Below are positions 1 to 64,000 of a DNA stretch of 64,000 bases, piece after piece (position 1 is the first letter of the stretch; every line of letters begins with the position of its first letter). This stretch comes from Thermoplasmata archaeon (GTDB taxonomy: Archaea; Thermoplasmatota; Thermoplasmata; Lutacidiplasmatales; UBA184), in NCBI GenBank assembly GCA_022750115.1, contig JAKIWI010000004.1, positions 1 to 64,000 on the forward strand, given 5' to 3'. Both the position numbers and the translations under genes were made by a program. Under the pieces are notes generated by a model. It made no database searches and was not told where the DNA came from. It was given only the letters and a program-made list of their open reading frames with translations.

Positions 1-2
1 TC

Positions 3-1079
3 GCCGACGCCGGCTACGACCTCTCCTACTGGGGCCCGGAGATCGAGTTCTTCGTGTTCGACTCGGTGAAGCTGATTCCGTCCGCCGACTCGGTCCGGGA
101 CGCCTGGGGCGGCGCGGGCTACCTCATCGAGAGCGCGGAGGCCCCCTGGGCCACCGCCGACGGCCACGGGTCGATCCGATTCAAGGAAGGGTACCACCGC
201 ACCGGCCCCCACGACGCCCTCGAGGGGATGCGGAGCGAGATCTGCAACATCCTCGCCGACGACTTCCACATTACGATGGACGCCCACCACCACGAGGTGG
301 CGACCGCCGGCCAGGGCGAGATCAACATCCGGTTCGACGAGCTCGTCCCGGCTGCCGACCACGTCCAGGACGTTCGGTTCGTGATCAAGAACGTCGCCGC
401 GCAGCACGGCAAGGTCGCCTCGTTCATGCCGAAGCCGATTTTCGGCGACAACGGCATCGGGATGCACATGAACCAGTCGCTGTGGAGCGGCGGGAAGAAC
501 ACGTTCTACGACGCCAACGACTCCTACGCGGAGGTCAGCCAGACGTGCCGGTACTACGTCGGCGGGCTCCTCACCCATGCCCGCGCGCTCTGCGCGCTCA
601 CGAACCCGACGACGAACTCCTACCGGCGGCTCGTCCCCGGCTACGAGGCGCCGGTCTTCATCGCCTGGAGCCGCTCGAACCGCTCGGCGAACGTCCGCAT
701 CCCGTTCTACCACAAGGGACGGATGGAGGCGAAGCGGATCGAGTACCGGACGCCCGACTCCGCCGCGAACATCTACCTCACGGAGGCCGCGCTCTCGATG
801 GCCGGCCTCGACGGCATCCGCCGGAAGATCGAGCCCCCCGCGCCGGTCGACGCCGACATCTACAAGCTCTCCCCCGCGCGGCGCAAGGAGCTCGGCATCC
901 GCGAGCTCCCGGGGTCGCTCGGTGAGGCGCTCGAGTGCCTCAGCTCCGACGATGCGTTCCTCAAGCCCGTGTTCGAATCCGAGGTCCTGGACTCCTTCCG
1001 CGAGATCAAGAAGGACGAGCAGCTGCAACTCAACCTGCGACCGCACCCGTACGAGTTCTACCGGTACCTCGACGTCTAG
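3..1079 (+). CDS. glnA: Glutamine synthetase type I, 3' part
   Basis: This is the C-terminal three quarters of glutamine synthetase, which makes glutamine from glutamate, ammonia and ATP in the cytoplasm. The reading frame is open to the window edge, so the start lies upstream. Visible family motifs are PEIEFF near the edge (metal ligands), the KPIFGDNG...GMH ATP/glutamate-binding segment, RIEYRTPD and the C-terminal HPYEFYRYLDV. The spacing LSPARRKELGI..LPG resembles the GSI-alpha form, which is not adenylylated; I see no adenylylation-type insertion, but only part of the protein is here. The next gene starts about 70 bp downstream on the same strand. Confidence 0.95.
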   Translation, partial: ADAGYDLSYWGPEIEFFVFDSVKLIPSADSVRDAWGGAGYLIESAEAPWATADGHGSIRFKEGYHRTGPHDALEGMRSEICNILADDFHITMDAHHHEVATAGQGEINIRFDELVPAADHVQDVRFVIKNVAAQHGKVASFMPKPIFGDNGIGMHMNQSLWSGGKNTFYDANDSYAEVSQTCRYYVGGLLTHARALCALTNPTTNSYRRLVPGYEAPVFIAWSRSNRSANVRIPFYHKGRMEAKRIEYRTPDSAANIYLTEAALSMAGLDGIRRKIEPPAPVDADIYKLSPARRKELGIRELPGSLGEALECLSSDDAFLKPVFESEVLDSFREIKKDEQLQLNLRPHPYEFYRYLDV

Positions 1080-1151
1080 ACCGTCCGCGTGGACTCATCG
1101 GGGCCGGCGGCTGCTCCCTCGCCAGCCGCCGCCCCTCGGCCGGCCGGATCG

Positions 1152-2690
1152 ATGGCGCAGGCGACCCTCTGGCGAAACGGGCGGATCTTCACCGGCCGCC
1201 GCTACGTCGAGGCGGTCGCGACGGAGAACGGCCGCGTCGTCGCCGTCGGCTCGTCGCGCGAGGTGCGCGCCCATAGCCCGAGCGGCGCGGAGCGGGTGGA
1301 CCTGCACGGCCGCCTCACCGTCCCGGGCCTCGCGGACTCCCACCTCCACCTGACCGAGCTCGCCCGACTGACCGCCGGCGTCGACCTCCACGGCGCGAGG
1401 TCGCTGGCCGAAGTCGGCCGACGGGTCCGGCGTTGGGGCGAGCGCCACCCGGAAGGTTCGGTCTACGGTGCCGGCTGGGACCAGGACCTGCTCCGCGACC
1501 GACGATACCCGACGTCCCGGGACGTCGCGCGATGGGTCGGAGATCGGCCCACCGTCCTGTTCCGAGTCTGCCACCACGCTGTCGTGGTCAGCGACTCGGT
1601 GTTGACGGAGATTGACGTCGACGAGGACACCCCCGACCCGCCGGGGGGTCGGATCGGGCGCGGGCGGAACGGTCGAGCGAACGGGCTCCTGTTCGACAAC
1701 GCCATTGAACGCCTAGGCCCGTGGGGCGAGCGGCGATTCGTCCGGCACCCGCTCGGGCTCGCGGAACTTCTTCAGAACGCGGCGAACCTCGGCCTGACGT
1801 CGCTCGGACCGGTGAGTTCCTCTCCCGAGGAACTCGCTGCACTCGCGTCGTTCGGGCGCCGCCGATTGCCGGTACGAATCGCGGCGTTCCTCCGGGGAAC
1901 GGAGGTGGAGCGGTTTCGGGCGCTCCAGCGGAGCACGCGAACGGAATCGACGCGGCTGGTCGGTGTGAAGGTCGTGAGCGACGGGGCGTTCGGCCCCCGG
2001 ACCGCCTGGTTGGACCGGCCGTACCGGGACGAACGCGCGACCTCGGGGTTCCCGCTCCTGACGCGGTCGGAACTGGAGCGCGTCGCGACGGAGGCGGACC
2101 GGGTCGGCGCGAGCCTCGCGGTGCACGCCATCGGGGACCGCGCGATTGCGACGGCCCTCGACGTATTCGAGGCGGTACGGCCGCATCGACGTCCCCGCAT
2201 CGAGCACGCATCGCTCACGCCCCCGCGGTTGCTCGACCGACTGGGCAAGGTCCGGCCACTCCTCGTCGTCCAGCCGCGGTTCGTGACGAGCGACTCGTGG
2301 ATCGTCGAACGGCTCGGACCGCGCCGCGCCCGCTGGACGTACTCGTTCGCCACCTTCCACGCCCGCGGACACCGGCCGGCCGCGTCGAGCGATGCGCCCG
2401 TTGAACCGCTCGACCCGTGGACGGGGATCGCGGCGGCGATCGCGGAGCGCCGAACGGGGGTCGCCGAGTCGGTGGACGCTCCGACCGCCCTGCGGATGTA
2501 CGGCGAGAACGCCGCCCCGGTCCTCGGAACTCCGGGGATCGGCTCGCTCGAACCGGGGAGCTTCGCGGACGTCGTCGAGTGCGACGGCAACGACCTCGAC
2601 CGCGTGGCCCGGGCGGGGAACAGCCAGGTGCTCCGCGTCTGGCGGGAAGGGATCCGGGTCGACAGCGGCCGGCCGGCGGGCGAAGGCTAA
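1152..2690 (+). CDS. YtcJ-like metal-dependent amidohydrolase
   Basis: A 512-residue member of the amidohydrolase superfamily, YtcJ/AepA group. It has a short N-terminal beta-sandwich, then a TIM barrel with metal ligands: DSHLHL, the lysine in VGVKVVSDG, AVHAIGD, IEHAS and the final aspartate in SSDAPVEP. These enzymes hydrolyse amide, formyl or carbamate bonds; the substrate cannot be read from sequence. ATG at 1152 (MAQATLWRNG) fits the family N-terminus better than an in-frame start 63 bp upstream, which would add a low-complexity Ala/Pro extension. The C-terminal LEPGSFADVVE strand is typical. It lies between glutamine synthetase and an uncharacterised gene, which gives no clear pathway. 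Confidence 0.85.
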   Translation: MAQATLWRNGRIFTGRRYVEAVATENGRVVAVGSSREVRAHSPSGAERVDLHGRLTVPGLADSHLHLTELARLTAGVDLHGARSLAEVGRRVRRWGERHPEGSVYGAGWDQDLLRDRRYPTSRDVARWVGDRPTVLFRVCHHAVVVSDSVLTEIDVDEDTPDPPGGRIGRGRNGRANGLLFDNAIERLGPWGERRFVRHPLGLAELLQNAANLGLTSLGPVSSSPEELAALASFGRRRLPVRIAAFLRGTEVERFRALQRSTRTESTRLVGVKVVSDGAFGPRTAWLDRPYRDERATSGFPLLTRSELERVATEADRVGASLAVHAIGDRAIATALDVFEAVRPHRRPRIEHASLTPPRLLDRLGKVRPLLVVQPRFVTSDSWIVERLGPRRARWTYSFATFHARGHRPAASSDAPVEPLDPWTGIAAAIAERRTGVAESVDAPTALRMYGENAAPVLGTPGIGSLEPGSFADVVECDGNDLDRVARAGNSQVLRVWREGIRVDSGRPAGEG

Positions 2691-2716
2691 GAGCCGGCCC
2701 CCCTCCCCCGACCTCG

Positions 2717-3370
2717 ATGGCTGAGGTGGGGGCGGTTCCGACGTTCCGGACATTCTCGTCGACGATGCGTGTCGACGTCCTCGTGTCCGATTGGCGGAGC
2801 GAGCTCGACCCCGAGCTGGGCCACGAACAGAAGGAGACGGCGCTCTACGGACGCGTCTGGGAGGCGTACCAGGAGGGCGACTACGGCTTCGGGCTCTGGC
2901 TCTGGCACGAGAGTGACCGGCTGCAGAACGCGTTCGAGGGCTCGGTCCGTGAGGTCACGCGCGTCGTCGGACCGGGCCACTACTTCGGCTTCTCGCACCG
3001 CCGGGCGGTCGCCGAGCGGGTCCCGCTCGACAAGGTCTACCGGCCGCGGAAGGGCGACATGAGCACCCCCAGGACCGACGCCTACGTCCTGCCCCAGTAC
3101 CAACTGCTCTGCGTCTATCTCGTCAAGGCTCAGGATGGCGACCCGAGGTCGAAGGCTCTCCTCGAGATCTCCTTGGGCGAGGTCGAGGAGCGGCGGAGGG
3201 CCGACAAATTCTTCTCCCACTTTGAGACGTTCCGGCGTCTCCTCGAGCGGCCGGCCGTTCCTCAATCCCCGGCGACGCCGGCAGCGCCGGCGGCGCCACC
3301 GGCTCCGCCGCCGACCCCGATCGAGCCCGCCGAGAAAAAGCCCCGAGCGCGGCGGACCAAGCCCTCTTAG
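2717..3370 (+). CDS. Uncharacterised protein with Pro/Ala-rich basic tail
   Basis: A 217-residue soluble protein that I do not recognise. ATG at 2717 follows the amidohydrolase stop by 26 bp. Residues about 15-180 look like a folded mixed alpha/beta domain rich in aromatic residues (GFGLWLWHESD, GPGHYFGFSH). The last 35 residues are Pro/Ala repeats ending in a Lys/Arg patch (KKPRARRTK), which looks disordered and possibly nucleic-acid binding. The frame leads directly to the TruA coding region, so co-transcription with tRNA modification is likely. No catalytic motif is evident. Confidence 0.75.
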   Translation: MAEVGAVPTFRTFSSTMRVDVLVSDWRSELDPELGHEQKETALYGRVWEAYQEGDYGFGLWLWHESDRLQNAFEGSVREVTRVVGPGHYFGFSHRRAVAERVPLDKVYRPRKGDMSTPRTDAYVLPQYQLLCVYLVKAQDGDPRSKALLEISLGEVEERRRADKFFSHFETFRRLLERPAVPQSPATPAAPAAPPAPPPTPIEPAEKKPRARRTKPS

Positions 3371-3393
3371 GCCCGCCGCTCCGTCCGACGCCC

Positions 3394-4254
3394 ACGGCGC
3401 GCTGGCTCGTCCGGTTCGGGTACGACGGCCGGCCGTTCTACGGCTGGGCGCGGCAGCCGGGCTTCACCACGATCGAGGGGGAGCTCCGGGCGCGCGCGAA
3501 GCGGGCCGGGATCGTCGTCGACCTCACACGCGCGCGCTTCGACGTCGCCAGCCGCACGGACCGCGGTGTGAGCGCGCGGGGGAACGCGGTTGCGGTCACC
3601 TCGCCGCTCCCGGGACCCGGCCTGATCCGAGCCCTGAACGGCCTGCGACCGGAGGTCTTCTTCACAGCCGCGACCGAGGTGGAGGAGACGTTCCGCCCGC
3701 GGGCGGCCCGGTCACGGACCTACCGGTACTGGGAGGCGCAGCCGCTGGGTCCTCTCGCGGAGTACCGGCGGGTCGCTCGGATGTTGGTCGGGGACGTCGA
3801 CGTCCGGTCGTTCGGCCGGGACATTCCGCCCGACATCCCGATGCGCCGTACCGTCAGGCGTTTCGAGGTCGCCCGGTCGGGGCCGGGACTTCGCCTCGAG
3901 TTTGAGGCCCAGTCGTTCGTCTGGGGGATGGTGCGCAAGCTCGTCGCCGCGACCCGCGAGGTCGTGGCGGGTCGGCTGTCGCGCGACGACCTTCGGGGCG
4001 CGGTCGCTGGCGAACGCCGGCTCACCCTCCCGATCGCGGAGCCCGAGCCGTTGGTGCTCTGGAACGTCGAGTACGACCGGCCGTGGACCTTCCGGGCGGA
4101 CCAGCTCGCCGAGCGGCAGGTCGAGTACTTCCGAGCGGAGCGGCGGGCCGCCCAGGCCCGGGAGGCACTCCTCACGGGTCTCACCGAGCCGCCGTTCCCG
4201 ACGCACGAAGCGTCTATCGCCCGCGGGAAGCGTTCGACCACCGGGTCCGGATGA
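3394..4254 (+). CDS. truA: tRNA pseudouridine synthase TruA family
   Basis: TruA-family synthase, which isomerises uridines in tRNA anticodon arms. Homology begins at the first strand (RWLVRFGYDG.PFYGWARQPG) and the catalytic aspartate sits in SRTDRGVSARGN. The C-terminal half has FVWGMVRKLV, the usual core helix. Oddity: the conserved N-terminal region has no in-frame ATG, GTG or TTG. The first ordinary start, GTG at 3568, falls after the catalytic Asp and cannot be the true start. The coordinate given is an in-frame ACG just before the first strand, so the start is uncertain (non-canonical initiation, or an indel in the assembly). The stop overlaps the next gene by ATGA. Confidence 0.8.
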   Translation, partial: TARWLVRFGYDGRPFYGWARQPGFTTIEGELRARAKRAGIVVDLTRARFDVASRTDRGVSARGNAVAVTSPLPGPGLIRALNGLRPEVFFTAATEVEETFRPRAARSRTYRYWEAQPLGPLAEYRRVARMLVGDVDVRSFGRDIPPDIPMRRTVRRFEVARSGPGLRLEFEAQSFVWGMVRKLVAATREVVAGRLSRDDLRGAVAGERRLTLPIAEPEPLVLWNVEYDRPWTFRADQLAERQVEYFRAERRAAQAREALLTGLTEPPFPTHEASIARGKRSTTGSG

Positions 4255-5873
4255 CCGGCGACTTCGGATCGATCGAAGGGATCGTCGCCATCGTCGGCGC
4301 GGCGGCGGCCGGTACGGCGTTCGCACTCCGACTGCTTCGGGCTCCACCGTTCGAGGAGGGCCTCGCCCACGGGGTGCGAAAGGGGCTCCGCCGGTTCGCT
4401 CCGGCCCTCTTTGCCCTGCTCCCCCTCGTCCTCGCCGCCCGACTGTTCGGCGGCGCGGTTCGCGGGCTGGCGTTCGACGAGGGCCTCGTCATCGGACTGG
4501 TCTCCGCCGCAGCTGTGGTCGCCCTGGGTGCCCCGGCGGAGCCGGATGGCCCCGGACCGGTCGACCACCCCCTCCCCGTCCGTTGGACGGCAGGCGGGGT
4601 GGGGGCCTCCGGAGTCGCCCTGCTGGCCGTTCTCGCGGTGGTGCTCTGGATCGGCGACGGACCGGCGGGGCTCCTCGGCGTGGCCGTCGGGCCGGCGGTG
4701 CTCCTGTTCTTGGGCGAGCCGGCGACGCGCTTCGACCTCCGCCTCCGATTCGGGGCGCTCGTGGCCGTTCTGGGGTGTGCGACCGCGTTCGTCCCGCAGT
4801 CCGTGATCCTCCGCCTCCTCCTCCCGGACGCCCTGCTCCTCCCGCTCCTCGTCGGCGCCCTCGGCACCGTCGCCGGTCTCGCGGGGCTTCTGTTCGACCG
4901 GATCGAAGGTCCATACACGCTCGGGGCACCCGCCGCCGCGGGGACCGGGGTCGTCCTCGGGGGCTACGCGGTCGCGACCTGGATCCCCGCGGACGCTTCG
5001 GTGGTGTTCGCCGTGGCGGCCGGCTGGCTCGCCGCCCTGACGGCGATGTACCTCCCGCGCTGGGCCGTCTACGAGCCCGCGCCGACGGCGGCCACGGCGG
5101 CGCGGGGCGGCGTCGCCCTCGGCGTCATCGGCTCGATGGGGCGCGGCCTCCGAACCACGGTGGGCGCGGTCCTCGCCTTCGCCGTCCCGCTGCTGGTCGC
5201 CGATGTGGCGATCCGTTCGATCACCTCGGACGGAGTGTTCGGGGTTCTCCTCGCCGCAGCGACGGCGGCCACCGCCGCCCTCGTGCTGGGCGGGACCCGG
5301 GTTGGCGCCGGTCCGAAGGGATCTCCCCGACGGGTCCCGGAGGTCCTCGACGTGGTCGCTACCGGCTGGGCCGGCCTCGCGGTCGCATTTGCGCTCCCCG
5401 TCCTGGCCCCCCCGATCGCGGGCCTCTCGGTCGCGGTGCTCGGCGAAGGACTCGCGTTGGGCGCTCCCGCGACGCTGGGGGGACTCGTGCTCGGCGCGAT
5501 CGCCCCGTTCCTTCTCGCCTCCGCGACGACCGACCGGGGCGGCTCCGCCTGGGTTCGCGCGATCGCCGTCGCCGCTCCCGCCGTGCTCGCGGTCACGGTC
5601 GGCACCCTCCTCGGCCCGGCCGCCATCATCGGGCTCGCGCTCGGGGTCGCCCTGACCGGGATTCCCCTCGGCCTGTTTTGGGCGACCGCCCGCGAGGCCT
5701 CGGCCTCGTTGCAGGCCCAGCTGGAGGAGCCCTCCCCCGACCGACGCTCACTCGCCACTGCGTTCGACGCTGCTACCGGGTGGCGCATCGCGGCCGCCGT
5801 CCTCGCGATCTCGGTCGCCGCGCTGGCGGTTGCGGCGACGATCGCACCGGCAAACGGCGCGCTCGGATTCTGA
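4251..5873 (+). CDS. Polytopic membrane protein, function unknown
   Basis: A 540-residue integral membrane protein with roughly 14-16 hydrophobic segments of Ala/Leu/Val/Gly separated by short loops. Its ATG overlaps the TruA stop as ATGA, implying translational coupling. No signal peptide, ATP-binding motif or transporter signature is visible. The density of helices resembles archaeal DUF-type membrane proteins, but I cannot name a family. A cytoplasmic loop near residue 480 is more charged (QLEEPSPDRRS). It ends 29 bp before the convergent kelch gene. Confidence 0.75.
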   Translation: MTGDFGSIEGIVAIVGAAAAGTAFALRLLRAPPFEEGLAHGVRKGLRRFAPALFALLPLVLAARLFGGAVRGLAFDEGLVIGLVSAAAVVALGAPAEPDGPGPVDHPLPVRWTAGGVGASGVALLAVLAVVLWIGDGPAGLLGVAVGPAVLLFLGEPATRFDLRLRFGALVAVLGCATAFVPQSVILRLLLPDALLLPLLVGALGTVAGLAGLLFDRIEGPYTLGAPAAAGTGVVLGGYAVATWIPADASVVFAVAAGWLAALTAMYLPRWAVYEPAPTAATAARGGVALGVIGSMGRGLRTTVGAVLAFAVPLLVADVAIRSITSDGVFGVLLAAATAATAALVLGGTRVGAGPKGSPRRVPEVLDVVATGWAGLAVAFALPVLAPPIAGLSVAVLGEGLALGAPATLGGLVLGAIAPFLLASATTDRGGSAWVRAIAVAAPAVLAVTVGTLLGPAAIIGLALGVALTGIPLGLFWATAREASASLQAQLEEPSPDRRSLATAFDAATGWRIAAAVLAISVAALAVAATIAPANGALGF

Positions 5874-5902
5874 GGACCGACCCGAAGGCCCAGCGGCGGG
5901 TC

Positions 5903-7144
5903 TCAGATTCCGGGCGAGGAGCTCGCACTCGGGACCGAGACTGGTCCGAGACGAGGGGGACGCCGGCGGAGGAACCAGGCCAGCACGACGGGCCCGACGA
6001 GAATTCCCCCGACCAGGGCCAGTTCCGGAAGTGGGACAGGGACCGGGCTCACGGTCGGGTCGCCGGAGGCGGGCGGCACCGCCCAACCCCACGCGTCGCT
6101 GAGCGCGGTCCTTCCATCGGCGGCGAGCCCGCCGAACAGGACGTCGTACCCCACGACGGAGTCGTAGTACAACGCCGCCCCGGTTCGGGCGGGAGGCGTC
6201 GTCGGGCCGGGCGTCGCAATCACGCCCCATCGTCCCTGGTGAAACTCCCACGTCGACGCCGCCGATCCGCCTCCGAACAGCAACATTCCCGAGCCGCGCG
6301 GGTCGAACGCCACCCGCGGGGTCAGCGAGGCGGGGGGCGCCGGACCGGATCCCACGCGCGTCCAGGACCCGCCGGCCAACTCCCACGTGTCGTTGAGCGG
6401 CCCGCTCGCGGCGCTCCCCCCGAACAGGAATACCGCGCGGTCGATCGGGTCGTACGTGACGGCGGGGGAGGTCCGGGCGCTCGGCCCGCCGCTCGACGCG
6501 ACCAGGGTCCAGGCCTCGTCCCGGAACGTCCAGGTCGAGACGCCCGCGTTCGAGGAGCTCACGAGGACGACGGAGCCGTCGGCCGGGTCGTACACCATGC
6601 CGGCGCCCGCTTGAGGCGGAGGAGATCCCAGCGGGGGGAACGCCAGCCGCACCCACGTGTGGAATCCCTCCAGCTCCCAGGTTCCCCCGTACTGGGTGCC
6701 GTTCGCGAGCCGCCCCCCGAAGAGCAGAAAGTAGCCGTCGGCGGCATCGTACGCGACGCTGGCGTTCGTGAGGGGGGGCGGGGGATTGGGGGCCGTGTCG
6801 GTCTCGTTGGACCAACGTCCGGGGAAATCGCCATCGTTGGCCCAGGTGTCGCCGAGAACGGTTCCGCCGGTTCCCCGTCCGCCGAACAGAATGCCCGCAC
6901 CGGCCAATGGGTCAAACCCAACGGCGGCGTAGGCGCGACCGTACGGCTGGGCGAACGCGGGCGGGGGAAGCACGGACCATCCGACGGAGTCCGCCGCGAT
7001 TCGGGCGCCGGCGTCGGCCCAGGGGTGCTTGCCGAATGACTGCGCGACCGGAACGACGAGCAACGCCGCGATGGCTCCGACCGCGATCCACCGCCCGAGC
7101 CCGGACCGGTGGGGTCGTGAGGGCCTCCACCACGCCCGCCGCAT
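5903..7144 (-). CDS. Secreted, membrane-anchored kelch-repeat protein
   Basis: A 413-residue surface protein. The N-terminus is basic followed by a hydrophobic segment (WIAVGAIAALLVVPVAQSF), a signal peptide or anchor. Residues about 55-345 carry six or so kelch-type blades, recognised by repeated YD(P/A)..D...LFGG and (D)TWE(L/F) pairs, which fold into a beta-propeller. Near the C-terminus LALVGGILVGPVVLAWFL is a membrane anchor followed by Arg-rich residues. An AT-rich box near 7171-7178 lies about 26 bp before a start a few bases upstream of the ATG, so the mRNA is nearly leaderless. Likely role: extracellular binding or adhesion; ligand unknown. Confidence 0.85.
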   Translation of the reverse strand: MRRAWWRPSRPHRSGLGRWIAVGAIAALLVVPVAQSFGKHPWADAGARIAADSVGWSVLPPPAFAQPYGRAYAAVGFDPLAGAGILFGGRGTGGTVLGDTWANDGDFPGRWSNETDTAPNPPPPLTNASVAYDAADGYFLLFGGRLANGTQYGGTWELEGFHTWVRLAFPPLGSPPPQAGAGMVYDPADGSVVLVSSSNAGVSTWTFRDEAWTLVASSGGPSARTSPAVTYDPIDRAVFLFGGSAASGPLNDTWELAGGSWTRVGSGPAPPASLTPRVAFDPRGSGMLLFGGGSAASTWEFHQGRWGVIATPGPTTPPARTGAALYYDSVVGYDVLFGGLAADGRTALSDAWGWAVPPASGDPTVSPVPVPLPELALVGGILVGPVVLAWFLRRRPPRLGPVSVPSASSSPGI

Positions 7145-7355
7145 CGAGGAGCGTTTGCGTTTCGGCCCGAGTAATACCCTTTGGCCGACGCGAGCCGCCC
7201 TCCGGCGGAGCGCGCACGGTCTCAGGAGCTTCTCGCCCTCGGCCGCGGGCGGCGCGTCTTACGAGTCCCGGGAGCGCGAGCCGGACCGAAAGGGTAGATG
7301 AACCCGCACGGGTTCCGTCGCCTCGGTACCTCTCCTTAGGGGCTATCGGTATTCC

Positions 7356-8156
7356 ATGAAAGGTGCGCTCTGGACCCTGGGATTCGTCCTCGCCATCGTT
7401 GTCCTGCCCGCGGCCACCGCGGTCACGGTCGTCGTCACCCCCGTCGTCGCGCCGTCCTACACGTTCCTGCAGTCCGGACCGACGCATCCGACCAGCCACA
7501 GCACGAACTGGGCCGGTTACGCCGTCACCGGAACACGGGGGTCGGTCTCCTTCGTTCAGGGCTCCTGGGTCCAGCCGGGCGCGGTCAGCTGTTCTTCGGC
7601 CAGCCGGTGGTCCTCGTTCTGGGTCGGCATCGACGGCTTCAATTCGGGGACGGTCGAGCAGACCGGCACCGAGCTCGACTGCAGTGGGGGGTCGGCCGTC
7701 CTCTCCGCGTGGTACGAGTTCTTCCCCGCGTTCCCCGTGACCATCTCCTCGGTCCCCATCACCGCGGGCGACCACATCGAGGCCTCGGTCACCTACGTGA
7801 ACGCGACCGTCGGTTTCACGGTCTTCCTGAAGGACGTCACGACCGGGCACTCGTACACGCACTCCCACAAGGTCGCGAGCGCCCACCGGAGCTCCGCGGA
7901 GTGGATCGCGGAGGCGCCCTCGTCCGCGAGCGTGCTCCCGCTCACCGATTTCGGTGTGGCGAAGTTCGGGACGCACGCCACCGGGATCGCCAACACCAAC
8001 GAGGCCACGATCTCGGGGACGACCGGGGCGATCGGCTCGTTCGCCTCCGCCTCGATCCAGCGGATCAACATGGCGAGCGGCGCCACCACGAAGGCGGCGA
8101 CGTCGGCGCTCACGCCCGACGGCACGAGCTTCAACGTCACCTGGAAGCACGCGTAG
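7356..8156 (+). CDS. Peptidase family G1 (glutamic peptidase, eqolisin-like)
   Basis: A secreted 266-residue protein. Residues 5-30 form a signal peptide; the mature part starts near residue 43 with THPTSHSTNWAGY, the G1 hallmark. The catalytic pair of this family is visible: Gln102 in VEQTGTE after WVGIDGFNSG, and Glu182 in SAEWIAEAPSS. G1 peptidases are acid endopeptidases with a beta-sandwich fold, best known from fungi and some bacteria. Transcription is divergent from the kelch gene, with 211 bp between them. Likely role: degradation of external protein at low pH. The propeptide appears very short. Confidence 0.9.
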   Translation: MKGALWTLGFVLAIVVLPAATAVTVVVTPVVAPSYTFLQSGPTHPTSHSTNWAGYAVTGTRGSVSFVQGSWVQPGAVSCSSASRWSSFWVGIDGFNSGTVEQTGTELDCSGGSAVLSAWYEFFPAFPVTISSVPITAGDHIEASVTYVNATVGFTVFLKDVTTGHSYTHSHKVASAHRSSAEWIAEAPSSASVLPLTDFGVAKFGTHATGIANTNEATISGTTGAIGSFASASIQRINMASGATTKAATSALTPDGTSFNVTWKHA

Positions 8157-8201
8157 GGGGAGCGGAAGGTCCGACGCCCGGCGGGCGCCGAAGCCGCCCG
8201 C

Positions 8202-8861
8202 CTACGACGCTGGGCGCGCGAACGCGTCGAGGAACCGCCACCAGGCAGTGACCGTCTCGTCGACCGCGCGTTCGACCCGGTCGGCCCCGCCGTTCGCGAG
8301 CTCGACGGAGAGGAGCCGTCGCTCGGCGGCCGAGTGCTCCACGTCCGCGGCCGTGTGGACGCGGAAGAACTCGAGGGCGCGGTCGTCCGTCACGCCGTAG
8401 AACTTCGCGAGGCCCCGTCCCTTCTCGGCCGCGACCTCGGGGAAGATCGACTCGTAGGCGTAGAGCGCCCCGAGCGCCGTGCCCGCCGTCCCGCGGACCG
8501 CGTGGCGCTCGTAGGTGGAGAGCAATCGTCGGGTCGCGGGGAGGAGCGGCGCGCGCTCGATGCTCGAGCGCGACACGCCGAGACCCTCGGCGAACCGAAG
8601 CCACAGCTCTGGGTGGGTCGGGTCGCGTCCCTCCTCGTCGACGAGGTTGCTGAGGAGGGCGCGTCGGCCCGCGGGGTCGTCGATGCGGGCGTAGGCGGCG
8701 GCGACGTACTTCGGGAAGCTCCGCTCGAACTGGAAGTACTGACCCGCGTACTGCTGGAGCGTCGGCATCGAGACCTCGCCCATCGACCAGGCGCGGTAGA
8801 ACGGGTGCTTCAGCAAGTGGCGGCGCGCGATCCCGCGGTCGATGCCTCGGAGGGTCGTCAC
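8202..8861 (-). CDS. TenA/PqqC-like helical protein, CADD family
   Basis: A 219-residue all-helical protein of the heme-oxygenase-like TenA/PqqC/CADD group. The N-terminal TTLRGIDRGIARRHLLKHPFYRAW and the Y.(G)QYFQFERSFP motif match CADD-like proteins, some of which are self-sacrificing para-aminobenzoate synthases. Later Glu/His residues (YAYESIFPEVA, HTAADVEHS) fit a di-metal site. I place the start at GTG 8861 because the conserved region begins there; the open frame continues upstream but overlaps the divergent gene. An AT-rich box at about 8885-8892 is correctly spaced for a leaderless start here. Possible role in pABA or cofactor synthesis (inference). Confidence 0.8.
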   Translation of the reverse strand: MTTLRGIDRGIARRHLLKHPFYRAWSMGEVSMPTLQQYAGQYFQFERSFPKYVAAAYARIDDPAGRRALLSNLVDEEGRDPTHPELWLRFAEGLGVSRSSIERAPLLPATRRLLSTYERHAVRGTAGTALGALYAYESIFPEVAAEKGRGLAKFYGVTDDRALEFFRVHTAADVEHSAAERRLLSVELANGGADRVERAVDETVTAWWRFLDAFARPAS

Positions 8862-8967
8862 GTCGGGTGGGAGGCCCGAGAGGTAGTAGAAGCTTCGCCG
8901 CCCGCCCGAGGCGTCCCGGTTCGTACCGTCCCGATTTGAGAGGCCCGCGGGTCGAACGGCCGCTACC

Positions 8968-9906
8968 GTGCCGGCGCTGTTTGCCCTCTCGCCCGACCTC
9001 GCGGTCGACGCCATCGTCGCGGTGGCGATGGTCGTGGTGGAGGTGTTCGTCCTCCTCCAACTCCTCCCGCGCACCGGTCCCCCGCCCGCGCTCACGACGA
9101 TGGTGATCGGCGGGAGCGCGCTCGTGGGTAGCTCCGGCGTCCTGATGGCGCTCCTCGGCGCCTTCCTGCAACCGAACCTCTCGACCTACAGCGTCGTCCT
9201 GCTCGCATTCAATTTCATGATGCTCGGCCCGCCGGGATTCTGGTTCATCTCGCTCATCGTCTTCGAGGACCGGACGATCCGCCCGCGCCACTGGTTCTGG
9301 CCGTTCGCGCTCACCGCGATGGCGACGTCGACGGAACTTCTGATGGGGGTGTTCTTCACGGTCGCGGGAGGCTCCGCGCTCGACCTCGCCTCGGTCCTCG
9401 CCGGGTCGCTCACCTCCGCCTGGTTCCTCTGGTCGATGGCCGCGGCGATGGTCGCGCTGCTCCTGTGGGTCCGGCTCCCCCGGACCGTTCGCGATCCGCT
9501 CCTCGGGCTCGCCGCCGCGGGGGCGGTCGCTCCCTTCGTCCCCGCCGACCCCCCGGTGGGCGCGCTCCTGATGGCCGTCGTGATGGCCGCGACGCTCCTG
9601 GTCGTGCTCCAGTCCCTGCGGGTCGGCGTCCCGGGGGCGGGTGTCGGTCGACTCCTCACCGGCGTCGTCGCGGCGTTCCTTGCGATGAGCGTGACCGGCG
9701 CGACGCTCGCGCTCGCGCCAGAGTCGACCGCGGCCGCGCTCGCGTTCGGTTCGACGATGGCCGCGGTGATGACCTTCGAATTCTTCGTCCTCGTCCGCGA
9801 GGGACTGTCCCGGGCCGGCTCCTACGCGCTGCCCGGTCGACCGCACCCCGAGCCCCAGCAGCTCCCCGCCGCCGGCCGAGGGACCGCTGTTCCCTCCCGC
9901 CCCTGA
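8968..9906 (+). CDS. Polytopic membrane protein, function unknown
   Basis: A 312-residue membrane protein starting at GTG 8968, with about eight or nine hydrophobic helices and a short Pro-rich C-terminal tail. The helices are Ala/Val/Leu-rich with few charged residues; FEDRTIRPRHWFWPF marks a loop. No family motif is recognised. ATTTGAGA near 8932-8939 may be its TATA element. It is divergent from the TenA-like gene and convergent with another membrane protein 40 bp downstream. Confidence 0.7.
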   Translation: MPALFALSPDLAVDAIVAVAMVVVEVFVLLQLLPRTGPPPALTTMVIGGSALVGSSGVLMALLGAFLQPNLSTYSVVLLAFNFMMLGPPGFWFISLIVFEDRTIRPRHWFWPFALTAMATSTELLMGVFFTVAGGSALDLASVLAGSLTSAWFLWSMAAAMVALLLWVRLPRTVRDPLLGLAAAGAVAPFVPADPPVGALLMAVVMAATLLVVLQSLRVGVPGAGVGRLLTGVVAAFLAMSVTGATLALAPESTAAALAFGSTMAAVMTFEFFVLVREGLSRAGSYALPGRPHPEPQQLPAAGRGTAVPSRP

Positions 9907-9945
9907 GGCGCGAGGCCCCCGATCCGCGGGGATAGGCGGCCCGCA

Positions 9946-11271
9946 TCAGGCCTGGGATGGTCCGGGCGCGTCGGTCGCGTTCCGCCCTCCGCCACCCGCC
10001 GACTCGGGGCGATCCGCGAATGGCAACGGGCGCGAGGTCGACGCCAAGGCGTCGAGCCGCTCCGGGCGTCCGGCCAGGGCGCGGGGTTCGGTGGTCCACT
10101 GCAACGGGAGGAACGCGCGTTCCGGCGATACCGCGGCGAGGACCGCGAACCCTCCGAGCAAGGCAAACTGAAGCCCCCATCGGAGAGCGAGCGCGAGCGG
10201 CCCGAGCGTCGGAGGCGCCACGGCCCCCCACGCCGAGGGAGCCCCGACCGAGCCGAGGATCTCGTTGCCGAGCCCGTAGACTCCCACACCGCTCAGCGGC
10301 GGCGGCACCCACGTCGCGAGCGCGACCCCTCCGACGAAGAGGCCCACGCGAAGCCCGAGGCTCGACGCGCGGTACGCGGCCGACCGGATCGCCGCGTACG
10401 TGCGGACGGCGAACAGCCCGGCGGCCACGGCGAACAAGGCCGGCACCAGGTGCAGGAGGAACGCTTGTGCGACGAGGCCGGCCGTCAGAGACGGCGAAGG
10501 GGTGACCGCCCACTCCGCCACCATCGCCAGGGCCCACGTCACGCCGCCGGCCACGAGCGCCGCGCGCAGCACCGCTCCGACGGCGAACCGCGGGTCGACG
10601 GGGGTGTTCGCGGCGACCTGGGCGCTCGGCTCGGTCGGTCGGACGAGGCGGCCGTAGACGGAGAGCAGCTGCTCCTGCGCGACGAGCGCGACCCAGAGCA
10701 CCGCGACCTGGAACAGGTTCAGGTACCAGGTGTTCAGGAGGAGCGATTGCGTCGTCGTTCCGCTCGCCTGCGCAACGACCCCGATCCCGGCGGTGGCGGC
10801 CGCCGTGGTCGAGCAGCACGCGCCGAGCGTGACGAGGGCGATCAAGGCCGGGGTGAGCCCAGGGACGGAGCCGAACGCCGCAGAACGACCGGCACCGGTC
10901 CCACCCTTGCGGAGGAGCCGGTAGGCCAGGATCAGCCCGACCGACATTCCGATCCCGACCCCGATGGACACGACGACCATCGTCACGGTCGGGAGGAACG
11001 GCAGCGCCAGCACGCCGTCCGGACCGCTCACGATGAGCGCGGGGTAGTTCCACCATGCCGACTCACCCTGCCCCGTGACGACCGTCGTCGACACGGTCGG
11101 AAACGTGGTCCGGGTGAGGAGGAGCATCCCCCCGGCGAGGAGCGAGATGAATCCGTACAGCACGGCGATGAACGTCACCATCAGCACGCCGATCCGGCTT
11201 CGCAGGAGCGCGAGGCTGCGCGAGAGCGCGAGCAACGCGACGATCCCCGGTCCGTTCGGTCCGTCCGTCAT
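9946..11271 (-). CDS. Polytopic membrane protein with conserved-looking GACCSTT motif
   Basis: A 441-residue integral membrane protein. The N-terminal 20 residues are cytoplasmic, then come about ten membrane helices; the C-terminal 60 residues are polar and probably cytoplasmic. Helix 4 contains the unusual string LGACCSTTAAATAGIG, where two adjacent cysteines lie inside the membrane; this could mark a metal or thiol function, but no family is recognised. A long soluble loop sits between helices 2 and 3. TTAAG near 11308-11312 may be the promoter for this gene. Confidence 0.72.
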   Translation of the reverse strand: MTDGPNGPGIVALLALSRSLALLRSRIGVLMVTFIAVLYGFISLLAGGMLLLTRTTFPTVSTTVVTGQGESAWWNYPALIVSGPDGVLALPFLPTVTMVVVSIGVGIGMSVGLILAYRLLRKGGTGAGRSAAFGSVPGLTPALIALVTLGACCSTTAAATAGIGVVAQASGTTTQSLLLNTWYLNLFQVAVLWVALVAQEQLLSVYGRLVRPTEPSAQVAANTPVDPRFAVGAVLRAALVAGGVTWALAMVAEWAVTPSPSLTAGLVAQAFLLHLVPALFAVAAGLFAVRTYAAIRSAAYRASSLGLRVGLFVGGVALATWVPPPLSGVGVYGLGNEILGSVGAPSAWGAVAPPTLGPLALALRWGLQFALLGGFAVLAAVSPERAFLPLQWTTEPRALAGRPERLDALASTSRPLPFADRPESAGGGGRNATDAPGPSQA

Positions 11272-11420
11272 CGAGGGGCCGGCCGGCGCCGACGAGTGGC
11301 CCCCCGCTTAAGGCGGCGGGGTACGAACCGGTCGTCGCGGGAGTTTCCCGGCGGGCACGTCCCCGCGCACCGCAACGGTAACGTCGCCGGGGCCGTCGGC
11401 CCTCCCGGGTCCGTTTCCGG

Positions 11421-13730
11421 ATGTCGACCCCGACGGCCACCGGTCCCCGGCTCGCGGTGATCCCGCTCGCCAACCTGAGCGGGGACCCCCGCGACGAGTT
11501 TTTCTCGGATGGCCTGACCGAGGAACTGATCTCCGCCCTCTCCCGGGTCCGGGGCGTGCGGGTTATCGCTCGCACGTCCGCGATGCGGTTCAAGGGCCGC
11601 TCGGTCGGGATCGGGGAGATCGCGAAGGCGCTCGACGTCGGGGCGATCGTGGAGGGGAGCGTGCGCCGCGACGGCGCCCGCGTCCGCGTGACCGCCCAAC
11701 TGATCGATTGCGCGAGCGAAGAACACCTCTGGTCGGCGACGTACGACCGCGAACTGTCCGACCTGTTCGCGATCCAGAGCGACATCGCGCGCCGCATCGT
11801 CAAAGGGCTTCGGGTGCCGCTTCAGCGCGCCGACGCCGCCGCACTGGAGCGCTCGGCGACGCGGGACATCGACGCCTACACGCTCTACCTCGAGGGCCGC
11901 TACCAGTGGAACCTCCGCTCGCCGCCGTCGCTCCTCGCGGCCGTCGAACTGTTCCACGGCGCCCTCGCGAAGGACCCGACGTTCGCCCTCGCGCAATCGG
12001 GCCTCGCCGACAGCTACTGCTCGCTCGCGCTCCTCGAGTTCGAGGCGCCGTCCTCGGCGTTCCCGAAGGCGCGGGCCGCCGCCGAGGCCGCGCTGCGCGT
12101 CGACCCGAACCTCTCCGAGGCGCACGCCTCCCTCGGCCTCGTGCGCTTCCAGTACGAGCGCGATTTCGCGGGCGCCGACAAGGAGCTGCGCCGCGCGATC
12201 GAGCTCAACCCGAACTACCCGGCCGCTCACCAGTTCTACGCCGACTACCTGAAGGCGATGGGCCGGTTCGACGAGGCGCTCCGGGAGATGCGCCGCGCCC
12301 TCGCTCTCGACCCGGTCTCGCTCGCGATCAACACCGGCCTCGGCCACGTCCTGTATCTCTCGCGCCAGTACGACCGCGCGATCGAGCAATACCGGGCGGC
12401 CCTCGCCCTCGACCCGAGCTTCGTCCAGGCCCACCTGTGGTTCGGACGTCCGTACCTGGAGAAGGGGATGTTCGACGAGGCGATCGCGGAGCTCCGGCAA
12501 GCGGTCGAGCTCTCCCACGGCAGCACGATCTCCCTCGCGGTCCTCGGCCACGCCTTCGCGTCGGCCGGTCGAGGGCCCGAGGCCCACGAGATCCTCCGGC
12601 AGCTCGAGGAGCGCGCGAAGGCGACATACCTCCCGTCGTACTGGATCGCCCTCATCTACACCGGCCTCGGCGAAACGGCGACGGCGCTGACGTGGCTGGA
12701 ACGCGCGGCCGACGAGCGGTCGAGCTGGCTCGTCTGGATCAAGGTCGAGCCGCGGTTCGACCGGCTCCGCTCCGACCCGCGCTTCGAGCTCCTGCTGCGG
12801 CGTCTCGGACTCGCGGGCGCGCCGACCGACGACCGGCCGCTCCTCGAATTCCTCTACGGGCTCTCCGAGCTCGACCTCGACCGGTTCTCGGTCGTTGGAT
12901 CCTACACGCGCCACGAAGAGCGGGCGCGGCACCTCCTAAAGGACGTCCGCCAGCGGCTCGTCCGGCCCCTCGAGTCGGGCGCTCGCGAGAACGCGCTCCT
13001 GTGGGCGCCGCCCGGGAGCGGCAAGACGTTCCTCGTCCGCGAGATCGCCCGCTCGGCGGGCCCCTCCGTGCGCTACGAAGAGGTGAACCTCGCCCAAACG
13101 GACGAGGCGAGCCTACGAAACCGGCTGGCCGAGGTCGCCACGCACGACGGTCCGGTCTTCCTTCTGATCGACGAGGCCGACAGCCATCCCACCGAGGCGT
13201 GGCCGTATGAGACACTGCTCCCCCAGCTGGACCTCGCCGCGAAGGCCCGCGGCGCCCGCGTCTTCGTGCTCGCCGGGAGCTCGGGCGCGAACCTCGACGA
13301 GATGGCGTCGGCGATGGCCGCTCGCCCCAAGGGGTCGGACCTGCTCTCGCGCATCCCCACCGGAAGCCGATGGACGGTCCCTCCGATGACAAGCGAGGAC
13401 CGGGTGCTGGTTGCGGTCGCGACCCTCCCGCCGACGGGGGCGGACGGTGCACCGATGGTCCGGGAGGTCGAGAAACTCGCCCTCTACTTCCTTGCCCGGA
13501 CTCCGGCGCTCGCGAACCCTCGCCAGCTGCGGGACTTTCTCGCGCGGGGCCTCCGTCGATTGCCGGCCGGCGAGGACCGCCTCCGGTTCGACCACTTGTT
13601 CGACCCCGGCGACGCCGAGAGCAAGGAGTTCTGGGTACGCGCCCGAGCGGAGTCCCCCGAGCTGATCGACCGGTTCGTCCGCGTCGAAGCGCCGGAGGCG
13701 CCGACCCACTCGGGCCGGTCGCCGCTCTGA
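11421..13730 (+). CDS. TolB/FlgO-like + TPR + AAA ATPase fusion protein
   Basis: A 769-residue cytoplasmic protein with three parts. Residues 5-130 resemble the TolB-N/FlgO-like domain common in bacterial CadC- and adenylate-cyclase-type TPR regulators (PLANLSGDPRDEFFSDGL, VIARTSAMRFKG, IVEGSVR). Residues about 145-460 are TPR helices. Residues 505-750 are an AAA-type ATPase with Walker A PPGSGKT near 530 and Walker B FLLIDEAD near 580. The N-terminal and TPR parts look bacterial in style; usually an HTH or cyclase, not an ATPase, is attached. Role unknown: a regulatory or scaffold ATPase is plausible. No output DNA-binding domain is visible. Confidence 0.85.
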   Translation: MSTPTATGPRLAVIPLANLSGDPRDEFFSDGLTEELISALSRVRGVRVIARTSAMRFKGRSVGIGEIAKALDVGAIVEGSVRRDGARVRVTAQLIDCASEEHLWSATYDRELSDLFAIQSDIARRIVKGLRVPLQRADAAALERSATRDIDAYTLYLEGRYQWNLRSPPSLLAAVELFHGALAKDPTFALAQSGLADSYCSLALLEFEAPSSAFPKARAAAEAALRVDPNLSEAHASLGLVRFQYERDFAGADKELRRAIELNPNYPAAHQFYADYLKAMGRFDEALREMRRALALDPVSLAINTGLGHVLYLSRQYDRAIEQYRAALALDPSFVQAHLWFGRPYLEKGMFDEAIAELRQAVELSHGSTISLAVLGHAFASAGRGPEAHEILRQLEERAKATYLPSYWIALIYTGLGETATALTWLERAADERSSWLVWIKVEPRFDRLRSDPRFELLLRRLGLAGAPTDDRPLLEFLYGLSELDLDRFSVVGSYTRHEERARHLLKDVRQRLVRPLESGARENALLWAPPGSGKTFLVREIARSAGPSVRYEEVNLAQTDEASLRNRLAEVATHDGPVFLLIDEADSHPTEAWPYETLLPQLDLAAKARGARVFVLAGSSGANLDEMASAMAARPKGSDLLSRIPTGSRWTVPPMTSEDRVLVAVATLPPTGADGAPMVREVEKLALYFLARTPALANPRQLRDFLARGLRRLPAGEDRLRFDHLFDPGDAESKEFWVRARAESPELIDRFVRVEAPEAPTHSGRSPL

Positions 13731-13771
13731 AACCGGGCGCTCGGCCATCGCGGGTCCAGTATCGCGGCCCC

Positions 13772-14098
13772 TCATCGTCGAGCGGCCCGTTCCCGGGAGA
13801 CGTGTCGTCGATCGGTCGGAAGCAGCGCGTGGAGTTGGGCATACACGGACTCCCGAGCCCCGAATACGACCCCCACGATGTCGGGTGGATCGATCGCGTA
13901 GTCACCCCGGAACGGCGGGATTCTGAGCGTCCCCACATTCCGGTAGCCGATCCGCTGGTGCGCATCCAGCCCGGATCGAACTCCGGTGGGATCCTCGACC
14001 AGGAGATCGAACGTGCGGTCGAATTTTCGCTTCGCCCACGCCGGGAGCCGACCAAAGCTCCGGTCCGCCGTGGGGGCAAATGTCAGGCGGTATCTCAT
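13772..14098 (-). CDS. RelE/ParE-superfamily toxin
   Basis: A 108-residue basic protein with the compact RelE/ParE fold: LTFAPTADRSFGRLPAWAKRKFD, a helical pair, then the strand R.GYRNVGTLRIPPFRGDYAI. Members cleave ribosome-bound mRNA or inhibit gyrase; which one applies cannot be decided. Its ATG overlaps the antitoxin stop by ATGA, the standard order with antitoxin first. Together with 14095-14343 it forms a two-gene toxin-antitoxin module. Confidence 0.75.
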   Translation of the reverse strand: MRYRLTFAPTADRSFGRLPAWAKRKFDRTFDLLVEDPTGVRSGLDAHQRIGYRNVGTLRIPPFRGDYAIDPPDIVGVVFGARESVYAQLHALLPTDRRHVSRERAARR

Positions 14099-14343
14099 CG
14101 GCCGGCGAGCCGGTGCTTTCGACGGAACTCCGCGAGGTTGAGGCGAGGCTCCGCGGCGAGCGCGCGGTGCAGATCCCGTGGGAAGTAGTCCGGCGGCACC
14201 TGGTCCATGAGGTCCTCAATCGCCTCGGCGACGCTCTTGCCACCCACCTGGTAGTCCCGGAGACGCCGCCGGACCGTGGCGGGGACGGTGATCGACGTGG
14301 GACGATTCTCCGGAGGGGCCATCGATTGACCTATTGCTTCCAT
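14095..14343 (-). CDS. Antitoxin of the RelE-type pair
   Basis: An 82-residue protein upstream of the toxin. After an N-terminal strand-like TSITVPATVRRRL it has a helical segment GKSVAEAIEDLMD, the layout of archaeal VapB-like ribbon-helix-helix antitoxins, followed by a charged C-terminal arm (FRRKHRLAGR) that probably wraps the toxin. ATG 14343 is chosen; an in-frame GTG 21 bp upstream and an ATG at MAPPENRP are alternatives. Such antitoxins normally repress their own operon. The stop overlaps the toxin start. Confidence 0.68.
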   Translation of the reverse strand: MEAIGQSMAPPENRPTSITVPATVRRRLRDYQVGGKSVAEAIEDLMDQVPPDYFPRDLHRALAAEPRLNLAEFRRKHRLAGR

Positions 14344-14389
14344 TGGATTGACAGGCTCCCTCACTTCGCGCGGCGCCGACCGGACGGCC

Positions 14390-14728
14390 CTACGGAGGAG
14401 CGGGAGTCTTCGCGGGCGCGAAAACGACCAGCAGGACGAGATCTTCGACGACCTCGACGAACCGGTGGGGTTCGTGCGCCCGGACGAACAGGACGTCGCC
14501 CGGCGCGACCGCGATCTCCCTCGTCGACGACCGGAACCTGCCGCGTCCCCGCACGACGTAGTACAGCTCCTCCTGCTCGTGCGGGGATTGGTGGTCGGTC
14601 CCCCCCGCTTCGAGGAGGTAGACGCCGGCGCTCATCGCGGGGGCGCGGAGGAACTCGACCGACGTACCGGAGGAGCGGCGCAACTCGGTGGCGAGCGACT
14701 CGACCGAAAACTTGGTCGTCAATGCCAT
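14390..14728 (-). CDS. Small cupin-domain protein
   Basis: A 112-residue single-domain cupin. The metal-binding motif is readable as HQSPHEQEELYYVVRGRGRF (His, His, Glu) with the second motif PGDVLFVRAHEPHRF (His). ATG 14728 (MALTTKFS) is chosen; the longer frame upstream looks non-coding. Substrate unknown; small cupins of this type include dioxygenases, isomerases and sensors. It ends 26 bp upstream of the antitoxin start on the same strand. Confidence 0.8.
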   Translation of the reverse strand: MALTTKFSVESLATELRRSSGTSVEFLRAPAMSAGVYLLEAGGTDHQSPHEQEELYYVVRGRGRFRSSTREIAVAPGDVLFVRAHEPHRFVEVVEDLVLLVVFAPAKTPAPP

Positions 14729-14804
14729 GGCGGCACGACCCGGCCACGGCGGGTAACCCTGTCGAGCTCCGAGACCGCGCCGCACCTGATGCGGGCCGGG
14801 CCCC

Positions 14805-16277
14805 CTACGACTTCTCCTCCTTCATCCACGGGATCATCCACATCGACATCTCCTTCGTCTCGGGCCCGGAGTCGCTCGCGACCTTCAACCGCCGGAGCTC
14901 CTCCTCGAGGCGCTGGCGTTCCGTGACGTCCTGGATCATCCCCCGGATCCGCGTGGCCCGCCCGTTCGTCGTCTCCACGACCGCGAGCTGGCTCCGCAGA
15001 GTTCGCCCGTCGCCCTCCGGCAAGACCAGCCGGTAGCGACGTTCCGGGAGCGGGACGTCCTTCGCCTCGGGCGCGTCGAGCACGGATCGCACCTCGCCGA
15101 GAAACCGTTCCTGGTCGGAGGGGTCCATCCGCGCGAACGCGGTGTCGAGCGCCACCGGGAACCGGGCCGCCCCGTACCCGAGGATGCGGTACATCTCCTC
15201 CGACCAGACGAGCTTGCTGGAACCCGCCTCGAACGTCCACGTCCCGATCGTGGCGAGCGACACCGTTGCGTCGAGTTGGGCCGTCCGCTCGGTCAGTACC
15301 CGCTGGAGCGTCTTGCGGGCGTCGTACAGCGCCGACTCGAGGCGCTGGTGCTGCGTGACCTCGGCGGCGACGAGCAGAGCGGTCAGCGCGAGCGACCCGA
15401 TGAACACCCGGAGCGCGAGCAGCGCGACGCCGGGGGGGAGCACGGCGAACGGCCCATCGCCCCGGACCGTGGCGCCGATGGCGATCAGCGAAACCGCGCT
15501 GACCGAGCCAACGGCGCCGAGCGTGCCGAACCGGGTCGCCCCCCAGACGATGGGGGGAACGACGAGGAACTCGAGGGGGTATTCGCCCAGCAGCGTCGAG
15601 GCGGGACGCGCGAAGACGAGGAGGGCCACGGCGGCCGTGACCCCGCCGATGAGCACGGCTTCGGACCGGCCCGGCCGCCCCCAGCCGAGCTGCGGCGCGG
15701 CGGGCCGCAACGCGAGAGCGAGGATCAGCGGCGTGACCTCGATGGCGCCGATGGCATCTCCGAGCCACCAGGGGCCCCAGACCGCGAGGAACTCCCCCGG
15801 ACGAGCGAGGTGGGCGAGCGTGAGCGAGGCGGTGCCGATGGTGGCGGCGACCGTGGCCGCGACGAAGCCCCCGAGGAGCGCGAACACCAGGACCGACCGG
15901 GGCTGCTCGAACATTCGGCGACCTCCCGCGAACCGATTCGCGAGGTACGCCCCCACGATCGCTTCGAGCGTGTTCCCCGAGGCGATCCCGAGGCTGCTCG
16001 CGACGTCCCACGTCGTCGTCAGGTTCACGAGGAAGGCGCCCGCGAAGATCGCCGGCCAGAGGGTTGAGTCGCCGAGGAGCAGGGCGGCGATCGCGATCCC
16101 CGTCGGCGGCCACACCGCCGAAACGCTGGCATTGCCGACGGCAAGAAACAGCCCGACCTTGCCGGCAACAAAGTAGCCGATGCCGAGAACGGCGAGGGCG
16201 GCGGCGGTCCGCCACCACGACGAACGATACCAGGGGCCGGGGGGAGGGGGCCGGCCGTCCGATTCCGAGCTGCCCAT
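14805..16277 (-). CDS. MASE1-PAS membrane sensor without output domain
   Basis: A 490-residue protein. Residues 20-310 form a MASE1-type sensory region with about eight helices (YFVAGKVGLFLAVGNASVSAVWPPTGIA is the family start). A short coiled coil near 325-345 follows, then a PAS/PAC domain at about 345-460 (TWTFEAGSSKLVWSEEMYRILGY, ATRIRGMIQDVTER). The protein stops about 30 residues after the PAC segment. MASE1 proteins normally continue into histidine kinase or GGDEF domains; here none follows, so signalling must be through a partner or the gene is shortened. MASE1 is unusual in archaea. Confidence 0.85.
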   Translation of the reverse strand: MGSSESDGRPPPPGPWYRSSWWRTAAALAVLGIGYFVAGKVGLFLAVGNASVSAVWPPTGIAIAALLLGDSTLWPAIFAGAFLVNLTTTWDVASSLGIASGNTLEAIVGAYLANRFAGGRRMFEQPRSVLVFALLGGFVAATVAATIGTASLTLAHLARPGEFLAVWGPWWLGDAIGAIEVTPLILALALRPAAPQLGWGRPGRSEAVLIGGVTAAVALLVFARPASTLLGEYPLEFLVVPPIVWGATRFGTLGAVGSVSAVSLIAIGATVRGDGPFAVLPPGVALLALRVFIGSLALTALLVAAEVTQHQRLESALYDARKTLQRVLTERTAQLDATVSLATIGTWTFEAGSSKLVWSEEMYRILGYGAARFPVALDTAFARMDPSDQERFLGEVRSVLDAPEAKDVPLPERRYRLVLPEGDGRTLRSQLAVVETTNGRATRIRGMIQDVTERQRLEEELRRLKVASDSGPETKEMSMWMIPWMKEEKS

Positions 16278-16471
16278 GTCCGCGATCGTTGGGCGGGGTC
16301 GGGTCGGGAGATTCCCGGCCCCGAGCGACGGTTGAGAGGTCGATATCGAGCTCTCGCCCCAAGAACCTGTTGGCGCAGCCGGTCCGGCGCCCGGGCCCGC
16401 GCCGAGGTCGCGCGACGATGGGTCCGGCTGAGACTCGGACCGGAAAGGGGCCCGGTCGAAGGGGTGGACGT

Positions 16472-16545
16472 GCTCCCGGCGGGATTCGAACCCGCGTTGT
16501 CGGGTCGAAGGCCCGATATCCTTGACCGGACTAGACTACGGGAGC
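16472..16545 (-). tRNA. tRNA-Glu (anticodon UUC)
   Basis: A 74-nt cloverleaf on the minus strand: acceptor GCTCCCG/CGGGAGC, D stem GTCT/GGAT, anticodon stem TCGGG/CCCGA enclosing the loop CCTTCGA, T stem GCGGG/CCCGC with loop TTCGAAT. All stems pair (D stem with G-U wobbles). The anticodon UUC reads glutamate. No 3' CCA is encoded. Oddity: position 33 is C rather than the near-universal U. A box TAAAG at about 16571-16575, 26 bp upstream, is a plausible TATA element. No intron. The remaining bases from 16278 to 16598 show no other gene. Confidence 0.93.
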
Positions 16546-16598
16546 GCGACCCCGGCGAGGGGGCGCGTCGTAAAGCGTTTCGCGCGGGACGACCGAGA

Positions 16599-17903
16599 TC
16601 AACCGACGCGTTCCCAACGCTCGAGCTTCTGGACCGCGCTCAGCGTGGAGCCGCGCTGGATCTCCTCCCGCACGCGGTTCTCGTGCTCCAGGACGTCGAG
16701 TGCCCGGTTCGCGATCTCGGCCGCCCGTTCGCGGGGCACTACGACAACTCCGGACAGGTCGCCGACGATCCAGTCGCCGGGCCGCACGCGTTCGCCTCCG
16801 ACCACGACCTCGACCCCGATCTCGCCGTGCCCCTTCGGTTCGCCCGCGTTCGGCGAGACGTTCCGGCTGAAGACGGGGAAGCCGAGGGCCAGGATCGCGT
16901 CCACATCGCGCGCCGCCCCGTCGATGACGACCCCGGCGACGCCGCGCCCGTGGGCGCTCCAGCTCGCGAGTTCGCCCCAGATCGCCGTCGTCCCGCCGCC
17001 GGCGTCGACCACGATCACATCGCCGCGACCCGCCCGGTCGATCGCCTCCACCGGCTTCGCCCAGTCGCCGTCGCGCGTCACGACCGTTACGGCGGGACCG
17101 ACGACCTTCGTCGTCGGGAGCGGGAGGTGGGGGTGGATGCCATGCATGGCGCCGTGGCGCTGCATCGCGTCCGACAAGTTCGGGGAGGAGACTTTGAGGA
17201 ACGCCTCGCGGACCTCGGCGTCGGAGTACCGGTGGAAGTGCTCGCTCGGGACCTCGGTCTTCGTGTCGATCGCGCGCCGGACCGCCTCGGTGGCCGCCTG
17301 GATGTTCGCGCTCTTCGTGATCGCGCCGCCGACGATCACGATGAGGGCCCCGGCGCGGACCGCCTTCGCCGCGCTCTCCGACGTGAGGCCGCCCGCCACC
17401 GCGACCGGCACCGGCGAGGATTTCGCGAGTTCCCCGAGCACCTCGAACGGCGTGCGTCCGGCCATCTGCATGTCGATGCCGATGTGCCAGCACACCGCGG
17501 CCGCCCCGAGCTCCGCGACCTTTCGGGTGCGCGCGACCGGGTCGGCGACGTTCAACAGGTCGACCACGACCTCGGCGCCGTACTGGTGGCCGCCGCGGAC
17601 CGCCTCGGCGATCGTGTCGTCGTCGGCGGTGCCGAGCACCGTCACGAGGTCGGCGCCGGCCTTCGCCGCGATCTCGACCTCGAACGCGCCGGTGTCCATG
17701 ATTTTCATGTCGGCGACGATGCGATGGTCCGGGAACGCCTTCTTCAGCGCGCGGACCGCATCGAGCCCCTCGCTCTTGATCAGCGGGGTGCCCGCCTCGA
17801 CCCAGTCCGCCCCCCCGGCGACGGACTCCTTCGCCGCCGGGAGCGCCCGGGACAGGTTCTCGAAGTCCAACGCGACCTGGAGAACCGGCCGCTCGAGCCG
17901 CAT
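16599..17903 (-). CDS. Bifunctional hexulose-6-phosphate synthase / RraA-like protein
   Basis: A 434-residue fusion. Residues 1-210 are a TIM-barrel 3-hexulose-6-phosphate synthase of the OMP decarboxylase superfamily (LQVALDF, DMKIMDTGAFE, HIGIDMQM, VAGGLTSES). Residues about 225-430 are an RraA/HMG-aldolase-like domain (SPNLSDAMQRHG, GDVIVVDAGGG, GVVIDGAARD). In archaea HPS runs the reverse ribulose monophosphate route to make ribulose 5-phosphate and formaldehyde; the RraA-like domain's role there is not settled. The same fusion is known in other archaea. ATG 17903 lies about 25 bp from a TATA box shared with the divergent methyltransferase, so leaderless. Confidence 0.92.
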   Translation of the reverse strand: MRLERPVLQVALDFENLSRALPAAKESVAGGADWVEAGTPLIKSEGLDAVRALKKAFPDHRIVADMKIMDTGAFEVEIAAKAGADLVTVLGTADDDTIAEAVRGGHQYGAEVVVDLLNVADPVARTRKVAELGAAAVCWHIGIDMQMAGRTPFEVLGELAKSSPVPVAVAGGLTSESAAKAVRAGALIVIVGGAITKSANIQAATEAVRRAIDTKTEVPSEHFHRYSDAEVREAFLKVSSPNLSDAMQRHGAMHGIHPHLPLPTTKVVGPAVTVVTRDGDWAKPVEAIDRAGRGDVIVVDAGGGTTAIWGELASWSAHGRGVAGVVIDGAARDVDAILALGFPVFSRNVSPNAGEPKGHGEIGVEVVVGGERVRPGDWIVGDLSGVVVVPRERAAEIANRALDVLEHENRVREEIQRGSTLSAVQKLERWERVG

Positions 17904-17924
17904 GCGTCGTCGAGGGTCGCCGAG

Positions 17925-17930
17925 TATAAA
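17925..17930. promoter_or_regulatory. Shared TATA box for two divergent leaderless genes
   Basis: TATAAA lies midway between the ATG of the HPS/RraA fusion (17903, minus) and the GTG of the DNA methyltransferase (17954, plus). Distances from its centre are about 25 and 26 bp, the normal archaeal TATA-to-start-site spacing, so one element can place both transcription starts on the initiation codons. Confidence 0.7.
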
Positions 17931-17953
17931 CGACCGGGCCGGCTCGCGCCGCG

Positions 17954-18754
17954 GTGGACGCGCCGCCGGCTCCGTGGATCCGAGCGGTCCAGGGCGACGC
18001 GCGCGACCTGCCGGGGGTCGCGCCGTCCTCGGTCCACCTGGTCGTGACCTCGCCCCCGTACCCGATGATTCCGCAATGGGACGAGTCGTTCCGCCGCTGG
18101 GGCGCGACGACCTACGAGGCGATGCACGCCCGGCTCGCGGAGGCGTGGGCCGCCTGCCACGTCGCGCTGGTCCCCGGCGGCCTCCTCGCCGTGAACATCG
18201 GGGACGCGCTGCGCTCCGGCTCGGAGGGCTTTCGGCTCTGGCCGAACCATGTCGAGGTGGCGCGCGCCTGCGAATCGGCGGGCTTCCGCCCACTCCCGTA
18301 CCTCCTGTGGAAGAAGCCGACGAACCGCCCGAACGCGTTCCTCGGCTCCGGATTCCTCCCTCCCAACGCCTACGTGACGGCCGATTGCGAGTTCATCCTC
18401 CTGTTTCGGCGGGGCGGCCTGAGGACGTTCCCGCGTCGCGACGCGAATCGCGAGCGCAGCCGCTTCACGAAGGGGGAGCGGGACCGATGGTTCTCGCAGG
18501 TCTGGGAGGACATTCGAGGGGTTCGTCAGGGAAGGAAGGGCGACCGGACCGGGGCGTTCCCGCCGGAGATCCCCCGTCGGTTGATCCGGATGTTCTCGGT
18601 CGTCGGCGACACGGTGCTCGACCCGTTCGCCGGCACCGGGACCACACTGTGGGAGGCCCACGCGCTCGGACGGAACTCCGTTGGCGTCGAGATCGACCGA
18701 GAGCGAGCGGCGACCCTCGTGAGCGAGTCCCGGCGAAGGACGGTCGGAGGGTAG
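17954..18754 (+). CDS. Orphan DNA methyltransferase (beta-class, N4/N6 type)
   Basis: A 266-residue S-adenosylmethionine-dependent DNA methyltransferase. Catalytic motif IV TSPPYP is near residue 33 and the SAM-binding motif I DPFAGTGTTLWEA near residue 220, the order of the beta class; SPPY favours N4-cytosine but does not exclude N6-adenine. No restriction endonuclease or specificity subunit is nearby, so a regulatory or orphan role is likely. GTG 17954 is supported by the TATA box 26 bp upstream. The next gene (ThpR) starts 4 bp after the stop. Confidence 0.88.
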   Translation: MDAPPAPWIRAVQGDARDLPGVAPSSVHLVVTSPPYPMIPQWDESFRRWGATTYEAMHARLAEAWAACHVALVPGGLLAVNIGDALRSGSEGFRLWPNHVEVARACESAGFRPLPYLLWKKPTNRPNAFLGSGFLPPNAYVTADCEFILLFRRGGLRTFPRRDANRERSRFTKGERDRWFSQVWEDIRGVRQGRKGDRTGAFPPEIPRRLIRMFSVVGDTVLDPFAGTGTTLWEAHALGRNSVGVEIDRERAATLVSESRRRTVGG

Positions 18755-18758
18755 CGAA

Positions 18759-19325
18759 GTGCGGGCGTTCGTCGCGCTCGACATCCCCGCGATCGCCGAA
18801 CGGCCCCTCGGCGCCCCCGCCATGACGCACCTCACCCTCGAGTTCCTCGGCGAGATCTCGCCCGAGGTCGTCCCATCGCTCGGGGAGGCGATCGCCGCCG
18901 CCCTGGGGCCGGTCGCTCCGTTCCGGATGACGATCGAGGGCGTCGGGGCCTTCCCGAACGAGTCGCACCCCCGCGTAGTGTGGGCGGGTGTCCAGGACGG
19001 GCGGGACGCGCTCATCGACCTCGCCTGCCGAGTCGCGACGGCCACAGCCTCCGTCGTGGCTCGCCGCGACACGCGTCCCTTCACGCCCCACGTGACGATC
19101 CTGCGGGTCCGGGGCCCCCGCGACCTCGAGCGGGCGCGCCGCGTCCTCTCAGAGTGGGCCGGCCGATCGTTCGCCTCGTTCGAGGTCGGGGAGGTCGTCC
19201 TCTACGAGAGCGATCTCCGCCCGCAGGGCGCCGTCCATACGGCGCTCCGGCGAGTTCCGCTCACCGGGTCGCGGGTCACTCGCCGTTCCGGCGGTGAGCC
19301 GGCGGACGGGGAGCCCCCTCGGTGA
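18759..19325 (+). CDS. thpR: RNA 2',3'-cyclic phosphodiesterase ThpR (LigT family)
   Basis: A 188-residue 2H phosphoesterase. The two catalytic HxT motifs are visible: HLTLEF near residue 25 and HVTILRV near residue 112, with the N-terminal RAFVALDIP strand. It opens 2',3'-cyclic phosphates and may act in tRNA splicing or repair. GTG 18759 is the start, 4 bp after the methyltransferase stop, so the two are co-transcribed. The last 50 bp overlap the 3' end of the convergent DNA glycosylase. Confidence 0.9.
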   Translation: MRAFVALDIPAIAERPLGAPAMTHLTLEFLGEISPEVVPSLGEAIAAALGPVAPFRMTIEGVGAFPNESHPRVVWAGVQDGRDALIDLACRVATATASVVARRDTRPFTPHVTILRVRGPRDLERARRVLSEWAGRSFASFEVGEVVLYESDLRPQGAVHTALRRVPLTGSRVTRRSGGEPADGEPPR

Positions 19326-20226
19326 CCCACTTCCTCCAAAGGTAGAGGGTCGCGTAGCTGCCCCAACCGGGGTAGCGCTGCTCGCCCCACGCGCGGATCG
19401 CCTCCTCCTTCGCGTCCGCCGCGACGGCGCCGTACGCGGCGAGGGCGGTCCGGATGCCGAGGTCGCCGGCGACGAACACGTCGGGTCGGCCAAGTCCGCG
19501 CAGGACCGCGTTCTCCGCGGTCCAACGCCCCACCCCCGGCGCCTCGTCGAGCGCCTCGACGACCGAGGCCGTGGAGAGTGGCCCCAACCGGCCGGGAGCC
19601 CATCGTCCGGCCCGCTCCCACTCCGCGAGGGCGACGAGGCTGCGGGCTTTGGCGCCGCTCGCGCCGTTCGCGCGGAGCCCGTCCGCCCCGAGCGTGAGGA
19701 GCTCGTTCGGAGTCGGGACCCGAGGGATCGTGAGGCCTCCGACCTCGAGCGTCGCCCCCGCGGCCTCCATCACACGGCGCTTGATCGCGTTCGCCGCCTG
19801 GACCGACACCTGTTGGCCGAGGATCGAGTGAAACAGCGCTTCGTACACGTTGGCGTCCCTCGGGAGGCGGAGACCCCGGAACCTCCGGTCGGTCCCGCGG
19901 AGGACCGGCTCGCGGCGGACCTGGCGGTAGAACTCCTCGATCGGATGGTCGAGGGAGAACAGGTCGCGGACGGCGGTGCGGGTCTCCGAGGGACCGGCCC
20001 CATAGCCGAACCCCCGCCAGCGCGATCCGCTCGCCTCAACCCCGAGGACCCACGGGTGGTCCGCCGGTCCCCAGGCGCGGTACACCCGCCCCCCGTCCGA
20101 GGAGAACACGAGCGAACGACTCGAGAACTCGAGTTGCTCGCGCTCCTGCGGGAACGAGCTCAGCTTGGGAGGGGTGAGCGAGACCGTGGAGGTCGGCTGG
20201 CGCGGGAGGGGGCTCGCCCGTCTCAT
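19276..20226 (-). CDS. DNA-3-methyladenine glycosylase, AlkA/HhH-GPD family
   Basis: A 316-residue base-excision repair glycosylase. An N-terminal beta domain (residues 10-110) precedes the HhH-GPD fold: FHSILGQQVSVQAANAIK, the hairpin APGVGRWTAENAVLRG and the catalytic aspartate in VFVAGDLGIR. This is AlkA-like; no Fe-S cysteine cluster is present. ATG 20226 is leaderless with respect to GATTAAG at 20254-20260. It removes alkylated purines from DNA. It converges on ThpR with a 50-bp overlap. Confidence 0.9.
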   Translation of the reverse strand: MRRASPLPRQPTSTVSLTPPKLSSFPQEREQLEFSSRSLVFSSDGGRVYRAWGPADHPWVLGVEASGSRWRGFGYGAGPSETRTAVRDLFSLDHPIEEFYRQVRREPVLRGTDRRFRGLRLPRDANVYEALFHSILGQQVSVQAANAIKRRVMEAAGATLEVGGLTIPRVPTPNELLTLGADGLRANGASGAKARSLVALAEWERAGRWAPGRLGPLSTASVVEALDEAPGVGRWTAENAVLRGLGRPDVFVAGDLGIRTALAAYGAVAADAKEEAIRAWGEQRYPGWGSYATLYLWRKWVTEGAPRPPAHRRNGE

Positions 20227-20319
20227 CGTCCGCCGCCCGACCGACAACGACACGATTAAGCCCCGCCCGTCGCCATTCCGCCGGGCCGCCCGGGTCCCAC
20301 GCCCGGCGGGGGGTTGCGT

Positions 20320-23085
20320 ATGGTGCGTCTTCGTCTGGGGGCTGCGGCGCTCCTCGCCGCCATCGTCCTTTCGGGAATTCTCTCGCTCCCGGCCGCGAGC
20401 GGGCCCCACGCCGTCGCCGCTCCGGTGGGACCGTCCCCATTCGTCCACCCCGCCTCCGGCTGCGGCGGACCGAAGATCCCGACGATCCTCCGCGGAACTC
20501 TCGGCGTCGAGGGGACGATCCTCCCGCGTCCAACGGTCGGGAACGTAACGGCCGAGTTCCTCTACGCGTACGAGACGAACGATACCACGAGCTTGGGCTC
20601 GAGCCTGTCGTGCTTTTCGGCGACGTACCGGGCGCCCACGAACGCCTCCGGGGGATTCGTCCTCAACCTGACCCTGCCCGCGACGTCGTGCAGCCGAACC
20701 GGGTGCCTCTCCTACGCGGGTCCGTTCGGGCCGTACGTGTTCGGGGTGAGTGGCGGGGCGGCGCCCGCCTACTTCCTCTCCGGCCACCGCAACGGGTCGG
20801 TCGTCGCGCTCGATTGGGTCGCCGCCCTCGCGTCGGCGCAGACCTCGCCGTATCAGTTCGGCACGCTGAGCCTCGGTGCGTGGACGCTGGTCCGGGCCGA
20901 ACCGTTCGACGGCGCTGGGAACCCGTCGACGGCGAACCTGTCGTACTCCTGGCAGATCGCCGGCACGGGCTGGGCCACGTCGGGACCCTCGAACGGGTCG
21001 ACCTTCAATGTCGTGGGCGGGACGGCGGGCACCACGGGCACGGTGACGCTGTGGGTGAACGGCTCCTACAACCACACCGCGATCTTGCTCGCCCCGGTCC
21101 ACCTCTACCTCACCGCCGTCCCAACGGCCGTCCTCACCGCGAGCGTGACGCCGAACCCGATCGATGTCGGACTGCCCGCCGCCGCTTCGGTGCACGCGAC
21201 CGGAGCCGGCGGCTACGCCTACTCCGCGACGCTCCAGCCCGGCGGGTCGGGAGCGACGCAGTCGACTGCGTGCGCGACGGTCCCGACGTCGGGAGGCCTC
21301 GTCGACATCACCTGTTCGTTCGGGCTCCACTATCCGGCCGCCGGGACCTTTCAGCCGACCGCGACGGTGACGAACGGCTTCTCCGCCGCGAAGGCCACCT
21401 TCCTCTCCGTCGTCGTCTCGAGCTCACTGGGGGTCGCCGTCGGTCCCAATCCCAACCGGGCCTACGCCGGCACCCCGGTCCGGGTCGGGATCTCCGTCGA
21501 AGCCGCCACCGGGACCGCCCCGTACGGGCCGGCGTGCCTCCTCACCGGGGACGGCCGGTTCGTCTGCGACGAGTCCGCCGGTCCGAACTGGACGATCGCC
21601 GTCTCCTACGCGAGCCTCGGGACCTACCACGCCACCGCCACGGTCGCGGACCTCGCCGGGGCGAACCGGACGGTGCCGCTCGAGGTCGACATCGTCGCCC
21701 ACCCGGCGATCGTGGCGCTCGCGCTGAACCAGAGCGAGGTGCCCCGCGGTGCCTCGGTGCGGGCGAGCGCGACCGTCTCCGGGGGCGCCTTCCCGCTCTC
21801 GTACTGGTGGAATTCGAGCTCGCCCGACAGCACCCTCGCGTCCGGCGAGGTCGCCTCCGATCAGGTGCCCTCCGTCGCGTTCGTGACGGGGTTCACGGCG
21901 GCAAGCGAGCAACTGACCCTCACGGTCGTCGACGCGCTCGGCACGGTCGTCGCCAACGCGACGACTCTCGCGATCTCCCGTCCCATCACCGGCCTCGCCC
22001 TCGTCGCCCCGCAGGCGAACGCCTCGACACCCGCGGGAATCCCGGTGAAGGTCACGGTCGTCGGCGTGGATGACGTGGGGAGCGTCGTGCCCGGATTCCG
22101 GACCGCCGCGTCGGTGCGGATCGACCCCGCCTGCGGCGCGCCGTGGGTCAACGGCTCCTCCGGTCCGCTCATCGGCTCGAACGGCACGTTCACGCTCACC
22201 GCGCCGACCGGGTCCGACCCCTCGCTGGAGTTCACCGTCACCGCGACCCAGGTCGGCGCGTGCCCGGTCGCCGTCTGGTCCTCGGCGTTCCCCGCCCCGG
22301 TCTCGCTCGCGATCCCGGTCGCCGCGGACGGCGCCCACATCCACCTCGTGCGGCCGGACGTGGTGCGGCCGGGGATCCAGCAGAACGCGACGCTCTACAC
22401 CGTTCTCGACCGGTTCGGCAACGCCGACCCACAGGGGTTCCTGATCGTCGAGGCGCGCTTCGGCTCGGTCCTCGAGGAGTTCGACTCCGCGATCCGTGGC
22501 GGGGGAGGGACCGCTGTCGTCTGGGTCAACTACACCTCGGAAGGGACGAGCGGGGGCACGCTGACGGTCCTGAACGAATCCAACGTCGCGATCCTGGGGC
22601 CGCTCCCGATCCCCGCGCTGCCCGGATCCTCCGCGACCGTGACTCCACTCGCGTGGGTGGCGATCCTCGGGGCGGCCGTCCTGGGCGCCGCCGCGGTGCT
22701 CGTCCTCCGGCGGAGGAGCGGCACGTCCGCCGCGCATGTCGGGGCGAACGACGACCCGGACGAACCGCTCCGACGACTCGCCGAGGGCCGCTCGCACGTC
22801 CTCTCCCGGCTCTCCTACGACCACGACGTCGACCTCGACGAGGTCGTGCGGGGGTTCCCCGGCCCGATGCCCGACGCCGCCGAGCTCGCGGAATGGGTCG
22901 GCACCCTCGTCACGGAGGGTCTCGTGCGCGCATCGGTGGGGCCGGATGGCCGGCCGATGTTCCGCCTCTCTCACGAGGAGGAGCGACCGGTCGGTCCGCG
23001 GGTGGAGGTCGATGCGATGGCGCTCGACGCGGCCCTCGCCCGCCGCGACCTCGACGCGGCCGGGGACACGGAGCCGCGGACGTAG
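20320..23085 (+). CDS. Large Ig/PKD-like surface protein with cytoplasmic winged-helix-like tail
   Basis: A 921-residue type I membrane protein. Residues 5-25 are a signal peptide. Residues about 40-760 are Thr/Ser/Gly-rich beta repeats of Ig/PKD type with many N-glycosylation sequons (NGS, NGT, NAS). Residues about 776-800 (PLAWVAILGAAVLGAAAVLVL) form a membrane helix followed by RRR. The 120-residue cytoplasmic tail (SHVLSRLSYDHDVDLDEVVRGFPG...GLVRASVGPDGRPMFRLS) looks like a small winged-helix fold. TTG 20314 in frame is an alternative start. Likely cell-surface recognition linked to an inside signal (inference). Confidence 0.82.
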   Translation: MVRLRLGAAALLAAIVLSGILSLPAASGPHAVAAPVGPSPFVHPASGCGGPKIPTILRGTLGVEGTILPRPTVGNVTAEFLYAYETNDTTSLGSSLSCFSATYRAPTNASGGFVLNLTLPATSCSRTGCLSYAGPFGPYVFGVSGGAAPAYFLSGHRNGSVVALDWVAALASAQTSPYQFGTLSLGAWTLVRAEPFDGAGNPSTANLSYSWQIAGTGWATSGPSNGSTFNVVGGTAGTTGTVTLWVNGSYNHTAILLAPVHLYLTAVPTAVLTASVTPNPIDVGLPAAASVHATGAGGYAYSATLQPGGSGATQSTACATVPTSGGLVDITCSFGLHYPAAGTFQPTATVTNGFSAAKATFLSVVVSSSLGVAVGPNPNRAYAGTPVRVGISVEAATGTAPYGPACLLTGDGRFVCDESAGPNWTIAVSYASLGTYHATATVADLAGANRTVPLEVDIVAHPAIVALALNQSEVPRGASVRASATVSGGAFPLSYWWNSSSPDSTLASGEVASDQVPSVAFVTGFTAASEQLTLTVVDALGTVVANATTLAISRPITGLALVAPQANASTPAGIPVKVTVVGVDDVGSVVPGFRTAASVRIDPACGAPWVNGSSGPLIGSNGTFTLTAPTGSDPSLEFTVTATQVGACPVAVWSSAFPAPVSLAIPVAADGAHIHLVRPDVVRPGIQQNATLYTVLDRFGNADPQGFLIVEARFGSVLEEFDSAIRGGGGTAVVWVNYTSEGTSGGTLTVLNESNVAILGPLPIPALPGSSATVTPLAWVAILGAAVLGAAAVLVLRRRSGTSAAHVGANDDPDEPLRRLAEGRSHVLSRLSYDHDVDLDEVVRGFPGPMPDAAELAEWVGTLVTEGLVRASVGPDGRPMFRLSHEEERPVGPRVEVDAMALDAALARRDLDAAGDTEPRT

Positions 23086-23092
23086 CGGAGCG

Positions 23093-24418
23093 CTACGGGT
23101 CCCGGCCGACGAGGTCGTAGTACCGGTACGCGGCTTCGCCGGCGGCGAAGCAGTACTGGATCGTCGTGTGGTCGTGCTTCAGGGCCGCGACGTCGGCGCG
23201 GACGGTGTCGGTCGACCGGCCCTTGTGGAGGAGGTCGTCGAACAACTCCGCGATCCGGTCCATGTCGCGCTCGGTCATCCCGACGCGCGTGACCTCCGGG
23301 GTTCCGAGCCGGACGCCGCTCGGGTGCTTCGGGCTGGTGTCGCCCGGGAGGAGGTTCTTGTTCGCGATCAGGCCCGCGTCGGCGAGCCGTTTCGCGACCG
23401 CCTCGCCCCCGCCTTCCTGGGCGACCCGCACGGCGACCGTGTGCGAGCGCGTGAAGCCCAGGTCGGCGGCGATCACGTCGAAGCCGCGGCCATGGAGCGC
23501 CTCGCCGAGGGCGCGGGCGTTCCGGACCGTCTGGCGGGCGTAGGCGGTGCCGAACGCGATGTGCTCGGCGAGCGCGACCGCGAGCGCCGCCATCGTGTGG
23601 AGGTGGTGGTTGCTCGTCACGCCGGGGAACGCTGCCGACTCGAGCTTCTTGACGAGCTCCGGGTCGTCGGTCTCTCCGAGGAGAATGCCGTGCTGGGGAC
23701 CCGGGAGCGTCTTGTGGGTCGATGCGGAGATGACGGTGCACCCCTCGCGCAGCGGGTCTTGGAATTCACCCCCCGCGATGAGGCCGAGGACGTGGGCCGC
23801 GTCGTACCATCCGACGGCGCCGACCTCGCGGAGCGTGTCGGCGATCTCCTGGATCGGTTGCGGGAAGAGGAACAGCGAGAGGCCGAACAGAGCGAGCTTC
23901 GGCCGCGCCTCGCGCAGCACGCGCCGCGTCCCCTCCGGGTCGAACGTCATCTTGGCCGGGTCCCACGGGTAGTAGACCGGCTTCACCCCGCGCAGTCCGA
24001 ACGCGCCGAAGGAGGCGCTCGAGATGTGCGCCCCGTCGGCGAGCCGGGCGGTGCCGACCGGCGCGCCGGGCTCGGCGAGCGCCTTCAGGACCGCGAGGTT
24101 CGCGACCGTCCCGGAGATCGGGCGGACGTCGGCGAACGAGCATCGGAAGAGGCGGCGTGCGAGGGCGAGGCAGGTCCGCTCGACCTCGTCGACCTGCTCG
24201 TTTCCCTCGTAGTACCGCTCCCCCGGCTTCCCCTCCGCGTAGCGGGAGTGGAAGTCGCTGATCATCAGCTCCTTCGCGTACGGCGAGAGGAGGTTCTCGC
24301 TCGCGATCAGCGGGATCGCGTTCTCGAACCGTTTCGAGTGCGCTCGGACGGACGAGCGGATCGACCGGACCGTCGCCGCCATCTCCTCGGTCGTCCCCGG
24401 CGTGTCCGGACTCGTCAT
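23093..24418 (-). CDS. glyA: Serine hydroxymethyltransferase
   Basis: A 441-residue PLP enzyme that interconverts serine and glycine, loading one-carbon units on a pterin. The PLP lysine is in STHKTLPGPQHG; IPLIASEN, EGKPGERYYEGNE and YDAAHVLGL are family signatures. In archaea the pterin may be tetrahydrofolate or a methanopterin-type carrier; nothing here decides. ATG 24418 begins MTSPDTPGTTEEM; a longer in-frame start at 24526 overlaps the intergenic region and is less likely. It faces the surface protein with 7 bp between stops. Confidence 0.95.
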   Translation of the reverse strand: MTSPDTPGTTEEMAATVRSIRSSVRAHSKRFENAIPLIASENLLSPYAKELMISDFHSRYAEGKPGERYYEGNEQVDEVERTCLALARRLFRCSFADVRPISGTVANLAVLKALAEPGAPVGTARLADGAHISSASFGAFGLRGVKPVYYPWDPAKMTFDPEGTRRVLREARPKLALFGLSLFLFPQPIQEIADTLREVGAVGWYDAAHVLGLIAGGEFQDPLREGCTVISASTHKTLPGPQHGILLGETDDPELVKKLESAAFPGVTSNHHLHTMAALAVALAEHIAFGTAYARQTVRNARALGEALHGRGFDVIAADLGFTRSHTVAVRVAQEGGGEAVAKRLADAGLIANKNLLPGDTSPKHPSGVRLGTPEVTRVGMTERDMDRIAELFDDLLHKGRSTDTVRADVAALKHDHTTIQYCFAAGEAAYRYYDLVGRDP

Positions 24419-24538
24419 ACCCCCCCACCCCCTGGTTTCCACTGGAGTCTCCGGGAGGGACGGCGCTCCCGCGCGTCGGGACGTGGACGGGTCGCCTGGA
24501 TGAGTCGAATCACGGCGGCTCCGCATCTCCTATCGCCC

Positions 24539-24543
24539 ATATA
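24539..24543 (+). promoter_or_regulatory. TATA box of the thioesterase gene
   Basis: ATATA is centred 26-27 bp upstream of the ATG at 24568, predicting a leaderless transcript. Confidence 0.6.
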
Positions 24544-24567
24544 CCCCGCGGCGCTCGACGGCACCCG

Positions 24568-25032
24568 ATGGCATCGGACGTGACTCCCCCCTCCCCCGCC
24601 CGGCCCTGGCCCTCTCACCGGACCTTTCCCATCTTCTACCACCATCTCGACGTCCTCGGCCATCTCAACCACGCCGCGTACTTTCCGTTCATGGAGACGC
24701 TGCGCTGCGACTACTACCTCTCCGCTCTCGGTACCCTCGACCCGGCGAAGCTCGACATCATCATCGCCGAAGCGACCTGTCGCTACCTCGCTCCGGCGTT
24801 CTACGGAGCGGAGCTGCTGGGCGAGGTTGCTCCGGCATCCCCGCTCGGTCGCACCAGCTTCTCTCTTCTCTATCGGTTCCGGAACGCGAACGGAGGACCG
24901 ACGGTCTACGCTCGGGGACGAACCGTCGTCGTCTGTTACGATTACATGAGGAAGGAGAAGAAAGAGATCCCGCCCGAACGTCGCAGGATCCTCGAGCGGG
25001 ACGCCGTGGACCCCGTGTCCGAAGGCTGGTAG
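24568..25032 (+). CDS. Hotdog-fold acyl-CoA thioesterase (4HBT family)
   Basis: A 154-residue single-hotdog protein of the YbgC/FadM type. The signature HLDVLGHLNHAAYFPFMETLR near residues 27-47 carries the catalytic Asp and the D..GH.N(H/N) turn. These enzymes hydrolyse acyl-CoA thioesters; chain length is unknown. It is divergent from SHMT and lies upstream of the SRP RNA, which is on the other strand. The predicted mRNA is leaderless. Confidence 0.85.
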   Translation: MASDVTPPSPARPWPSHRTFPIFYHHLDVLGHLNHAAYFPFMETLRCDYYLSALGTLDPAKLDIIIAEATCRYLAPAFYGAELLGEVAPASPLGRTSFSLLYRFRNANGGPTVYARGRTVVVCYDYMRKEKKEIPPERRRILERDAVDPVSEGW

Positions 25033-25112
25033 GGTCGATCGGTGGGGGTGTCCCCGCCGACAGTTCCACTGGAAATGGGGGGGTGGGGGTGTTGGCTCGG
25101 TGTGGGCTGGGT

Positions 25113-25423
25113 GCTAGGCCAGCAGGATGGCTATCCGGAACAACGGCACGTGATTCCCGGTCGCTCCTCGGCCCCGTCACCCCATCAGCGTCGACGGGTC
25201 ACGGTAAGGCTGCTCCCGTCAGGACCTAACCCGGTTCCCGTGATGGATACCCGCTAGGGCGCTCCTCCGAGCGCCCATCGCGGGACCCGCGGCCCGATGG
25301 AACAGAGCGTCTACAGAGACGACCGAGACGTACCGCTCCTCCGAACGTCGCTCCTGCCTGTCACCCCCGCTGAGGACGGTTTCGGTGTAAAAGGGGACGC
25401 CCAACCCCCCGGTCTAGCCTAGC
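25113..25423 (-). ncRNA. Archaeal signal recognition particle 7S RNA
   Basis: Minus-strand RNA of about 311 nt. The 5' part GCUAGGC...GGGGGGUUGGGCGUCCCC and ACCGAAACC matches the archaeal SRP 5' domain. Terminal GCUAGGC (25417-25423) pairs with GCCUAGC (25113-25119) as helix 1. Helix 6 is a perfect hairpin GGGCGCUC-GGAG-GAGCGCCC at about 25257-25276, with the GNAR loop bound by SRP19. Helix 8 at about 25208-25231 has AGGUCC...GGGAGCAGC, the SRP54-binding loop, capped by UGAC. The ends are set by the helix 1 pairing and a TATA box 26 bp upstream. It directs ribosomes making membrane and secreted proteins to the membrane. No other gene is seen in 25033-25514. Confidence 0.88.
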
Positions 25424-25444
25424 GACAGAACGACCGTCCGACGG

Positions 25445-25452
25445 TATTTATA
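25445..25452. promoter_or_regulatory. TATA box, SRP RNA (minus) and possibly propeller-permease gene (plus)
   Basis: TATTTATA is centred 26 bp from the predicted SRP RNA 5' end. Its inverse reads TATAAATA, so it may also start plus-strand transcription near 25475, giving a leader of about 40 nt for the gene beginning at 25515. Confidence 0.7.
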
Positions 25453-25514
25453 GCTAGGTCCGCCGGGCGAGAGGCGCCCCGCAGGTGTAAATTCGGTCCG
25501 GTCCTCCGTCGGCC

Positions 25515-28500
25515 GTGTCGGGCGCGTCCCGGCCCGACCGTCGCGGGCCCGGCGGCATCGTCCTCGTGGCCGTCGCCATGGCCGCCCTGCTCGTCGTCGT
25601 GCTTCCTGCCGGGGGTTCGGGCGGCGCCACCCCCGCCCAATCGATCCCACTGGCCGGCCCCGCAGCGGCCCTGGAGCGCGTGAGCCTCGTGTACGACTCG
25701 ATCGGCGGCTGGGACACCGCCGCCGGGGCGGAGAACCGCTCCGGGTTCAGCCCGATCGGCGGACCCCTGTCCGCCTCGGTCGGCAACACCTACTGCCCCG
25801 CGGCCGGCCTCCCGATGCGTTCCGGCGTCGTCGCCGCCGGGGCGCTCGCGTTCGTCGCCGACGTCTTTGGCGACGTCTTCGCGCTGAACCGCACGGAGCT
25901 CGACGTGGGCGGTGGGAACCACACGGTCGTCTGGAGCGCGCTCGTCGGGACGAATCCGACCACACCCGACGTGAGCACGAACTCCGTCCTCGTCGGTGAC
26001 AGCGTCGGGCTCGTGTCCGCGTTCGACATCGAGACCGGGGGACTCCGATGGTCCCACAGCCTCAACGGCAGCATCGTCGACGGCGTCGCCGTCGTCAACG
26101 GTACGGTCTATGTCGGGACCTCGACCGGGGTCGTAGCGGCCCTCAGTCTCGCCTTCGGGACGGTGAACTGGACGACCTCGCTCGGCCCGGCGGTCTCGGG
26201 CGCGGTGGCGGTCGCGAACGGCCGGGTGTTCGCTTCGACCGTCGACGGAGGCCTGACGGCGCTCGCCGCTGGCACGGGGGCCATCCTTTGGCGGACCTCG
26301 ATCGGCGGGAGCCTATCGGCCGGCCCCGCGGTGCTCGGCGACCGGGTCGCGCTCGTCGACAATGCCACGGCCGTCGGCGTGTGGAACACGGGCAACGGAT
26401 CGCTTCTCTGGCGCTGGAACGGCTCGGCGGCGTCCCCGGGCGACCGCGCGGAGGCCGCCCCGGTCCTCAACCCGACGACGGTGTTCGTCCACACGCACGA
26501 GGCGAACCTCTACGCGTTCAACTTGAGCACCGGGGCGATCCGGTGGAACCAGTCGAACACGTTCTTCCACACCGGCTACCCGGCGCTCTCGACACCGGCC
26601 GTGACGGCCAACGTCGTGTACGCCTACGACGCGACCCAACAACTGAAGGCGATCTCGCTCACGACGGGCCGGGTGCTCTGGCGGGCGACCTTCGGCACCG
26701 TCAGTTACGCGCCGGTCGCGGTCGACTCGGGCGAGGTGCTGATCGGCGACGAGACGGGGTGCGTGCACGTCGTCGGCAGCGGCTCGAGCGGGTTCCCCTG
26801 GCCGGTTCGTGGCGTCGTGACGGACACGAACGGCACGCCGCTCCCGCACGTCTCGGTGTTCACCAACCTCGGCCTCAACACGACGAACGCGTCGGGAGGG
26901 TTCTTCCTCGGGCTCCCGAACGGCACCTACGATCTCGCCTTCGCCCTCTCGGGCTACGAAGAGATCCACCAGATCCTCGTCGTCACCGGTCCCGTCCCGG
27001 ACGACCAGGTGGTCCTCCCGAAGATCGTCGTCCACCCGCTCAGCGGCCGGGTGGTCGACAGCTACTCCGGGCTCGGCGTGCCCGGGGTGCAGTTGTACAT
27101 CTACGGGGTCGACCTGTTCCTCGTCGCCGTCACGAGCGGACCGGGCGGGGCGTTCGAAGTCGGGGCCCCGCAGGGCGCGGTCGAGATCTCCGCGCAGCCG
27201 AGCGACCAGCACGACGGCGTCGTCGTGACGGTCGCGATGCCGGCGGGGCCGCTGTCGGGGGTCACCGTCGGCGTGCCGCCGACCGGACTTCCGATCTCAC
27301 CCAACGACCCGTACGACGTGTTCATCCTCCTCCCGCTCGCCGCGCTCGCCACCGCCGGCGGCGGGGTCGCGGTCCTCGCGGCCCGCGCCCGGCGCGTCAC
27401 GATCGGGCTCCCACCGGCGATCCTCTCGCGCTTCGCTCGGTACGTGCTCCAACGCTCGCTCCTTCTGCCCGCCCAGCTCGTCACGATCCTCACGGTCCTC
27501 TACATCTTCGGGACGTACATCCCGGCCGCGGCGACCCAGACGCCGGTCTGCAACTTCTCCGCCCTCTCGTGCGGCTACTGCGCGTGGTCCAACCCGGGCT
27601 GCGTCGCGCAGGCGTTCGGGAGCGGCTACGGCCTGTTCCTGTGGAATCTGTTCAGCGGAAACTGGGGCACGACCAGCTACGGTCACCTCGTCGAACCGGC
27701 GTGGACGTTCTTCGTCTGGTACGTCCCGTACTCGATCGAGCTGGCCGGCGTCGCCCTCGCCATCTCCGCCGTCTCCGCCTACGTGATCGGACTCACCGCC
27801 GGCTGGAATCGCGACCGCCCGCTCGACGTGGGGGTGCGCACCGCGTCGGTGATCGGGCTGCTGGTGCCGTCGTTCCTCGTCGTGCTCGCCATGTTCTCGG
27901 TCCTCTACACGCCGTTCCTCCGGTTCTTCGGGGACACGCCGTTCGGCGTCCTGCCCGCGCCCGGGTGGTTCGAGGACCGCGGGTCGATCCCCAAGTGGAT
28001 CGGAATCGCCTACAACACGACGCCGACCGGCCTCCCGATCCTCGACGCCGCCCTGAACGGGGCGTGGAGGGTCGTCGTCATCACGTCGGCGAAGACGCTC
28101 CTGCAGGCGCTCCTGATCGCCGCGATCTACGTCCCCCTGTTCTTGCGCTACGCGCGCAACGCCGTCGCCCAGGCCGCGGAGGAGCCCCACGTCGTCGCGG
28201 CTCGCGCCCGCGGGATCCCCGAGTCGACGATCCGATGGCGGCACACCGGCCGCCGCGTGATCCCGATCTTCCTCCTCGCTTTCGCGGCCACGCTCCCGCT
28301 CTACATCGGCACGCAGTCGCTCGTCGAAGCGATGACCAGCGACCCGGGCATCGGCTCGCTCCTCCTGACGCAGATGACGACGTTCCTTCGCTCGGGGTTC
28401 GGCTTCCACCCGGCGCCGGGGGCCTCGAAGCCGGGGAACTTCTACCAGGTGACGATCTTCCTCCTCGTCGCGGTCGTCCTCATCGGGACCCTCGCGAGCG

Positions 28501-28553
28501 AGATCCTGTCGCGCTACCTCGACCCGCGCTCGGGCCGCTCGGAGAACTCGTGA
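25515..28553 (+). CDS. PQQ-like beta-propeller / CnaB-like / DppB-type ABC permease fusion
   Basis: A 1012-residue fusion. Residues 15-35 are an N-terminal membrane segment. Residues about 90-425 are PQQ/YVTN-type propeller blades (repeated VYVGTSTGVVAAL, G.LLWRW, AVANGRVFAS). Residues about 428-570 hold two carboxypeptidase-regulatory-like beta domains (VRGVVTDTNGTPLPHVSV; LSGRVVDSYSGLGVPGVQ). A helix near 600-622 follows, then residues 635-1012 form a DppB-like permease with about six helices and the EAA loop EEPHVVAARARGIPESTIRW near 890. GTG 25515 is the start. The permease would carry peptides or similar solutes. No ATPase or binding protein is encoded nearby. The stop overlaps the partner permease by GTGA. 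Confidence 0.88.
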   Translation: MSGASRPDRRGPGGIVLVAVAMAALLVVVLPAGGSGGATPAQSIPLAGPAAALERVSLVYDSIGGWDTAAGAENRSGFSPIGGPLSASVGNTYCPAAGLPMRSGVVAAGALAFVADVFGDVFALNRTELDVGGGNHTVVWSALVGTNPTTPDVSTNSVLVGDSVGLVSAFDIETGGLRWSHSLNGSIVDGVAVVNGTVYVGTSTGVVAALSLAFGTVNWTTSLGPAVSGAVAVANGRVFASTVDGGLTALAAGTGAILWRTSIGGSLSAGPAVLGDRVALVDNATAVGVWNTGNGSLLWRWNGSAASPGDRAEAAPVLNPTTVFVHTHEANLYAFNLSTGAIRWNQSNTFFHTGYPALSTPAVTANVVYAYDATQQLKAISLTTGRVLWRATFGTVSYAPVAVDSGEVLIGDETGCVHVVGSGSSGFPWPVRGVVTDTNGTPLPHVSVFTNLGLNTTNASGGFFLGLPNGTYDLAFALSGYEEIHQILVVTGPVPDDQVVLPKIVVHPLSGRVVDSYSGLGVPGVQLYIYGVDLFLVAVTSGPGGAFEVGAPQGAVEISAQPSDQHDGVVVTVAMPAGPLSGVTVGVPPTGLPISPNDPYDVFILLPLAALATAGGGVAVLAARARRVTIGLPPAILSRFARYVLQRSLLLPAQLVTILTVLYIFGTYIPAAATQTPVCNFSALSCGYCAWSNPGCVAQAFGSGYGLFLWNLFSGNWGTTSYGHLVEPAWTFFVWYVPYSIELAGVALAISAVSAYVIGLTAGWNRDRPLDVGVRTASVIGLLVPSFLVVLAMFSVLYTPFLRFFGDTPFGVLPAPGWFEDRGSIPKWIGIAYNTTPTGLPILDAALNGAWRVVVITSAKTLLQALLIAAIYVPLFLRYARNAVAQAAEEPHVVAARARGIPESTIRWRHTGRRVIPIFLLAFAATLPLYIGTQSLVEAMTSDPGIGSLLLTQMTTFLRSGFGFHPAPGASKPGNFYQVTIFLLVAVVLIGTLASEILSRYLDPRSGRSENS

Positions 28554-29557
28554 GCGCGGGCTCTCACGCCGTTGCCACGCCGACGATCGAGGAGCTCGAC
28601 GCCGAGGTGGAGCGCTGGGTGCGTCCCGGCCAGGGATGGCGACTGTTTCTGCGCCGGTTCCTCGGCAACCCTGCGCTGATCACCGGGGTCGGGGTTCTCG
28701 GCGCGTACGTCGCGATCGCCATCGCGGCGGTCGTGTACTATGGGCCGACCCTCACGACGCCGCCGTTCCGGGTGGACTGGGCCGAGACGATCCCCCCGCC
28801 CGGGCCCAGCTGGGCGCATCCGTTCGGCATCATGAGCGGGATCGGCGTCGACGGGTTCGGCGAGGTCGCCCGCGCCTTTCCGATCGACCTCGGGCTCGTG
28901 TTCCTCGCCCTCGGGTCCGCCGGTTCGGTCGGTGTGCTGCTCGGTGCCTACGCGGCCGTCCGCGGGGGCGCCGCGGACTTTTGGGTGAGCTTCGCGGCCG
29001 ACGTGGAGGCCGGCATGCCGCCGTTCTTCTTCGTCATCGTCCTCTACCTGGGGCTCGAGCTGACGATCCCGCCGGCCTGGCGCCTCTACGCCTTTCCCCT
29101 CCTGTTCGGCGCGGTGCTGTGGCCGTACTACGCCCGCCCGGTCCGCGCGGTTGCGAAGCAGGTCGTCACCGAGCCGTACGTCGAGTCCGCGCGGGCGGCC
29201 GGTGCGACGCGCGCCCACGTGCTCTTCCGCCACGTTCTGCCGAACGCGCTGTACCCGGCCCTCGCCCAGGTCCCGGTCGATGTCTACAGCATCTTCTTCG
29301 TGTTCACGATCTTCCCGTTCCTCAACTGCTCGAGCGGCGGGTTGTACAACCTGATCACGCCGTTCCCCAACCTGTTCTTCCCCGAGTGGGGAAGCCTGCT
29401 CGCGCAGGGGACGTGCTACGGGTTCAGCATCTTCGCCCCGCCGGGCTATTGGTGGATGTACTTCTTCCCCGCGGCCGCGATCATCGGCCTCGGCTTCGGC
29501 CTGACGTTCACCTGCGACGGCATCGACCGCTGGCTGTCGACGCGGCGGCGCGCCTAG
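28550..29557 (+). CDS. DppC-type ABC transporter permease
   Basis: A 335-residue partner permease. After a cytoplasmic N-terminus (EELDAEVERWVRPGQGW) there are about six helices, an extended outer loop (HPFGIMSGIGVDGFGEVARA, the DppC-family start of the core) and the EAA loop TEPYVESARAAGATRAHVLF. With the upstream fusion it would make the heterodimeric channel of an oligopeptide-type importer. GTG 28550 overlaps the upstream stop. The C-terminal FTCDGIDRWLSTRRR resembles DppC ends. The ATPases must be encoded elsewhere. The stop codon interlocks with the convergent gene through CTAG. Confidence 0.88.
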   Translation: MSAGSHAVATPTIEELDAEVERWVRPGQGWRLFLRRFLGNPALITGVGVLGAYVAIAIAAVVYYGPTLTTPPFRVDWAETIPPPGPSWAHPFGIMSGIGVDGFGEVARAFPIDLGLVFLALGSAGSVGVLLGAYAAVRGGAADFWVSFAADVEAGMPPFFFVIVLYLGLELTIPPAWRLYAFPLLFGAVLWPYYARPVRAVAKQVVTEPYVESARAAGATRAHVLFRHVLPNALYPALAQVPVDVYSIFFVFTIFPFLNCSSGGLYNLITPFPNLFFPEWGSLLAQGTCYGFSIFAPPGYWWMYFFPAAAIIGLGFGLTFTCDGIDRWLSTRRRA

Positions 29558-31833
29558 CGGATGTGGTCCAGCGAGAACGAGCCGAGGCTGAACGACTTCT
29601 TGCTGAACGTGTAGCCGATCCAGGCGCGCGACTGGACCTCGCCGAGGCCGCGCACGGAGAGGAACGTCTTCAGCTGGTCGAGCTTCAGGTTCACCGAGCC
29701 GTCGGTCATGTGTTCGAGGGTCTGCAGGTCGGACTCCGAGTGCATGCCGGTCTCGAGCACGTAGTACGCCGCGGCGCCATCGAGCCGTCGGCGGCCCGAG
29801 AACGGCTGCAGGAACCGGAACGTCGCGGCGGTGTCCAGGTAGGCGGAGAGCGTGGACACCGTCTCGAAGACGAGTCGGTAGGAGCGGTCCTTGAACTTCT
29901 CGCGGAACTCTTGCGCGGAGGCGTTCACCGACTGGGTGAGCTGCTCGAGCATCGCCTTGTCCCCCGGGGCGAGGAGTTTGACGCCGGTCTCGGCCTGCGC
30001 GACACCGAGGCTCCGGGAGTACAGGTCGACGTAGCGGACCAGCCCCTTCGCCTCCGCGTCGCCGTACTGCGGGTAGATCGCGAGCATGTCGTCGCGGATC
30101 TGGGTGTAGGTCTTGTCCGTCACGACCCAGATCGCGGGGATCCCCGCGCGCAGGCCCTCGGCGACGAACAACCGGGCGAGGACGTCCTTGCCCGTGTGCA
30201 CGGGCCCGTTGATGAGGGCCTGTGCGGCCGGCGGGAGGCCACCGAACATCAGGTCGTCGAGGCGGCGGACCCCGGAGCGGACCTTCCCGACCTTCGTCTC
30301 GCTGACGATGTCGAGGTGCATCTCCTCCGCCTCGACGGCCGCGGCCTTCCGCTGGAGCGTCTCGATCTCCTGCATCTGCTGGTGGAGGTAGGTTTCCCGG
30401 GCGCGGAGCTCCTGCTCCTTCTTCGCGAGTTCCGAGCGGAGGTCGTCGAGCTTCTTCGCCTCCTCCGGCCGCATCCCGCCGCCGGCCGACTCGAGCTCGG
30501 AGCGCCCGGCCTCGATCCGGCGTGCTTCGAGCTCGAGCGCCTGCTTCGTCGTCTGGAGCTGGCGCTCCCACGCCGCGAGCTCATTCTCCTTGAACTGGAG
30601 CGGACCGCGCTGGCGCTCGACCTCCTCCGCGGAGATCCGGATCTCCTCGAACTTCGTTCGAAGCTCGTTCTCGCGGTTGACGAGGTCGCGTTCTCGCCCC
30701 TCGAGGTGCTTCAACCGGTCGGTGATCTCCTGTGGGAGGGCGGCGCCCTTCGCGAGGAGCGAGTCGTGTTCCTGGCGCGATTCGACCTCCGCGCGCGCGG
30801 CGCGGATCTCGCCCTCGAGCTGGACGATGCGGCGACGGAACTCCGCCTCGCGCTCGACGAACGCCTGTTCGCGCGCCTGGATCTCGGCGCGCACCTGGCC
30901 GTCGGCGAGCGGGTTCGACGCCACCGGCGCCGTCGTGACGTCGTGGGAGGGGGAGTCGGACGACGGCGCGCTGCCGTCGCCCTCCAGGGGCGGGAGGGTG
31001 AGGAGCTTCAGCTTGAGCTCGGCGATCTCGGCGTCCTTCGCCTGGACCGCCTGTTCGCGGGCCTTCGCTTCCTTCCCCCGGACGTACTTGATCACGGCGA
31101 TGGAGCCGCGCTTGACGTGCTCGACCTCGTCCTCGAGCTGCTTGCGCTTCGCGCGCTCCTCGAACAGCGACCGGTGCAGCTCTTGCGACTCCTGGAGGAG
31201 CGACTGGGGGTCGAACTGGTCGCTCTTCACGCGGTCGAGGAGGTCGGTGAGCCACCGGACGACCGTTTCCTCGCGTTCGGCGATCTGGGACGGTACGGCA
31301 GGCGCCGGAGCCGGGCGGGCCGCGGGAGCGGTGTCGCCGGGGGCGGGAGGGGCAGCCGGCGGGATGGAGGACGGCGGCGGAGCGACCGAGGCCGAGGGCG
31401 CCGGTCGGCGCGGGGCGACGTCGCTCGACTGGATCCAGGTCTCCATCGCCCGGTCGTCGCCGTCGACCCACTTTCGGAGGACCTCGGTCGAACCCTTCGC
31501 CGCCGGGGCGACCTTCCGGCGCGAGCGGTCGCTGGAGCGTCCCGAGGCCATCATGCGGTTGAACGCGCGGTCGTCCAGGTCCTTCGCGCCGGCGGTCGGC
31601 GCGGGCGTCGGGGAATCGCCGTGCACCCGGTCGGCCTCCGACGCGTCGAGCCCGAGTTCGAGGAGCGCTTCCCGCCCGACCGACTTCACCTGGGAGACGG
31701 TCGAGTAGCCGGCGTCGGCGAGTCGTTGGGCCGTTCCGGGGGAGATCCCGAACGCTTGGACAAATGCGCTGGCTGGGGAGTCTCGGGAAGGGGTACCCGG
31801 ATCCGCCGCGGCCTCGGCGGGAGCGTCGCTCAT
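29554..31833 (-). CDS. HhH + long coiled coil + KaiC/RadA-like domain with altered P-loop
   Basis: A 759-residue protein. Residues 20-75 resemble the helix-hairpin-helix N-terminal domain of RadA (FGISPGTAQRLADAGYSTVSQV). Residues 80-190 are Pro/Ala-rich linker; residues about 190-500 are heptad coiled coil rich in Glu, Arg and Leu. Residues 505-759 are a RecA/KaiC-like fold (VRRLDDLMFGGLPPAAQALINGP). The P-loop reads GPVHTGKDV: the Ser/Thr after Lys is Asp, so normal Mg-ATP binding is doubtful. Role unknown; the size and shape suggest a structural or DNA-associated scaffold. ATG 31833 has TATA-like TATAG near 31867. Confidence 0.82.
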   Translation of the reverse strand: MSDAPAEAAADPGTPSRDSPASAFVQAFGISPGTAQRLADAGYSTVSQVKSVGREALLELGLDASEADRVHGDSPTPAPTAGAKDLDDRAFNRMMASGRSSDRSRRKVAPAAKGSTEVLRKWVDGDDRAMETWIQSSDVAPRRPAPSASVAPPPSSIPPAAPPAPGDTAPAARPAPAPAVPSQIAEREETVVRWLTDLLDRVKSDQFDPQSLLQESQELHRSLFEERAKRKQLEDEVEHVKRGSIAVIKYVRGKEAKAREQAVQAKDAEIAELKLKLLTLPPLEGDGSAPSSDSPSHDVTTAPVASNPLADGQVRAEIQAREQAFVEREAEFRRRIVQLEGEIRAARAEVESRQEHDSLLAKGAALPQEITDRLKHLEGRERDLVNRENELRTKFEEIRISAEEVERQRGPLQFKENELAAWERQLQTTKQALELEARRIEAGRSELESAGGGMRPEEAKKLDDLRSELAKKEQELRARETYLHQQMQEIETLQRKAAAVEAEEMHLDIVSETKVGKVRSGVRRLDDLMFGGLPPAAQALINGPVHTGKDVLARLFVAEGLRAGIPAIWVVTDKTYTQIRDDMLAIYPQYGDAEAKGLVRYVDLYSRSLGVAQAETGVKLLAPGDKAMLEQLTQSVNASAQEFREKFKDRSYRLVFETVSTLSAYLDTAATFRFLQPFSGRRRLDGAAAYYVLETGMHSESDLQTLEHMTDGSVNLKLDQLKTFLSVRGLGEVQSRAWIGYTFSKKSFSLGSFSLDHIR

Positions 31834-31942
31834 CGGAGTAGTGACGTTCTAGTCCGCCCGGGAGGTATAGTCTTTGTTGGACGGAGCGAGAGCCACTCCC
31901 GAGGGGCCCGGACGGGTGGGGCGCGGTGGCACCGGGGGCGGG

Positions 31943-32398
31943 TCAGAGCGCCGCGCCGCAGCTCGCGCACCGGCCGTGCCGTTCGTCCGAGAGGGTGCCG
32001 CAGTGGCGGCAGCGGATCTTCACGATGTGCCGCTCGATGGTGTGCGTGGCGGCTGGGGCGGAGGAGTGGGCCGACGGGGCGGTCGCCTTCGCATCCTTGA
32101 GGGCCCGCACCCAGTCGGCAGGATGGACGACGTCGAGCCGGAATCGGTCGTTTCCCGCCTCGACCGCGAGATAGCGAGGCCGTCGGAGCACCGAGCCGAC
32201 CGTGGCGTTCGTGAGCGTGCGGAGCGGGAGGTCGGCGACCGTCGCCGGAGCCCCTGACGGTAAGAGGCGGCTCGGCGTGCTCTCGATCACCAGCCGGCGG
32301 TTGGTGAGGTACACGCTGCCGCGCCCGGTCGTCTCGCCGAACCGGTACGGCACGACGTGCTCGTGCCGAACCTCGGTCTCCCCCGCCTCGAGCAGCAT
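31943..32398 (-). CDS. PH/GRAM-like domain protein with C-terminal zinc ribbon
   Basis: A 151-residue protein. Residues 1-95 look like a PH/GRAM-type beta barrel (GRGSVYLTNRRLVIES, LRTLTNATVG, RFRLDVVHPADWVRAL). A short linker precedes a C-terminal zinc ribbon, CRHCGTLSDERHGRCASCG, with two CxxC pairs. Such proteins are membrane or protein adaptors; function unknown. It lies between the coiled-coil gene and the divergent TyrRS gene. Confidence 0.75.
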   Translation of the reverse strand: MLLEAGETEVRHEHVVPYRFGETTGRGSVYLTNRRLVIESTPSRLLPSGAPATVADLPLRTLTNATVGSVLRRPRYLAVEAGNDRFRLDVVHPADWVRALKDAKATAPSAHSSAPAATHTIERHIVKIRCRHCGTLSDERHGRCASCGAAL

Positions 32399-32488
32399 CG
32401 GCGACCCCCGCGGGTTCTAGCTCGGAGCGCGGCCATAGAGTTTGTCGCCGCGGCCCGACTCCGGTCGAGGGCGCTCGGCGCGGGGCCC

Positions 32489-32494
32489 TAAATA
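32489..32494 (+). promoter_or_regulatory. TATA box of tyrS
   Basis: TAAATA is centred about 28 bp upstream of the ATG at 32520, consistent with a leaderless or nearly leaderless tyrS transcript. Confidence 0.6.
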
Positions 32495-32519
32495 CGGCGC
32501 CGAGTCCTCCTCCGACGGA

Positions 32520-33566
32520 ATGGACCGCGAGGAGCGCGTCGAGCGGGTCGCGCGGCACACGGAGGAGCTGCTCACCCGGGAGGAGCTCGCCGGACTGTTC
32601 GAGCGAACCGAGCGGCCCCGTGCCTACATCGGGTTCGAGCCGTCCGGCCGCCTCACGGCGGGCCACCTCGTCTGCGCCCGAAAGATGATCGACCTCCAGG
32701 AGGCGGGATGCGAGCTGACCGTGTTCCTCGCGGACTGGCACGCCTGGATCAACGACAAGCTCGGCGGGTCGCTCGAGCGGATCGGCGCGGCCGGCCGGTA
32801 CATGCGCTCGGCGTTCCAGGCCCTCGGGGTCTCGGAGGGCGAGACGCACTGGCGGTGGGCGAACGAGCTGACGGGGTCGTCGGAGTACTGGGCGCGCGTC
32901 GTTCGGGTCGCGAAGACGACGTCGCTCGCCCGGACCAAGCGGGCGATGACGATCCTAGGCCGTACGGAAGAGGAGGCGCAGCTCGACACGGCGAAGCTGT
33001 TCTACCCGGCGATGCAGGCGTCCGACATCTTCGAGCTCCCCGTCGACATCGCCTACGCGGGCGTCGACCAGCGGCGCGCGCACGTTCTCGCGCGGGAGGT
33101 CGCGCACCACTACGGCTGGCCGGTCCCGGTCGCCGTCCACACCCCCCTCGTCTCGTCCCTGAAAGGAGGCGGCCGGATGGACGTCGGGCACGGGCCGGAG
33201 CGGAAGATGTCGAAGTCGGACCCGACGAGCGCGATCGTCCTGCCCGCGACGTTCGAAGAGGTCACGGCGCGGATGAACGGGGCGTTCTGCCCGGCGAAGG
33301 AGGTCGAGGGGAACCCAGTCGTCGAGCTCGCGCTCTACGTCGTCTTCCCGTGGCGCGGCCGGCTCACGATCCATCGGGCGGAGAAACACGGGGGCGACCG
33401 CTCGTTCGAGGACGCCACGACCTTCCGAGCCGCCTGGGTTGCGGGCGAGGTCCACCCAGCGGACCTCAAGGCCGCCGTCGCCGCCGAGGTCGCCGAGATC
33501 GCCCGACCGGTGACGGAGTACTTCCTCCACCACCCGAGCGAAGCTCCGGAGACCGCCGGCATCTAG
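32520..33566 (+). CDS. tyrS: Tyrosyl-tRNA synthetase
   Basis: A 348-residue class I synthetase of the short archaeal TyrRS type, which charges tRNA-Tyr. The HIGH-equivalent is YIGFEPSGRLTAGH near residue 36 and the KMSKS loop is RKMSKSDPTS near residue 228. YAGVDQRRAH is the tyrosine-pocket segment. No C-terminal S4 domain is present, as usual in archaea. ATG 32520 is supported by the upstream TATA box. Archaeal TrpRS has a different insert pattern, so TyrRS is preferred. Confidence 0.93.
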   Translation: MDREERVERVARHTEELLTREELAGLFERTERPRAYIGFEPSGRLTAGHLVCARKMIDLQEAGCELTVFLADWHAWINDKLGGSLERIGAAGRYMRSAFQALGVSEGETHWRWANELTGSSEYWARVVRVAKTTSLARTKRAMTILGRTEEEAQLDTAKLFYPAMQASDIFELPVDIAYAGVDQRRAHVLAREVAHHYGWPVPVAVHTPLVSSLKGGGRMDVGHGPERKMSKSDPTSAIVLPATFEEVTARMNGAFCPAKEVEGNPVVELALYVVFPWRGRLTIHRAEKHGGDRSFEDATTFRAAWVAGEVHPADLKAAVAAEVAEIARPVTEYFLHHPSEAPETAGI

Positions 33567-33627
33567 CGGGCGTTCGCGGGCGAGGGGGCCCGCGAACCGA
33601 TATCCGAGGCGCCGGAATCGGCCGCTC

Positions 33628-34302
33628 GTGGCGCCGTCGGTCCGCTTGTTCTCCGCCTCGTGGAGTCACTACGGCGTCTGCGCCGAGCTCGCGCTCGCGA
33701 TGAAGGGCGTGCCGGCGACGATCGTTCCGGTCCCCTACCACGACAAGACCGAGCTGATCGCCGCCACGGCTCAGGACTACCTCCCCGCGCTCGACTGGGA
33801 CGGGACGATCGTACCCTGGACCGACATCGCCGAGTTCCTCGAGGCGAAGGTGCCGCGCCCCTCCCTGTTTCCGAACGGGAACCGGGGAATTCCGACCGTG
33901 CTCGAGCGATGGGGGCACCAGGTGCTCGAGGAGAAGGTCTGGCGCGCCGTGGTCACCCGGATGCCCCCGACCTTCTCGGACGAGAAGGAGCGCTGGGTGT
34001 TCGAGGAGATCCAGCGGAGGGTGCGCGGGCCGTGGGCGGTCCTTGAGCAACGGCGGGGCGAGTTCCTCGCGGACCTTGCCGAGGAGCTCGCGTGGGTCGA
34101 TGCGGCGCTCGAGGGGCGGGAGTGGCTGCTCGGCATGCCCAGCCTTGCGGACTGTGGGGTGTACGGCGGACTCTCCTCGCTGAAGGTTGCGGGAGAGCCC
34201 GTGCCGAGCCGATTCCGGAACCTCGTGGGGTGGATGGAGCGCGTGGAGCAGCTCCGGGCGACACCGTCTCGGACGGTGGGCCCCTCCGGGCGTAGTACCT
34301 AG
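33628..34302 (+). CDS. Glutathione S-transferase-like protein
   Basis: A 224-residue protein with an N-terminal thioredoxin-like domain (SVRLFSASWSHYGVCAELALAMKGV, YLPALDWDGTIVPWTDIAEFLE) and an all-helical C-terminal domain (WVDAALEGREWLLGMPSLADCGVYG), the GST layout. The SxxS/C active-site region near residue 11-16 is present in modified form. Glutathione is rare in archaea, so the thiol partner or reaction is unknown. GTG 33628 starts the gene 62 bp after tyrS. Confidence 0.82.
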   Translation: MAPSVRLFSASWSHYGVCAELALAMKGVPATIVPVPYHDKTELIAATAQDYLPALDWDGTIVPWTDIAEFLEAKVPRPSLFPNGNRGIPTVLERWGHQVLEEKVWRAVVTRMPPTFSDEKERWVFEEIQRRVRGPWAVLEQRRGEFLADLAEELAWVDAALEGREWLLGMPSLADCGVYGGLSSLKVAGEPVPSRFRNLVGWMERVEQLRATPSRTVGPSGRST

Positions 34303-34366
34303 GTTGCCCCTACTCAGGGCCGTACTTCCGACCGCGCGGGCGTCGGCAGAGGGTCCCCGTCCCGGC

Positions 34367-34786
34367 TCACGTCGGTCCCCGGGACAAGGCCCGGTGGAAA
34401 TTCACATCGATCAGCGTGATCGACTCCAGCGGCGGTCCGGAGTCTTCCGCCTCGGCCACCACCTCGAGCGAAAGTGGCACCCACCCGGCGTCCAGCGCCG
34501 CGGCATACTCCCGATCCAGTTCCTCTCGGTTCAGTCCCGTGACGCGCGAGAGCGCACGACGGAGCGAATGTCGCACCGGGGAGCTCGGCCAGTGGCGCGC
34601 CTCCTCGGCGCGGACGAAGTAATGATGCCCTCCGTCGCGTTGCTGCACATACTCGATGGCGGTGACGAACCGCCCGTCCGAGTCGGCTTCGGCCAGCGCC
34701 CCGATCACGTTCCCGATCCGTTCCGCGACCGGTCCGGCGTCATCGATGGCGGGATCGAGCGAAAAACGGACTCCGACGCGCCCCAC
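34367..34786 (-). CDS. Small uncharacterised alpha/beta protein
   Basis: A 139-residue acidic protein without a recognised family. Strand-like RVGVRFSLDP and a C-terminal LESITLIDVNFHRAL flank a helical middle (VRHSLRRALSRVTGLNREELDREYAAAL). GTG 34786 is chosen because a TATA element at 34810-34814 is exactly 26 bp upstream; a longer in-frame GTG at 34831 would lie upstream of that box. It is convergent with the GST-like gene. Confidence 0.6.
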   Translation of the reverse strand: MGRVGVRFSLDPAIDDAGPVAERIGNVIGALAEADSDGRFVTAIEYVQQRDGGHHYFVRAEEARHWPSSPVRHSLRRALSRVTGLNREELDREYAAALDAGWVPLSLEVVAEAEDSGPPLESITLIDVNFHRALSRGPT

Positions 34787-34809
34787 GGGCGCACATGCGT
34801 TCAGAATGC

Positions 34810-34814
34810 TATAT
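34810..34814 (-). promoter_or_regulatory. TATA box of the 34786 gene
   Basis: On the minus strand the box reads ATATA within GATATAGC, 26 bp upstream of the GTG at 34786. It decides the start of that gene. Confidence 0.55.
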
Positions 34815-34939
34815 CGGAGCGTTGACCGCACGCCGAAGTGTCGGGAGCGGCGAACCGGGGCCGGGATGTGGGTCGGAGGGCACGGAATCGACCCGGCAAC
34901 GGAACGAAGTCCGCTCGGTCGGCGGCGTCGAGCGCATTG

Positions 34940-35007
34940 TTAAATAGCGACCCCGCTACGCGCGGCCTACCCGTGAGCCGAGGACCCCCGCAAGGGGTTC
35001 CGCTGAC
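34940..35007 (+). promoter_or_regulatory. TATA box and structured leader of the L7Ae operon
   Basis: TTAAATAG at 34940-34947 predicts a transcript start near 34969. Just after it, 34973-35007 can fold into a stem-loop: GUG AGC, a three-base bulge CGA, then GGA-C-CCCC capped by the tetraloop GCAA, with GGGG-U-UCC and GCU GAC returning. L7Ae autoregulates through kink-turn leaders in some archaea; a similar role here is inference, and the element is not a textbook kink-turn. Confidence 0.5.
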
Positions 35008-35019
35008 GCGAGGACCAGA

Positions 35020-35391
35020 ATGGCGCGACCGATTTACGTACGGTTCGACACTCCGACCGAACTCGCCGACAAGGCCCTCCAGCTCGTGCAGATCGCGAGC
35101 GAGACCGGGAAGATCCGGGTGGGCACGAACGAGGTCACGAAATCCAGCGAGCGCGCCGAGGCGAAGCTCGTCGTGATGGCGGAAGACGTCGACCCGGTGG
35201 AAATCCTCGTCCACATCCCGATGCTCTGCGAGGAGAAGCGGATCCCGTACCTCTACGTCCCGAAGAAGCAACGGCTCGGCCAGTCCGCGGGCCTCTCCAA
35301 GTCCGCCGCCTCCGTCGCCATCGTGGACGCGGGCGAAGCGAAGGTCCTGTTGGACGAGCTCGGCCAGGCGTTCCCGACGCTGAAGAAGTAG
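35020..35391 (+). CDS. rpl7ae: 50S ribosomal protein L7Ae
   Basis: A 123-residue kink-turn-binding protein of the large ribosomal subunit, also a core part of box C/D, H/ACA and RNase P particles. [21 protein letters not shown] and [17 protein letters not shown] are diagnostic. ATG 35020 lies 50 nt after the predicted transcript start, with a hairpin between. It heads the conserved archaeal L7Ae-S28e-L24e cluster. Confidence 0.97.
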
Positions 35392-35419
35392 GTCGCTCGG
35401 TCCGGTCCGGGGTTCGTCG

Positions 35420-35632
35420 ATGGCGGAGGACAAGGGCTCGCCCGCAGAGGTCGTCGAACTCATCGGCCGCACCGGGATGGCGGGCGAGGCGACCCAGGTC
35501 AAAGTCCGCGTGCTCGCCGGCCGCGACCGCGGCAAGATCATCACCCGCAACGTCGCCGGCCCGATCCGCATCGGCGACGTGCTGATCCTTCGCGAGACGG
35601 CGCGCGAAGCGCGCAAGCTCTCGGTCCGGTAG
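35420..35632 (+). CDS. rps28e: 30S ribosomal protein S28e
   Basis: A 70-residue OB-fold ribosomal protein. [34 protein letters not shown] and the conserved C-terminal [11 protein letters not shown] identify it. It starts 28 bp after L7Ae and 8 bp before L24e, a standard archaeal operon. Confidence 0.97.
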
Positions 35633-35640
35633 GGACGTCG

Positions 35641-36108
35641 ATGGTCGTCAAGCGGACCTGCTCGTTCTGTGCGGGGGAGATCGAGCCCGGCACGGGCACG
35701 ATGTACATCAAGCGCGACGGCGCGGTCTTCCACTTCTGCTCCTCCTCCTGCCGCAAGCAGCAGCTCCACCTCGGCCGCGTCGGCCACCGGCTGAAGTGGA
35801 CGCGCGCGCACGCGCTGCGCCGCCAGACCGAACAGAGCTCCGCCGCCGGCAAGCTCGCGGCGGGAGCGAAGGGAAAGGCGGCGTTTTCCGGAACCGCGTT
35901 GAAGCGCCCGGCTCCCACGACCGAGGCCGGGAAGTCCTCGGCCGCTGCGGCGGTCGCTCCAGCACCATCCGTCGCCGGCGCGGCCCCCGCCGCCTCGCCC
36001 ACCCCTGCGGAAGCCACCGCGCCCAAGGAGCCCGCGACCGGCTCGACCACCTCCGCCGGGGCGAAGAAGCCCCGAGCGAAGAAGCCGAAAGAACCGGCTT
36101 CGCCGTAG
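35641..36108 (+). CDS. rpl24e: 50S ribosomal protein L24e with long disordered tail
   Basis: The first 60 residues are L24e, a zinc-binding ribosomal protein: CSFCAGEIEPGTG with CxxC, and FHFCSSSCRKQ with CxxxC. Family members are usually about 60-70 residues; here another 90 residues of Ala, Pro, Lys and Ser follow, a disordered basic tail of unknown role. The usual downstream ndk is not adjacent; it sits about 5 kb away. Confidence 0.93.
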   Translation: MVVKRTCSFCAGEIEPGTGTMYIKRDGAVFHFCSSSCRKQQLHLGRVGHRLKWTRAHALRRQTEQSSAAGKLAAGAKGKAAFSGTALKRPAPTTEAGKSSAAAAVAPAPSVAGAAPAASPTPAEATAPKEPATGSTTSAGAKKPRAKKPKEPASP

Positions 36109-36182
36109 TCGCCCCTGCGCCCGGCGCCCTCGCATTCCACTCGAGCGACCGTCTTCATGGGTCCGGAATCCCCGGGCCTACG

Positions 36183-36461
36183 ATGGCGGCCCCGGCGCGG
36201 GTTCGTTCCGGCCGGATGGTCTCCGCGAGCGATCTCGCGGAGTACGCGTTCTGTCCGCGAGCCCTCTACTATCGACGCCATCCCGACGGTCGATCGGTGG
36301 CGAGCGACGCTCCGGCCCGAGAGCGGGCGGGAGTCGCCTACCACACCCGGACGACCCGGTCGGACCGAAACTGGGCCGAGGCGTCGCCCCTGCCGTACGT
36401 CGGGTTGTTGGTCCTCGGCCTCGGTCTCCTCGCCCTCGCGGCGCTCGGGTGGGGTCTATGA
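36183..36461 (+). CDS. Split Cas4-like nuclease, N-terminal membrane-anchored half
   Basis: A 92-residue protein. SASDLAEYAFCPRALYYRR (Cys24) is the N-terminal Cas4/RecB-like motif that gives one Fe-S ligand; GVAYH (Gly50, His54) fits nuclease motif I. Residues 72-91 are a membrane helix, and the protein ends there. The remaining nuclease motifs are in the next gene, whose ATG overlaps this stop as ATGA. Together they look like a Cas4-family exonuclease split at a membrane hairpin. The start is ATG 36183. No CRISPR array or other cas gene is present. Confidence 0.72.
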   Translation: MAAPARVRSGRMVSASDLAEYAFCPRALYYRRHPDGRSVASDAPARERAGVAYHTRTTRSDRNWAEASPLPYVGLLVLGLGLLALAALGWGL

Positions 36462-36979
36462 CGGTCCCGCTGGACCCACGGTTCGTCCTCGCGATCATCG
36501 GTGGGATCATGGTCGGCGCGGCCGGGTGGGCCCTTCAGAGGTTGATGACGACCCGGCGTTGGGGCGCACTGGTCGCCTTCGACGACGGACGTCGACCTCC
36601 AGAGAACCTGGTCTCCGAGCGCCTTGGGCTCGTCGGACGCCCCGACGAAGTGTGGCGGCTCCGCGATGGCCGTCCGATCCCGGTGGAGATCAAGAGTCGA
36701 CGCGCCCCCTCCACCGGGACGTTCGCGTCCCATCGGGTCCAGGTCGAGGCCTACTGCCTGCTCCTCGAGTCGACCACGGGCCTCTCTCCGCCGTACGGCG
36801 TGCTGACCTACGCGGGCGGCGAATCGCGGCGGGTGCTCTGGGACGACGCGGCGCGGTCGGAGCTACTTTCGATCCTGGCGGCGGTCCGTCGGCCGTACGA
36901 TGGCGAGGCCGATCCTTCCCCCCGAAAGTGCGCCGGATGTCGCTGGCGCCCCGGGTGCGATGCGAGCCTTGCGTCCTGA
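36458..36979 (+). CDS. Split Cas4-like nuclease, C-terminal half with PD-(D/E)xK and Cys cluster
   Basis: A 173-residue protein. Residues 9-28 are a membrane helix. The nuclease core follows: GRPDEVW (Asp63), PVEIKSRR (Glu77, Lys79) and QVEAY (Gln95, Tyr99), the PD-(D/E)xK and RecB motifs. The C-terminus has CAGCRWRPGC (Cys158, 161, 167), the three cysteines that with one N-terminal Cys bind the Cas4 iron-sulfur cluster. That fourth Cys is in the preceding gene. Translation is coupled by ATGA; a GTG 9 bp upstream is an alternative start. Likely 5'-3' or flap DNA nuclease on the membrane (inference). Confidence 0.8.
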   Translation: MTVPLDPRFVLAIIGGIMVGAAGWALQRLMTTRRWGALVAFDDGRRPPENLVSERLGLVGRPDEVWRLRDGRPIPVEIKSRRAPSTGTFASHRVQVEAYCLLLESTTGLSPPYGVLTYAGGESRRVLWDDAARSELLSILAAVRRPYDGEADPSPRKCAGCRWRPGCDASLAS

Positions 36980-37076
36980 GAGTGGGCGCGAGGCGCCCGC
37001 GGGTCGAACCGATCGCCGGACGGCCGGACGACGCTCGGCAAGTTACAAGTGGGTCGGTCGAATTCGACCCCGGGCC

Positions 37077-38186
37077 ATGCCGGAACTCCCCTCGACGCTG
37101 CACCGCGACGCGGCCCGCAACCTCGTGACCAAGTACCTGAAGGTCCGCGCGGGAGAGAACGCGGTCGTCGAGTCCTGGGACCACACGAGGTCGATGGCGT
37201 CGGCGTTGGTCGATGAAGTTCGTCGTGCGGGCGGCGAGGTTCTCCTCATCCACAACGACGAGGACGCCTGGTGGCGGGCGATCGACCGGAAGCAGAGCAA
37301 GCTGCTCGGAAGGTCGAGCGGTCCGGAGTGGGCGGCGTTGCAAGCCGCGGACGTGTTCGTCCATTTCTGGGGTCCGGCCGATACCGACCGGCTCGAGAAG
37401 ATCCCGGACCGGACCGGCGACGAGATCTTCGACTGGATCCCGCACTGGTACGAGGTGGCCCGGAAGTCGGGGCTCCGCGGGGGGCGGATGACCACCGGGT
37501 TCGTCACGGACGGACGGGCCCGGCAGTGGAGCGTGGACCGCGCGCAGTGGGAGGAGAGCATGCTGCGGGCCTGTCTCGTTGACCCAGAGGAGCTCGCCCA
37601 GAGCGGGGCGCGGCTCGGCAAAGCGCTCTCCCGCGGGAAGCAGGTGCGGATCACCCACTCCAACGGGACCGACCTCGAAGTAGGTCTCGCCGGGAAGGCT
37701 CCCTTCGTGCGCGATGGGCGCGCCCGCCCGTGGGCCAAGGGATCCTCCGCCTCGGGCATGCTGGAGAACTTCCCCACCGGCCTCGTCGAAGTGGCCCTCG
37801 ACTCTCGGACGGCGACGGGGGTCATCCACGCCAACCGCCGGACCAACATCTGGTGGACGTGGGACGCCGGGGGAACGCTCGAGTTCGCGGACGGAAAGCT
37901 GACTTCGTACTCCTTCGAGGAGGGAGAGGAAGAGTTCACCCGTCAGTACAAGCTCGGTACGTCGGGCAAAGACCGGGCGAGCACCCTCAAGATCGGGCTG
38001 AACCCAGCCGTCGAGGACGTCCCGAACTTGGAGTTCGTCGAGCGCGGGTGCACGTGCCTGGTCCTTGGCAGGAACACGCACGTCCTCGGCAGCAACCGGT
38101 CGAATTTCATGAGCTGGGTCATGCTCGCCGGCGCCGAGATCGCCGTGGACGGGACTCCCGTCGTCCGCGCCGGACAGATCCTCTAA
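37077..38186 (+). CDS. Aminopeptidase M29-like metallopeptidase
   Basis: A 369-residue cytoplasmic protein similar to the M29 (thermophilic aminopeptidase) family: an N-terminal Rossmann-like domain (YLKVRAGENAVVESWDHTR) and a C-terminal domain with ASGMLENFPTGLVEVA (metal-binding Glu), NIWWTWDAGG and HVLGSNRSNF. The residues equivalent to the second metal site appear less conserved than in AmpS (CTCLVLGRNTHV). It would remove N-terminal residues from peptides. ATG 37077 fits the family start; AGTTACAA near 37043 may be its TATA box. Confidence 0.78.
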   Translation: MPELPSTLHRDAARNLVTKYLKVRAGENAVVESWDHTRSMASALVDEVRRAGGEVLLIHNDEDAWWRAIDRKQSKLLGRSSGPEWAALQAADVFVHFWGPADTDRLEKIPDRTGDEIFDWIPHWYEVARKSGLRGGRMTTGFVTDGRARQWSVDRAQWEESMLRACLVDPEELAQSGARLGKALSRGKQVRITHSNGTDLEVGLAGKAPFVRDGRARPWAKGSSASGMLENFPTGLVEVALDSRTATGVIHANRRTNIWWTWDAGGTLEFADGKLTSYSFEEGEEEFTRQYKLGTSGKDRASTLKIGLNPAVEDVPNLEFVERGCTCLVLGRNTHVLGSNRSNFMSWVMLAGAEIAVDGTPVVRAGQIL

Positions 38187-38467
38187 GACCGATTCCGGCG
38201 CCGGAGCGGGGGGCGGGAATCGCTCCCGCGTTGGGCACGAACGGGCCGGCGAGGGTCCGCCGGAACGCTCCCGCCCCGGAACCCGAGAGGGTTAGATAGT
38301 CGGACGACGGAGGTGGGGTTGGCCTTGGGCCAGGAGGTTCCCGGAGCGATGGAAGCAATGTTCGATGCCGTCGCACCGCGGAGCCTCTGACGTAGTCGCC
38401 CGCCGGCCCGACGCATCGTTCGCTTCCGCGCGGGGAGCCCCTCGGCCGATGGGGCCAGACAGGAACG

Positions 38468-39214
38468 ATGCCCAACGAAGGGTACCTCGACAAGAGCGTG
38501 CACTGGAAGGTGCGGACCGGCCAGATCGACTTCGCCGAGCCGACGCACGACCAGGTAGCGGACGCCATCCTCGAAATCGGCGTGGCGACCGCCGTCGGCC
38601 GGCGCCTCGGGAGCGGCAAGGAGGCCGACGTGTACCTCTGCCGCGACGGAGGCCGGCTCATCGCGGTGAAGGTGTATCGACAATACCGCACCGCGCATCG
38701 CGGTGGCGGCGCGATCAAGCTCGAGTCGATGGGCCAGCGGGCGGTGCGGGAGTTCGAGCTGCTGACCTACGCGTTCCAGGGCGGGGCGAAGGTCCCGCGA
38801 CCGTTCGAGCGGGTCGAGAACATGTTCTCGATGCAGTATCTCGGTACGCCGGACGACGCGGCGCCGATGCTCCAGCATGCGGTGCTGGAGGACCCGGAGC
38901 CGTTCCTCGCCGCGACGGTCGCCGGTGTCGAGGGCCTCGCGGAGGCCGGCATCGTCCACTCCGACCTGAGCCCGTTCAACATCCTCGTCCACGACGGGGC
39001 GCCGTGGTTCATCGACCTCGCCGCGGGAGTGCGCGTCGACCGGCTTGGATGGCCGCCGTGGGCGCGGCTCACCGAGGCGCTGCGCTCGCTCCAGAACGGT
39101 CTGCGCTCACTCGAGAGGTACTTCCGGCGCTACGGACTCACGATCGACTCCGACGACACGATCCGTCGGGTGCGCACCCAGATCGACCGGTTCGGCGTGT
39201 CCGACCTCGGATAG
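38468..39214 (+). CDS. RIO-type serine protein kinase (RIO1-like)
   Basis: A 248-residue atypical kinase. The P-loop GSGKEADVYLC near residue 49, the lysine in IAVKVYRQYR and the catalytic HSDLSPFNILV near residue 160 mark a RIO kinase; FIDLAAGV takes the place of the usual metal-loop ID.(S/P)Q. RIO kinases act in 30S subunit maturation. ATG 38468 is used. The 280 bp upstream holds no recognised gene. Confidence 0.88.
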   Translation: MPNEGYLDKSVHWKVRTGQIDFAEPTHDQVADAILEIGVATAVGRRLGSGKEADVYLCRDGGRLIAVKVYRQYRTAHRGGGAIKLESMGQRAVREFELLTYAFQGGAKVPRPFERVENMFSMQYLGTPDDAAPMLQHAVLEDPEPFLAATVAGVEGLAEAGIVHSDLSPFNILVHDGAPWFIDLAAGVRVDRLGWPPWARLTEALRSLQNGLRSLERYFRRYGLTIDSDDTIRRVRTQIDRFGVSDLG

Positions 39215-39228
39215 CCCCGTCGCGCGCT

Positions 39229-40020
39229 TCACGCCGCGGGGAGGAAGGCGACGTGGGGTGGGCCACGTCGCGGGTCCACGACGACGAGGTGGGCCGGAAA
39301 GGACGGTCGGATGCCCTTCACCAGGAGTCCCAACTCGGTTCGCTCGAGCCCAAGGGTCACATCCGCCATTCCGCGCACCGCCTGCGCGCAACCAACGCCG
39401 GGCCGAAGGATCCCGACGACAAGATTGCCGACCATCCGCGCCCGCTTGACGCCGTGGAAGAACATCCGGCTCGCGACCTCCGAACCGAACAACATGTCCG
39501 CGATCTCGAAGGAGATCATCTCCACGAACGGTTTCGAGCGCACGCCCCTGACCGCCTTCTCTGCCGTCACCATCATCGCCATGTGCTTTCGGTTCCGTTT
39601 GTCCTGGCCTTCCTTCCTCGGACCTTGGTTCCCGTACCGCTGCGATAGGTCGACGACGTAGGGCGTCTCGGCGTCTTCCTGTCCGGCGTACACGACCACA
39701 CGCACGCGCGTGTCGAATCGGCGTCGGCTCACCCAGCGGGTCAGGTCGGCGCGGAATCCGGCCGGCGACTCGCGCGAGGAGAGGACGGCGAGCACCCCTC
39801 TCGATTGGTAGAGGAAGTTGAGGAGCGTCGGGGTGAGAAGCAGGTTCCGGTCCGCAGGCGAGACCGAGTGGGCGACCTCGAACAGGGCGAGACCGCCCCT
39901 CGGGAATCCCCCGCCCAGCAGGCGGTCGAATTCCGGGGTTCCGGTGGAGAACCGTTCTGCGGGGTCAGAGATCGGCGACCACGGCGCCGGCGAAGCGGGC
40001 GAACTTCCGGAGCGAGTCAC
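39229..40020 (-). CDS. RecA-superfamily (KaiC-like) protein with lost P-loop
   Basis: A 263-residue RecA-fold protein. STGTPEFDRLLGGGFPRGGLAL is the KaiC/GvpD-like start, but the expected Walker A after it reads FEVAHSVSPADR, with no Gly-Lys-Thr. The later strands (GVLAVLSSRES, NLVVGILRPG, HLVVVDPRRG) keep the fold. It probably does not hydrolyse ATP, so a partner or sensor role is more likely. GTG 40020 starts it. It converges on the RIO kinase gene with 14 bp between stops. Confidence 0.75.
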   Translation of the reverse strand: MTRSGSSPASPAPWSPISDPAERFSTGTPEFDRLLGGGFPRGGLALFEVAHSVSPADRNLLLTPTLLNFLYQSRGVLAVLSSRESPAGFRADLTRWVSRRRFDTRVRVVVYAGQEDAETPYVVDLSQRYGNQGPRKEGQDKRNRKHMAMMVTAEKAVRGVRSKPFVEMISFEIADMLFGSEVASRMFFHGVKRARMVGNLVVGILRPGVGCAQAVRGMADVTLGLERTELGLLVKGIRPSFPAHLVVVDPRRGPPHVAFLPAA

Positions 40021-40260
40021 GTATAGGGCATTCGAAGCGGTGGCTCATAGAGCCCCCACCTTCCCGACGACGGGTTGCAGCCGGACCGTCACTCCCGATT
40101 GCGAGAACGGCCTAGGGCCCGCTCGGAACGCATCGTCCAACTCCCGGAGCGAACCGGGGAAACGCCCGTAATCGAGTCCATCTCACACAATTCGTCGGAA
40201 TGCGAGAAACCTCGTCAATCCGCCCCAATCGTCCGCATCCCTTTCGGGCACAGTGTGGCG

Positions 40261-41043
40261 CTACGGGCGCCTGTGCGTCCAGTAGACCTCGGTAACGTAC
40301 GGCATCGCGATCTGGTCGTAGCCGGCGGTCGCCGGGTCGGTCGCCAGCAGCACGCGGACCGCTTCCGCGACCGTGGCACGGACCTCGGGCGGCTGGCGGG
40401 CGATGAAGCTCACCGAGAGGGCGCGGTCGATGAACGTCGGGACGTCGCCGTCCTGCGACGAGGGGAACGTGGCGCTCTCCCGCGGGGCGAACCCGGGATG
40501 GCGCTCGAGGGCGGTCTTCCACGCTCCCAGCCGGGTGCGCGGAACGGCGGGGTCGTTGTGGGCGTCGAGCAGTCGGCCGAACGCCGCGACCCACTCGACC
40601 GTCTCGTCCCGGAGGTTCCAGATGAGGCCGAGCCCGCCGCCGGGCCGCAGGACCCGGGCGATCTCGTCGAGGGATTCGGGCTGGCGGAACCAATGGAACG
40701 CCTGGGCGGAGACCACAGCGTCGACGGATTCGTTCGGCAGCGGAATCGCCTCCGCGCCTCCCGTCCGCAGCTCGACCTTGGGCAGGCGTTCGCGGAACAC
40801 GGCCCGCATCCCCTCCGACGGCTCGACCGCGATCACCTCGGCGCCGGTCCGCGCGAGGGCGCGGGTGAACTTGCCGGTCCCGGCCCCGAGCTCGACGACC
40901 CGACGGCCCGGACCGAGGGCGAGCCGCTCGGCGAGGTGGCGGACGGCGGCCTCCGGATACTCCGGACGGCCGCGGTCGTACATCTCCGCCACGTCCCCGA
41001 ACGATCGCGCGGCGGGATGCACCTCGATCTCGGGTTCGGGCAC
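40261..41043 (-). CDS. SAM-dependent methyltransferase, class I
   Basis: A 260-residue Rossmann methyltransferase. Motif I is VVELGAGTGKFTRAL near residue 50, motif II VIAVEPS, and the post-motif PNESVDAVVSAQAFHWFRQ is typical of small-molecule methyltransferases of the UbiE/COQ5-like group. The acceptor is unknown. The 240 bp before the KaiC-like gene on the same strand shows no gene. It is divergent from ndk. Confidence 0.88.
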   Translation of the reverse strand: MPEPEIEVHPAARSFGDVAEMYDRGRPEYPEAAVRHLAERLALGPGRRVVELGAGTGKFTRALARTGAEVIAVEPSEGMRAVFRERLPKVELRTGGAEAIPLPNESVDAVVSAQAFHWFRQPESLDEIARVLRPGGGLGLIWNLRDETVEWVAAFGRLLDAHNDPAVPRTRLGAWKTALERHPGFAPRESATFPSSQDGDVPTFIDRALSVSFIARQPPEVRATVAEAVRVLLATDPATAGYDQIAMPYVTEVYWTHRRP

Positions 41044-41142
41044 AACGACTCGTCAGGAGCCGTCCGACGCAAGGCGTTGGCGTCGCACCCGGCGGCCCGA
41101 CTCCGCCCAAACCTTTTGACGGGCGCCCGGCTCGCCGCGCCG

Positions 41143-41601
41143 ATGGCGGAAGGCACGGTCGAGCGCACGCTCGTCCTCGTGAAACCCGACGGCGTCCGCC
41201 GTGGGCTCGTCGGGGAGGTGCTGGCGCGCCTCGAGCGAAAGCAGCTCCGCCTCGTCGCGGGCAAGCTCGTCTGCGTCCCCGAGAAGCTCGCCGAGCGGCA
41301 CTACCAGGAGCACCACGGGAAGCCGTTCTATCCGGGGCTCGTCGCCCACATCACCTCCGCACCCGTGTTCGCCTGCGTCCTCGAAGGACGCTCGGCGATC
41401 TCGGTCGTTCGGCTCATGACCGGCGCGACGAACCCGCAGACCGCCGCGCCCGGGACGATCCGCGGCGACCTCGCCCTCGCCGTGACCCCGAACATCATCC
41501 ACGCCTCCGACTCGCCGGAATCGGCCACACGCGAGATCGGGCTGTTCTTCGAGCCATCGGAGTTTTGCGAATACACCCGGACCGGAGGGGAATATGCCTG
41601 A
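41143..41601 (+). CDS. ndk: Nucleoside diphosphate kinase
   Basis: A 152-residue kinase that equalises nucleoside di- and triphosphate pools. LVLVKPDGVRRGLVG and the phosphohistidine His120 in TPNIIHASDS are diagnostic. An AT-rich AAACCTTTT at 41109-41117 is 26 bp upstream, suggesting a leaderless start at ATG 41143. In most archaea ndk follows rpl24e; here it heads an ndk-sua5-map operon and overlaps the next gene by 8 bp. Confidence 0.96.
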   Translation: MAEGTVERTLVLVKPDGVRRGLVGEVLARLERKQLRLVAGKLVCVPEKLAERHYQEHHGKPFYPGLVAHITSAPVFACVLEGRSAISVVRLMTGATNPQTAAPGTIRGDLALAVTPNIIHASDSPESATREIGLFFEPSEFCEYTRTGGEYA

Positions 41602-42172
41602 ACCGCTCGAGTCCGAGCTCGCGCGCGCCGTCAAGGCGCTCCGGCGCGGCGGCCTCGTCGTCTATCCGACCGACACGCTGCTCGGCCTCGCCGCCCGCGC
41701 CGATGACCCTGCCGCGGTCCAGCGCCTGATCGAAGCGAAGGCGCGGCCGGGCACTCTGCCGCTCTCGGTCGCCGTCTCGAGCCTGGAGGAGGTCGACCGC
41801 TGGACGGATCTCTCCGACCCGCGACGCGCGTGGATCCGCCGCCACCTCCCCGGCCCGTACACCGCGCTCCTACCCGCGTCCTCGGAGGCGCGCACGACGT
41901 TCGCCCCCTCGGTCCTCGGGCCGGGCGGCACGCTCGGCATCCGGATTCCCGATCACCCGCTCGCGCGCTCGCTCGCCGAGCTCGTCGGCCCCATGACGGC
42001 GACGAGCGCGAACCGGCACGGCGAGCCCCCGGCCCGCTCCCTCGCGGAGGCGCGCCGCACGTTCGGCGGCGATGTCGCGGTCTACCTCGACGGGGCCCCC
42101 GCCCCTTCGGGGCGTCCGTCGGAGCTCGTCGACCTCACCGGGGCGCGACCCCGGTCCGTCCGCCGCGGATAG
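41594..42172 (+). CDS. Threonylcarbamoyl-AMP synthase (Sua5/YrdC)
   Basis: A 192-residue single-domain YrdC/Sua5 protein that makes threonylcarbamoyl-AMP for t6A37 tRNA modification. LRRGGLVVYPTDTLLGLAA and KARPGTLPLSV are its ATP/threonine-binding motifs; the lysine-rich loop KR.. is KARPG. It lacks the C-terminal Sua5 domain. It overlaps ndk and lies 7 bp before the methionine aminopeptidase. Confidence 0.92.
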   Translation: MPEPLESELARAVKALRRGGLVVYPTDTLLGLAARADDPAAVQRLIEAKARPGTLPLSVAVSSLEEVDRWTDLSDPRRAWIRRHLPGPYTALLPASSEARTTFAPSVLGPGGTLGIRIPDHPLARSLAELVGPMTATSANRHGEPPARSLAEARRTFGGDVAVYLDGAPAPSGRPSELVDLTGARPRSVRRG

Positions 42173-42179
42173 ACCCCCG

Positions 42180-43061
42180 ATGGCCCGCTACCCGGACGAC
42201 CTCGACCGCTGGCGGCTCGCTGGTCGGATCAGCGCCGAGGCGCGCGAGGTCGGCCGGGCGGCGGTCCGGCCGGGCGTGCGACGGCGCGAGGTGGCGGAGG
42301 CGATCGAGTCGTTCATTCGCTCGCGCGGCGCCGAGCCGGCGTTTCCCGCGAACCTTTCGACCGACGCCGAGGCCGCTCACTTCACCCCGCCCCCGGACGA
42401 CGAGGGGGTGTTCGCCCCGGGCGAGCTCGTGAAGGTCGACGTCGGGGCCCACCTCGACGGCGCCATCGCCGACACGGCCGTCACCGTCGAGGTCGGCGCG
42501 ACCGGCCGCCAGGAGAACCTTCTGCGCGCCGCGCGCGAAGCGGTCGAAGCGGCGATCGCGAGGGTGCGGGCCGGGGTCGAGGTCGACGAGCTGAGCCGCG
42601 CCATCGAGGGCGCCGTCCACGCCCGGGGCCTGAAACCGATCCGCGACCTCTCGGGCCACTCGATCCAGCGCTACCTGCTCCACGCGGGAAAATCGATCCC
42701 CAACGTCTCGGGACTCTCGAGCGACCGACTCGAGGAGGGGGAGATCATCGCGATCGAGCCCTTCGCCACGAACGGCATCGGGGCGATCGAGAACGGTCCG
42801 TTCGGCCACATCGTCCGGTTCCGCCGCGACCCGGGAGCCGCCGACCCGGTCGTCGCGCGACTGTTCGAGCGGTTCCGGACGCTGCCGTTCACGGCGCGGT
42901 GGGTGGACGAGGCCGACCGGCCCCGTCTGGCCGCGGCGCGCAAGCACCTCCAGACGTACCCCATCTTCCTCGAGGCGGGGCGCGGGCTCGTCGCCCAGGC
43001 CGAGCACACCGTGCTCGTGACGGCCGACGGCGCCGAGGTCCTGACGAGGGCGCCCGGCTAG
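42180..43061 (+). CDS. map: Methionine aminopeptidase, type II
   Basis: A 293-residue di-metal pitta-bread enzyme that removes initiator methionine. Metal ligands are visible: VDVGAHLDGAIADT (two Asp), GHSIQRYLLHAG (His), IEPFA (Glu) and AEHTVLV (Glu). The helical insert before the His ligand's strand supports the archaeal type II form. ATG 42180 lies 7 bp after Sua5. The stop interlocks with the convergent methionine synthase gene through CTAG. Confidence 0.95.
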   Translation: MARYPDDLDRWRLAGRISAEAREVGRAAVRPGVRRREVAEAIESFIRSRGAEPAFPANLSTDAEAAHFTPPPDDEGVFAPGELVKVDVGAHLDGAIADTAVTVEVGATGRQENLLRAAREAVEAAIARVRAGVEVDELSRAIEGAVHARGLKPIRDLSGHSIQRYLLHAGKSIPNVSGLSSDRLEEGEIIAIEPFATNGIGAIENGPFGHIVRFRRDPGAADPVVARLFERFRTLPFTARWVDEADRPRLAAARKHLQTYPIFLEAGRGLVAQAEHTVLVTADGAEVLTRAPG

Positions 43062-44197
43062 TCGGCGCGCTCAAAATCGGCGCGGGCGAGCCGCGCGCCC
43101 TCGACGACCGAGCCGAGCTTCTGCCAGGCGACCTCGAGGCGCCGCGTGCGGAGCCCGCAGTCCGGGTTCACCCAGATCCTGGACGGGTCGCCGAGGATCT
43201 TCGCCGCACGGCGGATCCGGTCGGCGACGACCTTGGAGCTCTCGACCTCGTCGCGGTGGACATCGACGACGCCGAGGCCGACCTGGCGGGTGTCGCCGTA
43301 CTCCCGGAACAACTTCAGCACCTCGTAGCCGTCGCGTTCCTCCGAGTCCCGGTTCGCGAACTCCCACGCCCACTGGTCGACCCGCTTCGCCTCGAGGAGC
43401 GCAGGGAGGAGCGAGGCGTACTCCGAGAAGCAGACGTGCATCGAGAACGTCGCGTCGAGCCCCTCGGTCGCGGCGTTGAACCCCTCGGCGACGAGGTCGG
43501 CCTCGTCGGGGTGGGTCCCGGCGGCGGGTTCATCGACTTGGATGACCCGGCATCCGCGCTCGATCAGCGCCTGCAGCGTCGGGCGAACAGCGCGGCGGGC
43601 GATCTCGACGACGAATTCGCGCTGCGCGCGGCGGCGCACCTCGCGGCCCTTCCAGCCGGCCTGCCGCCCGAGATAGTGCTCGTTGTACGACCAGTCCGCG
43701 AGCGTGTACGGTCCGGTGATCGGCAGTTTCGGGATCCCGTGGGCGTGCGCCTTCACGAAGTCGAACTCCTCCGTATGGTACGGGTGCTCGAGCCCAACCT
43801 CGTCGACGCAGGCGGCCTTGCGGTAGTACTTGTTGTCGAACGACCGCACGTGACCGTAGAACCGGAACCCGCGCATCTGGCGGATCGGGTACTCGTACAT
43901 CTCGATGCGGCGCGCCTCGCCGTCGTAGACGCGCGCGAGGCCGGCGCGCTCGAAGAACCGAAGCGCAAACAGCGCGCCGAGGTCGCGGACGGCCCCGGCG
44001 CCGAGCTCCCGAGAGCGTCCCTCGAGGAGGGCGCGGACCTCGGGGGACGCCGCGTCCGCGAAGCCGAGCCGCTCGTTCCAGAGGCGGAACTCCTCGACGG
44101 CTTGGCCGTCGAGCACCTCTCCGCGTTGGCCGAGGAGCTGCCAGCGGGGCTTCGCGAGGCTCCCGATCTCCTGGGCGGGGAACAACGGGCCGCTCAT
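43058..44197 (-). CDS. Core-MetE-type methionine synthase, zinc-binding subunit
   Basis: A 379-residue cobalamin-independent methionine synthase-like TIM barrel, equivalent to the C-terminal half of MetE. Zinc ligands are MHVCF (His, Cys) and NPDCGLRTR (Cys); VQVDEPA is the substrate Glu strand. Short core-MetE (Mes) enzymes in archaea use methyl groups from corrinoid or other carriers instead of polyglutamyl folate; which donor applies here is unknown. The ATG overlaps the stop of the upstream paralogue as ATGA, so the two are made together. Confidence 0.9.
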   Translation of the reverse strand: MSGPLFPAQEIGSLAKPRWQLLGQRGEVLDGQAVEEFRLWNERLGFADAASPEVRALLEGRSRELGAGAVRDLGALFALRFFERAGLARVYDGEARRIEMYEYPIRQMRGFRFYGHVRSFDNKYYRKAACVDEVGLEHPYHTEEFDFVKAHAHGIPKLPITGPYTLADWSYNEHYLGRQAGWKGREVRRRAQREFVVEIARRAVRPTLQALIERGCRVIQVDEPAAGTHPDEADLVAEGFNAATEGLDATFSMHVCFSEYASLLPALLEAKRVDQWAWEFANRDSEERDGYEVLKLFREYGDTRQVGLGVVDVHRDEVESSKVVADRIRRAAKILGDPSRIWVNPDCGLRTRRLEVAWQKLGSVVEGARLARADFERAD

Positions 44198-45168
44198 CCG
44201 GCCGCCCCCGGTCCGTCGAGGAGCTGCTTCGCCGCAGGGAGAACGTGGAGCTTGCGGGCGGCCGGCTCGGCCGGGAGGAGGTCGAGCGGTCCCCCCGGCC
44301 CGAGCCACACCTCCCGGGGGTGGACCCGCTGGACGATGGCGCGGACCACTCGGGCGACCTCGGCCGGATCCTCCGGGAGCGTAGTCCTCGGGTCGAGGCA
44401 GCCGAGTCCAAGGGCGCGATGGTCGGGAGGAGCCCGCACGCGGTCGACCTCGGTCTCGGCGAGGTCGACGCCGATCCCTCCGACGTTGAGGCGGTGGAGC
44501 AGCGGCTCCACGGCGGTCGCGTCGCCGAAGTACGTCCACACCATCGTGCGGGCGCCGTCGGCGGCGCTGCCGATGCTCTTGTAGGCGGCGACCGCCGCCT
44601 CGGCGAGCGGACCTTTCGGAGGGGCGACGACGAGCAGCGGCTCCTGGAACTGAAACGTGGCGTAGCCGGCGGCGTGGAGGTCGCGGACCTCCTCGGCGAG
44701 CAGACGTCCGAACCGGTGGGTCAGCGCCTCGCGGGTCTCCCCCGAGCGGTTGTCGAGGAGGCCGGCGAACGTGAACGGTCCGGGAAGTACGACCTTCGCG
44801 CGCGACGGTTCCACGACCGAGCTCGGAGGGAGCGCCGCACGGACGACCGAGCCGACGCGCTCGGGCGGCGCGTGGAGGATCGGCTGGCGGTAGAAGGTGT
44901 TCGTCTCGAACCAGCGCGTGACGGGGCCGACGGTGAATCCTCGCCAACCCTCGGCGAACGGGCGGAACAGGTCGGCCCAGCGGAGGTAGCCGCCGGTGAC
45001 CGCATCGAGCCCGAGCCGCTGCTCGAGCTCGACGACCTCGCGCTCGGCCTCCACGAACCGGGCCTCGACCGCGTCCGCGCTCGCCCGGGCCCGGTCGAGG
45101 TCCCGCGTGGCCGCCACGAGCGGCTCCGAGCGCGGGAACGGCCCGGTGAGGGCGGTGTGGATCGTCAT
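44194..45168 (-). CDS. MetE-like paralogue lacking zinc ligands
   Basis: A 324-residue MetE-like barrel. The fold signs remain (TGPFPRSEPL, FQFQEPLL, VWTYFGDA), but the positions of HxC and NPDCGL read VGVDLAE and LGPGGPLD, so no zinc site. It corresponds to the N-terminal half of long MetE and may bind or present the methyl carrier for the next gene. ATG 45168 has TTTAA at about 45195-45199, 26-30 bp upstream. Confidence 0.85.
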   Translation of the reverse strand: MTIHTALTGPFPRSEPLVAATRDLDRARASADAVEARFVEAEREVVELEQRLGLDAVTGGYLRWADLFRPFAEGWRGFTVGPVTRWFETNTFYRQPILHAPPERVGSVVRAALPPSSVVEPSRAKVVLPGPFTFAGLLDNRSGETREALTHRFGRLLAEEVRDLHAAGYATFQFQEPLLVVAPPKGPLAEAAVAAYKSIGSAADGARTMVWTYFGDATAVEPLLHRLNVGGIGVDLAETEVDRVRAPPDHRALGLGCLDPRTTLPEDPAEVARVVRAIVQRVHPREVWLGPGGPLDLLPAEPAARKLHVLPAAKQLLDGPGAAG

Positions 45169-45282
45169 CGGAGCGCCGTCGAGCCGGGCGCCTTCTTTAA
45201 CGGTTGTCGCCGGCGGCGCGCTCAACGGCGTTGCGTCGGGGGAAACGGGCCGCTCCGGGCCCCCGGACCGGGGTCCCGCGTC

Positions 45283-46368
45283 TCACGCGCGAAGGTTCTC
45301 GGCCACGATGCGGTCGAACTCGGCCGGCTTGGGCGGCCAGCCCTCGGTCATGTACGCGAGAAAGGCGGCGCGCGAGCCCTGGTTCAGGGCCTCGTTCGTC
45401 GCGCGCTCGAAGCCGACCGTCGAGCAGTATCGCTCGACCAGTGCGTGGCGGCGGCCGAAGTGCGCGGGGTACACCTCGGTCGTGTCCGGGAGCCGGAGGA
45501 GCTTCTCGGTGAGACTCTCGTAGAGGAGCTCCGGGTTCCCGTCCCCGAGGTCGGTGCGCCCGCAGGCGCCGATGAGCAGCGTGTCGCCGCTGAAGATCTT
45601 GTCGCGGACGCGCAGCGTCAGGTGGTCTTTGGTGTGGCCAGGCGTCTCAAGGACGGCGACCTCTTCGGACCCGAACGGGATCGCGTCCGCCTCCGCGAGG
45701 GCGCGGTGCGGATAGAGCGCGGGCGAGCTCCGCGATAGGAAGATCGGGGCGTCGGTCTTCGCGTGGAGGGGCGAGTGGCCCGCCAGGTGGTCCGCGTGGG
45801 TGTGCGTCTCGACGATCGCCACCAGGTCCCACCCTCCTTCGGAGAGCGCCGCGAGGTACGGCTCGGGGTCGCGGCCCGGGTCGATGACGACGGCTTTGCC
45901 GGCCGAACGGTCGCCCAGCAGGTAGGCGAGGCAGCCGGTGTCGGCGCGCGGAAACTGGCGGAGCCAAAGCGTGCCGTCGCGGGCGTCCGCGCCGTAGCGC
46001 GCGATCTCGGGGTCGGCGATGCGCGCGTAGTCGTCGATCCCCCCTTCGAGCGCGGCGGTGAGGAAGAAGCCGCGGCCACGCAGATAGTCGACGGCGCGCC
46101 GCGCGTCCGAGCCGAACTGGTCGTAGGTGACGAGCGGGCGGTCCCTCGGCAGCTCGTCGAGATGCCGCGGCAGCTCGGCGAGCGGAATCGACCGGTCGCG
46201 GGGTAAATGGCCGAGAAGCCGCTCTGCCGGGGCCCGCACGTCGATCACGACCGGCGGTTCCGGTCCTTCGAGGAGCGCCTTCAGCTCCGCGGGTCCGATG
46301 AGCGGCACCGCGCCGGCCCGCTCGGGGCGGATGTACGGGTGCGGGAGGTCGGTCGGCGCCGTCCTCAT
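45283..46368 (-). CDS. Rhodanese-like + metallo-beta-lactamase (ETHE1-like) hydrolase
   Basis: A 361-residue fusion. Residues 20-105 are a rhodanese fold (PPVVIDVRAPAERLLGHLP), but the active-site Cys is missing: the loop reads TYDQFGSDARRA. Residues 120-361 are a metallo-beta-lactamase of the persulfide dioxygenase type: THTHADHLAG, DTLLIGACGRTDLGDG and PAHFGRRHA. It would oxidise persulfide sulfur with O2, implying sulfide and oxygen exposure; the Cys-less rhodanese may only bind. ATG 46368 has TTAA about 26 bp upstream. Confidence 0.9.
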   Translation of the reverse strand: MRTAPTDLPHPYIRPERAGAVPLIGPAELKALLEGPEPPVVIDVRAPAERLLGHLPRDRSIPLAELPRHLDELPRDRPLVTYDQFGSDARRAVDYLRGRGFFLTAALEGGIDDYARIADPEIARYGADARDGTLWLRQFPRADTGCLAYLLGDRSAGKAVVIDPGRDPEPYLAALSEGGWDLVAIVETHTHADHLAGHSPLHAKTDAPIFLSRSSPALYPHRALAEADAIPFGSEEVAVLETPGHTKDHLTLRVRDKIFSGDTLLIGACGRTDLGDGNPELLYESLTEKLLRLPDTTEVYPAHFGRRHALVERYCSTVGFERATNEALNQGSRAAFLAYMTEGWPPKPAEFDRIVAENLRA

Positions 46369-46475
46369 GGGGCGCGAACTAGGCCGGGAAGTGGTTAAGA
46401 AGCCTCTCGAACGCGAACGGCGGCGTCGCTTTACCGAACGGCTGTACTGACGCGCCGCACTCCAGAGTCCCATCG

Positions 46476-47909
46476 ATGCCGACGGACGAGAACTCGCGCT
46501 ACGATCGGGTCCCGATCCCCGAGGAGCCCGCGACCGACCGGGTCCAGAGCTTCGTGGAGATCAAGCACCCGTACACCGCCGACGAGGCGGTCCTCGAGGC
46601 CCAGCGGTGCCTCCAGTGCGCGATGCCGTTCTGCGTCCAGGCCTGCCCGATCGCGCAGGACGCGCGCGGCTACATCCTGAAGATCGCCCAGCGCGACTTC
46701 GACGGGGCCGCGCAGGTGATCCTGGGAGAGAACCCGCTCGCGACGACGCTCTGCAAGGTCTGCTACCACTACTGCGAGGACGCCTGCATCATGCACGAGC
46801 GCGGTGGCGAGATCGCGATCCGGCAACTGAAGCGTTCCGGGATGGAGATGGGGAACGCGAAGATCGAGTACGCGGCGAGCGCGCCGGTCCACGAGCGCAT
46901 CGCGATCGTGGGCGGGGGTCCGGCCGGCCTGATGGCGGCCTGGGAACTCGGGCTCCGCGGCTACTCGGCGACCGTCTTCGAGTCGGAGCCGGTGCTCGGC
47001 GGTCAGATCGGCGCGATCCCGAAGTACCACATGGACGGCTACGAGCTCGAGCTCGACGTCGCGCGATTCCGCCAGCTCGACGTGACGTTCACGGTCGGCG
47101 CGCGCCTCGGCCGGGATTTCACGCTCGACACCCTACGGTCGGACGGCTACCTCGCGATCTACCTCGCCCTCGGGACGCCCGGCCACAACACCCTCGGCAT
47201 CCCCGGTGAGAACCTTCCGGGCGTCGTCGCCGCCCTCGACATGCTCGAGGAGACGAACCGCAGCGCAATCGCATCCCTTGGCCGGCGGGTCGTCGTGATC
47301 GGCGGGGGCGATGTGGCGATGGACGCCGTGCGCTCCGCGCGCCGCCTCACCCACGTGGGTGAGGTGACGGTCGTCTACCGCCGGAAGCGCGACCAGATGC
47401 CCGCCGGCCACGAGGAGGTAGAGGAGGCGGAGGCGGAGGGGGTCGAGTTCAAATTCGAGCGCGCTCCCGTCCAGGTCATTGGCCGCGGCAAGGTCGAGGG
47501 GATCATCGTCCGTCGCGTCCAACTGAGCGCTCCGGGTCCTTCCGGGCGCCCTTCGATCGTGCCGGTCGCCGGCAGCGAGGAGACCATCCCGTGCGACTCC
47601 GTCGTCGTGGCGGTCGGCGAGAAGGCCGACCTCGCGGGGCTCCCCCCGGAGCTCGACCTCGTGTTCGGCGGCACCGGCTGGCCGCAGGGAAAGGGCGACG
47701 ACACGATGACGGGGATCGACGGCGTGTTCGCCTCCGGCGGCCGCTCGGTCGTCCATGCGATGGCCGCCGGGACTCGATCGGCGGTCGGCATCGACGCCTA
47801 TCTCCGCAAGCGGGCAGGCGCCAGTCCGACGCCGCGCCCGAATCCGTTCGGCGCGGGAGCCCCCCTCGGACTTCCCGCGGGGTACGGCGGCCCGACCTGG
47901 TCGCCCTAG
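46476..47909 (+). CDS. GltD-like NADPH-dependent glutamate synthase small subunit / oxidoreductase
   Basis: A 477-residue Fe-S flavoprotein. Eight cysteines in the N-terminal domain (45, 48, 53, 57; 93, 96, 100, 104) bind two [4Fe-4S] clusters; GGGPAGLMAAWELG is the FAD site and GGGDVAMDAVRSA the NADPH site. It passes electrons from NADPH to a partner: GltB in glutamate synthesis, or another enzyme. No large GltB subunit is present here. ATG 46476 is used. Confidence 0.93.
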   Translation: MPTDENSRYDRVPIPEEPATDRVQSFVEIKHPYTADEAVLEAQRCLQCAMPFCVQACPIAQDARGYILKIAQRDFDGAAQVILGENPLATTLCKVCYHYCEDACIMHERGGEIAIRQLKRSGMEMGNAKIEYAASAPVHERIAIVGGGPAGLMAAWELGLRGYSATVFESEPVLGGQIGAIPKYHMDGYELELDVARFRQLDVTFTVGARLGRDFTLDTLRSDGYLAIYLALGTPGHNTLGIPGENLPGVVAALDMLEETNRSAIASLGRRVVVIGGGDVAMDAVRSARRLTHVGEVTVVYRRKRDQMPAGHEEVEEAEAEGVEFKFERAPVQVIGRGKVEGIIVRRVQLSAPGPSGRPSIVPVAGSEETIPCDSVVVAVGEKADLAGLPPELDLVFGGTGWPQGKGDDTMTGIDGVFASGGRSVVHAMAAGTRSAVGIDAYLRKRAGASPTPRPNPFGAGAPLGLPAGYGGPTWSP

Positions 47910-47988
47910 CGGGTCGCCGCCACGAACGTGTGCCGGGCCCGTCTTACCGGCCGACGATTGACGAACCTCCCGGTCGTCGACCGAAGCG

Positions 47989-47996
47989 TTCAAATC
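47989..47996 (+). promoter_or_regulatory. Putative TATA element of the malic enzyme gene
   Basis: An AT-rich TTCAAATC is centred 26-27 bp upstream of the ATG at 48020, fitting a leaderless start. Weak match to a TATA consensus. Confidence 0.4.
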
Positions 47997-48019
47997 ATCG
48001 GGGAGCCCGGTCGCCGTCG

Positions 48020-49450
48020 ATGGTCCAGGCCGAGGCTCCGCCCGACGGCTCGGACCGGCCGGCGCGTCGAAAAGGGAAGGCGGTCGCCGAGCAACCCGAG
48101 GAGGAGCGCACCCGGGAGCTGAGCGAACGGGCGCTCTACCTCGCGAAGTTCTACCAAGGGAAGGTCGAGATCGTCCCCAAGGTCCCGATCCGCTCGCTCG
48201 ACGACTTCGGGCTCTGGTACACGCCCGGGATCGCGGCGGTCAGCCGGGCGATCCAGGCCGACCCCGACGCTTCGTTCGAGCTGACCGGGCGATGGAACAC
48301 GATCGCGATCGTCACCGACGGGAGCCGGGTCCTCGGCCTCGGCAACATTGGCCCGGAGGCGGCGCTCCCCGTGATGGAGGGGAAGGCGCTTCTGTTCAAG
48401 TACCTCGGCGGAGTCGACGCCATCCCGCTGCCGATTCGCGTCGACTCGGCCCAGGCCTTGGTCGAGACCGTCGAGCGGATCGCCCCGTCGTTCGGCGGCG
48501 TGAACCTCGAGGACATCGCGAGCCCGAAGTGCTTCTTCGTCCTCGAGCAGCTCCAACAACGCCTCCCCGTCCCGGTCTGGCACGATGACCAGCTTGGCAC
48601 CGCAGCGTCGACCGTCGCGGGTCTCCTCAACGCGCTCACGCTCACCGGCCGGTCGATCGGGCACGTTCGGACCGTCCTCCTGGGCGCCGGGGCGGCGAAC
48701 CTCGCGACCGCCCGCCTCCTGATCGCGCTCGGCCACGACCCGTCCGACCTCACGCTCGTCGACAGCAACGGCGTGCTGCACGCCGAACGCGAGGACCTGG
48801 ACGAGCTCATGCTTCGCAACCCGTGGAAGTACCGGATCGCCCTCGCCACGGATGGCGGGGGCCGGAAGGGCACGCTCTCCGATGCCCTCGAGGGCGCCGA
48901 CGTGCTGCTCGCCGCCTCCACACCCGGTCCGCACACCGTGAAGCCCGAGGAGATCCGGAAGATGGCGAAACGGGCGATCGTCTTCGCCCTGGCGAACCCC
49001 GTGCCGGAGATCTACCCGTCGGCCGCCCTGGAGGCGGGCGCCGAGATCGTGGCGACCGGCCGCTCGGACTTCCCGAACCAGGTGAACAACTCGCTGATCT
49101 TCCCGGGCGTCTTCCGCGGCGTCCTCGACGCGCGTGCCCGCTCGATCCCGGACGAGATCGTCCTCGCGGCGGCGCACGAACTGGCGGCGCGTGCCGACGA
49201 TGTCGGGCTCACCACCACCCACATCCTCCCGACGATGGAGGAGACCGGCGTGTTCCCCCACGTCGCCGCCGCGGTCGCCGTCCGGTCGGTCGACCTCGGG
49301 ATCGCGCGGCGCCGCTACTCTCGCTCCGAATTCCTCGAACGGGCCCGGGCCCGGATGGCCCGACCGGCCGAGCTCGCGCGCGCCCTCGAGCGCGCCGGGC
49401 TCATCGCGCCGATGCCCGAGGGGATCCCGGACGCAAGGAAGCACGCATGA
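48020..49450 (+). CDS. Malic enzyme (NAD(P)-dependent)
   Basis: A 476-residue enzyme that decarboxylates malate to pyruvate. YTPGIAAVSRAI, GLGNIGPEAALPVMEGKALLFK, NLEDIASPKCFFV and DDQLGTA are the catalytic signatures; GAGAANLATARLL is the nucleotide site. Residues 1-35 are an added Lys/Pro-rich extension. It feeds pyruvate to gluconeogenesis or acetyl-CoA synthesis. It overlaps a GNAT gene by ATGA. Confidence 0.95.
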   Translation: MVQAEAPPDGSDRPARRKGKAVAEQPEEERTRELSERALYLAKFYQGKVEIVPKVPIRSLDDFGLWYTPGIAAVSRAIQADPDASFELTGRWNTIAIVTDGSRVLGLGNIGPEAALPVMEGKALLFKYLGGVDAIPLPIRVDSAQALVETVERIAPSFGGVNLEDIASPKCFFVLEQLQQRLPVPVWHDDQLGTAASTVAGLLNALTLTGRSIGHVRTVLLGAGAANLATARLLIALGHDPSDLTLVDSNGVLHAEREDLDELMLRNPWKYRIALATDGGGRKGTLSDALEGADVLLAASTPGPHTVKPEEIRKMAKRAIVFALANPVPEIYPSAALEAGAEIVATGRSDFPNQVNNSLIFPGVFRGVLDARARSIPDEIVLAAAHELAARADDVGLTTTHILPTMEETGVFPHVAAAVAVRSVDLGIARRRYSRSEFLERARARMARPAELARALERAGLIAPMPEGIPDARKHA

Positions 49451-49959
49451 GCGACGAGAGCACGAGTCCGGGCACCTCCATCCCGATCCACCTTCGCCCG
49501 GCCGTCGCGAAGGACGTGGCCGCGCTCGTTCCGCTCCTCGTCCGGCTGAAGCGGCTCAACGAGGAGTTCGACCCGTTGCTCAAGGTGCGGGACGACGTCG
49601 AGGCGCGGGCGAAGGAGGTCCTCCAGCGGGACATCGAGAACGCGAACGCGGTCGTGCTCGCCGCCGAAGGCGTCGGCGCGGACAAGGACAAGGTGGTCGG
49701 GGTCGTGCGCGCGCTCGTCCGCGAGCGGCCGTTCTACACGCCCGAGCGAGAAGGCGTCATCCTGGACATCTATCTCCTTCCGCTCTACCGCCGCAAGGGC
49801 GTCGGCGAGTTCCTGCTCCGCGAGGTCACCGCGCGCCTGAAGGAGCTCGGCGCGGGCGTCGTGACGGCGGAGTTCCCCACCCAGAACGAGATCGCCGTCC
49901 GGTTCTACGCGAAGCGAGGGTTCCGGCCGATCACCTCGCTTCACGCCCGTTCCGTGTGA
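49447..49959 (+). CDS. GNAT-family N-acetyltransferase
   Basis: A 170-residue acetyltransferase. The acetyl-CoA loop is YRRKGVGEFLLREV and the C-terminal strand-helix EIAVRFYAKRGFRPI is typical. Substrate unknown. It is translationally coupled to malic enzyme (ATGA), so it may tune that enzyme or share its regulation (inference). Confidence 0.88.
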   Translation: MSDESTSPGTSIPIHLRPAVAKDVAALVPLLVRLKRLNEEFDPLLKVRDDVEARAKEVLQRDIENANAVVLAAEGVGADKDKVVGVVRALVRERPFYTPEREGVILDIYLLPLYRRKGVGEFLLREVTARLKELGAGVVTAEFPTQNEIAVRFYAKRGFRPITSLHARSV

Positions 49960-50087
49960 GCGTGGGCGTCCCTCCGGCTTCCGAGGGCGCACCCGCGCCG
50001 GGTGGGCCGTCCGACCCCGTGACCCACGTCCAGACCATCCGTTCGTCCGCGCCGGGGCCGGCCCGCGACCTCGCCAAGGGCGGGAAC

Positions 50088-50490
50088 GTGATCCTGTTCT
50101 GGGGAGGCCCTTTGGCTTAGTTCCTCGGCGCCTCCGTCGCGGCTCCGCTGCTCTCCCTCTCGTTCGTGCAGCTCGGGGACCTCCTGGTCCTCGGCATAGC
50201 GTGGCTCGGGGAGAGCTGTCTCGTTAACGCGGTCCGAAGCGGCCGGTCGCATTGTTGGATGGACGGGGTCGCGCTTCCTGCGTTGGCCGTATTCGGAGCG
50301 GCGAACCTCGCCGGATTGGCCCACATCGCGTGAACCAGCTACCTCGACGTCCTGTGGATCATCTTGGTCGGCAGCTGGGTCGTCGAGTGTTGCACCGGGC
50401 CCTACCTCGATGCGTGCCCCACCCGGATTCCCTATCCTCGGCCCTCCCGCGCAAGGGCCGGAGAATACGGCGAGGACGACCGGAATTCAA
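50088..50490 (+). pseudogene. Decayed membrane-protein gene with in-frame TAG and TGA
   Basis: Between the GNAT gene and purC lie 609 bp without an intact gene. In one frame, 50088-50490 reads as a membrane protein with hydrophobic stretches (VILFWGGPLA, GASVAAPLLSLSFVQLGDLL, LPALAVFGAANLAGLAHIA, LDVLWIILVGSWVVECC) interrupted by TAG at 50118-50120 and TGA at 50331-50333. Same-frame hydrophobicity across both stops suggests a real gene that has decayed. Readthrough as pyrrolysine or selenocysteine is possible but unsupported. The start and family are unknown. Confidence 0.45.
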
Positions 50491-50568
50491 GCGGTCCAGC
50501 CGCCGGTCCGACCGATTCCGTCGGCCGAGCGCCGCAGAGCCTTTGTAACCGGCCGCGGTCGCACGGAC

Positions 50569-51528
50569 GTGTCGACCGCTCCGAAGCGCGCTTCCGCCCC
50601 GAAGTCGGCCGCGCCAAAGTTCCTGCGCCGCGGGAAGGTGAAGGAGGTCTACGAGCTCTCCCCGACGGAGCTCGAGTTCCGGTTCACCAACGACATCTCG
50701 GTGTTCGACAAGCACATCCCGAGCGAGATCCCCCACAAGGGCGAGACGCTCAACCGGACCGCGGCCCACTGGTTCGAGCTGTGCGGGAAGCTCGGCATCC
50801 CCCACCACTACCTCGGCACGAACGGCCCGACGGCGATGCGGGTGAAGCGCGTCCAGGTCGTGCCGAACCCGAAGACCCTCGGGCCGAAGCCGAGGAACTA
50901 CCTCGTCCCGCTCGAGTTCATCGTCCGCTACTACGTCGCGGGCTCCCTCTGGGACCGGATCAAGGCGGGGAAGGTCGCGAACGAGTCGCTCGGCTTCCCG
51001 GCGGGCAAGGCGCTCGCCTACGGGGAAAAGCTCCCCGCGCCGTTCTTCGAGATGACGACCAAGCTCGAGCCGGTCGACCGGCTCCTCACGCGCACCGAGG
51101 CGCGCGAGTTGAGCCAGCTGACGGAGGCGCAGATCGCCGACGTCGAGGCGATGACGCTGAAGATCGACGCGGCGATGGAGAAGGAGATCGCGCCGCGGGG
51201 CCTTCTGCACGTCGACGGCAAGAAGGAGTTCGGCGTCGACGGCGAGGGCCGGCTGATGGTCGTCGACACCTTCGGCACCGCCGACGAGGACCGGTTCTGG
51301 GACCGCGCAGCGTTCGAGCGGGGTCGGCAGGTCGAGTTCTCCAAGGAGTTCGTCCGCCAGCACTACCGCTCCACCGGCTACTACGACCAGCTGAACAACG
51401 CCCGCGAGGCGAAGCAGGCGGAGCCGCCGATCCCCCCGCTGCCGCCGCTCCTGATCGATGAGGTGAGCCGCCTCTACACGACGGTGTTCCAGCGGCTCAC
51501 GGGCGAGCCGTTCGAGCCGTCCGGCTGA
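50569..51528 (+). CDS. purC: SAICAR synthetase
   Basis: A 319-residue enzyme of purine synthesis that joins CAIR and aspartate using [43 protein letters not shown] and [13 protein letters not shown] are signatures. GTG 50569 is chosen; CTTTGTAAC at 50541-50549 is 26 bp upstream, so leaderless. purH lies at the far end of the window, so purine genes are scattered. Confidence 0.93.
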
Positions 51529-51585
51529 GCCCGGAACGGCGCCGGGACGACCGCATCGTTCGGCGTTTCACGACGCCTCCGCACG

Positions 51586-51593
51586 CCTTATCC
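51586..51593 (+). promoter_or_regulatory. TATA box of radA
   Basis: CCTTATCC is centred about 26-27 bp upstream of the GTG at 51617, predicting a leaderless radA mRNA. Confidence 0.55.
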
Positions 51594-51616
51594 CCCCCGC
51601 CCTCGTTCGACGGTAC

Positions 51617-52609
51617 GTGCCGACGAAAGCCGCTGCGAAGTCGCCCCCGCCCGCCGAAGCCCCCGCCAAGCGCGAGGTCGCGCTGGAGGACCTCGCGGGG
51701 GTCGGCCCGACGACGGCGGACAAGCTCCGCGAGGCCGGCTACACCGACCTGATGGAGCTCGCCGTCGCCTCGCCCGGCGACATCGCCGAGGCGGCGGAGA
51801 TCGGCACGTCGATCGCCCAGAAGATCATCGCGGAGGCCCGCCGCGCCGCCGACGTCGGCGGCTTCGAGGTCGGGACGGTCCTCCTCGAGCGCAGGAAGAA
51901 GCTCGGTCGGATCACGACGATGGCCCGGTCGCTCGACGAGCTCCTCGGGGGCGGCATCGAGACCCAGGCGATCACCGAGTTCGCGGGCGAGTTCGGTACG
52001 GGGAAGACCCAGATCGCCCACCAGGCGGCGGTCTCCGTCCAGCTCCCGGTCGAGCAGGGAGGACTGACCGGCGAGGTCGTCTACATCGACACGGAGAGCA
52101 CGTTCCGGCCCGAGCGCATCGTCGACATGGCGAAGGCGCTCGGCCTCGACCCGACCGAGGCGCTCAACCACATCCACGTGGCCCGCGCGTACAACTCGAA
52201 CCACCAGATGCTCCTCGTCGCGAAGGCCCAGGAGCTGGCCCGCGAGAAGCCGATCCGGCTCATCGTCGTCGACTCGCTCACGGCCCACTTCCGCTCGGAG
52301 TACGCCGGCCGCGCCGAACTCGCGCCCCGCCAGCAGCTGCTGAACAAGCACCTCCACGAGCTGCTGAAGTTCTCCGATACCTACAACGCGGCCGTCATCG
52401 TCACGAATCAGGTCAGCTCCCGGCCGGACATCCTGTTCGGCGACCCGACCCGCCCGATCGGCGGCAACATCGTCGCCCACGCGTCGACGTACCGTCTCTA
52501 CCTGCGGAAGTCGAAGCCGCCGCGCCGGATCGCGCGGCTCATCGATTCGCCGAACCTCCCCGAGGGGGAAGCGGTCTACTCGCTCACCCCGGACGGGATC
52601 CGGGAGTAG
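51617..52609 (+). CDS. radA: DNA repair and recombination protein RadA
   Basis: A 330-residue archaeal RecA/Rad51 recombinase that forms filaments on single-stranded DNA. Residues 20-75 are the HhH domain ([20 protein letters not shown]); Walker [10 protein letters not shown] is near 131 and Walker [12 protein letters not shown] near 218. No intein is present. GTG 51617 is the start. The last 26 bp overlap the convergent ModE-like gene. Confidence 0.97.
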
Positions 52610-53261
52610 CGCCGACCCGTCGGACCGCCGTCGCCTTCGCGAGCAGCGTCACGCGGCGGCCCGGTACCAGTCGGAGCGCGCGAACCGACTCGTTCGTCAG
52701 TGCCACGGTCAGCCGCCGCGGCCCCACCCGCACGAGCAGTTCGCGGCGTCCCGACCGGTCGCGGGCCGGCGGGGCCCGCACCCGTTCGACGGTCCCTTCC
52801 CACGCATTGCGGGCGCTCGAGCGGGTCGGGTGCAGCAGAACCACGATCGACTCCGGGTCGATGCGGACCGCCACGCGCTCGCCGTCGCGCGCGGCGAAGG
52901 CGACCGCGGCGGCAAACCCGTCGCGCGCCACCACGCGCGGTTCCGGGTCCCGGCGGAACGTTCCGACGAACCCCTGGTGGCGCGGAGGCCGACCCGGCGA
53001 CGGCCAGGCGACCGCCTCCGACCCGCCGCTCACGACCGAGCGACCGCGCCGGGTGAGCCCGGTCCGGCCGCCGTCCGCTCCTCCGCGCTGCGCCGCGACC
53101 ACGGGACCGCTCATCCGGCGGCGCAGCCGCTCGAGCCGGTAGACTGCCCGGTCCCGCGAGATCCCGATCGACCGCGCCGCCGCAACGACGGAGCCGGACC
53201 GCTCGACGGCGACGAGGAGCTCCACGTCGAGGGGTGTGACGACCAGATCTCGTTGGCTCAC
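52584..53261 (-). CDS. ModE-like molybdate/tungstate regulator (wHTH + TOBE)
   Basis: A 225-residue protein. Residues 1-65 are a LysR/ModE-type winged helix ([36 protein letters not shown]). The C-terminal part ([40 protein letters not shown]) is a TOBE/MOP oxyanion-binding domain; the middle ([15 protein letters not shown]) may be another. It probably represses the adjacent transporter when oxyanion is plentiful. GTG 53261 overlaps the ModC stop as GTGA. Confidence 0.85.
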
Positions 53262-54286
53262 GAACGCACCGTCCCGCTCCCGAGCGGATGCCAACGCTCC
53301 GCATCGACGTCGAAACGAACGGTGTCGCCCGCTTTGGCCCTGCTGCCCTGCGCGCCGCGCGGCATCTGGAGGACGACCGCCAGGCCTTCCGAGCGGGCCA
53401 CGAGCCGATGGCCGTCGGGGTTCGGGATGACCCGCTCGATCGTGGCCGAGTGCGCCCCCGATCCCGCCGGAGCCGGGGGGAACGGCGCCGCGCCGACCCC
53501 CGCGGAACCGGAGAGGGCGAGGAGTTCTCGAGACAGCGCGGACCCTGCGGCGAGTGCCTCGAGCGTCTCTCGCTCGAAGACGTTCGCGTAGCCGACGAAT
53601 CGGCCGACGAACGAGTCCGAGGGCGACTCGACGAGGCGCTCCGCCGACCCCGAGAACGTCGCCCGGCCCCCATCGAGGACGAGGAACCGGTCCGCGAGCG
53701 AGAACCCGAGGGCCGAATCGTGGGTCACGAGCAGCACGGGGAAACGGGCCGTGCGGCGCAGCTCCCCGAGGGCTTCGAGGAGGTCTCCGCGGGACTCCAC
53801 ATCCAGAGCACCGAGCGGCTCGTCCCACAAGAGGATCGACGGCTCGGCGAGGGTCGCCCGCGCGACGGCGACGCGTTCCCGCTGCCCCTCGCTGAGCGTG
53901 CGGGGGGAGCGGTCGAGGAACTCGGAGATCCCGAACCGTTCGGCGGCGACGCGGATCGCCGCGCCCTCGGTGTCGCCCCGCACGTGGCGGGGGAACGCGA
54001 GATTCGCGCGAACGGTGCGGTCGGGAAACAGTCCGAGGCCGGCGGGGACGTACACCGCTCGCCGTCGCTCGGGTGGGAGGCGTCCGACATCCTCGTCGTC
54101 GCGCCGGATGCGGCCCGCGTCCGTCGGAAGGAACCCGGCGATCGCCCGCAGGAGCGTCGTCTTTCCCGAGCCGGAGCGGCCGATCACCGCGAGCGTCTCG
54201 CCCGGGCGCAGCGTGAGGTCGATCGGCCCGAGGGAGAACCCGCCCTGGGAGACCGACAATCCCTCGACGGCCCAGTTCGAGGTCAT
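53258..54286 (-). CDS. Molybdate/tungstate ABC transporter ATPase
   Basis: A 342-residue ATPase of the ModC/WtpC type. Walker A GRSGSGKTT is near 37, the signature LSEGQRERV near 130 (Gly to Glu change from LSGGQ), Walker B ILLWDEPLGALD near 152 and the His switch VTHD near 185. A C-terminal TOBE domain (about 260-342) senses oxyanion. ATG 54286 overlaps the permease stop by ATGA. Confidence 0.93.
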   Translation of the reverse strand: MTSNWAVEGLSVSQGGFSLGPIDLTLRPGETLAVIGRSGSGKTTLLRAIAGFLPTDAGRIRRDDEDVGRLPPERRRAVYVPAGLGLFPDRTVRANLAFPRHVRGDTEGAAIRVAAERFGISEFLDRSPRTLSEGQRERVAVARATLAEPSILLWDEPLGALDVESRGDLLEALGELRRTARFPVLLVTHDSALGFSLADRFLVLDGGRATFSGSAERLVESPSDSFVGRFVGYANVFERETLEALAAGSALSRELLALSGSAGVGAAPFPPAPAGSGAHSATIERVIPNPDGHRLVARSEGLAVVLQMPRGAQGSRAKAGDTVRFDVDAERWHPLGSGTVRS

Positions 54287-55134
54287 CCCGGGAGCCTCCG
54301 ACCGACCCAGGGCAGCCGACCGGAGCGCTCGAGCGCCCGGACGACAACGAACAGCGCCAACGCCCCGAGGACGAACAGCGAGGCGACGCTCGCCGCCCCG
54401 GTCGTGTCGCCGATCTGGTAGAGGTTGTAAATGTACACGGAGGCCGGGGTCGTGACCGGCCCGTTGTAGAACGGCGACGGGTAGACCACGTACGCGACGA
54501 TGAGGAAGCCGCCGATCTCGCTCACGGACCGGGCCCAACTGAGGACGCCCCCGGCCACGATGCCGCGCAGGGCGAGCGGGAGCGTCACCCGGAGGAACGT
54601 GGCCGAAGGGCTCGCTCCGAGCGAGCGGGCCGCCTCCACGAGCCGTTCATCGACCGAGCGGAATGCGAGCTGGCTCGCGACGACGGTGTAGGGCGCGCTC
54701 ACGTAGACCATCACGAGCACCACGCCGCCGATCGTGCTGAGCACGGGGAACCCCGCCGCGATCGCCGCCCGGCCGAGAGGAGCGTTGGGGGCGAAGAGGA
54801 AGAACAATGCGAGCCCCGCGATCAGATGCGGGACGACCACGGGGAGCGTGACGAACGCCTCGACGACGGAGCGGCCGGGGAACGAGCGGCCGGCGAGGAG
54901 GTAGCCGAGCGGCACGCCGAGGAGCAGGGTGATCGCGAGGGCGAACGTCGAGGCGAGGGCCGTGAAGGAGAACGCCGCGCGGACGCCGGACTGGTTCGCC
55001 GCGTCGAGGATCTGGGAGGGCGGGGCGAAGGTGAGCAGCGCAACGATCGGGACGACGAACAGGAGCAGCAGCGAACCGCCGAGGACGGCGGCGACGACCC
55101 GGCCGCGGGAGAACGAGCGGGTCGCGCCGCTCAT
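54283..55134 (-). CDS. Molybdate/tungstate ABC transporter permease
   Basis: A 283-residue permease of the ModB/WtpB type with six helices and the EAA loop EAARSLGASPSATFLRVTLPLALRGI. It carries molybdate or tungstate for molybdo- or tungstopterin enzymes. ATG 55134 overlaps the binding-protein stop by ATGA. Confidence 0.93.
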   Translation of the reverse strand: MSGATRSFSRGRVVAAVLGGSLLLLFVVPIVALLTFAPPSQILDAANQSGVRAAFSFTALASTFALAITLLLGVPLGYLLAGRSFPGRSVVEAFVTLPVVVPHLIAGLALFFLFAPNAPLGRAAIAAGFPVLSTIGGVVLVMVYVSAPYTVVASQLAFRSVDERLVEAARSLGASPSATFLRVTLPLALRGIVAGGVLSWARSVSEIGGFLIVAYVVYPSPFYNGPVTTPASVYIYNLYQIGDTTGAASVASLFVLGALALFVVVRALERSGRLPWVGRRLPG

Positions 55135-56216
55135 GCCACCGGCGGGAGCCCGGACGGTAAGACGGTGACGTCCGGCGGCAGGGCCGTCGGGACGTTGCTC
55201 GGATGGTCCGACCAGCCCGGCGAGATGGGGGTGAAGCCGTTCGCGGCGAGCATCACCTGGCCGGCGGGCGTGAACAGGAGCGCGATGAACGACGCGCCGA
55301 GCGACGGGTTCGGGGCGTTCAACGGGACGGTGACGGAGAAGGCGACCGGCGCGCCGTGGATCACCACGGGCCCAGACGACCCGATGATCGTCGTCGACGC
55401 CATCCCGTAGGTCGAGACGTCGGCGGCGTCGAGGTTACCGAGCCCGACGTTCGCCGACATGTTGACGTAGGAAAGGTGGTGGGCGACCGCGTACGACCGG
55501 TAGGTGATGAACGACGAGACCACATGGGTCGAAAGGAGCGTCGCGACCATGGTCTCGGGCTCGACCCGGGTCGAGGCCGGGTTCGCGACCGCGGGCGCCC
55601 CCGGGGCGCCCGAGAAGAAGTGACCGTAGACCGACGACAGATTGCCCCCCGTCGCGAGGCCTTCCAACTGGAGCGAAAAGATCTCGTTGTAGCCGTTGGG
55701 GTCGGTCGAGGCGTTCGCGACCCCCATCTTCAGTCCCGGTTGCTCGACCTTGGTCGCCCAGTTGGTCGCGTTGATTCCGATGAGCGAAGCGTTGCTCGAG
55801 TCGTAGGTCAGGACCTCGGGCGTCGTGCCGAAGATGACCTCGTAATTCGCGTACGTCGGCTCGAGGATCTGCGGGATGAGTCGGTAGTCGGCGGCGGCAG
55901 CGACGTCGAACGTCTGGTGGAGGCTCGCGATCGCGCCCAGGGCGAGCAGGCTCCCCTCGTACTGCTGGGAGGCGAGAGGGGCGGAGATGCCGGGCGTCGT
56001 GTTGACGAGGAGGCTCGCCATCTGGGGGAAGTAGGTTCCCAGGGTGCCCGCCCCCACAATCGAGAGCGTGTCGTTCTTGGTCGCCGCGTTCTGTTGGGCC
56101 GCCCGCGGGGAGAGTTCGTAGCCGACCGCCACACCGACGGCGGCGGCGACGAGGACCAGGATCACGGCGACAACGACGGAGACACTCGATGCCATCGATG
56201 TGGCGAATCGCCCCAT
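55131..56216 (-). CDS. Molybdate/tungstate-binding protein (WtpA-like)
   Basis: A 361-residue lipid- or helix-anchored solute-binding protein. Residues 9-32 are a membrane anchor; the mature domain has LSIVGAGTLGTYF, FDVAAAADYRLIP and GVANASTDPNGY, typical of WtpA/ModA. The next two genes are the permease and ATPase. TTTAAG at about 56220-56225 sits too close to ATG 56216 for a start there; an in-frame ATG at 56195 is 26 bp away and would give a leaderless start (MASSVSVVV), so the true start may be 56195. Confidence 0.88.
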   Translation of the reverse strand: MGRFATSMASSVSVVVAVILVLVAAAVGVAVGYELSPRAAQQNAATKNDTLSIVGAGTLGTYFPQMASLLVNTTPGISAPLASQQYEGSLLALGAIASLHQTFDVAAAADYRLIPQILEPTYANYEVIFGTTPEVLTYDSSNASLIGINATNWATKVEQPGLKMGVANASTDPNGYNEIFSLQLEGLATGGNLSSVYGHFFSGAPGAPAVANPASTRVEPETMVATLLSTHVVSSFITYRSYAVAHHLSYVNMSANVGLGNLDAADVSTYGMASTTIIGSSGPVVIHGAPVAFSVTVPLNAPNPSLGASFIALLFTPAGQVMLAANGFTPISPGWSDHPSNVPTALPPDVTVLPSGLPPVA

Positions 56217-56219
56217 CGC

Positions 56220-56690
56220 TTAAACTTTCGGGCGCGCGATGAGCGGACCCGCCCGCTCGCGTGGGGCGTAGCGCCACCAGGCGACGCCGACGACGGAGCG
56301 AAGGGGGACCGGACCGAACGTCCGACTGTCGCGGCTGACGGTCGGACCGTCCGAGACCACGTACACCGTCCCCCCCGGGAGATCGCACTGGTCGATCGCG
56401 TCGGGGGGAGGCACCTCGAGGGAGCCGGCACTCCGGACGTCGACCCCCGCACGGACGACGTAGACCGTCGCTGGCCCCACCGCGGCAGTTCGTTTGACCA
56501 GCCAGCGGCGTTCCGGTCCCGGATCGGGGAGTACCACGATCATGCCGGGGGCAACTGCCGCCCCGTGAGGGTCGACCCACAATCGGTCGCCGGGCAGCAG
56601 TGTGGGACGCATGCTGTCGTCCTCGACCACGACCCGGAGGCTCCGCCACCGTCGAAGGAACGGCGCGCGCGCACCGCCGTTCGTCGCCAC
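56220..56690 (-). CDS. sodX: Nickel-SOD maturation protease (S26-type)
   Basis: A 156-residue serine peptidase of the signal-peptidase fold. The catalytic Ser is in EDDSMRPTLLPGDRLWV and the Lys in RRWLVKRTAAVGP; the third conserved box is VVSDGPTVSRDSRTFGPV. No membrane helix is clear at the N-terminus, unlike true signal peptidase. It is adjacent and divergent to the Ni-SOD gene, the arrangement seen for SodX, which cuts the SOD propeptide to expose the nickel-binding His1. GTG 56690 or a GTG at 56630 may be the start. Confidence 0.85.
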   Translation of the reverse strand: MATNGGARAPFLRRWRSLRVVVEDDSMRPTLLPGDRLWVDPHGAAVAPGMIVVLPDPGPERRWLVKRTAAVGPATVYVVRAGVDVRSAGSLEVPPPDAIDQCDLPGGTVYVVSDGPTVSRDSRTFGPVPLRSVVGVAWWRYAPRERAGPLIARPKV

Positions 56691-56691
56691 C

Positions 56692-56697
56692 TTTATG
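56692..56697 (+). promoter_or_regulatory. TATA box of sodN
   Basis: TTTATG is centred 26 bp upstream of the ATG at 56721, giving a leaderless sodN. The 30-bp gap between sodX and sodN leaves room for one element only. Confidence 0.6.
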
Positions 56698-56720
56698 CGA
56701 CTCCCCGAGTTCGTGCGCGC

Positions 56721-57242
56721 ATGTCCGAACTCCGTCTCCGTGAGGCGATCATCGACGCCGTCCTACCACCCCGGGTCGTCCGAGCGCACTGCGACATCCC
56801 GTGCGGCATTTATGACCCCCACGAGGCGCAGATCGCCGCGCTGACCGTCGTTCGGATGGACCAGCTCATCGCCGAGCTGCCGAAGCCGGCCGCCGGCGCG
56901 AAGCCGGAGGAGATGGAGGCGTACGGGGCGAAGCTCGCGCGCTACACCGCCGTGAAGGAGACCCACTCGGAACGTGTCAAGTCGGAGCTCCGCATCCTCT
57001 GGGGCGACTACTTCACCGCCGACCACGCGAAGACGTTCCCGAGCCTCCACGAGACGTTCTGGACCGCCATGAAGGCGGCCTCCAAGGCCCGTCAAGGGAC
57101 CAACCTCGCCGACGCCCAGGAGCTCAGCAAGAAGGTCCAGGAGATCGCCGAGATCTTCTGGAAGTCGAAGGGCGCGAAGACGACGCGCGTCCCGTCCATG
57201 CAAAAGCCCGGCGGCGAGATGATTTACCCGGCGCCGGCGTGA
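56721..57242 (+). CDS. sodN: Nickel superoxide dismutase precursor
   Basis: A 173-residue precursor. The nickel hook HCDIPCGIYDP starts at His23, so cleavage after residue 22 would expose His1, Cys2 and Cys6. The helical rest (HSERVKSELRILWGDYF, FPSLHETFWTAMKAASKA, EIAEIFWKSKGA) matches Ni-SOD, with a 20-residue tail beyond the bacterial end. It destroys superoxide. Ni-SOD is mainly bacterial and rare in archaea. ATG 56721 is set by the TATA box. Confidence 0.93.
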   Translation: MSELRLREAIIDAVLPPRVVRAHCDIPCGIYDPHEAQIAALTVVRMDQLIAELPKPAAGAKPEEMEAYGAKLARYTAVKETHSERVKSELRILWGDYFTADHAKTFPSLHETFWTAMKAASKARQGTNLADAQELSKKVQEIAEIFWKSKGAKTTRVPSMQKPGGEMIYPAPA

Positions 57243-57297
57243 CGCCGACCGGCCGATCGCACCCCCTTCCCCGCGGCATCCCCGCGCGAGGGCCGGA

Positions 57298-58827
57298 GTG
57301 ACCGAAAGCCTCTCGATCGACGGCCGGTCGCTCACCCTCGAGCAGTTCCTCTCCGTCGTCCGCGGCCACACGACCGTCTCGCTGACGGCCGAGGCACGCG
57401 CGGCGATCGTCGCGAGCCGTGCCGTCGTCGACGCGGCGGTCCACCGGGAGCGGCCGGTCTACGGGGTCACCACCGGTTTCGGGCAGCTGTCCGACCGAAT
57501 CGTCCCCGCGGAGCACGCCATCGCGCTCCAGCTCTCTCTCGTCCGGAGCCACGCGAGCGGCGCCGGAGAACCTCTCGCCGAGGACGTCGTACGCGGTCTC
57601 CTCCTGCTCCGCGCGAATTCCCTCGCCCGCGGCCACTCCGGCGTCCGACCCATCGTGGTCGAGAGTCTGGTTGCGCTCCTGAACCGCGGTCTGACCCCGT
57701 TCGTACCGTCGCAGGGCTCCGTCGGAGCTTCGGGGGACCTCGCTCCGCTCGCCCACGTTGCCCTCGCCCTGATCGGCGAGGGCGAGTTCCTCCAGCGGGA
57801 CGGTCGACGCGAGTCCGCGGGGCCGATTCTGGTCGACCACGGCCTCGCCCCTCTCGAGCTCCGGGAGAAGGAAGGAGTCGCCCTGATCAACGGCACCTCG
57901 CTGATGGGAGCCTACCTCGCGCTCGGAGTGGCGGACGCGAACGAACTGTTCGAGGCCGCGCTGATCGCGGCCGCGGTCTCGTTCGATGCCCTTGAGGGGA
58001 ATCCGGAGTCCCTCGACGACCGGCTCGGCGAGCTTCGCAACTTCCCCGAGCAGCGCGCCGTCGCGGCGTCGCTCCGCCGGCTCCTCGCCGGCAGCCAGCT
58101 CTCCGGGCCTCGGGGAACCTACCGCGGTCAGGACCCGTACACCCTCCGCTGCCTTCCGCAGGTCCTCGGAGCGACCCGCCTCGCGATCGACCTCGCACGG
58201 CGCATTGCCGACGCCGAGCTGAACGCCGTCAGTGACAACCCGGTCATCTTCCCGCCCGACGACTTCGTGAGCGGCGGCAACTTCCACGGCGAGAACCTCG
58301 CCTTCGCCCTCGACACCCTCGCGATCGGGCTCGCTCCCCTCGCCGGGTTTTCCGAACGCCGGATCGCCCGCCTCGTGAACCCCGCCCTCAACCGCGGCCT
58401 CCCCGCCTTCCTCGCGCCGACGCCCGGGCTCACCTCGGGCCTGATGATCCCGCAGTACCTCGCCGCGGCGCTCGTGAACGAGAACGCCTCGCTCGCCCAC
58501 CCGGCGACCGCCACGAGCCTATCGACGTCCGCCGACCAGGAGGACTTCGTCAGCATGGGTGCCTGGGCCGGGGCAAAGCTCCACCGTCTGCTCGCGAACG
58601 CCCGCACGGTGGTGGCGGTCGAGCTGATCGTCGCCGCTCAGGCGCTCGAGCTGCGACGCCCCAAGTCGGGCGGGACGGGAAGCGAGGCCGCGCTGCGGGC
58701 CATTCGCGAGCTCGTGGCCCCGTGGGCTGCCGACCGTTCGCCCTCCCCCGACATCGAGCGGGTCAGGAAGGCGGTCGCCGACGGCTCGCTGGTCCGGAAG
58801 GTCCGGGCCGCTTCGATGTCGACCTAG
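57298..58827 (+). CDS. hutH: Histidine ammonia-lyase
   Basis: A 509-residue MIO enzyme that deaminates histidine to urocanate. The MIO-forming Ala-Ser-Gly lies in GSVGASGDLAPLAH near residue 145; YGVTTGFGQLSD and the SH pair in VRSHASGAGEPL favour histidine over tyrosine. GTG 57298 is the start. No hutU, hutI or hutG is nearby. The stop shares CTAG with the convergent zinc-ribbon gene. Confidence 0.92.
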   Translation: MTESLSIDGRSLTLEQFLSVVRGHTTVSLTAEARAAIVASRAVVDAAVHRERPVYGVTTGFGQLSDRIVPAEHAIALQLSLVRSHASGAGEPLAEDVVRGLLLLRANSLARGHSGVRPIVVESLVALLNRGLTPFVPSQGSVGASGDLAPLAHVALALIGEGEFLQRDGRRESAGPILVDHGLAPLELREKEGVALINGTSLMGAYLALGVADANELFEAALIAAAVSFDALEGNPESLDDRLGELRNFPEQRAVAASLRRLLAGSQLSGPRGTYRGQDPYTLRCLPQVLGATRLAIDLARRIADAELNAVSDNPVIFPPDDFVSGGNFHGENLAFALDTLAIGLAPLAGFSERRIARLVNPALNRGLPAFLAPTPGLTSGLMIPQYLAAALVNENASLAHPATATSLSTSADQEDFVSMGAWAGAKLHRLLANARTVVAVELIVAAQALELRRPKSGGTGSEAALRAIRELVAPWAADRSPSPDIERVRKAVADGSLVRKVRAASMST

Positions 58828-59546
58828 GCCGCCGGCGGCGCGAGCGTTCGGCCCGCGTCCTTCGGAACGCCGTTCTCCCCGACGAACTTGACCGACTCGC
58901 CGCACGCCGAGCATCGGTACTTCCCGACGCCGTCGTGGCGCAGGGCGGCGCGGCATCGGGGGCACGGGATTGGACTGGCCGTCGCCCACGCCGCGAACAT
59001 CTCCTGGGACTTCCGGTCGGAGACGGCGTGGCCCGTGCTCGTTTCCACCGTCGGAGCCCCCGTCGAAGCGGGCGTGGCGGGGGGTTTGGGCCCCGAGGGG
59101 AGCGGGGGGAGCGCCGTCGACGAGTGGGCGGAAGCGAGGCGACCGCACGACGGGCAGAACAGTCCCGAGCCGGTCCCCGTCGGCTCCATCGGGGTGCCGC
59201 AGGAACGGCAGTTGACGACCTCCCAGCGGGATCGCGGCGGCGCGGCGACCGGCCCAGGGGCCTCGGCGGCGGGTGCCGCCATCGCGGCGGTGGAAGCGTC
59301 CCCCGGAGCGGAGGCGACCGGCGGCGACGGGGGGACGCCCAGGAGCCGGATGCTGCGCGAGAGCGGCTCGAAGGCGACGCGCATCGGTTCGAGGCGCTCC
59401 CACTCGCGGACCGTCCGCTCGACGCGCCGCTCGTTCCACGTCAGGGCGGCCGCCAGGCCGGCGACGGTCGTGGAACGCCCGAGATGGGGCAGGGTGGCGC
59501 GAAGTTGGTCGAGGTCGTGCGAACGGGAGCCGAACGGAAACCGCAT
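58824..59546 (-). CDS. Winged-helix + double zinc-ribbon protein
   Basis: A 240-residue protein. Residues 10-60 form a small winged-helix-like domain (LRATLPHLGRSTTVAGLAAALTWNERRVERTVREW). After a linker come two zinc ribbons, CRSCGTPMEPTGTGSGLFCPSCG and CPRCRAALRHDGVGKYRCSACG (four CxxC pairs), separated by Pro/Ala linker. Likely DNA- or RNA-associated regulator; target unknown. ATG 59546 has AT-rich AAAAAT at about 59571-59576. Confidence 0.78.
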   Translation of the reverse strand: MRFPFGSRSHDLDQLRATLPHLGRSTTVAGLAAALTWNERRVERTVREWERLEPMRVAFEPLSRSIRLLGVPPSPPVASAPGDASTAAMAAPAAEAPGPVAAPPRSRWEVVNCRSCGTPMEPTGTGSGLFCPSCGRLASAHSSTALPPLPSGPKPPATPASTGAPTVETSTGHAVSDRKSQEMFAAWATASPIPCPRCRAALRHDGVGKYRCSACGESVKFVGENGVPKDAGRTLAPPAA

Positions 59547-59703
59547 CGACGGAGCGGCGGCGTAAGAGACAAAAATGCTACCGTTCGACCGGCACTCGAA
59601 AAGCAAGAGGGAAGGCACCGGTCGTTCGGGCGAGCCTGTTGGACGGTGCCGCTCGCCCTCGCGACCGATGCCCGAGGCCGAAATCCATAACTCCTCTACC
59701 GCC

Positions 59704-59709
59704 TATATA
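59704..59709 (+). promoter_or_regulatory. Strong TATA box in the 59.6 kb intergenic region
   Basis: TATATA predicts transcription from about 59732, leaving a leader of roughly 220 nt before the ATG at 59951. Confidence 0.6.
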
Positions 59710-59868
59710 GTTTGGCCGTCCTCCGGAGGGTGGGCGATGGAGGTCCCAGAGCGCCGATCCGTGTCGCGTGGACCCCGAAACGTGCGACTCGACCGATGGG
59801 ATTGACTAGGGGGACCGAGGCTGGGACGGTTTGGAAGGGCGAGCGACCGGTCCGAATCCGTGCCTGCC

Positions 59869-59923
59869 GGGGCGGCGAAGCCGTCCCGAATCCCCACCGG
59901 GTGGGGAGCGGCCCGGCGGCCGC
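59869..59923 (+). other. Three tandem stable RNA hairpins in a long leader
   Basis: The 404-bp space 59547-59950 has no gene. Within it, three adjacent inverted repeats can fold in RNA: GGGGCGGC-GAA-GCCGUCCC (59869-59887), UCCCCAC-CGG-GUGGGGA (59891-59907) and GCGGCC-CGGC-GGCCGC (59908-59923). They lie 28 bp upstream of the receiver gene and could be a regulatory leader or the end of a small RNA. No RNase P, snoRNA or riboswitch family is recognised. Confidence 0.55.
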
Positions 59924-59950
59924 CGAGCGTTTGGGCTTCCGTGAGCCGAC

Positions 59951-60346
59951 ATGCCAACCGTAGCCATCGTGGGCGGTAGCCGTGAAGTCCGATTGCTGAT
60001 CAAGGGCCTATTGCGTCTCCATCATCACACCGTGGTGGCCGAGGGCGCCTCCTTCGATGTCCTGAACGGACTCGCGGCCGATGCGTTCCCCGAGGTGATC
60101 GTGGTCGATTTCGACCCGACGGAGCCCAGCCGGATCGAGGCCGTCCGGGTCGCCCGGAAGGCGCACCCGGCCTGCCGATTCGTCCTCCTGACTCCCGGGA
60201 GTGGTCCCGGCGCCCGGGAAGCGGCCCGTTCCGCGGGCGCGAACGCGATCGTCGGTCGACCGTTCGCCGTCCGGGAGCTGATCGAGGCCGTGTCCCCGGG
60301 CAGCGGGTCGCCGCCCCCCTCCAGCGGGCCCCCCCCGCAGCCGTAA
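59951..60346 (+). CDS. Degenerate response-regulator receiver protein
   Basis: A 131-residue stand-alone CheY-like domain. The phosphoacceptor strand VIVVDFD and the Thr in LLTPG are kept, but the acidic pair at the N-terminus is replaced by VGGSREVR and the conserved Lys by Arg (GRPFAVRELIEAV). Phosphorylation is therefore doubtful. A Ser/Pro-rich tail ends the protein. No kinase is nearby. ATG 59951 lies at the end of the structured leader; the oxidase starts 24 bp downstream. Confidence 0.8.
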   Translation: MPTVAIVGGSREVRLLIKGLLRLHHHTVVAEGASFDVLNGLAADAFPEVIVVDFDPTEPSRIEAVRVARKAHPACRFVLLTPGSGPGAREAARSAGANAIVGRPFAVRELIEAVSPGSGSPPPSSGPPPQP

Positions 60347-60370
60347 GCCCGCGTCCGGATTCCCCCGGTC

Positions 60371-61747
60371 GTGGACGCGGCATCGATGGCCGCACTTCGG
60401 GAGGCGGTCGCCGGACCCATCGCGACGGACTTCGCGTCGCGCTCCGCCCTCAGCCACGATGCCTCGTTCGTGGCGGGTGCGGCCGACGCCGTCGTTCGGC
60501 CGAGGGACGCGGAGGATGTCGTCGCCCTCGTCCGGTGGGCCCGGAAGCACCGGGTCCCCCTGACAGCGCGCGGCGGAGGGACCTCCCTCGACGGGGAGTC
60601 GGTCCCCATCTCCGGGGGGATCGTGGTGGATTTCTCCGGGTCGACCGCCATCGGGCCGGTGAACGCGGCCGCCCGGACGGTCCAGGTCGGGCCGGGGGTG
60701 GTGAATCACGACCTTCACCGGCGGCTCGCGGAGAGTGGCCTGTTCTTTCCTCCGAACCCGGGTTCGTGGCGGAGCTGCACGATCGGCGGCAACGTCGGCA
60801 CCAACGCCTCGGGACCCCGGTCGTTCCGCTACGGGCCGACCCGACGGTGGGTCCACGATGCCGAGGTTGTGCTCGGCACGGGGGAGGTCGCTCACCTGGG
60901 GCCGGTCACGGCGAAGCGGTCCGTCGGTCCCGAGCTTCTGGACTTGGTGGTCGGGTCGGAGGGAACGCTCGCCCTCGTGACGGGAATCACGCTTCGACTC
61001 GCCCCGAGCCCCCGCCGCCGTTGCGGTGTGGTCGTTCCGGTCCCCGAGAGCGTCCCGGCGGGCTCGCTCGCTTTGGCGATGGCCTCCCGGGTCTCGCTCC
61101 CGATCTCGGCCATCGAATACGTCGACGCGACGGTCGCCGATGCGTTGCGGCGCCGTCCCGAAGCCCGCCTTCCTTCCGACGGGGCGCTCCTCCTCCTCGA
61201 GCTCGAGACCGAGGGAACGGACGTGGAGTCGGAGGCTCTGGCCGAACTCGATGCGCTGCTCCGGCAGAACGGGGTCGCCGAGAGCGCGACCGTGGCCGCG
61301 GACGCCGACCGGATGTGGACCCTCCGGGGAGAGGCGGGAGAGTTGCTCGGTCGGTCGACGGGGCCGTCCGTCCGGGAGGACGTCGCCGTACCCCTCGATC
61401 GAGTGGATGCGCTGCTCGCGCGGTTGCGGAACCTTGCGGACTCGGAATCCGTCGAGCTTCATGTCTACGGGCACATCGGCCAAGGGAACCTCCACCCGAC
61501 GTTCGTGGTCGACCCCGCGGGCGAACGAGGCCGCCGGGTCCGCTCCCGCACCTGGGACGCCGCCCGCTCCCTCGGTGGGACCGTCGCGGCCGAGCACGGC
61601 GTCGGCTCCGTCAAGCGCGACGAGGTCGCGGCCGAGCTCGGTGAGGCGGGCGTTCGGGTCTTGCGTGGCTGGAAGGCGCTCTGCGACCCGGACGGGATCT
61701 TGAATCCCGGCAAGCTGCTGCCTCCCAATGCTCCAGCAACGCCATAG
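60371..61747 (+). CDS. FAD-linked oxidase (GlcD / D-lactate dehydrogenase type)
   Basis: A 458-residue 2-hydroxyacid oxidoreductase. The FAD PP-loop is [25 protein letters not shown] with [21 protein letters not shown]; the C-terminal domain has [25 protein letters not shown] and [12 protein letters not shown]. The substrate is probably D-lactate or glycolate. GTG 60371 is the start. Its last 137 bp overlap the 3' end of the convergent mutY. Confidence 0.92.
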
Positions 61748-62813
61748 CACGAATCGTCGCCGCCGGCCGGGGGAGCCGGGCGAACTCCGAGGGTCGCACC
61801 CAACGAAGTGGGGCGTCACCGTGCGGGGTCGTCGCGCCGGCCACCTCGCCCCGGAACAGGTGGAGGTCGACGGAGAAGTGCGAGTAGGCGTGTCGGACCA
61901 CTCCGACCGGAGCGAGCGGCCCGGCGGACAATCCCGTCTCCTCCCGAAGCTCCCGACGGGCGGCCGCGCTCGGGGTCTCCCCCGGCTCCAGGTGCCCGCC
62001 CGGCAACTCCCAGAGACCCCCGAGCAAACCCTCGGTCGGCCGGCGACGCACGAGCCATCGGGACCCCGAGCGCAGCGCCACGATCGCCGCGACGACGTGC
62101 GGGCGCGCGGGCTTCGGTGATCGCCGGGGGATCGACCCCGGGTCGGGGAGCTCCCGACGCGCCCGACAGAACACCGCAACGGGGCACACCGGGCAGTCGG
62201 GGGACCTCGGGAGACACACCGTCTCCCCGAGCTCCATCACCGCCTCGTTGAAGGCGCCCGCCCGCCGTCGGGGGAGCTCGAGCTCGAGCTTCTCGCGAAG
62301 CCGGGCGCGGACCGGCGGAGATCGTACGTTCCCGGTTTCGAGCGTCCAGCGGGCGGCGACGCGAAGCCCGTTCGCCTCGAGCGCCACGACCGGCTCGTCG
62401 TAGGCGAGGCTGGCGATCGCGGCGGAGACGTAGGGGCCAATCCCCGGAAGTTTCGCGAGCTCCGCCGCCGAGCGCGGCAGCTTGGCCTCGTGATCCCGGA
62501 CGAGCTCGACCGCCGCCTGTCGAAGGTGGCGGGCCCGCGCGTAGTAGCCCGCTCCCTCCCATTCCTTCAGCACGTCGTCCTCGCGGGCGGCCGCGAGCGT
62601 CCGAACGTCGGGGAATCTCTGGACGAACGACTCGAACCGCGGGACGACGGCCACGACGCGGGTCTGCTGAAGCAGCACCTCGGCCACCCAGATCTTGTAT
62701 GGGTCGCGGTCGCGCCGCCAGGGGAGCGGCCGGCGGTGCTGGTCGAACCAGGTGAGCAAGGCCTCTGCGAGACCCGAGCCGGAGGGCCGCCGTGCTGACG
62801 ACGGCACGCTCAC
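61611..62813 (-). CDS. mutY: MutY adenine glycosylase fused to an intact Nudix domain
   Basis: A 400-residue repair enzyme that removes A opposite 8-oxoG. Residues 15-225 are the HhH-GPD fold: [12 protein letters not shown] (Glu45), [12 protein letters not shown], and the cluster C200-x6-C-x2-C-x5-C216. The usual catalytic Asp position reads ALEAN, so Glu146 replaces Asp. Residues 238-360 are a Nudix domain with a complete box G-x5-E-x7-REL-x-EE-x-GL (273-295), usually degenerate in MutY. A further 40-residue Arg/Pro tail lies in the overlap with the oxidase gene. GTG 62813 is leaderless relative to the shared TATA box. Confidence 0.9.
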
Positions 62814-62835
62814 ATCGCTGCGGAACGAAACGAAC

Positions 62836-62843
62836 CATTAAAG
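62836..62843. promoter_or_regulatory. Shared TATA box, mutY (minus) and thioredoxin (plus)
   Basis: CCATTAAA is centred 26-27 bp from the mutY GTG (62813). The same box would start plus-strand transcription near 62866, 11 nt before the thioredoxin ATG (62877). Confidence 0.55.
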
Positions 62844-62876
62844 CGGGCATCCGTGTGAAACCGCCGAGAACACACG

Positions 62877-63218
62877 ATGACAACGGAACCGAACCTGATC
62901 GTAGTGACGGACGAGACGTTCGAGACCGAGGTCATTCGTTCGCCGCTCCCCGTCGTCGTCGACTTCTACGCGGACTGGTGCGCGCCGTGCCGCTCCGCCG
63001 ACCCGGTTCTGCAGGAACTGTCCGAGGCGCTGCTTGGGCGCGTCAAGTTCACGAAGGTCAACGTCGACGAGTCGGGGCACGTCACCCGCTCCTACGGGAT
63101 CCACTCGATCCCGACCTACGTCTTCCTCGACCGCGGTCGCGAGAAGGGCCGCGAGGTCGGGCCCGTCGGCCCGACGGAGTTCCGTACGATCCTGAAGCGG
63201 TACTTCGCGTTCGCCTGA
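62877..63218 (+). CDS. Thioredoxin
   Basis: A 113-residue thioredoxin. VVDFYADWCAPCRSADPVL holds the active site WCAPC (Pro between the cysteines is Ala-Pro, thioredoxin-like rather than glutaredoxin), and SIPTYVFL gives the cis-Pro. It reduces protein disulfides in the cytoplasm. Divergent from mutY, possibly co-expressed in oxidative stress (inference). The stop lies 20 bp before the convergent purH. Confidence 0.94.
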   Translation: MTTEPNLIVVTDETFETEVIRSPLPVVVDFYADWCAPCRSADPVLQELSEALLGRVKFTKVNVDESGHVTRSYGIHSIPTYVFLDRGREKGREVGPVGPTEFRTILKRYFAFA

Positions 63219-63238
63219 GCGAAGCCGCGGTTCGCCAC

Positions 63239-64000
63239 CTAGTGGCGGAACACCCGCCAGCCGGTACAGTACATCGCGATCTGGTGGCGCTCGGCGACGG
63301 CGATGACCTCCGGGTCCCGGAGGCTCCCGCCCGGCTGGACGATCGCTCGGATCCCGGCCTGCGCCGCGACCTCGACGCCGTCGGGGAACGGGAAGAACGC
63401 GTCCGACGCGAGCACCGAACCGCTCGCCCGCGCGCCCGCGACGCCGACCGCGAGCTCGACCGCCTTCACGCGCGTCGGCTGCCCCGAGCCGATGCCGACG
63501 GTCTTGGTTCCGTCGGCGAGCACGATCGCGTTCGACTTCGCGTGCCGGACGACCCGCCAGGCGAAGTCGAGCGAGGCCAACTCCTGCGGGGTCGCGCGCG
63601 CGGTGGTGACGGGTCGAAGATCGCCGGGGGCGAGTTGGCGGCGGTCGGTCTCCTGGAGAAGAACGCGGCCGAGCGCCGAGTGCGCCTCCCAGCGCGGCCG
63701 CTCGACCGAGGGCGGGTCGACGCGGACGACCTTGGCCTTCGCCCGGCGCTGCAACGCCGTCGCGGCCGCGGCGGAGTACCCGGGAGCCCCCAGCACGTCG
63801 ACGAACACGCCGTGGAGCGCGGCGAGGGACTCCTCCTCGAGCGGGCGGTTCACAGCGATGACGCAACCGTAGCGGGCGACCGGGTCGGTCGCCACCGCTC
63901 GCGCGAGCGCTTCTCCGATCGTCGTATCGGAGGCGACGCCGCACGGCGTCGCGTGCTTGACGACCGCGGCGCTCGGCGTCGGGAACTCGCTGACGGTCCC
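63239..64000 (-). CDS. purH: AICAR transformylase/IMP cyclohydrolase PurH, 3' part
   Basis: The C-terminal 253 residues of the AICAR transformylase domain. VVKHATPCGVA near the window edge carries the catalytic Lys-His pair; SNAIVLADGTKTVGIGSGQPTRV, ASDAFFPFPDGVEVAAQAG and IVQPGGSLRDPEVI are conserved. The frame is open to the edge, so the gene starts beyond the window. It converts AICAR to FAICAR in purine synthesis using a formyl carrier. Confidence 0.95.
   Translation of the reverse strand, partial: GTVSEFPTPSAAVVKHATPCGVASDTTIGEALARAVATDPVARYGCVIAVNRPLEEESLAALHGVFVDVLGAPGYSAAAATALQRRAKAKVVRVDPPSVERPRWEAHSALGRVLLQETDRRQLAPGDLRPVTTARATPQELASLDFAWRVVRHAKSNAIVLADGTKTVGIGSGQPTRVKAVELAVGVAGARASGSVLASDAFFPFPDGVEVAAQAGIRAIVQPGGSLRDPEVIAVAERHQIAMYCTGWRVFRH

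What the first reader, a model, noticed from the sequence alone, without database searches (positions are those of the whole stretch)
36183..36979. Cas4-like nuclease split into two membrane-anchored, translationally coupled halves
The first gene carries the Cas4 N-terminal Cys (FCPR) and GxxxH motif and ends in a membrane helix. The second starts with a membrane helix and carries Asp63, Glu77-x-Lys79, QxxxY and the CxxC-x5-C cluster. The Fe-S ligands and nuclease motifs are thus divided between two proteins that overlap by ATGA. A membrane-tethered split Cas4 with no CRISPR nearby, placed directly after ribosomal genes, may be a new DNA-processing or defence element.
Basis: partly seen in the sequence, partly recalled or inferred. 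Interest (0 to 1): 0.8.

Follow-up and report, generated by a model that had tools for sequence, protein, structure and literature searches.

The report
Two-gene, membrane-anchored Cas4-like nuclease
An archaeon encodes a DNA-cutting enzyme related to the CRISPR protein Cas4 as two small membrane-anchored halves made from overlapping genes, and relatives in its phylum carry either such a pair or a one-piece membrane version, which points to an unstudied job in handling DNA at the cell membrane.

Summary
ORF A (36183-36461) and ORF B (36458-36979) overlap by ATGA and share out the Cas4 signature: Cys and GxxxH in A; D, ExK, QxxxY and three Cys in B. Each has one predicted membrane helix. It is not a sequencing error: 79 adjacent pairs were found in 77 of 103 genomes of the family, and no -1 slippery site in 22 genus loci. 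The pair also occurs in two more families (10 of 10 and 12 of 12 loci read). Many other families have one chain with 2, 4 or 8 helices. Three genomes hold both forms, so the pair is an old subfamily rather than a recent break. A relative's pair, read through its stop, models as one Cas4-like domain (pLDDT 86.6, pTM 0.80). Cas1 was found in 19 of 103 family genomes and not in this one. Best reading: two co-translated subunits rebuild one Fe-S nuclease on the inner membrane face. The cellular role is open; I favour DNA-end processing at the membrane. SMC/ScpA-like or nuclease neighbours in other lineages are not found beside this pair. New variant of a known kind.

The parts
36183..36461 (+). 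ORF A (92 aa plus stop): Cas4 N-terminal half, predicted tail-anchored; C24 (FCPR), G50xxxH54, one C-terminal membrane helix (residues 73-89)
36458..36979 (+). ORF B (173 aa plus stop): Cas4 catalytic half; one N-terminal membrane helix (10-26), then D63, E77-x-K79, Q95xxxY99, C158/C161/C167
36458..36461 (+). ATGA overlap: start of B and stop of A, consistent with termination-reinitiation coupling (inferred)
36252..36254 (+). Cys24 codon of A, presumed first Fe-S ligand
   Evidence: invariant in 22 of 22 rows
36330..36344 (+). G50xxxH54 codons of A
   Evidence: G and H invariant in 22 of 22 rows
36644..36646 (+). Asp63 codon of B (GRPD), presumed metal ligand
   Evidence: invariant in 22 of 22 rows
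36686..36694 (+). Glu77-x-Lys79 codons of B, PD-(D/E)XK motif
   Evidence: E and K invariant in 22 of 22 rows
36740..36754 (+). Q95xxxY99 codons of B
   Evidence: Q and Y invariant in 22 of 22 rows
36929..36958 (+). Cys158, Cys161, Cys167 codons of B, presumed remaining Fe-S ligands
   Evidence: invariant in 22 of 22 rows
35641..36108 (+). upstream neighbour, ribosomal protein L24e (context, not part of the system)
37077..38186 (+). downstream neighbour, M29-type peptidase-like (context, not part of the system)

Best explanation
ORFs A and B are the two subunits of one membrane-embedded Cas4-family nuclease. Ribosomes finishing A restart on B at the overlap, so the halves are made side by side (inferred). 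A sits in the membrane by a C-terminal helix and B by an N-terminal helix, both soluble parts facing the cytoplasm (predicted from hydrophobicity and charge). The two helices pair like the arms of the hairpin that is continuous in single-chain relatives (inferred); the soluble parts then assemble into one PD-(D/E)XK domain with an Fe-S cluster whose first ligand comes from A and the other three from B (supported by conservation and by a model of a relative's pair; not shown). The enzyme would cut or trim DNA ends near the membrane. For the cellular role I commit to chromosomal DNA-end processing at the membrane rather than CRISPR adaptation; this last step is inference, at about 0.35, while assembly as one split Cas4 domain is about 0.8.
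For: Invariant motifs in both halves in 22 genus pairs. 79 adjacent pairs in 77 of 103 family genomes, 78 of 79 with one frame relation. dN/dS below 0.4 in both halves in 3 of 3 genus pairs tested. One helix per half: N-half 62 of 62 recovered by the scan (5 of 67 loci not recovered), C-half 64 of 67 loci, with net positive charge after the helix in all 64. Single chains with exactly one hairpin, 11 of 13 loci examined, and with four helices, 66 of 75 (sets fusedA, fused and f2f3). Read-through model of the L180 pair: pLDDT 86.6, pTM 0.80; best PDB hits Cas4 8d3l_I (E 8.5e-7, TMq 0.54, TMt 0.66, rmsd 4.5, 269 columns, gaps included) and Cas4/Cas1 7mi4_A. Single-chain model: Cas4 first, then Dna2 and MGME1 among the hits. 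Profiles hit 8d3l Cas4 and 4ic1. Cas1 in 19 of 103 family genomes, none in G000. In family f19 a gene of about 260 aa that I read as ScpA-like precedes the pair in 10 of 10 loci, after an smc-like gene in the 2 of 2 loci read further (Pfam run on one of the two, SMC_N E 7.9e-55).
Against: No heterodimer could be modelled for the window's own proteins; the model is of a distant relative's pair as one chain, and coordinates for Cys-Cys distances were not available. No biochemistry. The ScpA reading is weak: Pfam SMC_ScpA E 2e-4, below cut-off, in one of three proteins tested, none in the other two, no NCBIfam match as ScpA in two. Neighbourhoods differ among lineages: in the window's genome the SMC match over cut-off is on another contig, and the LTD-PLD partner of single-chain lineages was not found in 61 family genomes (no positive control there). 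22 of 103 family genomes have no B match at E 1e-18, 4 of them among the 36 that are at least 90% complete (G102, G033 and G032 are named in the listing), so the pair seems dispensable in some species. Three listed matches contain a stop that I did not look into (G308, G325; G292).
Confidence: 0.6

Rival explanations
1. The split is a sequencing or assembly error, or a decayed gene.
For: The frames differ by one step; some copies look decayed (G234 contig 75 with a TAG; partial N-half in G202).
Against: Same split in 77 of 103 family genomes, in f19 10 of 10 and f46 12 of 12 loci read; purifying selection in both halves in 3 of 3 pairs.
Confidence: 0.01
2. A programmed -1 frameshift joins A and B into one hairpin protein, so the cell makes a single chain.
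For: 78 of 79 family pairs share the -1 relation; the joined product would look like the one-hairpin single chain; one of 22 genus loci has only CTG as a start near the overlap (L020).
Against: 0 of 22 loci have an X XXY YYZ heptamer in the last 60 nt of A; 21 of 22 have ATG, GTG or TTG near the stop. In f19 the frame relation is 0, 1 or 2 among 10 loci, which one frameshift cannot serve.
Confidence: 0.07
3. A is not a structural half but a regulator or inhibitor, and B alone is a nuclease.
For: B carries all catalytic residues and passes the Pfam Cas_Cas4 cut-off alone; one family genome has a B without a recognisable A (G321).
Against: A's invariant residues include the Cas4-type N-terminal Cys and GxxxH; A reaches only Cas4 models in PADLOC; single-chain homologues join the two.
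Confidence: 0.1
4. It serves CRISPR spacer acquisition in trans, or is a stand-alone defence nuclease.
For: Cas4 family; 14 PADLOC models match B, Cas4, Cas1-fusion and DruK types; 19 of 103 family genomes have Cas1.
Against: At least 58 of the 77 genomes with the pair lack a Cas1 match, the window's included; housekeeping neighbours here. Defence itself was not tested.
Confidence: 0.2
5. It processes DNA taken up or exported through the membrane, beside an outward-facing nuclease.
For: 15 of 62 single-chain loci have directly upstream a gene of one cluster that Pfam calls LTD-PLD-PKD in the 2 proteins tested.
Against: That partner was not found in 61 genomes of the window's family (a search without a positive control in that group).
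Confidence: 0.2

Closest known systems
Solo-Cas4 (cas4 genes outside CRISPR loci; PF01930, TIGR00372; Hudaiberdiev et al. 2017, PMC5704561)
   Same: Same motifs, four Cys, PD-(D/E)XK core, no cas neighbours at the locus; the abstract reports solo-cas4 as mostly vertical and common in archaea
   Different: Membrane helices between GxxxH and the catalytic Asp; two genes. In the main text of that paper transmembrane, split, fission and Thermoplasm- do not occur and membrane occurs once, in a gene-name list. I saw the abstract, passages and section 5 part 1, not the supplements
CRISPR Cas4 of type I-C (8d3l) and Cas4/Cas1 (7mi4, 7mi5)
   Same: Top structural matches of both models
   Different: Bound to Cas1-Cas2, no membrane helix (recalled); here no Cas1 match in the genome
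Dna2, MGME1 and AdnAB nuclease domains
   Same: Matched by fold, Dna2 and AdnAB also by profile; that Dna2 and AdnAB nuclease domains hold Fe-S clusters is recalled
   Different: Helicase-linked or mitochondrial soluble proteins (recalled); no divided cluster known to me
Single-chain membrane Cas4 of Thermoplasmatota
   Same: Same order of elements and motifs; about 330 aa
   Different: One gene with 2, 4 or 8 helices instead of two genes with one helix each

Membership tests
Cas4 / PD-(D/E)XK nuclease family | Catalytic D, ExK, QxxxY motifs | tested here: met
   Invariant in 22 of 22 ORF B orthologues; Pfam Cas_Cas4 above cut-off
Cas4 / PD-(D/E)XK nuclease family | N-terminal Cys and GxxxH, with three C-terminal Cys for the Fe-S cluster | tested here: met
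   Present, but divided between two genes
Cas4 / PD-(D/E)XK nuclease family | Score over the TIGR00372 equivalog cut-off | tested here: not met
   ORF B 52.2 bits against 65; the single-chain relative L028 passes with 72.8
Cas4 / PD-(D/E)XK nuclease family | Cas4 fold | tested here: inconclusive
   Met for a relative's pair read as one chain and for a single-chain relative; not modelled for the window's own pair
Cas4 / PD-(D/E)XK nuclease family | Bound Fe-S cluster and nuclease activity | not testable with these tools
   Needs protein
CRISPR adaptation module (CAS-Cas4) | Association with cas1/cas2 | tested here: not met
   No Cas1 match in G000; 19 of 103 family genomes have one; Cas2 not tested
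Solo-Cas4 | cas4 homologue outside CRISPR-cas loci | tested here: met
   Neighbours are L7Ae, S28e, L24e and an M29 peptidase-like gene
Known anti-phage defence system | Complete set of system genes | not tested
   Only single-protein PADLOC matches, to Cas4, Cas1-fusion and DruK models

The most novel reading that the evidence does not exclude
A phylum-wide class of membrane-embedded Fe-S nucleases built from modular membrane hairpins, of which one ancient branch is an obligate two-subunit enzyme whose iron-sulphur cluster is shared between subunits; it ties DNA-end processing (chromosome segregation or entering DNA) to the archaeal membrane and has no counterpart among described Cas4 proteins that I could find.
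Probability: 0.4. Interest if true: 0.8.

Novelty: new variant of a known kind. Interest (0 to 1): 0.64.

Why it matters
The single-chain relative tested (L028) scores above NCBI's cut-off for 'CRISPR-associated protein Cas4' (72.8 against 65 bits), while in the window's family at least 58 of 77 carriers of the pair have no Cas1 match; so a membrane enzyme of an archaeal phylum may be hidden under a CRISPR name (Cas1 was not tested in the single-chain lineages). It turns the open question of what solo-Cas4 does into concrete tests. A divided Fe-S cluster held by two membrane anchors would be an unusual solution, and the series from one-hairpin chain to two proteins shows how a membrane hairpin can be cut without loss of topology.

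Tried and rejected
Sequencing error, pseudogene and programmed frameshift were tested and set aside. Repeated independent fission was my first reading. In the first tree the split families f1 and f19+f46 lay apart and two changes were needed, but one clade was not rejected (p-AU 0.594; the held tree scored 4.04 log units higher). After adding one-hairpin forms and the split copies of f11 and f27, and thinning other rows, one split/fused change suffices, so I dropped it. Polarity cannot be read from an unrooted tree; L219 has a long branch, support for f1 fell to 79/74 in that tree, and letter make-up is uneven. A shared SMC context was dropped for the window: the SMC match over cut-off lies on another contig. 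The LTD-PLD partner was looked for in 61 family genomes and not found (no positive control). My first C-half helix count was wrong because the sequences were cut too short and was redone; the helix threshold was 1.6 and 1.5. Alignment A5 misplaced the N-halves and was replaced by A7. Rows dropped: in the neighbourhood count 18 of 80 loci, where the script did not find the gene; in the extraction of halves 15 of 80 named single-chain loci, 3 of 23 f1, 1 of 22 genus, 1 of 12 f46 and 2 of 2 f17 loci; the missed genus and f46 loci were read as split. Of the 23 f1 loci, one (L162) is the soluble second gene. In one search the genus list has one further pair-like place (G016 contig 76) that I did not fetch; searches show it as a pair.

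Literature: no paper in the library holds split Cas4, membrane-bound Cas4, membrane-anchored Cas4, Cas4 transmembrane or membrane Cas4 (0 papers). The listings (20 of 63 papers shown; 20 of 201; 4 of 4; 7 of 7; 1 of 1) showed no title or abstract start on this protein. PMC5704561: abstract, passages and section 5 part 1. PMC10354927: passages on Cas4 and RecB only. PMC11237513 (archaeal fusion/fission): listing only, 0 occurrences of cas4. Most subscription papers are outside that library.

Full report
The observation. The window holds two overlapping genes on the + strand: A, 36183-36461, and B, 36458-36979, sharing ATGA. A ends in a predicted membrane helix and B begins with one. B matches Cas4 models over their C-terminal two thirds; A matches only their first 30 to 45 positions, weakly on its own. 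Positions 31-62 of TIGR00372 lie between the two matches; that is where the membrane segments sit.

It is real and inherited. Of 61 genomes (the window's and 60 relatives) 54 match B; by score and frame many of these matches are a second, soluble Cas4-like gene, of which I read only the window genome's copy. All 22 fetched genus loci with the orthologue show A directly upstream of B. In the family (103 genomes, the window's included) the N-half profile hit 78 genomes and the C-half profile 81. Pairing the listed places gives 79 adjacent pairs in 77 genomes, with 2 unpaired N and 6 unpaired C places. Both unpaired N places and two of the C places (G110, G264) lie at contig ends; G292 contig 92 has an N-half readable by eye; G202 has a partial N-half with GxxxH and helix but no intact Cys part; G234 contig 75 is a partial copy beside a stop; for G321 no N-half was found. 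Non-synonymous change is below 0.4 of synonymous change in both halves in 3 of 3 genus pairs tested. No genus locus (0 of 22) has a -1 slippery heptamer, and 21 of 22 have ATG, GTG or TTG near the stop.

How far it reaches. The single-chain profile (A1) matched 223 of 300 genomes of the class and 125 of 194 of the phylum; these totals include split forms. Named single-chain loci carry titles such as Thermoplasmata, Methanomassiliicoccales, DHVE2 and Euryarchaeota archaeon. One of them (L098, Thermoplasmata archaeon) is identical in the tree columns to L031 from G045, which the tool places in the window's class; so the window most likely comes from a member of Thermoplasmata in the wide sense. 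Two further families carry the pair: f19, 10 of 10 loci read, with frame relations 0, 1 or 2, and f46, 12 of 12 loci read. Families f2 and f3, in the window's order, have the single chain in the three genomes read. Three genomes, G130, G058 and G047, hold both a pair (read) and a single chain (for all three; read for G130). Two or three N-half hits in G069, G078, G093 and G109 of f11 suggest the same, unread.

One old subfamily. In the tree with 83 rows the split and single-chain forms need one change. The earlier tree with 93 rows needed two, but one clade was not rejected. With both forms in one genome, the simplest account is an old duplication with different losses; this is inference.

Membrane plan. 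Of 75 single-chain loci in three sets, 66 have four predicted helices, 7 three and 2 none. Of 13 loci picked for short or long frames, 11 have exactly two, one eight, and one was not recovered. The pair looks like the two-helix form opened in the outer loop: A's helix has 0-12 residues after it, and B's helix is followed by net positive charge in all 64 loci with one. This predicts both soluble parts inside.

Structure. The single-chain model (L028, 53 rows) has pLDDT 78.5 and pTM 0.71; its best solved matches are Cas4, with Dna2, MGME1 and Argonaute-associated Cas4 proteins further down. For a split pair, that of L180 (f19), whose halves are in frame with one TGA between them, was read through under table 4 as a modelling device only: pLDDT 86.6, pTM 0.80; residues 21-40 of the N-half at 94-96 and residues 141-230 of the core at 94-98; the helix parts at 74-91. 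Best match Cas4 8d3l_I. I could not measure Cys distances. The window's pair is in different frames and could not be modelled jointly.

Neighbours. Window: L7Ae, S28e, L24e upstream; M29 peptidase-like and RIO-domain genes downstream. Single-chain loci (62 of 80 counted), by clusters with Pfam run on one or two members each: LTD-PLD-PKD gene directly upstream in 15, TPD-motif gene directly upstream in 13, a small convergent membrane gene downstream in 18, a CAAX-protease-like gene downstream in 6. f19: a gene that I read as ScpA-like upstream in 10 of 10, an smc-like gene before it in 2 of 2. f46: other genes. No one context is shared, so role by neighbourhood is only suggestive.

Function. 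Cas1 matched in 19 of 103 family genomes and not in the window's, against 77 with the pair. That argues against adaptation as the main role. My commitment is a membrane-held nuclease that trims DNA ends in chromosome upkeep; DNA entry and defence stay possible.

Known or not. By motifs it belongs to the Cas4 family, and by fold as far as relatives show; it is best filed as a solo-Cas4. A membrane-embedded two-gene form was not found in the papers I could search.

Noticed in passing
L182 2117-3781; L183 1752-3428; L215; L216; L234: Single-chain membrane Cas4 proteins of about 500-650 aa; eight helices computed for L234 and for two of six further loci, as if the membrane hairpin had been duplicated. 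L182 and L183 were not counted by script.
   Followed up: partly
L067 3367-5976 and 14 other loci of its cluster: A gene with lamin tail, PLD-like and PKD domains and a C-terminal helix lies directly upstream of the single-chain membrane Cas4.
   Followed up: partly
L039 5190-5972 and 12 other loci of its cluster: A TPD-motif gene (PF14811, function unknown) lies directly upstream of the single-chain membrane Cas4.
   Followed up: partly
L185 1956-2759 (-), the window's own genome, contig 20: A second Cas4-like gene without an obvious membrane helix; no Pfam match up to E 5, weak Cas4 NCBIfam match. Matches of similar score occur in most genus genomes.
   Followed up: partly
L189 8066-12593 (-); L190 2884-8954 (+): In family f19 the order is smc-like gene, ScpA-like gene, Cas4 N-half, Cas4 C-half, then a class I tRNA synthetase.
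   Followed up: partly
window 32520-33566: A class I tRNA synthetase gene (W/Y type) lies about 2.6 kb upstream of the pair; the same kind of gene follows the pair in L190 of family f19.
   Followed up: no
window 29554-31833 (-): A 759-aa protein with a long charged middle and a C-terminal KaiC-like ATPase domain.
   Followed up: no
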